From: Deltaproteobacteria bacterium | GTDB lineage: Bacteria > Desulfobacterota > G020345765 | Direction: 5' to 3' | Assembly (NCBI GenBank): GCA_020345765.1 | Contig: CP070770.1 | Location: 2,802,551 to 2,837,365 of the forward strand | DNA length: 34,815 nt | Shown here: positions 1 through 34,815 of the stretch, in pieces | Layout: the number at the start of each line of letters is the position of its first letter | Numbering within the stretch: position 1 is the first letter of the stretch | Program-made: the position numbers and the translations under genes | Notes under the pieces: generated by a model | The model's database searches: none | The model's input: only the letters and a program-made list of their open reading frames with translations | Told to the model about the DNA's origin: nothing

Positions 1-1
1 C

Positions 2-832
2 GGGAACCGGTGCGATGTGAGCGAAAGCGAGCTTCTTGAGTATCTGGGCAACGATCCCCAGACCAGGGTTATTACCCTGTATCTGGAGGGAATCAAAGAC
101 GGGAAAAGCTTTCTCTCGGCAGCAAGAAGAGTCTCGCGAAAAAAGCCGGTTGTGGTGCTTAAAAGTGGTCGAACCGAAGCCGGGAAAAAAGCTACTGCCT
201 CCCATACCGGGAGCATCTCCGGAGAGGACGATATCCACGAAGCCGCCTTCCGGCAGGCCGGGGTGATCCGGGCCAACACCTTTCACGAGCTCTTCGATAT
301 CGCCAAGGTCCTCTCCCGGCAGCCGCTTCCTAAAGGGAACCGGATTGCGGTGATAACCTCTTCGGGCTCCCTGGGGGTGCTTACGGTCGATCGGTGCATC
401 AGCCTGGGGCTGAGACTGGCCGAATACACGCCCGAGAGGATCGGGGAATTCAAGAAATCAATCCCCCGATGGATGTCCGTGGGAAATCCGCTCGATGTCG
501 GTCCCTCGGGGCTTCTCGCCCCGGCAATCCGGATGGCACTGACGGATGAAAATGTCGATGGTATTATCGTGATCCCGGTCGTTCCTTACGCCGTAATCAG
601 TGGATGGATGCAGGAGGGCATGCCTCCCGGAATGATTCTCGACGATGTGCTTCAATCCCCGCAGAGCCGGGTAAAGCCGCTGATTATTACCACTCTCGGC
701 AAAACGGAATGGATAAACAGTATCAGGAGTGTTTCGGGAGATGAGATCCCTTTGGTCAGTTCTCCGGAAAATGCCGCCGCCGCCATGGCCGCTCTGTGCC
801 GCTACCGACACTACTTAGAAACAGCGGCCTGA
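2..832 (+). CDS. Acyl-CoA/acetyl-CoA synthetase (NDP-forming), alpha-subunit region, 5'-truncated by window edge
   Basis: This is the C-terminal part of an NDP-forming acyl-CoA synthetase, which couples acyl-CoA hydrolysis to ADP phosphorylation (for example acetyl-CoA to acetate plus ATP). The frame is open from base 2, and the residues GNRCDVSESELLEYLG read straight through the GTG at 17, as in family members, so the true start lies upstream of the window. The segment SHTGS (His at about residue 63 counted from the GTG at 17) matches the conserved phospho-histidine region of the alpha subunit. It is followed by a second ligase-CoA fold with ITSSGSLGVL and GNPLDVGPSG. The protein ends at a TGA at 830-832, as a stand-alone alpha subunit or the C-terminus of a fused beta-alpha protein. 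Placement next to an indolepyruvate oxidoreductase cluster fits 2-oxoacid to acyl-CoA to organic acid plus ATP, which is an inference from context. Confidence 0.85.
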   Translation, partial: GNRCDVSESELLEYLGNDPQTRVITLYLEGIKDGKSFLSAARRVSRKKPVVVLKSGRTEAGKKATASHTGSISGEDDIHEAAFRQAGVIRANTFHELFDIAKVLSRQPLPKGNRIAVITSSGSLGVLTVDRCISLGLRLAEYTPERIGEFKKSIPRWMSVGNPLDVGPSGLLAPAIRMALTDENVDGIIVIPVVPYAVISGWMQEGMPPGMILDDVLQSPQSRVKPLIITTLGKTEWINSIRSVSGDEIPLVSSPENAAAAMAALCRYRHYLETAA

Positions 833-852
833 TGTAATTCCAGTCTCCCGCC

Positions 853-1125
853 TCAATACTTTTTCCTATATTTTAAAACAATATCTACCTTATCCGCCTT
901 CTTCCTGAGATCAGGAAGACCTGAACCCTTTATATACTGCTTGATTTTATTCTGGGGCCACTGATCAACTACCCGCTTATCGATAACATCTGTTTTCACC
1001 CCACCGATCTCCCGGCGAGGTTTTTTCTTAGTTCCTTCCTTGCGCTTACCACTATAATGTTCCATACACATTCCATCGGTGTAGATAACTCTTTTACAAT
1101 TTTTCATTTTACAATTGACTGCCAT
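853..1125 (-). CDS. Small basic zinc-finger-like protein of unknown function
   Basis: A 90-residue, lysine-rich protein I cannot assign to a named family. Its N-terminus has Cys6, Cys11, Cys20 and His23 in the pattern C-x4-C-x8-C-x2-H-Y, which resembles small treble-clef zinc knuckles seen in phage-like and HNH-associated proteins. The middle is very basic (GKRKEGTKKKPRRE). The C-terminus (NKIKQYIKGSGLPDLRKKADKVDIVLKY) weakly resembles a SAP or HeH helix-extension-helix. Together these suggest nucleic-acid binding, but this is inference. The ATG is preceded by a strong Shine-Dalgarno stretch (ggggggtgaggag). A divergent promoter lies upstream at 1215-1242. It converges on the synthetase gene with a 20-base gap and no clear terminator. 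Confidence 0.65.
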   Translation of the reverse strand: MAVNCKMKNCKRVIYTDGMCMEHYSGKRKEGTKKKPRREIGGVKTDVIDKRVVDQWPQNKIKQYIKGSGLPDLRKKADKVDIVLKYRKKY

Positions 1126-1214
1126 CTCCTCACCCCCCTAAAAACCGGATTGCCAATCAACCCATTTAACGAGTTCAGCAGGAAGTACCTGGCTCACCTC
1201 TGACGATACTTAAT

Positions 1215-1242
1215 ATATTAAATTAAAATAGCAGTATGTCAA
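1215..1242 (-). promoter_or_regulatory. Putative sigma70-type promoter for the zinc-finger-like gene
   Basis: On the - strand there is a perfect -35 TTGACA (1242-1237), a 16-base spacer and TAATAT (1220-1215). An alternative -10, TATATT, would need a 19-base spacer. The -35 is perfect but the -10 is only partial, so the exact -10 is uncertain. The predicted transcript has a leader of roughly 80 bases. Confidence 0.5.
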
Positions 1243-1304
1243 GCCCTGTTTTGACCGTAAGGAACTTATTGTTATCCCCAAAATGAAGCTAGATTTAATT
1301 CCTC

Positions 1305-1333
1305 TTGACAAGAAAGGGAGTTTTTTTAATAAT
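1305..1333 (+). promoter_or_regulatory. Sigma70-type promoter of the frhB-iorA-iorB(-SDR) cluster
   Basis: A perfect TTGACA (1305-1310), a 17-base spacer and AATAAT (1328-1333, five of six consensus bases) lie upstream of the GTG at 1383. Transcription would start near 1340 and give a leader of about 43 bases. The leader contains a short inverted pair, ATCGG/CCGAT (about 1347-1366), of unknown meaning. Confidence 0.7.
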
Positions 1334-1382
1334 GATGCATGAATATATCGGCTAAGGGCCCCGATTTATAACCGAGAGAAAG

Positions 1383-2498
1383 GTGAGCGAACAGATTAAA
1401 GGACCCCTTGATTTGGAAAGGGAGGTTTTAAAACGGCAATTGTGCACCAGTTGCGGCGCCTGTGTAGGCATCTGTCCCTATATCAAGGTAATAAAGGACA
1501 GAGTGGTAATCATCGAACCCTGTGGAATCACCGAAGGGAAGTGCTATGATATCTGCCCGAGAACCGGGACCAATCTCGGTGCCCTTGAGCAGATGGTATT
1601 CGGCAAGCCGGTAGAGGAACTCGCCCTCGGCTCCCTTATCTCGATTGAGATGGCCCAGGCAAAGGATGGTAAAGTCCGCTCGGCCGGACAATACGGGGGA
1701 CTGGTATCCGCACTTTCGATGTATGCGACAAAAACCGGAGATGTGGACTCATTCCTCCTGACCAAACCTTTCGGTAAAGACTTTATGCCCGGCTCCGTCC
1801 TGGTCAACAGCGCCCCGGAGGTACTCAACTGCGCCCGGTCGAATTACATCGCTTCCCCTACCCTGGCCGGGATGAACCAGGCGCTGAAAAAGGGGAAAGA
1901 CAGGCTCGGGGTAGTAGGAACCCCCTGTCAGGTTCTGGCGCTCAGAAAGATGCAGGCCTCACGCTTTGACGGTATTGCCGAAAAGGTCGGGCTGACAATC
2001 GGGCTTTTCTGTACCTGGGCCCTATCCTACCGGGAGCTTTTCCAGTATCTCAAGGGCAAGCTCGACCCGGCCCTGATTACCAGACTGGACATCCCCCCTC
2101 CCCCCGCAAACACCCTCACCATTACCACGGAAACAACTGAAATCGAGATACCACTCGACGATATCAGAGAATTCATCAAACCTACCTGTCGGGTCTGCTA
2201 TGATATGACGGCGGAGCTTGCCGATATCTCGGTTGGCATGGTCGAAGGAATAGAGGACTGGAACACCCTGATCGTTCGGACGGAGCGAGGCAAGAAATTC
2301 GTCCAGAAAGCGAAGAAAGCCGGGGTGATCGGAACCGAACCACTGGAAAAGGCGAGGTTAGATCATTTGCGTGATGCCTCTCTCCAGAAGAAAAAGAGGG
2401 CGGTTGCCGAGATAACCGGCCGGACCAAGGACGTGAAGGATCTACTTTACCTGCGGCTGCGAGATGAGGTTTTAAAGGAACTATTACCCAAGGCCTAA
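1383..2498 (+). CDS. Coenzyme F420 hydrogenase/dehydrogenase beta-subunit family protein (FrhB-like)
   Basis: A 371-residue iron-sulfur flavoprotein of the FrhB/FdhB family, which moves electrons between ferredoxin, flavin and a soluble acceptor. An N-terminal [4Fe-4S] motif has Cys21, Cys24, Cys27 and Cys31 (CTSCGACVGIC), with further cysteines at 47, 54 and 58 (CYDICP). The family signature GTPCQVLALRKMQ is near residue 178. The C-terminal signature CRVCYDMTAELADISVG starts at Cys269. The start is GTG, with a purine-rich stretch close in front (gagagaaag). It sits two bases upstream of iorA, so it probably serves as the electron acceptor or partner of the indolepyruvate oxidoreductase. The acceptor (F420, NAD or quinone-linked) cannot be told from sequence. 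Family assignment is firm; the partnership is inferred from operon position. Confidence 0.85.
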   Translation: MSEQIKGPLDLEREVLKRQLCTSCGACVGICPYIKVIKDRVVIIEPCGITEGKCYDICPRTGTNLGALEQMVFGKPVEELALGSLISIEMAQAKDGKVRSAGQYGGLVSALSMYATKTGDVDSFLLTKPFGKDFMPGSVLVNSAPEVLNCARSNYIASPTLAGMNQALKKGKDRLGVVGTPCQVLALRKMQASRFDGIAEKVGLTIGLFCTWALSYRELFQYLKGKLDPALITRLDIPPPPANTLTITTETTEIEIPLDDIREFIKPTCRVCYDMTAELADISVGMVEGIEDWNTLIVRTERGKKFVQKAKKAGVIGTEPLEKARLDHLRDASLQKKKRAVAEITGRTKDVKDLLYLRLRDEVLKELLPKA

Positions 2499-2500
2499 TT

Positions 2501-4396
2501 ATGTCGATAGAGATAGACGAACCAGGCCGAAGCCTGCTTTTGATGGGCAATGAAGCAATCGCCCGGGGAGCGATTGAGGCCGGGGTTGACTTCTGCAGCG
2601 CCTATCCCGGCACCCCTTCTTCCGAGATCCTGGGAAGCCTGGCCCGGGCTGCCGAGCACCTCGGTTTTTACGCCGAATGGTCGACAAACGAGATGGTAGC
2701 GATCGAGGCCGCCGGCGCCGCTTCCTTCGCCGGACTCCGGGCGCTCACCGCCATGAAGCAGAACGGACTCAACGTCGCCTCCGACTTCCTGCTGACGGTT
2801 AACCTTTCGGGCACCGGCGGGGGATTCGTTATCGTCGTCGCTGACGACCCCTCGGCCCACTCAAGTACCAACGAGCAGGACAGCCGGAACTTCGCCCGGT
2901 TCGCCGACCTTCCCCTGCTCGAACCGGCTACCTTCCAGGAAGCCAAGGATATGACCATCTGGGCCTTTGAGCTCTCGGAAAGATTGAAGATCCCTTGCAT
3001 CATTCGGAGCGTCACCCGCTTCTCCCACGGTCGGGGTAATGTTAAACTGGGCCCTATCCCCAAAAGGGAAAGAAAGGCTAGCTTCAGGGGAGTGTTCCTC
3101 ACGGTGCCGACCCCGATGTGGCATTCGACCCTGCACCAAAAAATGGCCAATGCCCGTGAAGAGTTTGAAGGCTCCGGGTTCAACTGGTATGTCGGCCCCG
3201 AGCAAGCAAAATTCATCATCATTACCTGCGGAAGCGGATGGTTCTACTCCCAGGAAGCGGTAAAGACACTGAAACTGGACGGTGAGGTGGGTATTCTCAA
3301 ACTGGGAACCACCTGGCCCCTCCCCGAAAAGCTGATAGCATCCCATCTGAAGCATGCCCCCGAGGTCATGATCGTCGAGGAGGTAGATCCCTTCCTCGAG
3401 CAGAATGTCAAGATCCTTACCGCCGAGTCAGCCGGGGACCTGGGTCCCATCAAATTCTACGGCAAGAGCTCAAAATACATCCCGGATGTCGGTGAGATCG
3501 CTCCCGATACCGTAATCTCAGCCCTGGCCCGGATAAAAGGGGTGGAATACCATCCCCGGGACGAAGGATACCGAGACAAGGTAAGGAGTGTGGTGGGTTC
3601 ATATGCCCCGTTCCGGATGCTCAGCTTCTGTGCCGGCTGCCCCCATCGTCCTGCATTCTGGGCGATCAAGACCGCCCTGAAAATGGACGGCCGCGACGGG
3701 GTGGTAGCTGGTGATATCGGGTGCTACTCGCTCGGGGTCGGCCCGGCCGGGTATTTTCAATCGAAGACCCTGCACTGCATGGGAGCCGGGATCGGGTTGG
3801 CCACCGGCCTGGGTAACCTCCGGCAGTTCGGCTTCGAGCAGCCGGTTATAGCAATCTCGGGGGACTCGACCTTCTATCATGCCTGCATCCCCGCCCTGGT
3901 TAACGCCAGGTATAATCGGTCCAATATTACCTATGTGATCCTCGATAACAGTGCCACCGCCATGACCGGCTTTCAGCCTCACCCGGGCACCGGAACCGAT
4001 GCCCGGGGTCAGGCGGTACCGGCGGTCAGCATCGAGGGGATCTGCCGGGCCATCGGGGCGGAGGTCCGGGTCTGTGACCCGTTTGCGATCGATGAAGCGG
4101 TCGAGAACCTCTGTGAGCTCCTTCAGAGCGAGGGAACCGGGGTGATGATCTTCCGCCGGAAATGCACTACCCTCGAGCTCAAGGAGAAGAAGAAACCTAA
4201 GGTCCGTGTCGATCCCGAAAAATGCATCGGCGATGACTGCGGCTGCGCCCGCTTCTGCAGCCGGGTCTTTAACTGCCCCGGGATAATCTGGGACCCGGAG
4301 GTCAAGAAGGCCAAGATCGACGAACTGGTATGCAGCGGCTGCGGGGTATGCGCCGATCTTTGCTCCCGGGGAGCAATCATCGTCGAGGAGGAGTAA
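2501..4396 (+). CDS. iorA: Indolepyruvate ferredoxin oxidoreductase, alpha subunit
   Basis: This 631-residue thiamine-diphosphate subunit oxidatively decarboxylates aryl-pyruvates (from Trp, Phe or Tyr) to aryl-acetyl-CoA and reduces ferredoxin. The N-terminal pyrimidine-binding domain contains AYPGTPSSEI and EWSTNEMVAIEAAGAASFAG. The C-terminal domain carries the TPP motif beginning GDS near residue 453 and closing with Asn about 30 residues later (ISGDSTFYHACI, then VILDN). The last ~70 residues hold two Fe-S motifs, CIGDDCGCARFC near residue 569 and CSGCGVCADLC near residue 614. The first has CxC in place of the usual CxxC spacing, which is common in IorA. Length is typical of the family. 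The ATG is two bases after the frhB-like stop, and iorB follows after a 206-base gap holding a repeat. Confidence 0.93.
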   Translation: MSIEIDEPGRSLLLMGNEAIARGAIEAGVDFCSAYPGTPSSEILGSLARAAEHLGFYAEWSTNEMVAIEAAGAASFAGLRALTAMKQNGLNVASDFLLTVNLSGTGGGFVIVVADDPSAHSSTNEQDSRNFARFADLPLLEPATFQEAKDMTIWAFELSERLKIPCIIRSVTRFSHGRGNVKLGPIPKRERKASFRGVFLTVPTPMWHSTLHQKMANAREEFEGSGFNWYVGPEQAKFIIITCGSGWFYSQEAVKTLKLDGEVGILKLGTTWPLPEKLIASHLKHAPEVMIVEEVDPFLEQNVKILTAESAGDLGPIKFYGKSSKYIPDVGEIAPDTVISALARIKGVEYHPRDEGYRDKVRSVVGSYAPFRMLSFCAGCPHRPAFWAIKTALKMDGRDGVVAGDIGCYSLGVGPAGYFQSKTLHCMGAGIGLATGLGNLRQFGFEQPVIAISGDSTFYHACIPALVNARYNRSNITYVILDNSATAMTGFQPHPGTGTDARGQAVPAVSIEGICRAIGAEVRVCDPFAIDEAVENLCELLQSEGTGVMIFRRKCTTLELKEKKKPKVRVDPEKCIGDDCGCARFCSRVFNCPGIIWDPEVKKAKIDELVCSGCGVCADLCSRGAIIVEEE

Positions 4397-4450
4397 CTCT
4401 GATTTGGAGACAGTAATCAATTTATCAAAGTGAAGGCTAAACGAAGCAAA

Positions 4451-4530
4451 ACAACAAATTTAATAAATCCAAATACCAAAGCTCAAAGTTCAAATGAAAT
4501 CCAAAGTTCAAATTACAAAAATACAAGAAA
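4451..4530. repeat. Low-complexity A-rich repeat (CAAA-type spaced units)
   Basis: A stretch built from loosely repeated units such as AAATCCAAA, CAAAGCTCAAAG, TTCAAATGAAATCCAAAG and TTCAAATTACAAA lies between iorA and iorB. Comparable CAAA-rich intergenic repeats occur in several uncultured bacterial lineages. Here only one copy is visible, so its dispersed nature is inferred. Confidence 0.45.
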
Positions 4531-4549
4531 AAAATCTTTTGACATTATT

Positions 4550-4600
4550 CCCTCTTCCCCTTTGTGGGGAGAGGGTAAGGGTGAGGGGGAGGGGGAGTAA
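4550..4600. repeat. GC-rich inverted repeat with G-rich tail, in front of iorB
   Basis: CCCTCT(T)CCCC at 4550-4560 pairs with GGGGAGAGGG at 4566-4575 across a five-base loop, followed by a run of GGGTGAGGGGGAGGGGG-type sequence to 4597. This resembles widespread short palindromic intergenic repeats. The G-rich tail also supplies the Shine-Dalgarno sequence (gggggag) for the TTG start of iorB at 4603, so the repeat appears to have become the ribosome-binding region. Confidence 0.55.
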
Positions 4601-4602
4601 TA

Positions 4603-5235
4603 TTGCCTATTGAAAAGGATCCATTGAATCTAATCATCGCCGGCGTAGGGGGACAGGGTAATGTCCTTGCCTCGCAGATTGTGGCCAACACCGCGATCGG
4701 TGCCGGTTATCAGGTAACCATGGGAGAGACCTACGGGGCCACCCAGAGAGGCGGGGCGGTCATGAGCCACATCCGGATCTCCCGCGAGACCCAGTATGGT
4801 CCGGTTATCCCCGAGGGCAAGGCCGATATCATCGTCGGTCTGGAACCGGTTGAGACGCTCCGGGTAATCGGCGATTTCGGTAATCCCGGAACCAAGGTCA
4901 TCCTTAATCCCCGGCCCAATTATCCCATCGGTGTCCTTTCCGGGGAAGCCCAGTATCCCCCGGTAGAGGAGGTGCTGAAGGCAATCGCCGGACTGGTAGA
5001 TAGCCTTCAGGTAATCGAGGCAACCAAGATTGCGGAAAAGCTGGGTGAGATGATGGCCGCCAATATCGTTATGGTCGGAGCCCTGGCCGGCTCCGGGCTG
5101 ATCCCGGTCAAGGTCGAAACCTTTGAGACCGTTATCCCCGAGATTGTCTCCGGAGTAAATCTTGAATTGAACCTTAAGGCATTCAAGACGGGTTTAAAGG
5201 AAATCCGGTCAATTAAACCCTATACACATTCTTAA
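4603..5235 (+). CDS. iorB: Indolepyruvate ferredoxin oxidoreductase, beta subunit
   Basis: This 210-residue subunit is the gamma-type (2-oxoacid ferredoxin oxidoreductase gamma domain) partner of IorA. The N-terminus has the classic LIIAGVGGQGNVLASQIVANTAIGAG signature, followed by GETYGATQRGGAVMSHIRIS, both typical of IorB. Length is as expected. The start chosen is TTG at 4603, because the GVGGQG motif must be near the N-terminus and a G-rich Shine-Dalgarno lies seven bases upstream; no better ATG is available. It follows iorA by about 200 bases of repeat sequence, so co-transcription is likely but not proven. Confidence 0.9.
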   Translation: MPIEKDPLNLIIAGVGGQGNVLASQIVANTAIGAGYQVTMGETYGATQRGGAVMSHIRISRETQYGPVIPEGKADIIVGLEPVETLRVIGDFGNPGTKVILNPRPNYPIGVLSGEAQYPPVEEVLKAIAGLVDSLQVIEATKIAEKLGEMMAANIVMVGALAGSGLIPVKVETFETVIPEIVSGVNLELNLKAFKTGLKEIRSIKPYTHS

Positions 5236-5296
5236 TAGGAACTCGGATCTGGAACGATTTGAGAAAAGTTAAACACTCAAAAAGGAGGTATGAGAG

Positions 5297-6199
5297 ATGG
5301 CAGAAATTCGTTTTGATGGTAAAGTAGCGATCGTCACCGGGGCCGGTGGAGGATTGGGTCGGTCGCACGCCCTGCTCCTCGCTTCGCGCGGAGCCAAGGT
5401 GGTGGTAAACGACCTTGGTGGTGCCGCCGACGGCACCGGTGCGGGTAAAACTATGGCCGAGCAGGTCTGCAAGGAGATCAAGGACGCCGGCGGAGAGGCG
5501 GTTCCCGATTACAACAGCGTTCTCGATGGCGACAAGATCGTCAAGACCGCGGTGGACTCCTTCGGCACGGTGGATATCCTGATCAACAATGCGGGTATCC
5601 TCCGGGATATAAGCTTTATGAAGCAGACCGACCAGGACTGGAAGCTAGTTCTCGATGTCCACCTGAACGGGAGCCGTAACGTAACCAAGGCGGCCTTTCC
5701 GGTTATGCGGGAGAAAGGCTACGGCCGCATCATCATGACCACTTCGGGCGCCGGGCTCTACGGCAACTTCGGCCAGACCAATTACAGTGCCGCCAAGTTG
5801 GGGATCGTCGGGCTGGCCAACACCCTTAAGGCCGAGGGGGCCAAGTACAATGTCAAGGTCAATACTATTGCCCCGATCGCCGGCTCGCGTCTTACCGCCC
5901 AGGTAATGCCCCAGAACCTGGTCGATGCCCTCAAGCCCGAGTATGTCTCCCCCCTCGTCGCCTACCTGTGCTCGGAGCAGTGCGAGGATACCGGGATGAT
6001 CTTCTCGGTCGGCGGCGGCTATTTCAGCCGGGTGGCTTATGTCGAGGGAGAGGGTGTGTTCCTCGGAGCCGAAAAGGTGAGCACTATCGAAGATATCCAG
6101 GCGAATATTGACAAAATCAAGGATCTCAGCAAAGCTGCCGAATTTACCCAGGTTATGGAGCAGAGCGGCAAGATCCTGAAACTGATGAAGATCATGTAG
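5297..6199 (+). CDS. Short-chain dehydrogenase, MFE-2/(3R)-hydroxyacyl-CoA dehydrogenase-like
   Basis: A 300-residue SDR-family NAD(P)-dependent oxidoreductase. The Rossmann motif TGAGGGLG is at residues 14-21, NNAG is near 96-99, and the catalytic Ser ... YSAAK set lies around residues 150-168. The block VVVNDLGGAADGTG, and the extended C-terminus beyond a normal 250-residue SDR, resemble the dehydrogenase domain of peroxisomal-type multifunctional enzyme 2, which acts on (3R)-hydroxyacyl-CoA. The start is supported by a textbook aaggagg eight bases before the ATG. It follows iorB by 61 bases and could act on acyl-CoA products of the same pathway, which is an inference; the substrate is unknown. 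Confidence 0.85.
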   Translation: MAEIRFDGKVAIVTGAGGGLGRSHALLLASRGAKVVVNDLGGAADGTGAGKTMAEQVCKEIKDAGGEAVPDYNSVLDGDKIVKTAVDSFGTVDILINNAGILRDISFMKQTDQDWKLVLDVHLNGSRNVTKAAFPVMREKGYGRIIMTTSGAGLYGNFGQTNYSAAKLGIVGLANTLKAEGAKYNVKVNTIAPIAGSRLTAQVMPQNLVDALKPEYVSPLVAYLCSEQCEDTGMIFSVGGGYFSRVAYVEGEGVFLGAEKVSTIEDIQANIDKIKDLSKAAEFTQVMEQSGKILKLMKIM

Positions 6200-6212
6200 T
6201 ACAATCCTAATA

Positions 6213-6249
6213 CCCGTTAGAAATCCGCCTCGGGCGGGTTTCTAACGGG
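6213..6249. terminator. Bidirectional hairpin terminator between convergent genes
   Basis: CCCGTTAGAAA (6213-6223) pairs perfectly with TTTCTAACGGG (6239-6249), and inside it CCGCC (6225-6229) pairs with GGCGG (6233-6237) around a three-base loop. The stem is about 16 bp with one T/G position. It sits between the SDR gene (+) and the acidic secreted protein gene (-), where a shared terminator is expected. There is no strong U-tract on either side. Confidence 0.6.
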
Positions 6250-6264
6250 GTTAGCAAAATCAGG

Positions 6265-6591
6265 TCAACCACTACCGCCCTCTTCCCCGGATTCATCTTC
6301 CTCTTCTCCCTCCTCATCCTCACTCTCTTCTTCGCTGTCTTCTTCGCCGCTCCGGTCGCCTTCGGACTCCTCGTCTTTCGCCTCGCCGTTGCTGACGATG
6401 ATAATCCCCTCTTTTACCCCCATATCGTCGCTGCCGGAAAGAACCGCCTTGTCACCGTTGACAGGGACGGTAGCAATTCCTACCTGGAGGTTATCCACTC
6501 GGGTGGGATAAGCAATGGAGTCGCCCGTAAATGCGGCGATCATTGCGAACGCCGCCACAGCCACCATTACTGCCAATAGCCTCTTGTCCAT
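6265..6591 (-). CDS. Small secreted protein with a Ser/Glu/Asp-rich acidic tail
   Basis: A 108-residue protein I do not recognise. The first ~27 residues form a signal peptide or membrane anchor (MDKRLLAVMVAVAAFAMIAAFTG). A middle part (about residues 28-72) looks like a short folded segment rich in Val, Gly and Asp. The last ~37 residues are nearly all Glu, Asp, Ser and Gly, giving a strong negative charge that could bind cations or act as a spacer. The Shine-Dalgarno is strong (aaggaggaag). It has its own sigma54-type promoter and upstream site array at 6668-6953 and converges on the SDR gene. Expression is therefore probably signal-dependent; function is unknown. Confidence 0.7.
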   Translation of the reverse strand: MDKRLLAVMVAVAAFAMIAAFTGDSIAYPTRVDNLQVGIATVPVNGDKAVLSGSDDMGVKEGIIIVSNGEAKDEESEGDRSGEEDSEEESEDEEGEEEDESGEEGGSG

Positions 6592-6667
6592 TTTCCTCTT
6601 CCTCCTTTCTTGTTAATTTACTGCTAAAAACTTCAAAATTAAATATTTCTTTTAGAAGAAATTATTT

Positions 6668-6683
6668 ACCAAATACCGTGCCA
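6668..6683 (-). promoter_or_regulatory. Sigma54 (RpoN) -24/-12 promoter, copy A
   Basis: On the - strand the sequence is TGGCACGGTATTTGGT. It matches the sigma54 consensus TGGCACG-N4-TTGC at every defined base except the -12 C, which is G. The predicted start of transcription is near 6657, giving a 66-base leader ahead of the acidic secreted protein gene (ATG at 6591). The same element recurs at 23324-23339 with conserved flanks. Confidence 0.7.
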
Positions 6684-6689
6684 TTTAGG

Positions 6690-6702
6690 TAACATATTGA
6701 TA
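6690..6702 (-). promoter_or_regulatory. IHF-consensus match, copy A
   Basis: The - strand reads TATCAATATGTTA, an exact match to the IHF consensus WATCAANNNNTTR. It lies about 33-45 bases upstream of the predicted sigma54 start, where IHF commonly bends DNA in sigma54 systems. It is conserved at the same distance in copy B. Confidence 0.5.
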
Positions 6703-6735
6703 ATTAAGGACTTCTGTTAAGGGGGGATCACTAAT

Positions 6736-6953
6736 TCGGAATTATTAGTTCCGATAGTTTTGAGTTTAATCGTCAAAAATGTTCCGATAATTAACAAAAA
6801 AGCCATCGGTAGAATTCAGGAGCTTCATCTCTCTGGGGCATTAAGTTATTGATTGGCAAATATTTATTATTAAATCAGGGTGGGTAAATACAGGGGATAA
6901 ATAAAATCGGAACAATTAGTGCTTAAAATAAATTCAAGAATTTATAATTCCGA
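6736..6953. promoter_or_regulatory. Array of five TCGGAA half-sites (putative enhancer), copy A
   Basis: Five copies of TCGGAA or its reverse TTCCGA lie in an AT-rich stretch: an inverted pair at 6736-6741 and 6749-6754 (seven-base spacer), then 6782-6787, 6907-6912 and 6948-6953. The positions correspond to roughly -80 to -296 from the predicted sigma54 start. The order, orientation and spacing recur in copy B (23392-23608). Read as binding sites for a sigma54 activator, this is inference. Confidence 0.6.
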
Positions 6954-7043
6954 TTTTCCTCTACGGTTTTTAAATAGAAAACAGGAATAGCGACGCTTAA
7001 GCAGAATGCACTAATCAGAACTATTTTCATAAGTGATCGCCCG

Positions 7044-8537
7044 CTATCCCCGGCTGTAAAATTCGGTAATCTCTGATAATCTCTCGGCAAGCGAAGGCGT
7101 CAGTTGTTCCGGTATTAGCCGCCACAGATAATTACCCCGGACCGTGGCCGGAATATTCATCCGGGCTTCTTTGCCTAACCCGAGAATGTCCTGCATCGGG
7201 ATAATGGCGGTATTGGCCGGTGATCCATGAGCGAGCTTGACGAATTCCCAGTGGATCTCGTTCACTGATAACTCCCGGTCGAGATAACGGAATACCCTTC
7301 TTTTCTCATCCTCGCTCGCCTCGTCCTCAAACCACCCCCTCACCGTATTATTGTCGTGGGTTCCGGTATAAACCACGCAATTCGCTTCGTGATTATGAGG
7401 CAGATAAGGATGCCGGGGATCATCGTTGCCAAAAGCAAAGAGCAGCACCTTCATTCCCGGAAAGCCAAAATATGCCATTGTGTCCCTTACCTCCTGGGTT
7501 ATAATACCGAGGTCTTCCGCAATAATAGGAAGGGAAGGCATTTCTTCAAGCAGTGCCTTAAAAAAATCTTTTCCCGGTCCCCTGATCCATTTCCCGTTAA
7601 TGGCGGTTTTTTCCCCCGCCCGGACTTCCCAGTAAGCAACCAGGCCCCGAAAATGGTCGATCCTTGAGATATCGAAAAGCTTCAGGTTGTGCCTTATCCG
7701 CTGAACCCACCACGAATACCCGGTCTCCTTTATTTTTTTCCATCGGTATATTGGGTTGCCCCAAAGCTGACCGGTTGCGCTGAAGTAATCCGGCGGGACC
7801 CCGGAAACAACAACCGGCCTTCTTTTCTGGTCCAATTTGAATATTTCCGGATTGGCCCAGACATCCGCACTATCATAGTTGACATATATTGCTATGTCTC
7901 CGACAATACGGATACCCTTCCGGTTTCCGTAACTCTTGAGGGCGGACCATTGTCGGGAAAATACATATTGGAGGAATTTTTCCTGTTCGATCTTGTCCCG
8001 TAGCTCTTGCTTGAGTTTCCGCAGGACAGGAATCTTTCGCTCCCGGACAGGGACAGGCCATTCTTTCCAAACTTGTCCTTTAAAATACTCCTTAATTGCG
8101 AGAAAAAGCGTAAAGTCATTGAGCCAATATGAATTCCTTGCGCAGAACCCCCGATAGTCTTTGTTCTTCCGCTTTTTGAAACGCTCAAATGCCCGAGAAA
8201 AAAGCCTGGTTTTATATTCACTCACCTTATCGTAATCAACTACCTCTTGGGGGAAATGGGGTATGGTCTCGATCTCGTCTTTAGTGAGAAATCCTTCCCG
8301 GGACATAAGCTCTGGGCTGATTAGAAGGGTATTCCCAGCGAAAGCGGAAGGGCTGCTGTAAGGGTTATTGCCGCTTAAGAGATCTGTCGGATTCAGCGGT
8401 AAAATCTGCCAGAAGCTCTGCCTGGACCGGGCAAGAAAATCAACGAATCGGTATGCCCAGGGACCCAAGTCACCGATTCCAAAAGGCGAGGGCAGAGAGG
8501 TTATATGAAGCAGGATGCCACTTCCTCTTTTATTCAT
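7044..8537 (-). CDS. malQ: 4-alpha-glucanotransferase (amylomaltase, GH77)
   Basis: A 497-residue GH77 enzyme that transfers alpha-1,4-glucan segments between maltodextrins, recycling the short chains left by phosphorylase and debranching. The N-terminal signature RGSGILLHITSLPSPFGIGDLG is intact. The catalytic residues expected for the family are visible: Asp in RIDHFRG near residue 292, Glu in IIAEDLG near 340 and Asp in GTHDNN near 395. Length is typical. It is the last gene of the treS-pep2, glgB, malQ operon, 45 bases after glgB, and acts in the cytoplasm. Confidence 0.95.
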   Translation of the reverse strand: MNKRGSGILLHITSLPSPFGIGDLGPWAYRFVDFLARSRQSFWQILPLNPTDLLSGNNPYSSPSAFAGNTLLISPELMSREGFLTKDEIETIPHFPQEVVDYDKVSEYKTRLFSRAFERFKKRKNKDYRGFCARNSYWLNDFTLFLAIKEYFKGQVWKEWPVPVRERKIPVLRKLKQELRDKIEQEKFLQYVFSRQWSALKSYGNRKGIRIVGDIAIYVNYDSADVWANPEIFKLDQKRRPVVVSGVPPDYFSATGQLWGNPIYRWKKIKETGYSWWVQRIRHNLKLFDISRIDHFRGLVAYWEVRAGEKTAINGKWIRGPGKDFFKALLEEMPSLPIIAEDLGIITQEVRDTMAYFGFPGMKVLLFAFGNDDPRHPYLPHNHEANCVVYTGTHDNNTVRGWFEDEASEDEKRRVFRYLDRELSVNEIHWEFVKLAHGSPANTAIIPMQDILGLGKEARMNIPATVRGNYLWRLIPEQLTPSLAERLSEITEFYSRG

Positions 8538-8582
8538 GTCTCCTTTTTAATGGCCGGGCTTGGCTATGCAATATAACAACTA

Positions 8583-10562
8583 TTATGGCACTGGAGGTGC
8601 AGATATCTCTTTTTTGAAAACGACTACGGCCAACGGGGGTAGGGTTAAGGAAAGGGAATGGTCTCTGCCGTGGGAAGGGACGGGTGACGCTTCCACACCC
8701 CCAAAGTTGCCCTGGCCGCTGCCCCCGTATACCTCGGCATCGCTGTTCATCATCTCCTTCCAATATCCACCCGCAGGGATGCCGACCCGATAATTATTCC
8801 GGGGCACCGGGGTGAGATTACAGATCACAAGTATCAGGTCCTTGCTTGATTTACCCTTGCGCAGGAAGCTGATCGTGCTTTGCTCCCAATCACCAAGACC
8901 CACCCATTCGAATCCCTCGTTTTCAAAATCCTGCTCATAAAGGGCGGGTTCATTCCGATACAACCAGCTCAATTCCCGCACCCAGCGCTGAATGCCCTGA
9001 TGGGGTGCATATTGCAGAAGATGCCAACTGAGACTGCTTTCGTGGTCCCACTCCTGCCACTGCCCGAGTTCCCCCCCCATGAATAAAAGCTTTTTCCCCG
9101 GATGGGTATAAAGATACCCGAATAGAAGCCGGAGATTGGCAAATTTCTGCCAGTCATCTCCCGGCATTTTTGCGAGAAGGGAGCCTTTCCCGTAAACTAC
9201 TTCATCGTGCGAAAGTGAAAGAATGAAATTTTCCGAGAATGCATACCAGATGCTGAAGGTCAGCTGGTTATGGTGATGCTTGCGGTGGACCGGATCCTTG
9301 GAGAAGTACTCGAGGGTGTCGTGCATCCAGCCCATATTCCACTTCATCCCGAACCCCAGCCCGCCGACATAGGTAGGCCGGGAAACCATCGGCCAGTCCG
9401 TGGATTCCTCCGCGATGGTCTGGACCCCGGGGAAATTGCCGTATACTACCTCATTGAGACGCCGGAGAAAGCTGATGGCTTCCATGTTCTCCCGACCCCC
9501 GTATTCATTAGGAATCCATTCTCCCTCTTCCCGTGAATAATCTAAATAAAGCAGAGAGGCTACCGCGTCCACCCGGAGACCGTCAATATGGTATTTTTCC
9601 AACCAGAAGACGGCGCTGCTGATAAGGAAATTACGCACCTCGTTTCTCCCGTAATTAAATATGTAACTACTCCATTCCGGATGAAACCCCTTTCGCGGAT
9701 CGGCATGCTCATAAAGATGAGAACCGTCGAAGTTGGCAAGACCATGCTCGTCGGAAGGAAAGTGGGAAGGGACCCAATCCAGGATTACACCAATGCCCTG
9801 CTGGTGCAGGTAATCGACGAGATACATAAAGTCCTGGGGCGTGCCGTAGCGACTGGTGGGCGCAAAGTATCCCAGGGTCTGGTATCCCCAGGATCCGTAG
9901 AAAGGGTGTTCCATGACGGGCAGGAGTTCCACATGGGTAAAGCCCATGTCCTTGACATAATCGGCAAGCTGATGGGCCAGTTCCCGGTAAGTAAGAGATC
10001 GTTCGTATTCTTCGGGAACCCGGCGCCAGGAGCCGGGATGGACCTCATAAACGGAGATCGGAGAATTCAAAGCGCTCTTCTCGCTACGATCTCTCATCCA
10101 TTCATGGTCCTCCCACTGATAATCCAGATCCCAGACACAAGAGGCGGTTTTGGGAGCAATCTCCCAGTAAAAGGCTAAGGGGTCCGTCTTGTCAATTTCG
10201 TAATCGTTCAATTTGGAAGTGATGTGATATTTATAAAGCGAACCTTTGGTGATGCCGGGAAGAAATCCTTCCCAGATACCGGAGCCGTCCCATCTGACTC
10301 CCAGGGGATGCGATTCCGGATTCCAGCCGTTAAAATCGCCCACGACCGATACCGTTTCCGCATTTGGCGCCCAGACGGCAAAATGGGTGCCGGCGGCATT
10401 GTCCACCGTTCTGAGGTGGGAACCAAATTTATCAAAGATACGGAAATTGTTTCCCTCTTTGAAAAGATGGATATCGTAATCGGTAATAAGGCTTCGGTCG
10501 TAAATTATCCCCTTCGATTCCCGGCTATTTTTTAATTTACGACTTTTGGTTTCAGTGGTCAT
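8583..10562 (-). CDS. glgB: 1,4-alpha-glucan branching enzyme (GH13)
   Basis: A 659-residue glycogen branching enzyme that makes alpha-1,6 branches. An N-terminal CBM48-like domain ([30 protein letters not shown]) precedes the GH13 barrel. Catalytic residues are visible: the nucleophile Asp in GLRVDAVAS near residue 330, Glu in IAEES near 384 and Asp in LSHDEV near 451. The C-terminal all-beta domain ends in [11 protein letters not shown]. It lies 19 bases downstream of the treS-pep2 fusion and 45 bases upstream of malQ, in one operon. It complements the GlgA/GlgC genes of the neighbouring operon. Confidence 0.95.
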
Positions 10563-10581
10563 CCTGATACTTTCCTTAATT

Positions 10582-13500
10582 TTATGAGGAATGCTCCAGG
10601 AAATTCTTTATTACCCGGATCGGGATAATGATCCGCTCCGGCCGGTTATTGAGTTCGTAGCCAAGCTCGTAAACCGCCTTCTCCAAAAGAAATGTCTGGA
10701 GCAAAACCTCTAATTCATTTCTGGTCTTGGGGATAAAAGGAACATCCCCGACGGTATTCAGATACGAATTCAAGAACACTCCGCTGACATAATGATACCA
10801 TGGTTCGATCCATTCCTCCAGCAGCGGGATGTCCTCGGGACGGAGTGAAGAACGGAGGTAAAGGGCACCGTGGGCAGCGTAATGGAATGACCTTATCATG
10901 CTGGCTACATCTTTTAACGGCGAATGTTTTAGCTTTCGCTCGCTCAGCGGCCGGGCCGATTCGCCCTCGAAATCTATAATCACGAAATCCTTGCCTTGAT
11001 AGAGTACCTGGCCGAGATGATAGTTGCCGTGGATTCTTGTCTTCATCGCGCGGATCGTTCCCGTTAAGATCGGTTGTGTGCTGTTTATGATCCTCTGCTC
11101 ATTGGCAATAATCTCTTTCGCTTCGGCCTGAATATCTTCCGGGATCTGTTCCAGGCTCTTGGACAGAGATTGCATGGTTCTGCGAACGAGACTCTGGATA
11201 GACTGTTGGAGTGATTTCTGGTAATGCAAGGAAAACGGCTCCGGGTCAAATGCCCCATCGCCATCGTCACCGGACACTCCCAGGGCAAGATGAAGCTCCG
11301 CGGTCCGCACCCCTAATAATGAAGCCATCTTTAGATACATTACCCCGATCAGGCCCTGCACTATTGGCGGAATTCCCTCAATATCTATATTCAGAAGCGG
11401 GGGATACTCGATGGAGAATTCCTTAAGGTCTTTTCTCATCGATAAAACCCGTTCGAAATAGCCTCTCGCCATATCCAGGGTGTAATCCCAAAGATCACTG
11501 ATATTTTCTACAAATTCCTGAAGCAATGCCACCGTAATCGGCTTCCCTGCTCCCTGCCGGTATTCGATCACACCGGCAAGTTGCGGAACATGAGGAAATC
11601 TCATTCTTTCGGCAAGGTGGGTGGTAATTTCGAGTTCGGGATTTGCCCCTTCGTCCAGGCGACGATAGAGCTTCAGGAAGAAGTTCTTTTCGTAGACTAT
11701 GGAAGTATTGCTCTGCTCCGTCTTAAGGGGATGGGAGCCCAGAGGGAGCTCTTTCCCGGCGAGTAGCTTTTTAAATCCCCGGCTGGAATAGCCGAGGAAT
11801 TCCCCGGTTTTACCCCTGATTCTTTTCTTCTGGGCAATCAGTGACAACATGGTTTGGTGAAATTCTTCGTCGTAAGTGCTGTCATAAAGTATTCCTTCTT
11901 CGTCATCTACCCGCATGAAGGCGATTACACTCTGAGGGGACTCCGCTAAGATCTTTTGCGATCCATTTTTAGGAGCGAAAGATAAGGGCAGAAGATAGAC
12001 TTCTTCCGGTCCTTCGCTGTAGCTGACTGCTATCAGTAGCAAGTGAGGTGCGGAGGGTTTGCTGTTGAGCGGGGCGTCTTCCAGGATTTTGATTTCGCGG
12101 ATGACTTTCGCCTTCGCCCGGAACCAGCGGCAATTTCTGAGATAATTGGTAATGATTTGTCCTTCGAGTTTTTCCCGCTGCTTATCGTCCAGAATGTTTT
12201 CCCACGAACCTTTGACCTTAAGTTTAGCGGAAGGCTCGTCCAACTTTATACTGACCGTTTCCCTTGCCTGCTGTAACAGGAGCCAATAGTGATTATGCGG
12301 TCCTAACATGGTGGTATAGGGCGTATTCTTTATGACCGGGAATTTATTCTGGCTAAAAACCTCCTGAGGAACAAATCCGGCATGCCCGGGAAGGTCAAGC
12401 TCGACAACCTGGGAAAATCTCGAAAGGTTGACCAGCACGAGCATCTTTTCATCCTGATATTGACGCATAAACGCCAATACCTTGGGGTTGTTCGATGTGA
12501 GGATTTCGAAACTCCCTCTTCCGAAAGATTTAAAGCGCTTCCTCATTGCGATAACTCTTCTCGTCCACCAGAGCAGGGAAGAAAGATTCTTCTCCTGATT
12601 CTCCGCATTTACCGCCTCGTAGTGATATTCCGGGTCAATGATTACCGGCAGATAAAGCTGCTGAGGATTCACCCTCGAAAATCCCGCGTTTTTATCCGGG
12701 CTCCATTGCATCGGTGTCCGCACCCCGTTTCTGTCACCTAAGTAATAATTATCACCCATACCGATCTCATCGCCGTAATAGATTATCGGAGTTCCGGGCA
12801 GGGAAAACAGGAGGATATTCATGAGCTCTATCCTTCTCCTATTATTGCTCAGTAGAGGGGCCAGCCGGCGCCGGATACCAAGGTTTATTTTTGCCCGGGG
12901 ATCCTTTGCGTATGCCCGATACATGTAGTCTCGTTCTTCGTCCGTAACCATCTCGAGGGTCAGTTCATCGTGATTGCGTAAAAATATTCCCCATTGACAC
13001 GACTCGGCAATGGAAGGCGTAGACTTCAGAATATCGATAATCGGGAAGCTGTCCTCCAATTGCATCGCCATAAATATGCGGGGCATCAACGGGAAGTGGA
13101 AAACCATGTGACACTCGTCACCCGAGCTGAAATAGGCAGAGGCGTCCTCGGGCCACTGGTTGGCTTCCGCCAGGAGCATCTTGTCCTTGAATTTTTTATC
13201 CACATGATCCCTTATTTTTTTCAGGAAATCGTGGGTTTCGGGTAGGTTCTCGCAGTTAGTCCCTTCCCGTTTATAGAGATAGGGCACGGCATCCAGACGC
13301 AACCCGTCTACTCCCAGATTAAACCAGAAATCGATCGCCCGTAATATCGCTTCATGCACATGGGGATTATCGTAGTTCAAGTCGGGCTGATGAGCAAAAA
13401 AACGGTGCCAGTAGTAGGCTTGGGCGATGGGATCCCAGGCCCAATTGGAGGATTCAAAGTCATTGAAAATAACCCGGGCATCTTTATATTTGTCCGGGGT

Positions 13501-13914
13501 ATCGCTCCAGACATAAAATTCTCTTGACTTGGAACCTGGCTTCGCCCGCCTTGCCTGCTGGAACCACTTATGCTCGTTTGAGGTGTGATTCAGAACCAAC
13601 TCCGTGATTACCCGGATTCCGAGCCGGTGGGCGGTTTTCAGGAATTCTCTAAAATCCTTCAGACTGCCGTAGTTGGGATGGATTTCGAAATAGTCGGCGA
13701 TATCATATCCGTCGTCCTTTTGCGGGGAAGGATAGAAAGGGAGGAGCCAAATTGCGGTAATACCGAGTCTCTCCAGGTAACCGAGCTTCTCCGTAAGCCC
13801 CCGGAAATCGCCGATCCCATCGTGGTTACTGTCAGAGAATGCCCGCACATGGAGCTCATAGATGATCGCATCCTTATACCACAAAGGATCATCTTCAAGA
13901 CATGTTTCTTTCAT
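10582..13914 (-). CDS. treS: Trehalose synthase / maltokinase fusion (TreS-Pep2)
   Basis: A 1110-residue bifunctional protein. The N-terminal ~550 residues are trehalose synthase (GH13_16), which interconverts maltose and trehalose: [26 protein letters not shown], catalytic Asp in [12 protein letters not shown] near residue 204, Glu in LLAEANQW near 247 and Asp in RNHDEL near 312. The C-terminal half is maltokinase (Pep2/Mak), which makes maltose-1-phosphate. It has a kinase-like core with FFLKLYRRL near residue 738 and the catalytic [10 protein letters not shown] followed by IIDFEGE near 963-985. Such fusions are known in many bacteria. The usual consumer of maltose-1-phosphate, GlgE, is not in this window. 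The start is ATG, 70 bases from a predicted promoter start. Confidence 0.93.
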
Positions 13915-13990
13915 TTCTGTATACCTGCAATCCTTCGGTGTTTACGACAAACCCTTTTACCAAGCACGGAAATGATCCCTTTTACCGTAA

Positions 13991-14019
13991 ATTTTAACAG
14001 TAAGTGCATATTTCGTCAA
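13991..14019 (-). promoter_or_regulatory. Sigma70 promoter of the treS-pep2/glgB/malQ operon
   Basis: The - strand carries TTGACG (14019-14014), a 17-base spacer and TAAAAT (13996-13991), preceded by TG one base away, making an extended -10. Ten of twelve core bases match consensus. Transcription would begin near 13984, leaving a leader of about 70 bases before the treS ATG. Confidence 0.7.
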
Positions 14020-14146
14020 TGTTAAACCTGCCCGGAAGATACCCGAAAATCCTATCGGTTCCCTCTCTCGGACATCGGTTCCTATATTCTCCTAAAAAGG
14101 TGAAAGGGAAATATGAGATGAGAATGACTTTACTGAACGACCGGAA

Positions 14147-14197
14147 ATTGCTTCGTGAGACCTAATATTGCTCCGTCGCCAATGCTCCTCGCAATGA
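14147..14197. repeat. Degenerate dispersed repeat (ATTGCTTCG ... CTCGCAATGA type)
   Basis: This stretch begins ATTGCTTCGTGAGA and ends CAATGCTCCTCGCAATGA. It resembles a common short intergenic repeat whose reverse reads TCATTGCGAGGAGC...GCAAT. It lies between the end of galT and the treS promoter. The surrounding region 13915-14254 has no credible gene: it holds the treS leader and promoter, this repeat and unassigned sequence. Confidence 0.5.
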
Positions 14198-14254
14198 AGG
14201 GTGGAGTGCGGTATTGAACGATGTAAATCTGAGGGGGTGCCACCGGGCAGTTCT

Positions 14255-15253
14255 TCATCCTGTCGGGATTTCCCGTAAATACCTGGTGGCGTCTTCGGGA
14301 GAGACGGTATTGATGTAAAAGCCCGTGCCCCATTCGAACCCGGCGACCTTGCTGAGCCTCGGGATGAACTCGAAATGCCAGTGATAATGCTCGTTCCCAT
14401 CGGTCCGCAGGGGCGAGTTATGGAGCAGAAAATTATACGCCGGGTTGCTGAGCGCCTTATCGATCTTATAGGTCACGTTCGCGAAGAGCTCGGCGAGCTG
14501 GAAGAGCCGACCGTCATCCTCCGTCTCATAGTTTAAGCTGTGCCGCTTGGGCAGGATCCACAGCTCGAACGGGAACCGGGCAGCATAGGGGGAAAGCGCA
14601 ATGAACGATTCGTTCTCCTCGACGACCCTCACGCCCGCTGATATCTCGTGCCTGATTATATCGCAGTAGATGCATCTCTCCTTCAACTCGTAATAAGAAC
14701 GGCAGGCGGCGATCTCCTCGTGGACCCGCTTGGGAACGATGGGCAGGGCAATCAACTGGGAGTGGCTGTGCTCCAGCGAGGCACCCGCCGACTTGCCGCG
14801 ATTCTTGAAAACAACAATGTATCGGAATCTAATATCATTCTTCAGGTCAAGAACCCGCTCCCGGTAAACCTTGAAGATGTCCCTCACATGCTCCTTCGGC
14901 AGGGTATAGAACTGGCTCTTATGGACCGGCGAATCAATAATGACCTCGTGGGCGCCGATCCCGCCCATCTTGTCGTAAATCCCCACCCCCTCCTTATCCA
15001 ACTCCCCTTCCACCCGCAGGGCGGGATATTTGTTGGGGACCACCCGGATCTCCCAGCCGGGCCCGTCCGGCGGGCTGTCCCCCCGGTAGGCCATGATTTC
15101 CGTCGGGGTCTTCTTTTCGTGCCCGGGACAGAACGGGCAGAAACCCGAAGAAGAAAATTCGGGCTCGGCCTCGAAATCGGAGGGTCTCCTTGCCCTCTCC
15201 GTGGCCACGATCACCCAGCGGCCGATAATCGGGTCCCTTCTCAGTTCCGTCAT
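14255..15253 (-). CDS. galT: Galactose-1-phosphate uridylyltransferase family protein
   Basis: A 332-residue HIT-superfamily nucleotidyltransferase. An N-terminal zinc motif has Cys39 and Cys42 (CPFCPGHE). The active-site segment near residue 160 reads GASLEHSHSQ, with the family's H-x-H pair; the middle residue is Ser where GalT usually has Pro. The C-terminal NEHYHWHFEFIPR is the second metal or structural signature. Classical GalT swaps uridylyl groups between UDP-glucose and galactose-1-phosphate. No galK or galE is present here, and the gene ends a glycogen synthesis operon 19 bases after GH57. A role handling UDP- or ADP-glucose rather than galactose is possible and is inference. Confidence 0.82.
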   Translation of the reverse strand: MTELRRDPIIGRWVIVATERARRPSDFEAEPEFSSSGFCPFCPGHEKKTPTEIMAYRGDSPPDGPGWEIRVVPNKYPALRVEGELDKEGVGIYDKMGGIGAHEVIIDSPVHKSQFYTLPKEHVRDIFKVYRERVLDLKNDIRFRYIVVFKNRGKSAGASLEHSHSQLIALPIVPKRVHEEIAACRSYYELKERCIYCDIIRHEISAGVRVVEENESFIALSPYAARFPFELWILPKRHSLNYETEDDGRLFQLAELFANVTYKIDKALSNPAYNFLLHNSPLRTDGNEHYHWHFEFIPRLSKVAGFEWGTGFYINTVSPEDATRYLREIPTG

Positions 15254-15272
15254 GTTTCACCACCTGTCATTT

Positions 15273-17390
15273 TCATACCACCCACTCTTCCTCCTCGATC
15301 CTTTTACCCAGGAAAAGAAAGGAGATCTCTCCCGTGTAAGGTATCCGGTCCCGCAGGGTACCGTCATCATATAACTCAAGGTAGAATTTTACCTCGTCTC
15401 CCAGGTCAAGTCCCAATTTATCACCGGGGATACCGATCTCGATCGCCTCCTCCACCTTTACCGAATGGAGCCGGACCTCCTGCGAGTCATCCCCCTTAAC
15501 CGTCACTTCCCGGTCAACCACATAGAGCTCGACCACCCTGGCCTGCCCATCGCCGATAACCAGCCTTATCCTCGCCCGCCCCTCTCCCCCCTTCAGCCCC
15601 TCATTGAAGTCGATCCGGAAATACAGGTTCACCTCGTCAAAGCCGTAATAGACCTCCTCGAAGATGATCTCACTAAGCGACATCGACCCCCGGTGCATCC
15701 TGCTGCGGTATAATCCCGCATCCTTCCACTCGTAGAAGGAGGTCTCCCTCCCGTCGATCACCGGCCGGACCAGCCCCTTCGGCTTGTCGTATCCTGCCTG
15801 GATCTGCTTGATGGGATTCCGGAGAAACTGGGGCACCTCTTCCCCCAGACTCCGGTAGATCTGGCTCAGGTTCTCCCGGAAGAGCAGATCGAAATCGAGG
15901 GCATTGACCGAGAAGAACTCGTCCCCCCACCACCAGAACCAGTCGCTCCCCTCGGCAATGTAAAAGAGCTCCCACAGATCGTCGTAATTTGCCGGGCGAT
16001 GCTTCTCCCGGAGATACTGCTCCAGGAATTTCCGAACCCTGCCCAGTGCCTCCCATCCGCGCCGGTCCTCTTCGTGCCCGATCCAAATACTGAAATTCCG
16101 GTTTATCCACGAGCCGGTCGCCAGGCTCTCGAACCTTGCACTCGGCCTCTTCTCCCGGATGAAATCCCCTACCCTCACGGTCTTGATATTTCTCTCGCTC
16201 AGCCGTGTCAATAACTCCCTTAAAAACCCGGCTCCGCTCTCCTCGTAATTCACCCAGGGGTTCTCCCCGTCCAGTATTATGCTCAGGAGCGGCCGCTCGA
16301 TCCCGGACTGCGCGGCAATCCTCTCCACGTTGCTCAGGAAATCGTCGACCGCCTCCCCCGGAGAGATATTATAATAGCTGAAGCCTATCTTGTCGGAAAG
16401 CCCCCGGTCGCGGAAGATCATGACCAGCTCCTCCCCATCCCTTCCCACCTGATAAGGACGATAAAGTGCTCCCCGCTCACAACTTCCGAGCGAATTCTCC
16501 AGGATGCCCTCGTCGGTGGCCAGCCACTCTATTCCCTCGGCCCTCAGCACCTCCAGGATCTCGGGGCACACCCCGCCCTCCGGGGGCCAGAACCCCAGAG
16601 GCCTCCTGCCCCATACCTCCTCGTGGAACCGGGCCGCCTTCCCCACCTGGGCCCGGACATCCTCCGGGCAGGAGAACCTCTCGGGGAGGATCACGTCTGG
16701 CTGACATCGCCGGGAGAAATCGGTATCGTAAACCAGGGGCAGGATCGGATGATAGAAGCCGCTGGTGGTGATCTCGATCCTTTCCTCCGCCAGAAGCCTC
16801 TGGTAGATCGGGATAACCTTGTTCAGCACCTCTAACTGGATACGGACGATCGCATCCCGGTCAGAGGGAGTAAAACCGTGATCCTTCGCGATCAGCTCCT
16901 TAAGCTCGGGGTATTCCTCTTTTGCGTAGTAACCGAACCAGGTCAGGTTAAACCAGACCTGGAGGTCAAGCAGGTCCTGCTCGGAGAACCTGCCGATACA
17001 TTTACCCAGCTCTTTCTCGTGCGACCGGCGCAAGTTCCAGAGCCTCAGGAAACCGGGGTAGGGCTTTATCATCCAGGTAAAATTGCAGCTGAAGAAGTTC
17101 TCCAGGATGAACAGCCTCTCCTCTTCCTCCAGCTCGGAGGGTTCCTTCCGGGTGATCCGGAGGTATCTCTCGTGGGGGTCCCGGCCGTACTCGTCCAGTT
17201 GTTTTAAGAGCGAGGGCACGAAATTGAAATTCATCTTTATCCCGGGGAAATCGTCCAGGACCTTTCCGAGATCGTAATATGCCCTTACCCCGTGCAGCCT
17301 CACCCACGGGAGAACGAACTCTCCCCGTTCCGGGTGCCGGTAGTAAGGCTGGTGAAAATGCCAGAGGAAGGCGATTGCGGTTTCTTTCAT
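15273..17390 (-). CDS. Glycoside hydrolase family 57 protein (alpha-amylase / glucanotransferase-like)
   Basis: A 705-residue GH57 enzyme acting on alpha-glucans. The family start KETAIAFLWHFHQPYYRH (His in HFHQP) is intact. GFWPPEGGVCPEIL near residue 264 carries the likely catalytic Glu, and LSIILDGENPWVNY near residue 373 the likely catalytic Asp. Beyond ~residue 500 a beta-rich C-terminal domain is present, longer than in GH57 branching enzymes. The exact activity (amylase, amylopullulanase or 4-alpha-glucanotransferase) is not decidable here. It starts two bases after the glgC stop and precedes galT by 19 bases, so it is part of the glgA operon. No signal peptide is seen, so it acts in the cytoplasm. 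Confidence 0.88.
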   Translation of the reverse strand: MKETAIAFLWHFHQPYYRHPERGEFVLPWVRLHGVRAYYDLGKVLDDFPGIKMNFNFVPSLLKQLDEYGRDPHERYLRITRKEPSELEEEERLFILENFFSCNFTWMIKPYPGFLRLWNLRRSHEKELGKCIGRFSEQDLLDLQVWFNLTWFGYYAKEEYPELKELIAKDHGFTPSDRDAIVRIQLEVLNKVIPIYQRLLAEERIEITTSGFYHPILPLVYDTDFSRRCQPDVILPERFSCPEDVRAQVGKAARFHEEVWGRRPLGFWPPEGGVCPEILEVLRAEGIEWLATDEGILENSLGSCERGALYRPYQVGRDGEELVMIFRDRGLSDKIGFSYYNISPGEAVDDFLSNVERIAAQSGIERPLLSIILDGENPWVNYEESGAGFLRELLTRLSERNIKTVRVGDFIREKRPSARFESLATGSWINRNFSIWIGHEEDRRGWEALGRVRKFLEQYLREKHRPANYDDLWELFYIAEGSDWFWWWGDEFFSVNALDFDLLFRENLSQIYRSLGEEVPQFLRNPIKQIQAGYDKPKGLVRPVIDGRETSFYEWKDAGLYRSRMHRGSMSLSEIIFEEVYYGFDEVNLYFRIDFNEGLKGGEGRARIRLVIGDGQARVVELYVVDREVTVKGDDSQEVRLHSVKVEEAIEIGIPGDKLGLDLGDEVKFYLELYDDGTLRDRIPYTGEISFLFLGKRIEEEEWVV

Positions 17391-17392
17391 AC

Positions 17393-18598
17393 TTATAACT
17401 GGTAGCCGCGGGGAATAACCACCAGCCCTGATTCCGTTACCGTAAAATACCCCCGGTCCTCCTTCGGGTCGAATCCGACCCGGTAGTTATCGGGCACACT
17501 GACTCCCTTGTCGATGATGGCATTCCTGATCCGGCACCCCTTTCCGATCCGGACGTTATCGAAGATCAGACCGTTCTCGACGACGGAATCCTCACCGACC
17601 GACACCGCGCAGGACAGGATCGACTCCCTTACGGTCGCGCCCCTTATCACGCACCCGGGAGACAAAACGGAATTCACTACCGATATATCCCTGTTCCGGG
17701 ACGGCTTGATGACCAGCGCCCCCGGAAGCTGTTCCTGATAGGTTCTTACGGGGTTATCCCGGTTATGCAGATCGATCCGGGATTTAACCTTCAGGAGCTC
17801 CATATTCGCTGCGAAGTAGGCCTCGATCGTGCCGATATCCTGCCAGTAGGAAGTGACCGGGTAGCCATAAACTTTATCTCTTTTTAGCATATGGGGGATT
17901 ATGTTCCTCCCGAAGTCGTGCTTCGATCTCTTGTCCTTCTTGTCCGTTATGACCTCGGAGACCAGTTTTTCCGTGTTGAAGACATATATCCCCATCGAGG
18001 CGAGCGATTTATTCTTCTTGCGGTCGAGCGTCTTGGGTTTCTCCGGCTTCTCCTGAAAATCCATAACCCTCCCCTCCCCGTTAATCTCCAGGACCCCCAT
18101 CCTGCTTGCATCCTCCTGGTCCACCTCGATACAGCCGACGGTCATATCGGCATTCTTCCGGACATGATACCTCAGCATCGGCAGATAGTTCATCTGGTAG
18201 ATATGGTCTCCCGACAGGATCAGGACGAACCTGGGCTTGACCTCGTCGAGGGTATAGATATTCTGGTAGACCGCATCGGCGGTCCCCTCGTACCAAAGCT
18301 CGCTCGTTCTCTGCTGGGGAGGAACCGACATTATGAACTCGCCCAGTTGATAATTGAAGATGTTCCAGGCCAGTTTGAGATGCCTTTCCAGGGAAATGGA
18401 CTTATATTGGGTCAGGACAACGATCTTCCGGAGGCCCGTGTTCAGACAGTTGCTTAGGGTAAAATCGATTATCCGGTAGATCCCGCCGAAGGGAACCGCG
18501 GGCTTGGCCCGGTCCCTGGTCAGCGGGTAGAGTCTCTCTCCCTTCCCGCCGGCCAACAGAACCACCAGCGTCTCACTCAGGAGAAAGCGATCCTTCAT
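17393..18598 (-). CDS. glgC: Glucose-1-phosphate adenylyltransferase (ADP-glucose pyrophosphorylase)
   Basis: A 401-residue enzyme that makes ADP-glucose, the committed step of bacterial glycogen synthesis. The N-terminal nucleotide-binding signature VVLLAGGKGERLYPLTRDRAKPAVPFGG is at residues 12-39, followed by IIDFTLSNCLNTG. The C-terminal third is a left-handed beta-helix (repeats such as GCVIRGATVRESILSCAVSVGEDSVVENGLI). The frame is open upstream to 18682, but the correct start is the ATG at 18598. It overlaps the stop of the response regulator as ATGA, and the upstream extension only duplicates regulator codons in another frame. This implies translational coupling to the two-component genes. 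Confidence 0.94.
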   Translation of the reverse strand: MKDRFLLSETLVVLLAGGKGERLYPLTRDRAKPAVPFGGIYRIIDFTLSNCLNTGLRKIVVLTQYKSISLERHLKLAWNIFNYQLGEFIMSVPPQQRTSELWYEGTADAVYQNIYTLDEVKPRFVLILSGDHIYQMNYLPMLRYHVRKNADMTVGCIEVDQEDASRMGVLEINGEGRVMDFQEKPEKPKTLDRKKNKSLASMGIYVFNTEKLVSEVITDKKDKRSKHDFGRNIIPHMLKRDKVYGYPVTSYWQDIGTIEAYFAANMELLKVKSRIDLHNRDNPVRTYQEQLPGALVIKPSRNRDISVVNSVLSPGCVIRGATVRESILSCAVSVGEDSVVENGLIFDNVRIGKGCRIRNAIIDKGVSVPDNYRVGFDPKEDRGYFTVTESGLVVIPRGYQL

Positions 18599-18954
18599 TT
18601 CTTCCCTTCCAGCAGCTCCCTTACCTTGCTCTTCAGTTCGTCCAGGTTGGAGGACTTTACTACATAGGCGTCGGCCGCCCAACTCATGAAACTGTCCTTG
18701 TAACTGGAGTAGGCGGTGTGCAGTATCACCGGGACATTCCCTTTCTTGTCGAGAATCTTGCCCAGAGACTCGATCCCGTCCATCCTGGGCATCCTTATGT
18801 CGAGGATTATCAGATGGTAATCCTCGTCCTCCACCTTCCGGATCGCCACCTCACCGTCTCCCGCAAGCTCTACCTCGTATCCTTCGGATTCCAGCTCCTC
18901 CTTGTAGAGCATCTGCTGATGCTCATCGTCCTCAACTATCAGAATCCTGTACAT
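18595..18954 (-). CDS. Single-domain response regulator (CheY-like)
   Basis: A 119-residue stand-alone receiver domain with no output domain. Acidic residues Asp9 and Asp10, the phospho-acceptor Asp52 (ILDIRMPRMDG), Thr80 (LHTAY) and Lys100 (YVVKSS) are all in place; the Pro that normally follows the Lys is Ser. It overlaps the end of the sensor kinase gene by 23 bases and its stop overlaps the glgC start (ATGA). Tight coupling says it works with that kinase, perhaps acting on a protein partner, not on DNA. The link to glycogen control is inferred from position. Confidence 0.88.
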   Translation of the reverse strand: MYRILIVEDDEHQQMLYKEELESEGYEVELAGDGEVAIRKVEDEDYHLIILDIRMPRMDGIESLGKILDKKGNVPVILHTAYSSYKDSFMSWAADAYVVKSSNLDELKSKVRELLEGKK

Positions 18955-21025
18955 CCCCTGAACCTCCTTTCTGGTCTATGGGTAACTTAATTTTAAAGGT
19001 GCTCCCCTGAGAGGGACCGCTCACTACCTCGATCTCCCCCTTATGGGAATCTATTATCCTCTTGCAGATGGACAGTCCCAGGCCGACCCCCCCCTCCTTG
19101 GTGGTAAAAAAGGGATTGAACATGTTTTCCTTCGTATACTGATCTATTCCCACCCCGTCATCCCGGAACTCGACGAACAGATGATCGTCCCGGCAGTATG
19201 TTGAGATGGTAACCGTTCCTTCCTCCTCGACCGATTCTATGGCATTCTTCAAGATGTTTATAAAGACCTGCTTGATCTGTCTCCGGTCCAGAGCAACCTC
19301 GGGGATTTTCCTCCCGAACTCCTCCTTTAACTTGATTTTTTTCACTTTCACCGCCCTCCGGAACATCCGCACCGTCTCATGCAGGATCTCGTTTAAATTC
19401 TCATTTCGGAGGACCGGGGAAAGGGGCTTGGTATAATCCATGATATTGGCCAGAATACTCTCCAATCTCTCTACCTCCTCGATGATTATCTCCGCATTCT
19501 GTTCCACCGGACCCAACCCGGAGCATTTCCTCTTGATCAGCCGGGCAAACCCTCCGATGGTTACCAGCGGATTCCTGATCTCGTGGGAGACGACCGCTGC
19601 CATCCTCCCCATGGCCGCAAATTTCTCTTTCTCGCTGAGGTCGTCGTGTGCCTCCTTCAGGTCACTGTATGCCTTCTTGAGTTCCTCCATTCTCTGCCCG
19701 AGTTCCTGGAAGGCCTGGCTGTTCTCGATCACCAGGCCGCAGAGAAGACCGAAGATATTGATCAGTTGCACCCTGTCCATATCTATCGGCTCATTGGTGT
19801 AAATGTTGTCCGCCAGTATTATCCCGTACACCTTGTCCCTCACCACAATCGGAACGGAGATGAAGGAGTTTGCCTGGTAGACATCGTTAAACTCCTGGGC
19901 GACCCTATCGTCTGTCCTGGCGTCGTTCACCACAAAGCACTTCTTCTCCCGAACTGTCTGCATCACAATATCCTGATCCCGGCTGTACGGCACGGCTATC
20001 CTCTGGGCGTAGTCACTGAGGAGCAGGCTCTCCTTGTCTTCCACCCGGTCGTAATTATGCAGGAGCTCGGTCATGTCCTTATGCTGGGAGGCAATATCAC
20101 CCCAGATCGTATATGCCTCTTCTCTGCTTCTCGGTCCGAGCCCGAACCTTCCCCGGAATTCCCCTCTCTCGTCTTCCGCCAGCAGGAGAAACGCCCGGTT
20201 GAATCCTGCCCCGTCTCCCGAGGTTATCCCCGTCATGATGGCAAAAAGCAGCCGCTCGAAGTCCGTCCTGCTTACTCCCCGAATAAACTCCGAGACCGAG
20301 CGGAAATCGTAGATCTGCAATTCCCGTTTCCTGCTGAGGGTAATATCATTTATCATTAAAAGGAATAATGTCCTTTCTTCTATCCGGATCGGACTCAGAT
20401 AGATGTTGTAAACCTTATCCAGCCTTCCCAGGATATAGAGACTTATGTCCACTGTCGTTCTTGTCGCTCCCCCCCGGCTCACCTTCTCCCATAGGCTTCT
20501 CAGGCTGCCCTCCCCCAGGATCTCCTGGGGCAGAACCTCCTCGAAGGTATGCCCGACGATGTCCTTTACTTCCCTTCCCAGCCAGTCAATGACATTGCGG
20601 TTAATAAATAGAATGTTTTTCTCGGAATCCATGATAATTAGGTAGTTGGGGAAGTTGTAGATAATGCTCTCGCTCAGACCCCTGAGGTAGGTGAATTCCT
20701 TGAATTCTTCCTTCCTCTCCAGATCCTCCCTCCGTAATCTCTCGATTTCCTCCGTGAGGTCTTCAAAGATCCTTAAGACCGAGTAGCTCTGGTAACGCGT
20801 CTTGCCTTTCAAATATTCCCTTATCTCTCTCACCGGGATCAGTAGCTCCTTGATCAATACGAAGCTTGCGATCAGGATGCACGTAATTATACCGGCCAGG
20901 AATATCGTCCAGGAGATAGAAAACCTGCCCAAAGCCGGGCCCCGGACGATATAATACATACTTATTCCCAAGAGCGTAACCACGGGCAGGAGGGCCAAAA
21001 TTAACAGCAGGTATCTCTTCTTCAT
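18932..21025 (-). CDS. Membrane sensor histidine kinase with PAS and GAF domains
   Basis: A 697-residue kinase. Two N-terminal membrane segments (about residues 4-28 and 38-62) bracket a very short periplasmic loop. A PAS domain follows (about 110-230; SIIYNFPNYLIIMDSEKNIL), then a GAF domain (about 260-430; SFISVPIVVRDKVYGIILAD) and a coiled linker. The H-box is SHEIRNPLVTIGGF near residue 478, followed by an HATPase domain with N-box NILKNAIES near 590, G1 FRDDGVGI near 621 and G2 GGVGLGLSI near 645. It probably senses an internal signal through PAS/GAF, as little is exposed outside. The start overlaps the glgA stop as ATGA, and the 3' end overlaps the response regulator, so all three are translated together. 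Confidence 0.9.
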   Translation of the reverse strand: MKKRYLLLILALLPVVTLLGISMYYIVRGPALGRFSISWTIFLAGIITCILIASFVLIKELLIPVREIREYLKGKTRYQSYSVLRIFEDLTEEIERLRREDLERKEEFKEFTYLRGLSESIIYNFPNYLIIMDSEKNILFINRNVIDWLGREVKDIVGHTFEEVLPQEILGEGSLRSLWEKVSRGGATRTTVDISLYILGRLDKVYNIYLSPIRIEERTLFLLMINDITLSRKRELQIYDFRSVSEFIRGVSRTDFERLLFAIMTGITSGDGAGFNRAFLLLAEDERGEFRGRFGLGPRSREEAYTIWGDIASQHKDMTELLHNYDRVEDKESLLLSDYAQRIAVPYSRDQDIVMQTVREKKCFVVNDARTDDRVAQEFNDVYQANSFISVPIVVRDKVYGIILADNIYTNEPIDMDRVQLINIFGLLCGLVIENSQAFQELGQRMEELKKAYSDLKEAHDDLSEKEKFAAMGRMAAVVSHEIRNPLVTIGGFARLIKRKCSGLGPVEQNAEIIIEEVERLESILANIMDYTKPLSPVLRNENLNEILHETVRMFRRAVKVKKIKLKEEFGRKIPEVALDRRQIKQVFINILKNAIESVEEEGTVTISTYCRDDHLFVEFRDDGVGIDQYTKENMFNPFFTTKEGGVGLGLSICKRIIDSHKGEIEVVSGPSQGSTFKIKLPIDQKGGSGDVQDSDS

Positions 21026-22494
21026 TTGTTAACTAACTCCTTCTGCGCCTTGCGGTAAAGCCTTTCGTATTTTCGGGCCGAGGAATCCCAGGAAAAGTCC
21101 TCTTCCATCCCGTTCCTCATTACCGTCTCCCACAGTTTCTTATTCCGGTAGAGATCAATTGCCTCCCCGATCTTTTTTAGCATATTTCTTAATTCATGTC
21201 CCTTGAATTTGAACCCATTCCCCTTCCGTGTGCCGGGGTTAAACTCCCTGATCGTATCATCGAGCCCTCCGGTAGCCTTCACGATAGGGACCGTCCCGTA
21301 TCTCAGACTGTACATCTGGTTCAAACCGCAGGGCTCGTATCGGGAGGGCATAATAAACATATCGCAGCCTGCCTCGATCTTGTGGGCAAGGTCATTGTCA
21401 AAGGTAATCCTCACCCCAACCCGACCCGGGAACTCCCGGGCAAGCTCTCTCAGCTGCTGGCCGTAATGCTGCTCCCCCTTTCCTAGAACTACCAGAGACG
21501 CCCCTAAACCCACGATCTCCGGAACCGCTTCGATCAGGATATCTACCCCCTTTTGCTGGGCGAGCCGGGAGATGAACCCGATTATCGGCCGGTCTCTCCC
21601 TGACTCCAGACTGAAGATCTCCATCAATTCTCTTTTACATTCTCTTTTCCCGCTCAGGTCTTCCCGGCTGTAGTTCTTTCTTATTAGTTTATCGGTCTCG
21701 GGCGACCACTCGCGGTAATCGACTCCGTTCAGGATCCCGGCCAGGTCTTTTTTTCTCGAGCTGATGATCCCCTCGAGTCGGTACCCGAAATCCCCGGTCT
21801 GGACCTCCTGGGCGTATCTCTTGCTGACCGTGGTAATCTTGTCGGCATAGACCAATCCCGCCTTCAGCAGGCTTATCTCACCGTAGAACTCGATTCCCTC
21901 CGGGGTGTAATAACTCCAGGGCAGGCCGGTCAAATCCAGGTCGTAATGCCAGAAATTGCCCTGATAGGCGATATTGTGGAGGGTAAAGACGCTTGCCGTG
22001 TCTTTCCAGAATCCCCCTCCGTCCATCCGCTCCTCCCTGATATACAAAGGGATCAGACCCGTCTGCCAGTCGTGACAGTGGACAATATCGATCTTGTTCC
22101 CTATCAGACGGCCGGCTGCCAATACCGCCCGGCAGAAGAAGATGAACCTCTCCGCATTGTCCTGGTAATCTCCCGTCGAGTCACCGTAGAGCTCGTCCCT
22201 CTCGTAATACCGGTCGTGGGCAATGAAATAGACGTTCAGACCGTCAGCAAGATTGTGCCTCAGGAGCGAGGCCTTCTCGCTCCTGCCCGAAAAAACCACC
22301 TCGAGGGAGATCCCGGTTTCCTCAACCTTCAGGTCCTTTTTCTTCACCTCTTTATAATAGGGCATCAGGAGCGTAACTTCATTGCCTCTTTTTGCCAGAG
22401 CGGAAGACAGGGCACCGGCGACATCGGCCAGACCTCCGGTTTTGGCAAAAGGCGTTGTCTCGCTGGATACCGTTAGTATTCGTAGATTTTTCAC
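21022..22494 (-). CDS. glgA: Glycogen synthase (ADP-glucose type, GT5)
   Basis: A GT5 enzyme of about 490 residues that elongates alpha-1,4-glucan from ADP-glucose. The N-terminal KTGGLADV is near residues 18-25, and the C-terminal catalytic segment SRYEPCGLNQMYSLRYGTVPIVKATGGLDDTI is near residue 380. I set the start at the GTG at 22494 (VKNLRILTVSSE), which matches the normal GlgA N-terminus. The frame is open further up to a TTG at 22551, but those bases are a perfect sigma70 promoter. The Shine-Dalgarno for GTG is modest (agg, nine bases away). It is the first gene of the operon glgA, kinase, regulator, glgC, GH57, galT. Confidence 0.94.
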   Translation of the reverse strand: MKNLRILTVSSETTPFAKTGGLADVAGALSSALAKRGNEVTLLMPYYKEVKKKDLKVEETGISLEVVFSGRSEKASLLRHNLADGLNVYFIAHDRYYERDELYGDSTGDYQDNAERFIFFCRAVLAAGRLIGNKIDIVHCHDWQTGLIPLYIREERMDGGGFWKDTASVFTLHNIAYQGNFWHYDLDLTGLPWSYYTPEGIEFYGEISLLKAGLVYADKITTVSKRYAQEVQTGDFGYRLEGIISSRKKDLAGILNGVDYREWSPETDKLIRKNYSREDLSGKRECKRELMEIFSLESGRDRPIIGFISRLAQQKGVDILIEAVPEIVGLGASLVVLGKGEQHYGQQLRELAREFPGRVGVRITFDNDLAHKIEAGCDMFIMPSRYEPCGLNQMYSLRYGTVPIVKATGGLDDTIREFNPGTRKGNGFKFKGHELRNMLKKIGEAIDLYRNKKLWETVMRNGMEEDFSWDSSARKYERLYRKAQKELVNK

Positions 22495-22522
22495 TCTGTC
22501 CGACCTGGTTTTCCTTGAATAA

Positions 22523-22551
22523 ATTATATTTTGAAAGGTGCCCTCTGTCAA
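22523..22551 (-). promoter_or_regulatory. Perfect consensus sigma70 promoter of the glgA operon
   Basis: The - strand reads TTGACA (22551-22546), a 17-base spacer and TATAAT (22528-22523): twelve of twelve core bases at the optimal spacing. Transcription should start near 22516, about 22 bases before the glgA GTG at 22494. The promoter drives six closely packed or overlapping genes. Confidence 0.85.
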
Positions 22552-22579
22552 TCCGTCCCTCCGGGGAATTTTCCCAAAT

Positions 22580-22610
22580 AAATAAAAAGTCGGTAGAGCT
22601 CTCTACCGAC
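22580..22610 (-). terminator. Rho-independent terminator after the first DUF2934 gene
   Basis: GTCGGTAGAG (22589-22598) pairs perfectly with CTCTACCGAC (22601-22610). On the - strand the hairpin is followed by TTTTTATTT. It lies 73 bases past the stop of the DUF2934 gene and just ahead of the glgA promoter, insulating the two units. Confidence 0.8.
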
Positions 22611-22682
22611 TTATCGGAGAAAACGAAGCGGATCTTTTTCTCAACCGGCAGGACCAATAACCCAGAGGTAGAGGACAGGTAT

Positions 22683-22892
22683 TTACTTTTTTGCGGATTT
22701 CTTCGCCCTCGGCTTCTTTGGCTTAGGCACCGAACTACCTGCTCTTTTCTTTTTGGCTATCTCACTCTTTATTTCCTTCTCCGCCTTAAGCCAGTCCTCG
22801 AGTTGATAGCCGTGCTCTCCGCCGCGTGCGAGGAACAGGTGATACGCACGCTCGGCAATACGTTTCTTGACCTCTTCATTGTATCCGGACAT
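22683..22892 (-). CDS. DUF2934 family small protein with basic tail
   Basis: A 69-residue protein with the DUF2934 pattern RIAERAYHLFLARGGEHGYQLEDWLKAEKEI (residues ~11-41), followed by a Lys/Ala/Pro-rich basic tail (KPKKPRAKKSAKK) that suggests contact with nucleic acid or another acidic partner. The function of the family is unknown. A strong Shine-Dalgarno (aaagggggg) precedes the ATG. Upstream lies the terminator of the OB-fold gene at 22962-22988, and no separate promoter is obvious, so it may depend on read-through. It ends before a strong terminator. A second DUF2934 gene lies at 26636-26836. Confidence 0.8.
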   Translation of the reverse strand: MSGYNEEVKKRIAERAYHLFLARGGEHGYQLEDWLKAEKEIKSEIAKKKRAGSSVPKPKKPRAKKSAKK

Positions 22893-22961
22893 CTTGGATT
22901 CCCCCCTTTCTTCAAGATTTAATTTTGTTAGTTTGCGGATTCAATTATTTTTCCCACCATT

Positions 22962-22988
22962 AAAAGGGTAAGGGACTTCCCCTTACCC
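22962..22988 (-). terminator. Rho-independent terminator after the OB-fold gene
   Basis: GGGTAAGGG (22966-22974) pairs with CCCTTACCC (22980-22988) around a five-base loop. On the - strand it is followed by TTTTAA. It lies 12 bases past the stop of the small OB-fold gene. Confidence 0.7.
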
Positions 22989-23000
22989 GCTACCATCCCC

Positions 23001-23252
23001 TCAAAGGTGATCCAAGATCTCATAATCCTGGACGTCGATGATATTCATCCCTTCCTTCTCTTCCCGAACAATACCGGTAACCCTTACCGCTTCCCTTAAA
23101 TGTTTGAACAACTCCCCTCCCTTGGCGTCGCTTGCGATTACATAGTCTTCTTCATTGTCGGTGGATATCATGATGGAGGTAATATTAAAATCACCGTTCA
23201 TTTCGGCGGGGACAATAATTCCTTTTAATGATACCTTATGTTCCTCGCTCAT
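23001..23252 (-). CDS. Small OB-fold-like protein of unknown function
   Basis: An 83-residue protein with alternating beta segments and the pattern VSLKGIIVPAEMNGDFNITSIMISTDNEEDYVIA ... GGELFKHLREAVRVTGIVREEKEGMNIIDVQDYEIL, which resembles small OB-fold proteins in which a C-terminal VxVTGxV strand is diagnostic. The ligand is not known; OB folds often bind nucleic acid or oligomers. The ATG has aagg six bases upstream. It is preceded by the copy B sigma54 promoter and half-site array and followed by a terminator, so it appears to be a single-gene, sigma54-dependent transcript next to the sigma54 activator gene. Confidence 0.7.
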   Translation of the reverse strand: MSEEHKVSLKGIIVPAEMNGDFNITSIMISTDNEEDYVIASDAKGGELFKHLREAVRVTGIVREEKEGMNIIDVQDYEILDHL

Positions 23253-23323
23253 ACACGGCCTTCTTATTACTTCCTCCGCTCGCTGCCTTTTTTATTCTAT
23301 CGTTTTAGATAATCATTTGAAAT

Positions 23324-23339
23324 ACCAAATACCATGCCA
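23324..23339 (-). promoter_or_regulatory. Sigma54 (RpoN) -24/-12 promoter, copy B
   Basis: The - strand reads TGGCATGGTATTTGGT, matching TGGCAY-N5-TTGC except for G in place of the -12 C, as in copy A. Transcription should start near 23313, giving a leader of about 61 bases before the OB-fold gene (ATG at 23252). Confidence 0.68.
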
Positions 23340-23345
23340 TGTAGG

Positions 23346-23358
23346 TAACATATTGATT
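23346..23358 (-). promoter_or_regulatory. IHF-consensus match, copy B
   Basis: The - strand reads AATCAATATGTTA, an exact match to WATCAANNNNTTR, at about -33 to -45 from the predicted sigma54 start. Its distance to the promoter is identical to that in copy A. Confidence 0.5.
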
Positions 23359-23391
23359 ATTAAGGGTTTCTATCATGAAGGTCGTTAATAC

Positions 23392-23608
23392 TCGGAAATA
23401 ATAGTTCCGATTGTGGAGAGACTATATGAATATAATGTTCCGATAATTATTCCAGCATTATCGCAAGACTCTAATAGCTTTATTTAATAAAAGCCGTAAA
23501 TTATTGATTAATATAAATTTATATTTAAATCAGGGCATTTAATTGAGGCTGGCGATTGAAATCGGAACAATTGGTGCTGAAAATCAATCTGAGAATCTAT
23601 GGTTCCTA
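23392..23608. promoter_or_regulatory. Array of TCGGAA half-sites (putative enhancer), copy B
   Basis: Half-sites occur at 23392-23397 and 23405-23410 (inverted, seven-base spacer), 23438-23443 and 23562-23567. A degenerate fifth (TTCCTA) is at 23603-23608, inside the 3' end of the sigma54 activator gene. Compared with copy A, gaps from promoter to pair (52), pair to third site (27) and fourth to fifth (35) are identical, and third to fourth differs by one base. The rest of 23253-23583 has no gene. Confidence 0.6.
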
Positions 23609-25035
23609 TTTTTTACGGAGTTATTTTTTGCCGACTTAAAGTCTTCCTTGCGGATCTCGTATTTTTTTAAGAGCTTGTGCAGCTGGCGGGTACTGATACC
23701 GGCAGTAGCGGCCGTTAAGTTGATCCTTCCCTTGTGGGCATTCAGCTGCTCCCTCAGGTATTGCCTTTCTACACTCTCAATAGCCTCTTCCCTGACCTCA
23801 GCCAGTGTGCGCGATGTATCTACCCTGATCTGGGCGCCTCCAATTTCGCCCCCGAAAAGCTCGGCCGGGAAGCTCTCTGTTGTAAGGATATTCGACTGCT
23901 CGATTATGTAGGCCCGCTCGAGGATATTTTCCAGTTCGCGTATGTTTCCGGGCCATTGGTAGCGGCGGAAACCGGCCATAACCGCCGGATGCAATGTATG
24001 GATGTTTTTAAAATAGTATCTGTTCAACTCCTCAAGAAAACCCTGGACCAGGAATGGTATATCTTCCAGGCGTTCCCGCAGGGGGGGGATCGCAACGGGA
24101 AACACATTAAGCCGGTAGTAAAGGTCCTTCCGGAAGTTGCCGGACTCGACTAACCCCTCGATATCCTCGTTCGAAGCTGCGACTACCCGAACATCGGCCT
24201 TAATCTCCGTCTCCCCGCCTACCCGGCTGAAGGTTTTCTCCTGGAGTACCTGTAAGAGTTTAATCTGCACGGATTGGGTTATCGAGCTGATCTCGTCGAG
24301 GAAGATCGTGCCTCCCTGGGCGATCTCGAACCTGCCGAGTTTCCTCCTTACCGCCCCGGTGAACGCCCCCTTCTCGTGACCGAAGAACTCGCTCTCGATC
24401 AGTGTATCCGGGATCGCCCCGCAATGCACGCTGATGAACTGGTTATCGCAACGGTTGCTGTGCAAATGTATGAGTTTCGCCAATTCGCCCTTGCCGGTTC
24501 CGGTCTCCCCGGTAAGGAGGACTGTCGTCTTGGTGGGCGCTACCGACTTTACCTTGTCGAACACCTTCTTCATCGCCGGGTTGAGGGTATAAATTACCCG
24601 CTGTGATTCATCCTTCCAGAATTTGTCCCGCAGGTATTCCAGCTCCGACTGTGTCCGCAGGGATTCGTAGCCGGCCTCGGTCACCAGAGCCACCTCGGTC
24701 GGGTTTATCGGGTAGGTAAGGTAATCGTTCACCCCGGCCTTAACCGCCATTACCGCCCTGCGAATGTCCTCCGGCGATGACAGCAAAACGATCTGGCAGG
24801 TAGGGAAAGCGTTCCAGAAGGGCTTTAAAACCTCGTCAAAGTCAATCCGGTGCGTCTGCTCGGGCAATCCCAGAAAAGAGATATCAATGAAGAGAAACTC
24901 GTAGTGCCTCTCAATAAACTTCGCCAAACAGCTCTCCCGGTCCCGGGCGGTTTCAACCACATGATCGGCGTCGAAACAATCCCGGATAGTGGAGGTGGCC
25001 GCATCGTCCTCAGTGGCTATGAGGATATACTTCAT
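23584..25035 (-). CDS. Sigma54-dependent response regulator, NtrC family, with an atypical receiver
   Basis: A 483-residue bacterial enhancer-binding protein. The receiver domain (about 1-125) has the acidic patch at residues 9-11 and Asp51, but the conserved Lys is Tyr108 (DYLTYP where DYLTKP is usual). The AAA+ domain has Walker A GETGTGKG near residue 176, the sigma54-contact loop GAFTGA near 223 and Walker B GGTIFLDEIS near 242. A Fis-type HTH lies near 440-467 (INLTAATAGISTRQLHKLLKKYEI). It remodels sigma54-RNA polymerase at -24/-12 promoters. It starts 10 bases after the NifU-like gene. Its 3' end runs into the copy B half-site array, making the OB-fold gene promoter an obvious target. 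No kinase gene is adjacent. Confidence 0.92.
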   Translation of the reverse strand: MKYILIATEDDAATSTIRDCFDADHVVETARDRESCLAKFIERHYEFLFIDISFLGLPEQTHRIDFDEVLKPFWNAFPTCQIVLLSSPEDIRRAVMAVKAGVNDYLTYPINPTEVALVTEAGYESLRTQSELEYLRDKFWKDESQRVIYTLNPAMKKVFDKVKSVAPTKTTVLLTGETGTGKGELAKLIHLHSNRCDNQFISVHCGAIPDTLIESEFFGHEKGAFTGAVRRKLGRFEIAQGGTIFLDEISSITQSVQIKLLQVLQEKTFSRVGGETEIKADVRVVAASNEDIEGLVESGNFRKDLYYRLNVFPVAIPPLRERLEDIPFLVQGFLEELNRYYFKNIHTLHPAVMAGFRRYQWPGNIRELENILERAYIIEQSNILTTESFPAELFGGEIGGAQIRVDTSRTLAEVREEAIESVERQYLREQLNAHKGRINLTAATAGISTRQLHKLLKKYEIRKEDFKSAKNNSVKNRNHRFSD

Positions 25036-25045
25036 AACCGGTCAA

Positions 25046-25264
25046 TTATGCTTCCACAACCTCTTTTATCCCGGGGATCTTTTCTTTCAGGGTTTTTTCC
25101 ACCCCCATCCTTAATGTCATCTGGGCCGATGGACAGGCCGCGCAGGCACCCTGAAGCCTGACCTTCACCACTCCGTCGGTCACATCCACCAGCTCCACAT
25201 CTCCCCCATCGGCCCGGAGCATGGTTCTGATCTCGTCAAGCACCTTTTCTACCTTTTCCTTCAT
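25046..25264 (-). CDS. NifU-like C-terminal domain Fe-S cluster scaffold/carrier
   Basis: A 72-residue stand-alone NifU C-terminal domain (Nfu type) that carries an Fe-S cluster to target proteins. The N-terminal part has EKVLDEIRTMLRADGGDVELVDV, and the cluster-binding CAAC (Cys41, Cys44) follows VRLQGA. A strong Shine-Dalgarno (agagaggaggt) precedes the ATG. Its stop lies 10 bases before the sigma54 activator, so the two are probably co-transcribed. Many enzymes in the window (IorA, FrhB) need Fe-S clusters, but a specific partner cannot be named. Confidence 0.9.
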   Translation of the reverse strand: MKEKVEKVLDEIRTMLRADGGDVELVDVTDGVVKVRLQGACAACPSAQMTLRMGVEKTLKEKIPGIKEVVEA

Positions 25265-25474
25265 AGATATTACCTCCTCTCTCTTAATACCAAAGACCTG
25301 GGGGCAGGGCCTGTCTTCTGTTATTCCTCAGCAGCCTAAAACATAACGGCCGTTTCCAATCTCCCGCTTCCCCCTTTTCCAGTTATTCTACCACATTATT
25401 ATCCCACAATAAACAAATTCGCTTAGGGGACAAAATCTTGTGGGACCTCCGGGAAACTCCGCGAGTTAAAACGG

Positions 25475-25504
25475 TTGACAACCTGCGGGTTTATCGGATA
25501 TGGT
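25475..25504 (+). promoter_or_regulatory. Putative sigma70 promoter of the TRAP-type binding protein gene
   Basis: Perfect TTGACA (25475-25480), an 18-base spacer and TATGGT (25499-25504, four of six). Transcription would start near 25511, only about 17 bases before the ATG at 25528. Confidence 0.5.
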
Positions 25505-25527
25505 AAGGGTTGAAAAGGGGAACCCAA

Positions 25528-26565
25528 ATGAAAAAAATACTTATATGCCTGATCATCTTACTCATTCCCGTTAACCTGGTCCTGGCTCAGGGGAAGTCCC
25601 TTCGACAGGCTCAGGGCGAGGCCGAGTATGTAGTGAAATTGAGCGCCATCGCCCCCGAGGGAACAAGCTGGAGTGATATCGGACATCAATTTGCCGACTA
25701 TGTCTTCGAAAAGAGCGGGGGGAGACTTAAGGTAATCTGGTATCTGGGCGGGGCAATGGGGGACGAGCCCGCTGCCGTGAGAAAGTTAAGACTGGGTCAG
25801 CTTCAGGGAGGTGTTTTCACTGTTGTCGGTATGGCAAAGATACTTCCCGAGATCAGGATTCTCATCATGCCGTATCTCTTCAAAAACTATGATGAGGTGG
25901 ACTATGTCCTGGGGAAGATGACCCCGGTCTTCTCGCAAATGTTTGATGAAAAGGGATACAAGCTGTTTGGCTGGGTGGAGGTGGGGCTTGCCTATTTCTT
26001 CTCCAAGAAACCGATACTTACTCTCGGAGACATAAGGGAGACAAAGGTCTGGAATTGGGCGGGGGACTCGTTGGAGACTGAAATAATCGAAGCGATGGGA
26101 TACAAAAACATTATTCAATTAGAGCTGTTCGATGTTTTGATGGGGCTTCAAACCGGACTGATCGAGACGTTTTTTTGCCCCTATTACGCCTGCCTGGCCC
26201 TCCAGTGGTACCAGTATGCGAATTACATAAACGGAGTCCCTCTCGCCTATACCCCGGGGGGAATACTGGTTAATAAGAAGTTCTATGACAGTCTTCCTCG
26301 CGACTTGAGGGATATCTTCACGGAAGCCAGTTATAAATACTTTCCGAAATTAATCCCGATGATCCGCCAGGACCACGAAAAGGCCCTCGAGGGCTTCATA
26401 AAACATGGAATTAAGGTTATCGAGCCCACCCCGGAGACTGAAAAGCAAAACGAGATTGAGGCCCAGGAGATCTATAAGCGACTGGGAGAAAAACATTTTC
26501 CCCAATGGCTGTTAACCGGTGTCATGAACGCCCGTAACATGTTCCGCGCCGGAGTCACCGAATAG
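25528..26565 (+). CDS. TRAP transporter solute-binding protein (DctP-like)
   Basis: A 345-residue periplasmic binding protein that captures small organic acids for TRAP transport. The signal peptide MKKILICLIILLIPVNLVLA ends at about residue 20. The DctP fold follows: VVKLSAIAPEGTSWSDIGHQFADYVFEKSGGRLKVIWYLGGAMGDE, and later WNWAGDSLETEIIEAMGYKNIIQLELFDVLMGLQTGLIETFFCPY. The start is the ATG at 25528, with aaaagggg seven bases ahead; an in-frame TTG at 25510 overlaps that Shine-Dalgarno and is unlikely. No DctQ or DctM permease genes are adjacent. Residues 24-30 (SLRQAQG) are encoded by a dispersed repeat inserted just after the signal peptide. Confidence 0.88.
   Translation: MKKILICLIILLIPVNLVLAQGKSLRQAQGEAEYVVKLSAIAPEGTSWSDIGHQFADYVFEKSGGRLKVIWYLGGAMGDEPAAVRKLRLGQLQGGVFTVVGMAKILPEIRILIMPYLFKNYDEVDYVLGKMTPVFSQMFDEKGYKLFGWVEVGLAYFFSKKPILTLGDIRETKVWNWAGDSLETEIIEAMGYKNIIQLELFDVLMGLQTGLIETFFCPYYACLALQWYQYANYINGVPLAYTPGGILVNKKFYDSLPRDLRDIFTEASYKYFPKLIPMIRQDHEKALEGFIKHGIKVIEPTPETEKQNEIEAQEIYKRLGEKHFPQWLLTGVMNARNMFRAGVTE
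25596..25617. repeat. Dispersed palindromic repeat inside a coding sequence
   Basis: The sequence CCCTTCGACAGGCTCAGGG at 25598-25616 is an imperfect palindrome of a type found many times in some bacterial genomes. Here it lies in frame in the TRAP binding protein gene and encodes the SLRQAQG linker immediately after the signal peptide, where extra residues are tolerated. Confidence 0.65.
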
Positions 26566-26635
26566 GGAATCAGAAGATCCCACCGATCCTCTTTTTCCCT
26601 AATACAGGAAGTCCTGAAACAATAACCCTTGATTA

Positions 26636-26836
26636 TCAATTATTCGACATTATAATCTTTTCTGCCTCGAACCAATCTCCCCAATCATTACCGTGAGCAC
26701 TGTCTCTTCTCTTGTAGAGTTCATAAGCTACCTTCTGGATTTCTTCGTGGTTATCTCCCGGGTTTAACGGGTTCTTCGCTACATTCTTTGAAGATCTCTT
26801 TGACGGATTTTCCTTCCTGATTACTCTTCTGGTCAT
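26636..26836 (-). CDS. DUF2934 family small protein (second copy)
   Basis: A 66-residue protein. A basic N-terminal half (MTRRVIRKENPSKRSSKN) precedes the DUF2934 pattern EEIQKVAYELYKRRDSAHGNDWGDWFEAEKIIM (about residues 31-63). The basic extension is N-terminal here, while in the copy at 22683-22892 it is C-terminal. Function unknown. The Shine-Dalgarno is strong (aaaggaggtgat). A sigma54-type promoter lies about 160 bases upstream (26998-27012). No terminator is obvious downstream, where it converges on the TRAP binding protein gene. Confidence 0.8.
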   Translation of the reverse strand: MTRRVIRKENPSKRSSKNVAKNPLNPGDNHEEIQKVAYELYKRRDSAHGNDWGDWFEAEKIIMSNN

Positions 26837-26997
26837 CTCTTATATCACCTCCTTTTCAATACTCAAATCGCCCACTCCTTAAATCTCATACTTAGGTGCG
26901 GTAGATACATAATAATTAATCCTTCAGAGTTTCTTAGAATTACATATCTAAATAATTTAAAGTAAAAAACGGGTGGCTTAGTTTAACTCGTTTATTG

Positions 26998-27012
26998 GCA
27001 AATACTATGCCA
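26998..27012 (-). promoter_or_regulatory. Sigma54 (RpoN) -24/-12 promoter, third site
   Basis: The - strand reads TGGCATAGTATTTGC, a full match to TGGCAY-N5-TTGC, preceded by T as in the extended consensus. It shares GTATTTG with copies A and B but has none of their flanking blocks. Predicted start near 26986, giving a 150-base leader to the DUF2934 gene. Confidence 0.6.
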
Positions 27013-27246
27013 AATCTATCTAAATCCTGAGAGCATTTATAAATAATTGAAAATAAAGACACTAAAAATAAAACAACTATACATATATCAACTTAGGTAA
27101 AGTCTAATTTAGAAGCTTAAATGAGACAGGATAAGATACTTATGGCTCATTTGAGCTGTGGCTCTGGGTAAGCGTTGCAGTCGCTATAATCAACAGTATC
27201 TTCGCTCTCTTATGATTATTATGGATTAGCTCCCATAAAATATAGT

Positions 27247-27270
27247 GTTTCACTTAACCTTAAATGAAAC
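27247..27270. promoter_or_regulatory. 24-base dyad, possible operator or enhancer
   Basis: GTTTCACTTAA (27247-27257) and TTAAATGAAAC (27260-27270) form an inverted repeat with two central bases and one mismatch. A related single copy, TTAAATGAGAC, lies at 27117-27127. It sits about 260 bases upstream of the predicted sigma54 start for the DUF2934 gene and about 160 bases upstream of the + strand gene at 27427; either could be its target. Confidence 0.4.
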
Positions 27271-27426
27271 ATCATGTTACACTTAGACAAAAGCTATGAC
27301 CATAAGGGAGGAATTATATATTTTAATCATATTACTTCTGTGATATATTTTAGATATCTATTTCGATAAACACAAAGATATCCGAAGCCAAATTAATCTT
27401 TTCCCCTTATATCCACCGGAAAGGCA

Positions 27427-29148
27427 TTGAATCAAATGGAAACAAATAGAAAATCCCGGACAGGTTCTCTCCTTGCATTTACCGTAATCATGGCCGCTCT
27501 AGTATGGGCCGATGGACTCACCATTACCCAATGTCTCGGTGCCCAGAGCCTGTTCTCCCGGGTGCGGGAGTGCCTACGCAATCGCATCGAGTCATCCGGG
27601 TTCCCGGCAAAGATAATTATCGGGGAATAAACGGTTTATACCTTGATGACACTGCCGCGTTTTTATGAGCAGCGGGGCTACCAACCCGCCTGGATCGACG
27701 ATTCCGGGCTTAAACCGCAAGTGGAAGGTCTGGTTAGGATGCTGCGCGCGGCCGCCCAGGAAGGACTGAATCCACTCGATTATCACCTGACCGAGATCGA
27801 GGCCAAGCGGGAGGCAATACGCGCCGACCGGAGAAGGGTTAATCCGGATCGACTGACCGAACTCGACCTGCTCCTCACCGACGCCTATCTGCTCTATGGT
27901 TATCACTTACTGGCGGGGAAAGTCAACCCGGAGACGATCGATCCGGAATGGTTTATCGCCCGCCGGAAAGCGGATCTTGTCACGATCCTCCAGAATGCGC
28001 TCGATTCCAACCAGGTGGAGGCTTCTTTGCGGAGCCTGCTTCCTTCCCATTCCGGCTATTATGCGCTTCGCGGGGCACTGGCCGCTCACCGTGCCATTGC
28101 CGCCCAGGGCGGCTGGGCTGCCGTCCCCGATGGCCCCGGACTTCGAAAGGGCGACCGGGACCCGCGGGTTGAGTCCTTAAGGGTCCGTTTGACTGCTGCG
28201 GGTGATTTAGAGACTAAAGAAGTGTTCGACAAGGAATTATTTGACGAAGACCTGGATCGGGCACTGCAGAAATTCCAGGGGCGCCACGGGCTAAATTCCA
28301 GTGGGGGGCTCAATGCGAATACACTGACGGCGCTCAATCTCCCTGCAGAAGTTCGTGTGAGGCAGATCATGGTAAATATGGAACGCTGTCGCTGGCTACC
28401 GCAGGATCTTGGGGAGCAATATATTATGGTGAATATCGCCAATTTTGAACTTGATGTCGTTGAGGCCGACCGGGTAGTAATGACCATGAGGGTGGTGGTC
28501 GATAGGCCCTACCGCCGTACCCCGGTTTTCAGCGACATGATAACCTATCTGGTATTCTGCCCCTACTGGCATGTACCAAAGGGGATCGCCGCTGCGGATA
28601 TCTTGCCCCAACTGCGCCGGGATATTGGCTATCTCACCCAGAATAACATCAAGGTCTTCCCGGAATGGGGCCCGGAATCCAAAGAGATCGACCCGACCGG
28701 AGTCGACTGGTTCCGGGTCAACTCCGGTAATCTCAATTACCGCTTCCGTCAGGAACCGGGCCCGTCGAACGCCCTAGGTCGCATTAAGTTCATGTTCCCC
28801 AACAAGTTCAATGTTTATCTGCACGATACCCCGTCGCGGGAATTGTTCGCCGTTTCTGAGCGCACCTTTAGTTCCGGGTGCATCCGCATAGAACGGCCGC
28901 TGGATCTGGCCGAGTATCTCCTCCGGGACGAGCCCGGCTGGAAGCGGGAAAAGATAATTGCCGTTATCGAAAAAAATGTTGAGCAAACTAAGAGATTGCC
29001 CCGGCCGGTTACGATCCACCTGCTTTATTTGACGGCCTGGGCGGAGAATGACGGCAGAGTGCAATTCCGTAATGACATTTATCTGCGCGACGAGCCCGTG
29101 TATCAGGCACTTACCGAAAGACCCGTGAGCATTGATGGAAGGGAATAG
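27427..29148 (+). pseudogene. YcbB-type L,D-transpeptidase, interrupted by an in-frame TAA
   Basis: Two pieces in one frame, 27427-27630 and 27643-29148, together make a protein of the normal YcbB layout. The first piece is a signal-anchor (LLAFTVIMAALVW) plus the start of the mature protein. Continuing after the stop come LPRFYEQRGYQPAWIDDSGL, GLNPLDYHLTEIEA, a peptidoglycan-binding segment (DPRVESLRVRLTAAG ... FQGRHGLNSSGGLNANTL) and the YkuD catalytic domain with VYLHDTPSRELF and SSGCIRIERPLDLAEYLL (Cys near residue 412 of the second piece). The TAA at 27628-27630 cuts off the signal peptide, so the long piece, if made from the ATG at 27643, would stay in the cytoplasm. Intact enzymes form 3-3 cross-links in peptidoglycan. 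Confidence 0.75.
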
Positions 29149-30219
29149 ATGAACCTGTTGGTAATCATGACTGGCTTCGTCTTCCTTATTGCCAGAGCCG
29201 AACTTCTGGTCCGGGGCTCTTCCCGCCTGGCCGCGCTGGCCAGGGTATCGCCTCTGATCGTCAGTCTCACGGTAGTCGCCTACGGAACCAGCTCGCCCGA
29301 GTTAGCGGTAAGCGTCAGGGCGGGGCTTTCGGGCCGACCCGAGATCGCCCTGGGGAATATAGTCGGAAGCAATATCATCAACAGCCTCTTCATCCTGAGA
29401 ATATCGGCCCTGATCATCCCCCTTACCGTTGCCCGCCAGCTGATCCGCCTGGATGTGCCCGTCATAATCGGCGTTAGTATCCTGTTTTGAGTTCTGGCAG
29501 CCAATGGCACAGTCGGTCGCCACGAAGGATTAGTGCTTGTCGGCCTGGGAGTAGCATACACGGCCTTTCTGATCTCGAAGGCCCGGAGAGAAAGCAATCA
29601 CTACGAAAATGCCGGGGGCGGGGAATGGTTCCGGAATACCGGGGTAATGGGAATGCTGATCCCGGTTCTGCTTGTTATTACCGGGCTGGCGGCCCTCATC
29701 CTGGGAGCGCACTGGGTTGTGAGCGGAGCCTCGGAGCTCGCCCGCCAGCTGAGAATCAGCGAGCTGATGATCGGTCTCACCGTTGCCCCGCTGGGCACAT
29801 CTCTGCCCGAACTTGCCACCTCGGTAGTAGCCGCAGCAAGGGGCAAAAGGGATATCGCCGTGGGCAACGTCGTCGGGAGCAATATCTTCAATATCCTCTT
29901 TGTGCTTGGCGCGACCGGCTCTCTTTCCGACGGCGTCCGGCTGGGAAAGGCTTCCCTTAACCTCGATCTCCCGGTGATGACCTCCGCCGCGGTTTTATGC
30001 CTGCCGATCTTTTTCACGGACGGACGGATATCCCGAGGGGAAGGAGCCCTGTTCCTCGGATATTATCTCGCTTATACTGGTTACCTGATTCTTGCCGCCG
30101 GGGGAGATCATCCGGCGGTTTCTTCCGGCGGGCAGGTCTGGGGACTCATTGCACTCTTTACCCTGATCGTCGTCCTTTTCTCCCTCATCCGCGACTTAAG
30201 GATAAGGAGAACCGGATAA
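29149..30219 (+). pseudogene. CaxA-type sodium/calcium antiporter, interrupted by an in-frame TGA
   Basis: Two pieces in one frame, 29149-29490 and 29533-30219, make a complete antiporter with the two family repeats: GTSSPELAVSV...GNIVGSNIINSLFIL in the first half and GTSLPELATSV...GNVVGSNIFNILFVL in the second. The TGA at 29488-29490 follows VIIGVSILF, and reading on gives VLAANGTVGRHEGLVLVGLGVAYTAFLI, just as in intact homologues. TGA is a true stop elsewhere here (for example GH57 and glgA), so this is a broken gene or a sequencing error. Several conserved Gly positions in the first half are also changed (Arg in LIARAELL and ILRIS, Ser in IVSLTVV). It starts directly after the L,D-transpeptidase stop. 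Confidence 0.75.
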
Positions 30220-30248
30220 CCTCAAGATTTATCTCCTTCCCCTTTGTC

Positions 30249-31289
30249 TTATTCTGGTATCACCCTGAGAATCGACCCGAATTCCTTTTCGACCCGGGCA
30301 ATCTCCCTCAAGACGAACTTCTCTACCTTTTCGTTGTCAGTGAAGTAAATTCCCCTGGGCATGTTTTCGTTCAAGATCTCGGCCCGCCCCATGGTTACAT
30401 GTCCTCCCGCACTACCCATGTTTCCGAAAGCGGCGTTGGCGGTCTTACCGGCATGTTTATTATGGCCGTCGCAGCGGAAAATGATAATCAGTTTGTCCCT
30501 TACTACTCCCGAAACGACGGCCCATTTCGCTTCCTTGACCCGGGTCAGGAAATCCGCGATTTGGACACAAACATCCGTGTAGGGGACGGGACCGACGTGT
30601 GAGTAGAGCACTCCTTTCGCGTATCTGATCTTCGTGAGGGCGATACTGAAATAGTCCAGACGGCCGAGGGAATAAGAGGAAAATTCGATCTTTCGCAGAA
30701 TGTTTTTGCTGGCTTTCCTCTGGAGGTAAAGTATGGCCTCGGTATCCTCGGAAGTCGGCCACCTTTTCACGTTCTGTCTGTCAGTCTGGATCCCGTAGTA
30801 GAGGGCAGTTGCCAGTTTTGCTGAAACCCGCAGACCACTAATTCTAAGGTACTCGGTTAATATCAAAGATGTGGCCAGGCAATTCGGCCTGATATCGCTG
30901 AATAGGTATTCCCGACTCGTTTTTCTGGGATGATGGTCGATAACGATGTCACAGCGGGGCAATTCAACCGGCTTGAAAAAATCGGGTTGGGAATCGACCA
31001 GAGCGACCAGGTCCGCACCGGCCAATTCGTTTTCCTTAAGCGGTTCGGCCGGGATTTGAAGAACCTTCACCATCGTTTCGTTCTCCAGCCGGCCGAACTC
31101 CCCCGTATATCTTATATCCGCCTTTGCTCCCGCCGAATGCATTATCTCTTTAAGCGCCCAGGCACTCGCGAGAGCGTCCGGGTCCGGGTTGCCGTATATC
31201 AGAATAAGGGGGCGGTTTGCACCTGTCACCGCTTTTTTAAGTTTCTTGAGCCGGTCTGCGATCAGCTTGTCATGTTTCATCACCATCAT
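30249..31289 (-). CDS. DHH-family phosphoesterase (NrnA/RecJ-like)
   Basis: A 346-residue DHH/DHHA1 phosphoesterase. The N-terminal domain has GNPDPDALASA (about residues 33-43) with metal-binding Asp residues, VDSQPDFF, and the namesake DHHP in IVIDHHPRKT near residue 118. The C-terminal DHHA1 domain carries GSAGGHVTMGRAEI near residue 292. The family includes oligoribonuclease/pAp phosphatase NrnA and cyclic-di-nucleotide phosphodiesterases; the exact substrate is not decidable. The start could be the ATG at 31289 or an in-frame ATG three codons on, both behind ttgagg. It lies 42 bases after glgP on the same strand, so co-transcription is likely. Confidence 0.88.
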   Translation of the reverse strand: MMVMKHDKLIADRLKKLKKAVTGANRPLILIYGNPDPDALASAWALKEIMHSAGAKADIRYTGEFGRLENETMVKVLQIPAEPLKENELAGADLVALVDSQPDFFKPVELPRCDIVIDHHPRKTSREYLFSDIRPNCLATSLILTEYLRISGLRVSAKLATALYYGIQTDRQNVKRWPTSEDTEAILYLQRKASKNILRKIEFSSYSLGRLDYFSIALTKIRYAKGVLYSHVGPVPYTDVCVQIADFLTRVKEAKWAVVSGVVRDKLIIIFRCDGHNKHAGKTANAAFGNMGSAGGHVTMGRAEILNENMPRGIYFTDNEKVEKFVLREIARVEKEFGSILRVIPE

Positions 31290-31331
31290 ACCTCAAGATA
31301 TGAACCTGGATCTCCGGGTAACTCTCACCCC

Positions 31332-33839
31332 CTAAGTCTTCTCGGGGGTCTGGCTTGACTTATCCTCTCGGGTAACCGATATGGGCTCAGCGTGCCAGAT
31401 ATCCCGGTTGTATTCGAGGATCGTGCGGTCGGAAGAGAACTTACCAACCCGCGCAACATTTAGGATGGCCTTTCTGGTCCACAGCTCACGGTTACGGTAA
31501 TCTTTATCAACGTCTCTCTGACACCGGCAATAGTCCTCGAAATCGGCCAGTACCAGGTAGGGGTCTTGGTTCAGCAGCATTTCCACTAGGGGCTTGAACA
31601 AGTCGGGTTCCCCGGGCGAGAAGAAACCGTCCCGGATTATCTCGATTGCCCTCTTAAGAGCCGGATCCTTCTCGCAATACATCCCGGGGTTATAGGAAGC
31701 CCGGAGATTCCTTACCTCCTCGGCGGTGAGCCCGAAGATGAAAATATTTTCTTCCCCGACCTCCTCCTTAATCTCGATGTTCGCCCCGTCAAAGGTCCCC
31801 ACTATGAGAGCGCCGTTCAGGACAAACTTCATGTTACCGGTCCCGGACGCCTCGAAGCCCGCGGTGGATATCTGCTCGGACACCTCGACGGCGGGAATGA
31901 TATTTTCGGCCAGGGAAACACGATAATTGGGCAGGAAGACGACCTTGATCAACTCGTTGGTACTATCCCTATTGATCTTCTCCGCAACATGGCAGATAAG
32001 CCGGATAATCATTTTGGCCATAAAATACCCGGGTGCGGCCTTTCCCCCGAACAGGAAGGTGCGCGGGTACAGGTCAAAGTCGGGGTCCTCTTTAGAACGC
32101 TGCCAGCAGTGAATTACGTGAAGGATATTCAGCAGTTGCCGTTTATATTCGTGGATCCTCTTTACCTGGGCATCAAAGATAGAGCGGGGATCAATGGTGA
32201 AACCGGTCAACTCCCCCACCACCTTGACCAGCCGCTCCTTGTTCTCCTGCTTGACGGCATTGAACTGCTCCTGGAATTCCGCATCGTTGGCAAGAGGCTC
32301 GATCTCCCCGAGCCGGCTCAGGTCTTTGACCCAATCCCGGCCGATCCGCTTGGTGATAAGCCCGGCAAGACCGGGGTTGGCCACGAACATCCAGCGCCGG
32401 GGGGAAATCCCGTTGGTCTTGTTGTTGAACCGCTCCGGGAACATATCGTTAAAGTCATTGAATATCTTTTCTCTGAATAGCCTCGTGTGGATCTCCGATA
32501 CCCCGTTGACCGAGTGGGAACCGACAATTGCGAGTTGCGCCATCCGGATCCTTTTTTCTCCCTCCTCCCCGATCAGAGACATCCGCCGGAGCCTCTCGAC
32601 GTCCCCCGGATATTGGGCCGACACCCCGTCGAGAAACCGCTGGTTGATCTCGTAGATAATCTGGAGATGGTACGGCAGAAGCTGTTCGAACATGGAAACC
32701 GGCCACTGCTCCAGGCCCTCGGTAAGGAGGGTATGATTGGTATATGAGCAGCTCCGCGTTGTTATCTCCCAGGCGGTCTCCCAATCCAGTCCGTGTTCGT
32801 CAACGAGGATCCGCATCAGCTCGGGGATGGCCAGGGACGGATTGGTTTCGTTGATGTGGATGGCAACCTTTTCCGGGAAGGCTTCGAGAGACTCATGGTT
32901 AGTGAGGTATCGCCTTACTATGTCCTGGATCGAGCAGGAAACGAAGAAGTATTGCTGCTTGAGCCGGAGCTCCCTGCCCTGATAGATATCTTCGCTGGGG
33001 TATAATACCTTCGAGATGTTCTCGGAAATGTATTTGTCCTCTACGGCCCGGTAGTAATCTCCGTGCTGAAAATATTGGAGGTCGAATTCCTTGGGGGCCC
33101 GGGCCGACCAGAGCCGGAGGGTGTTGACCGTGTTGTTGTCATAGCCGTCGATCGGGATGTCGTAAGCGATCCCGATGATCTCCTGGGCATCGAGCCATTC
33201 GTACCTTCGCCAACCGTCATCGGTATGGGTCTCTCTTACCCGGCCGTAGAAGCGAACCGTGTATCTACGGTCGGTCCGGGGGATCTCCCAGGGATTGCCG
33301 TGCTTGAGCCAGGTCTCGGGCAATTCCACCTGACCGAGGTTCCTGATTATCTGATCGAAGATCCCGAACTCATAACGGATTCCGTAGCCGTAAGCCGGGA
33401 TCTCCATGGCCGCCAGCGAATCCATGAAGCAGGCCGCCAGGCGGCCGAGACCGCCATGGCCGAGGCCGGCATCGGCCTCCAGTTCCGCCAGCTCATTTAG
33501 GTCAATGTTAAGCTCCTGCATGGCCTTCCTGGTTTCCTCGTACATGTCAAGGTTAATCAGACTGTTAATCAGGAACTTCCCCATCAGGTACTCGGAGGAG
33601 AGGTAATAGACCATCTTGACATCACGGTCGTAATACATCTGCTGGGTGCGGATCCAGCGCTCCACCAGACGGTCACGGACCGAGAGCGCCAGGGAATGGT
33701 AGAGGTCGAGTGATTTGGCGGTGTATTGATCCCGGGCCAGGGAGTACTCAAGGTGAGCGGCGAATGAGCGCTGGATGCTTTTGGAATCCAGCCCCTTGTC
33801 GAAAGTTCCCCAGTGTTTGAAAAGCTCGGCTCTCCTCAT
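31332..33839 (-). CDS. glgP: Glycogen phosphorylase (GT35)
   Basis: An 835-residue PLP enzyme that releases glucose-1-phosphate from glycogen and maltodextrin ends. Family signatures are intact, including YYLSSEYLMGKFLINSLINL, EADAGLGHGGLGRLAACFMDSLA, HINETNPSLAIPELMRIL and the PLP-lysine segment EASGTGNMKFVLNGALIVGTFDGANIEI. The frame is open to a GTG at 33911, but I use the ATG at 33839 (MRRAELFKHW), which has a ggaaagg Shine-Dalgarno and the usual N-terminal length. The extra 24 upstream codons look like leader and promoter. It is separate from the two glycogen operons and is followed by the DHH gene. Confidence 0.94.
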   Translation of the reverse strand: MRRAELFKHWGTFDKGLDSKSIQRSFAAHLEYSLARDQYTAKSLDLYHSLALSVRDRLVERWIRTQQMYYDRDVKMVYYLSSEYLMGKFLINSLINLDMYEETRKAMQELNIDLNELAELEADAGLGHGGLGRLAACFMDSLAAMEIPAYGYGIRYEFGIFDQIIRNLGQVELPETWLKHGNPWEIPRTDRRYTVRFYGRVRETHTDDGWRRYEWLDAQEIIGIAYDIPIDGYDNNTVNTLRLWSARAPKEFDLQYFQHGDYYRAVEDKYISENISKVLYPSEDIYQGRELRLKQQYFFVSCSIQDIVRRYLTNHESLEAFPEKVAIHINETNPSLAIPELMRILVDEHGLDWETAWEITTRSCSYTNHTLLTEGLEQWPVSMFEQLLPYHLQIIYEINQRFLDGVSAQYPGDVERLRRMSLIGEEGEKRIRMAQLAIVGSHSVNGVSEIHTRLFREKIFNDFNDMFPERFNNKTNGISPRRWMFVANPGLAGLITKRIGRDWVKDLSRLGEIEPLANDAEFQEQFNAVKQENKERLVKVVGELTGFTIDPRSIFDAQVKRIHEYKRQLLNILHVIHCWQRSKEDPDFDLYPRTFLFGGKAAPGYFMAKMIIRLICHVAEKINRDSTNELIKVVFLPNYRVSLAENIIPAVEVSEQISTAGFEASGTGNMKFVLNGALIVGTFDGANIEIKEEVGEENIFIFGLTAEEVRNLRASYNPGMYCEKDPALKRAIEIIRDGFFSPGEPDLFKPLVEMLLNQDPYLVLADFEDYCRCQRDVDKDYRNRELWTRKAILNVARVGKFSSDRTILEYNRDIWHAEPISVTREDKSSQTPEKT

Positions 33840-33881
33840 GGCGAACACCCTTTCCTTACGCTGATGTCTTTGGTTACGACC

Positions 33882-33890
33882 ATAATACCA
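33882..33890 (-). promoter_or_regulatory. Possible extended -10 promoter of glgP
   Basis: The - strand reads TGGTATTAT, an extended -10 (TG-N-TATTAT) about 43 bases upstream of the glgP ATG. No good -35 lies at 17 bases, so this rests on the -10 alone. The rest of 33912-34042 shows no gene. Confidence 0.35.
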
Positions 33891-34042
33891 TATTTGTCCC
33901 GGGAAAAACACTCAGAAAAAAGTAGAGAAGAATACCGTAAGGACTGGGGCAAATTCTGCTAAAATCCCTGATTAAGTCACATCCCGGGAGCCAAACAGTT
34001 CACTCACCAATGATGATAGCCCTTAATATCGGAACTTCCATT

Positions 34043-34633
34043 CTATTTCGCTTTTCTTACCGACCTGATCGAGTTTAGTATTCGATTTCCGTAAGGCGGG
34101 AAGATGCCTTCTTTGACCGCCCTGACATCCTCAACGGAAAAAAATGCCTTAGGGTTGAATTGCCTGATAATGTCTATGATCTCATTCAGATCCTTTCTCC
34201 TGATAATCGTGAACACAAGCCGGACGCTTCCGCTGATCCCGCTCGCGGTGGCGGTCGTCACGCCGTAATCCATCTCCCTCAAATGCCCGACAAGTTCGTT
34301 AGCATCCTTCTGGGTGATAATACGAACCGCCACAAAGCCCACCGCCAGCTTATTCTCGATCGTGATGCCCACATAACTGCCGGTGGCGAAACCAGCGGCG
34401 TAGGCTATATACATAATGAAGTTCGAGAGATGCTGAAATATCTGGGTTATTGCAGCCAGCCAGATCAAAATCTCGAAAAATGCGCAGATAGCAGCAAACA
34501 ACTTAAATCCCCTCGATAGATATATAATGCGCAATGTCCCTAAGGACACATCAACGACCCGGGCGGAAAATATCAGGAGGGGAAGAATTAGATACCGGAA
34601 CAATTCGCCGTCGGTCAGAGTTTGGATATCCAC
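34043..34633 (-). CDS. UPF0316/DUF2179 membrane protein
   Basis: A 196-residue protein with about three membrane segments in the first ~95 residues (FRYLILPLLIFSARVVDVSLGTLRIIYLSRG, LFAAICAFFEILIWLAAITQIF and IMYIAYAAGFATGSYVGITIE), followed by a soluble C-terminal DUF2179-type domain (about 100-180; VRIITQKDANELVGHLREMDYGVTTATASGISGSVRLVFTIIRRKDLNEII). The layout matches the UPF0316 family, whose function is unknown. The start is GTG, with aagggag five bases ahead. It lies 203 bases upstream of glgP. Confidence 0.85.
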   Translation of the reverse strand: MDIQTLTDGELFRYLILPLLIFSARVVDVSLGTLRIIYLSRGFKLFAAICAFFEILIWLAAITQIFQHLSNFIMYIAYAAGFATGSYVGITIENKLAVGFVAVRIITQKDANELVGHLREMDYGVTTATASGISGSVRLVFTIIRRKDLNEIIDIIRQFNPKAFFSVEDVRAVKEGIFPPYGNRILNSIRSVRKAK

Positions 34634-34707
34634 ATTTGCTCCCTTACAATGAAACGATCATCGATAAACACTGGACGTAAAACAGGGACAGCGGGGCTGT
34701 TGAAAAA

Positions 34708-34815
34708 CCCTCCTTCAAGGAAATTTTTCCAATAAATTTCCCCTCCCTTGATGGTAGGGGCCTGTCCTCCGTAGTCCCGCGTTCCTGCGGGACGAAGGAG
34801 GGACTAAGGGGAGGG
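34708..34815. repeat. Nested inverted repeat, cut by the window edge
   Basis: CCCTCCTTC (34708-34716) is the exact reverse complement of GAAGGAGGG (34794-34802). Inside, GTCCCGC (34774-34780) pairs with GCGGGAC (34787-34793) around a six-base loop. CCCCTCCCTT (34740-34749) nearly mirrors AAGGGGAGGG (34806-34815). This looks like a dispersed palindromic intergenic element that continues past the window. No gene is seen from 34634 on. Confidence 0.5.

Follow-up and report, generated by a model that had tools for sequence, protein, structure and literature searches.

At sigma54-dependent promoters, dimers of an activator protein oligomerize at an upstream enhancer, IHF loops the intervening DNA, and ATP hydrolysis opens the promoter. 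At nifH, glnH, and pspA, the IHF site lies between the enhancer and the promoter. For the Desulfovibrionales, Kazakov et al. used the colocalization of activators and sites to assign activators, and the main text of that study describes regulons that mostly comprise 1 to 4 operons, with 12 in the largest (PMC4641369). Here we describe a sigma54 promoter in a 34,815-nucleotide stretch of DNA (C1:2802551-2837365), which we call the window, from the 3,416,895-base (3.42-Mb), one-contig genome of a deltaproteobacterium (G000). The best overall explanation of our results, with a probability of roughly 0.75, is that this promoter, located upstream of a DUF2934 gene, belongs to a ten-member sigma54 regulon controlled by an unlinked activator with a MEDS sensory domain. 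The features of the locus are as follows.

26636..26836, - strand: DUF2934 gene, 66 aa, first gene downstream (PF11154, E 1.1e-9; 38.2 bits versus a gathering threshold of 22)
26837..26986, - strand: predicted untranslated leader of the DUF2934 transcript, ~150 nt, from the distance between the -12 element and the ATG
26998..27012, - strand: sigma54 -24/-12 promoter TGGCATAGTATTTGC, exact consensus, member of the R1 family described below (E 8.9e-25)
27037..27058, - strand: IHF-like element CTTTATTTTCAATTATTTATAA, with TTTTCA 41 bp upstream of TGGCA
27101..27128, no strand assigned: proximal dyad AGTCTAATTTAG-N4-TTAAATGAGACA, probable activator site, kept in 14 of 14 promoters
27143..27154, no strand assigned: extra near-site TGGCTCATTTGA, in this copy only (score 10 of 12, position not conserved)
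27246..27271, no strand assigned: distal dyad TGTTTCACTTAA-CC-TTAAATGAAACA, probable activator site, kept in 14 of 14 promoters
27275..27286, no strand assigned: half-site TGTTACACTTAG past the distal dyad, inverted in the window and rcc1 copies

The pattern TGGCAYRNNNNTTGC has a single match at zero mismatches within the window, which is TGGCATAGTATTTGC; an earlier note on this DNA had described a full sigma54 consensus on the - strand here, and the match at 26998-27012 is indeed exact. The upstream sites proposed in that note also lie where it had placed them (TTAAATGAGAC at 27117-27127, TCAAATGAGCC at 27144-27154 on the - strand, TTAAGTGAAAC at 27247-27257 on the - strand, and TTAAATGAAAC at 27260-27270), and it had overlooked two elements, the IHF-like one at 27037-27058 and, at 27101-27112, the second arm of the proximal dyad. 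The distal dyad scores 23 of 24, whereas 1,600 first-order Markov shuffles average 16.2 and reach at most 20. When two mismatches are allowed, the site motif occurs 27 times in the window against 25 expected, which is chance level. The DUF2934 gene has a strong Shine-Dalgarno sequence (AAGGAGGTGAT), and no Rfam RNA family matched in the window. Judged from its sequence, the segment from 26998 to 27286 appears to control the DUF2934 gene and to be one of ten promoters in a single chromosomal sigma54 regulon.

We assessed sigma54 promoters across the genome using the consensus TGGCAY-R-N4-TTGC. Genome-wide, TGGCAYRNNNNTTGC gave 28 matches versus 3 for the reversed pattern, which indicates that the exact matches are mostly real; two of them (L007 and L024) look coding. 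The pattern TGGCAYRNNNTTGC, one base shorter, returned only noise and was dropped. The genome carries rpoN (PF04552, E 4e-60; C1:2021142-2021618) and 20 genes with a strong sigma54-activator domain. Six of these 20 (L029, L030, L031, L038, L041, and L042) are followed by a sigma54 promoter on the same strand, 194 to 296 bp past the stop codon. This arrangement amounts to a genome-wide rule of layout by which activators can be matched to targets, and applying it (target promoter 200 to 300 bp after the activator gene) would pair the lineage's other enhancer-binding proteins with their sites. Several other sigma54 promoters pair up by shared upstream sites (L022/L023, with TTTGCACA-type dyads; L008/L015, with TAAATCAGACACTTAATGTCTAATTAATTT; L001/L002; and L006/L011) and probably represent further small regulons.

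When the 320 bp preceding each of the 28 consensus matches were compared for a common layout, 8 of the 28 (L009, L017, L018, L020, L021, L025 [the window promoter], L026, and L028) were found to share one. It consists of a distal dyad TGTYTCATTTAA-N-TTAAATGARACA ~253 bp upstream, a proximal dyad, an IHF-like element CTTTATTTTCAANTANTTAGA, and then the -24/-12 promoter. A sequence-only model (R1), trained on these 8 promoters and extending from about -150 to the promoter, had exactly ten strong matches in the genome (E of 3e-17 or better), with the next at E 0.0066. The two matches outside the training set (C1:3055322-3055473, E 1.1e-18, and C1:218570-218716, E 2.7e-17) both have a -24/-12 promoter (TGGCACTTGATTTGC and TGGCATACTCTTTGA), both dyads, and the IHF-like element. 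Among 58 relatives, the promoter family was found only in G001 (JAUWWP01, Deltaproteobacteria bacterium isolate CSMAG_2661), the sole same-genus genome and here the sister species. Its five matches precede a TolC/CusC orthologue, two tandem XRE-type genes that are orthologues of the L091 case, a histidine kinase, and, just after a MEDS activator gene, a gene for a small protein; four are complete promoters, and the fifth (XRE-type) runs off the contig end.

The geometry of these 14 promoters (ten from this genome and four from the sister species), counted from the T of TGGCA, is nearly constant. The forward arm of the proximal dyad lies at -114 to -119 and the TTTTCA of CTTTATTTTCAANTANTTAGA at -41 or -42 in all 14. 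The distal dyad lies at -251 to -255 in 10 of the 14, at -259/-260 in the window and RCC1 copies, and at -242 and -264 in one copy each, the last two being one helical turn off in either direction. Arms are spaced, start to start, by 13 bp in most distal dyads and mostly by 16 to 18 bp in proximal ones, and most copies have an additional half-site 15 to 18 bp past the distal dyad. Member dyads score 19 to 24 of 24 (mean of 16.2 and maximum of 20 for Markov shuffles of the same sequences), while nonmember sigma54 sites score 13 to 20, the 20 belonging to L019, where the dyad is directly beside its promoter.

Such likeness might arise from recent duplication, as of a dispersed repeat, without any shared regulation, and the spacers of the window and RCC1-gene promoters are 64% identical (mean, 53%). 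We consider this very unlikely: pairwise identity among the promoters averages 80% in the elements versus 53% in the spacers, the elements are kept before orthologous genes in the sister species, and the distal spacer varies in length mostly by full turns of the helix. Conservation also extends to the short stretch separating the IHF-like element from -24, overall identity in the spacers exceeds that after shuffling, and part of the promoter similarity may reflect common descent of the promoters. The dyads also lie between the DUF2934 gene and a divergent + strand gene for an L,D-transpeptidase (YkuD; 27643-29148), which they could control instead. We give this reading almost no credence, as the other nine sites have different neighbors but always a sigma54 promoter at a fixed distance; the earlier note had reserved the case of a dyad conserved only with the + strand gene, and the upstream gene proved to vary. 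Since the architecture is fixed across the regulon and kept before sister-species orthologues, the dyads belong to the sigma54 promoters and not to the + strand gene. These data support well, at the level of sequence, a regulon that is very probably real, and the ten scattered promoters are probably all switched on by one distant sensor protein.

Outside this genus, the dyads disappear. The pattern TYTCATTT-N3-12-AAATGARA has 8 matches in this genome (control, 1), 6 in G001 (control, 0), and 0 to 3 in each of 295 other genomes of the phylum. A weak model match in G004 (E 2.6e-4) comprises an IHF-like site and a promoter, with no dyads. The IHF-like element behaves differently. Within the genome, TTTATTTTCARNTANTT occurs 9 times, always in regulon promoters, and 0 times in the control; the element differs from WATCARNNNNTTR by one mismatch, at the second position, and the genome encodes an IHF/HU-family protein (PF00216; L150:9990-10289). 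The putative assignment to IHF draws on that one-mismatch match, the position of the element, and the IHF/HU-family gene. Across 84,980 species, the combination of TTATTTTCANNTANTT with a sigma54 consensus after it is found again in Desulfobacterota, Aminicenantes, Bradyrhizobium, and others, and the dyads are absent from all 26 IHF-plus-promoter matches in other genera. The dyads are therefore genus specific, while the IHF-like/promoter module is widespread: TTATTTTCANNTANTT is seen 26 to 30 bp upstream of a sigma54 consensus in many phyla (L107-L136), as a phase-locked module without dyads. With the same genus left out and three homologous Firmicutes matches counted once, the spacing between TTATTTTCANNTANTT and the promoter is nonuniform, 21 of 24 matches falling in five of the eleven allowed lengths (binomial P of ~2e-5, with the lengths picked post hoc). 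This speaks more for a general DNA-bending site than for a factor peculiar to the regulon, although the exact form is still regulon specific within the genome.

We next consider which protein might act at the dyads. The candidate activator, the activator gene within the window, and two promoters of the TCGGAA type are as follows.

~C1:2220980-2223400 (L094:6382-8805), - strand: MEDS activator L031, 807 aa, ~600 kb from the window promoter
23584-25035, - strand: window activator gene, response-regulator type, with no G001 orthologue (best match, 38%)
23325-23339, - strand: TCGGAA-type promoter TGGCATGGTATTTGG, 244 bp past the stop codon of the window activator
6669-6683, - strand: second TCGGAA-type promoter, with TCGGAA sites and a full IHF consensus upstream

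The window activator, 2 kb away, downstream, and on the same strand, could control the DUF2934 promoter. We rejected this candidate as highly improbable: its best G001 match is only 38% although G001 has the dyad regulon, its own TCGGAA-type promoter adjoins it, and TCGGAA is absent from the promoter at 26998-27012, as the earlier note had observed. From sequence and position, the window activator is instead the obvious candidate for both TCGGAA promoters. Upstream of these two TGGCAYGGTATTTGG promoters (23325-23339 and 6669-6683), the sequences can be aligned and contain TTGTTCCGATTT, two copies of ATCGGAAC, TTCCGA, and, adjoining the promoter, a perfect IHF consensus (TATCAATATGTTA or AATCAATATGTTA). 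The regulon dyads are not found there (dyad scores of 16 and 17 of 24). The earlier suggestion of a second, unlinked sigma54 activator gains support from dyads that occur at ten dispersed promoters and in the sister species and are absent from the TCGGAA promoters, and from a window activator that has no G001 orthologue and a TCGGAA-type promoter of its own. Its remark that three short genes with such promoters in 21 kb are notable does not hold up, as they resolve into two separate regulons and are unremarkable in themselves. GTATTTG, which it had noted in all three window promoters, is present in each but is no mark of kinship, since the identical TGGCATAGTATTTGC also occurs, without dyads, at the unrelated L006 and L011. 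One of these stands before a prepilin-like gene and follows a PilR-like activator (L030); the other stands before a GspE-N-like gene.

L031 has the domain order MEDS, PAS, Sigma54_activat with GAFTGA, AAA lid, and HTH_8 (PF00158, E 7e-72; PF02954, E 5.5e-9; GAFTGA present). The MEDS domain matches (PF14417) score 158.0 (L031) and 167.7 bits against a gathering threshold of 29.8, with E values of 2e-46 and 2e-49. No receiver domain was found in the MEDS activator, and control is therefore probably exerted by a small molecule via MEDS/PAS rather than by phosphorylation. None of the NCBIfam subgroups compared (NifA, NtrC, PrdR, and others) reached its curated cutoff, the best score being 373.9 versus 528.85 for NifA. 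The reciprocal best match of L031 in G001 is a MEDS activator of 1,055 aa, and in both genomes only this activator adjoins a regulon promoter, immediately upstream of it, with the gene ending ~310 bp before the end of the promoter. In G001 (L105), the gene is flanked by an SDR gene and by the promoter of a small protein-SPOR-like-macro-domain operon; in G000, that operon (L087) is without the activator, which is found at L094 next to another promoter-STAS-small-protein cassette. The cassette was thus either duplicated or relocated.

At E<1e-30, the HTH of the MEDS activator is found only in G000 and G001 among 297 genomes; the next best relative in other families of the phylum has an E of 2e-17, and most of these relatives have a different recognition helix, GVGRATLYRFL. 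Their genomes have no dyads beyond background, and the MEDS signature was not seen in the 13 relatives examined, several of which are incomplete sequences. For these three reasons, the HTH relatives could not extend the correlation between motif and activator; dyads and activator HTH are confined to one genus, and their co-occurrence rests on two genomes, a distribution that other activators common to both species would fit as well. The assignment of the regulon to L031, the MEDS-PAS-AAA-HTH_8 protein, is moderately supported by these linkages, and we think it probable. An almost identical HTH is present in a paralog at C1:1489592, which is 82% identical to the G001 MEDS activator over AAA and HTH, and the activator is most likely either L031 or both proteins together.

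It is possible, if doubtful, that the regulon is real but answers to another of the ~20 enhancer-binding proteins, such as the paralog alone or a shared two-component response regulator. The paralog's identity to the G001 protein and its near-same HTH fit this reading, as do several further activators with G001 orthologues; however, only the MEDS activator adjoins a regulon promoter, in both species, and several of the others are each linked to a sigma54 promoter of their own, whose upstream sites differ. Another reading is that the dyads are bound by some other DNA-binding protein (a repressor or coregulator) and that the sigma54 activator binds elsewhere. For enhancer sites, they are long and close to perfect, and many copies have five half-sites per promoter. 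We nevertheless find this unlikely, because two dyads 90 to 260 bp upstream combined with an IHF-like site occupy the textbook enhancer position, and no further shared element is left to act as the enhancer.

The sequences show the promoter family, its geometry, its conservation in a second species, rpoN, and the conserved linkage of the MEDS activator to one member; binding, IHF action, ligand, and role are inferred. If the MEDS activator is the regulator, the promoter would work as follows. Sigma54 RNA polymerase would wait at -24/-12 while dimers of the enhancer-binding protein bind the two TGTYTCATTTAA dyads ~115 and ~253 bp upstream and oligomerize. The DNA would bend at the IHF-like element, 41 bp upstream, and so loop the activator onto the holoenzyme, and ATP hydrolysis by the GAFTGA-bearing AAA+ domain would open the promoter. 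The activator itself may respond to a small molecule through MEDS/PAS.

In addition to the DUF2934 gene, the regulon promoters precede genes for the following products.

L087, L093, and L094: three STAS proteins, one of them by ORF similarity
L088: receiver-only protein, below the curated cutoff
L089: TolC/CusB/CusA-like heavy-metal efflux
L090: RCC1-repeat lipoprotein, then a cytochrome-like protein
L086: paralog of the cytochrome-like protein
L091: XRE regulator
L092: DnaJ-TPR protein, then a DnaK-like protein (from ORF reading)
L094, downstream part of the operon: HD, ferredoxin, flavin reductase-rubredoxin, and PAS proteins

This mix of targets hints weakly at a role that is perhaps a stress or redox program with signaling outputs. 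The genome has just two DUF2934 genes, and both lie in the window (22683-22892 and 26636-26836, both on the - strand), 4 kb apart, and each is downstream of a sigma54-like promoter, of different types. DUF2934 is lineage specific and absent from G001, so this target is not conserved; the regulon nonetheless gives the gene a regulatory context. Quite tentatively, the one-component MEDS-PAS activator could be a global switch of the lineage that feeds a small-molecule signal via sigma54 into STAS partner switching. In such a sigma54-to-STAS cascade, the putative members fed would be three STAS anti-sigma-antagonists, the receiver, the XRE regulator, and the histidine kinase, and the module of two dyads plus IHF would have been copied to new genes, including the lineage-specific DUF2934. 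The ten promoters, the strong motif, and the prime activator candidate together make a complete and testable regulon, derived from sequence alone, in an uncultured deltaproteobacterial lineage.

The regulon is newly recognized; its kind is ordinary and known. As at nifH, glnH, and pspA, an IHF-like site, here with one mismatch to WATCARNNNNTTR, lies between enhancer and promoter, but this element is much more conserved than IHF requires, and its exact form is restricted to the regulon within the genome. The sigma54 regulons described for Desulfovibrio vulgaris in the main text of PMC4641369 likewise have palindromic upstream sites, an activator beside one target promoter, and dispersed operons. 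A text search of that main text did not find the TGTYTCATTTAA dyad motif, and the present regulon differs from those described there in having at least 10 promoters, in all of which two dyads and an IHF-like site occupy fixed positions. Our search of the open-access literature revealed no published MEDS-sigma54 activator, and the L031 architecture suggests a MEDS sensory domain that works through sigma54. The activator shares this domain (PF14417) with DcmR and EtnR2 (PMC8784404); unlike in the regulators of that review, MEDS is here fused to PAS, a sigma54 AAA+ domain, and HTH_8.
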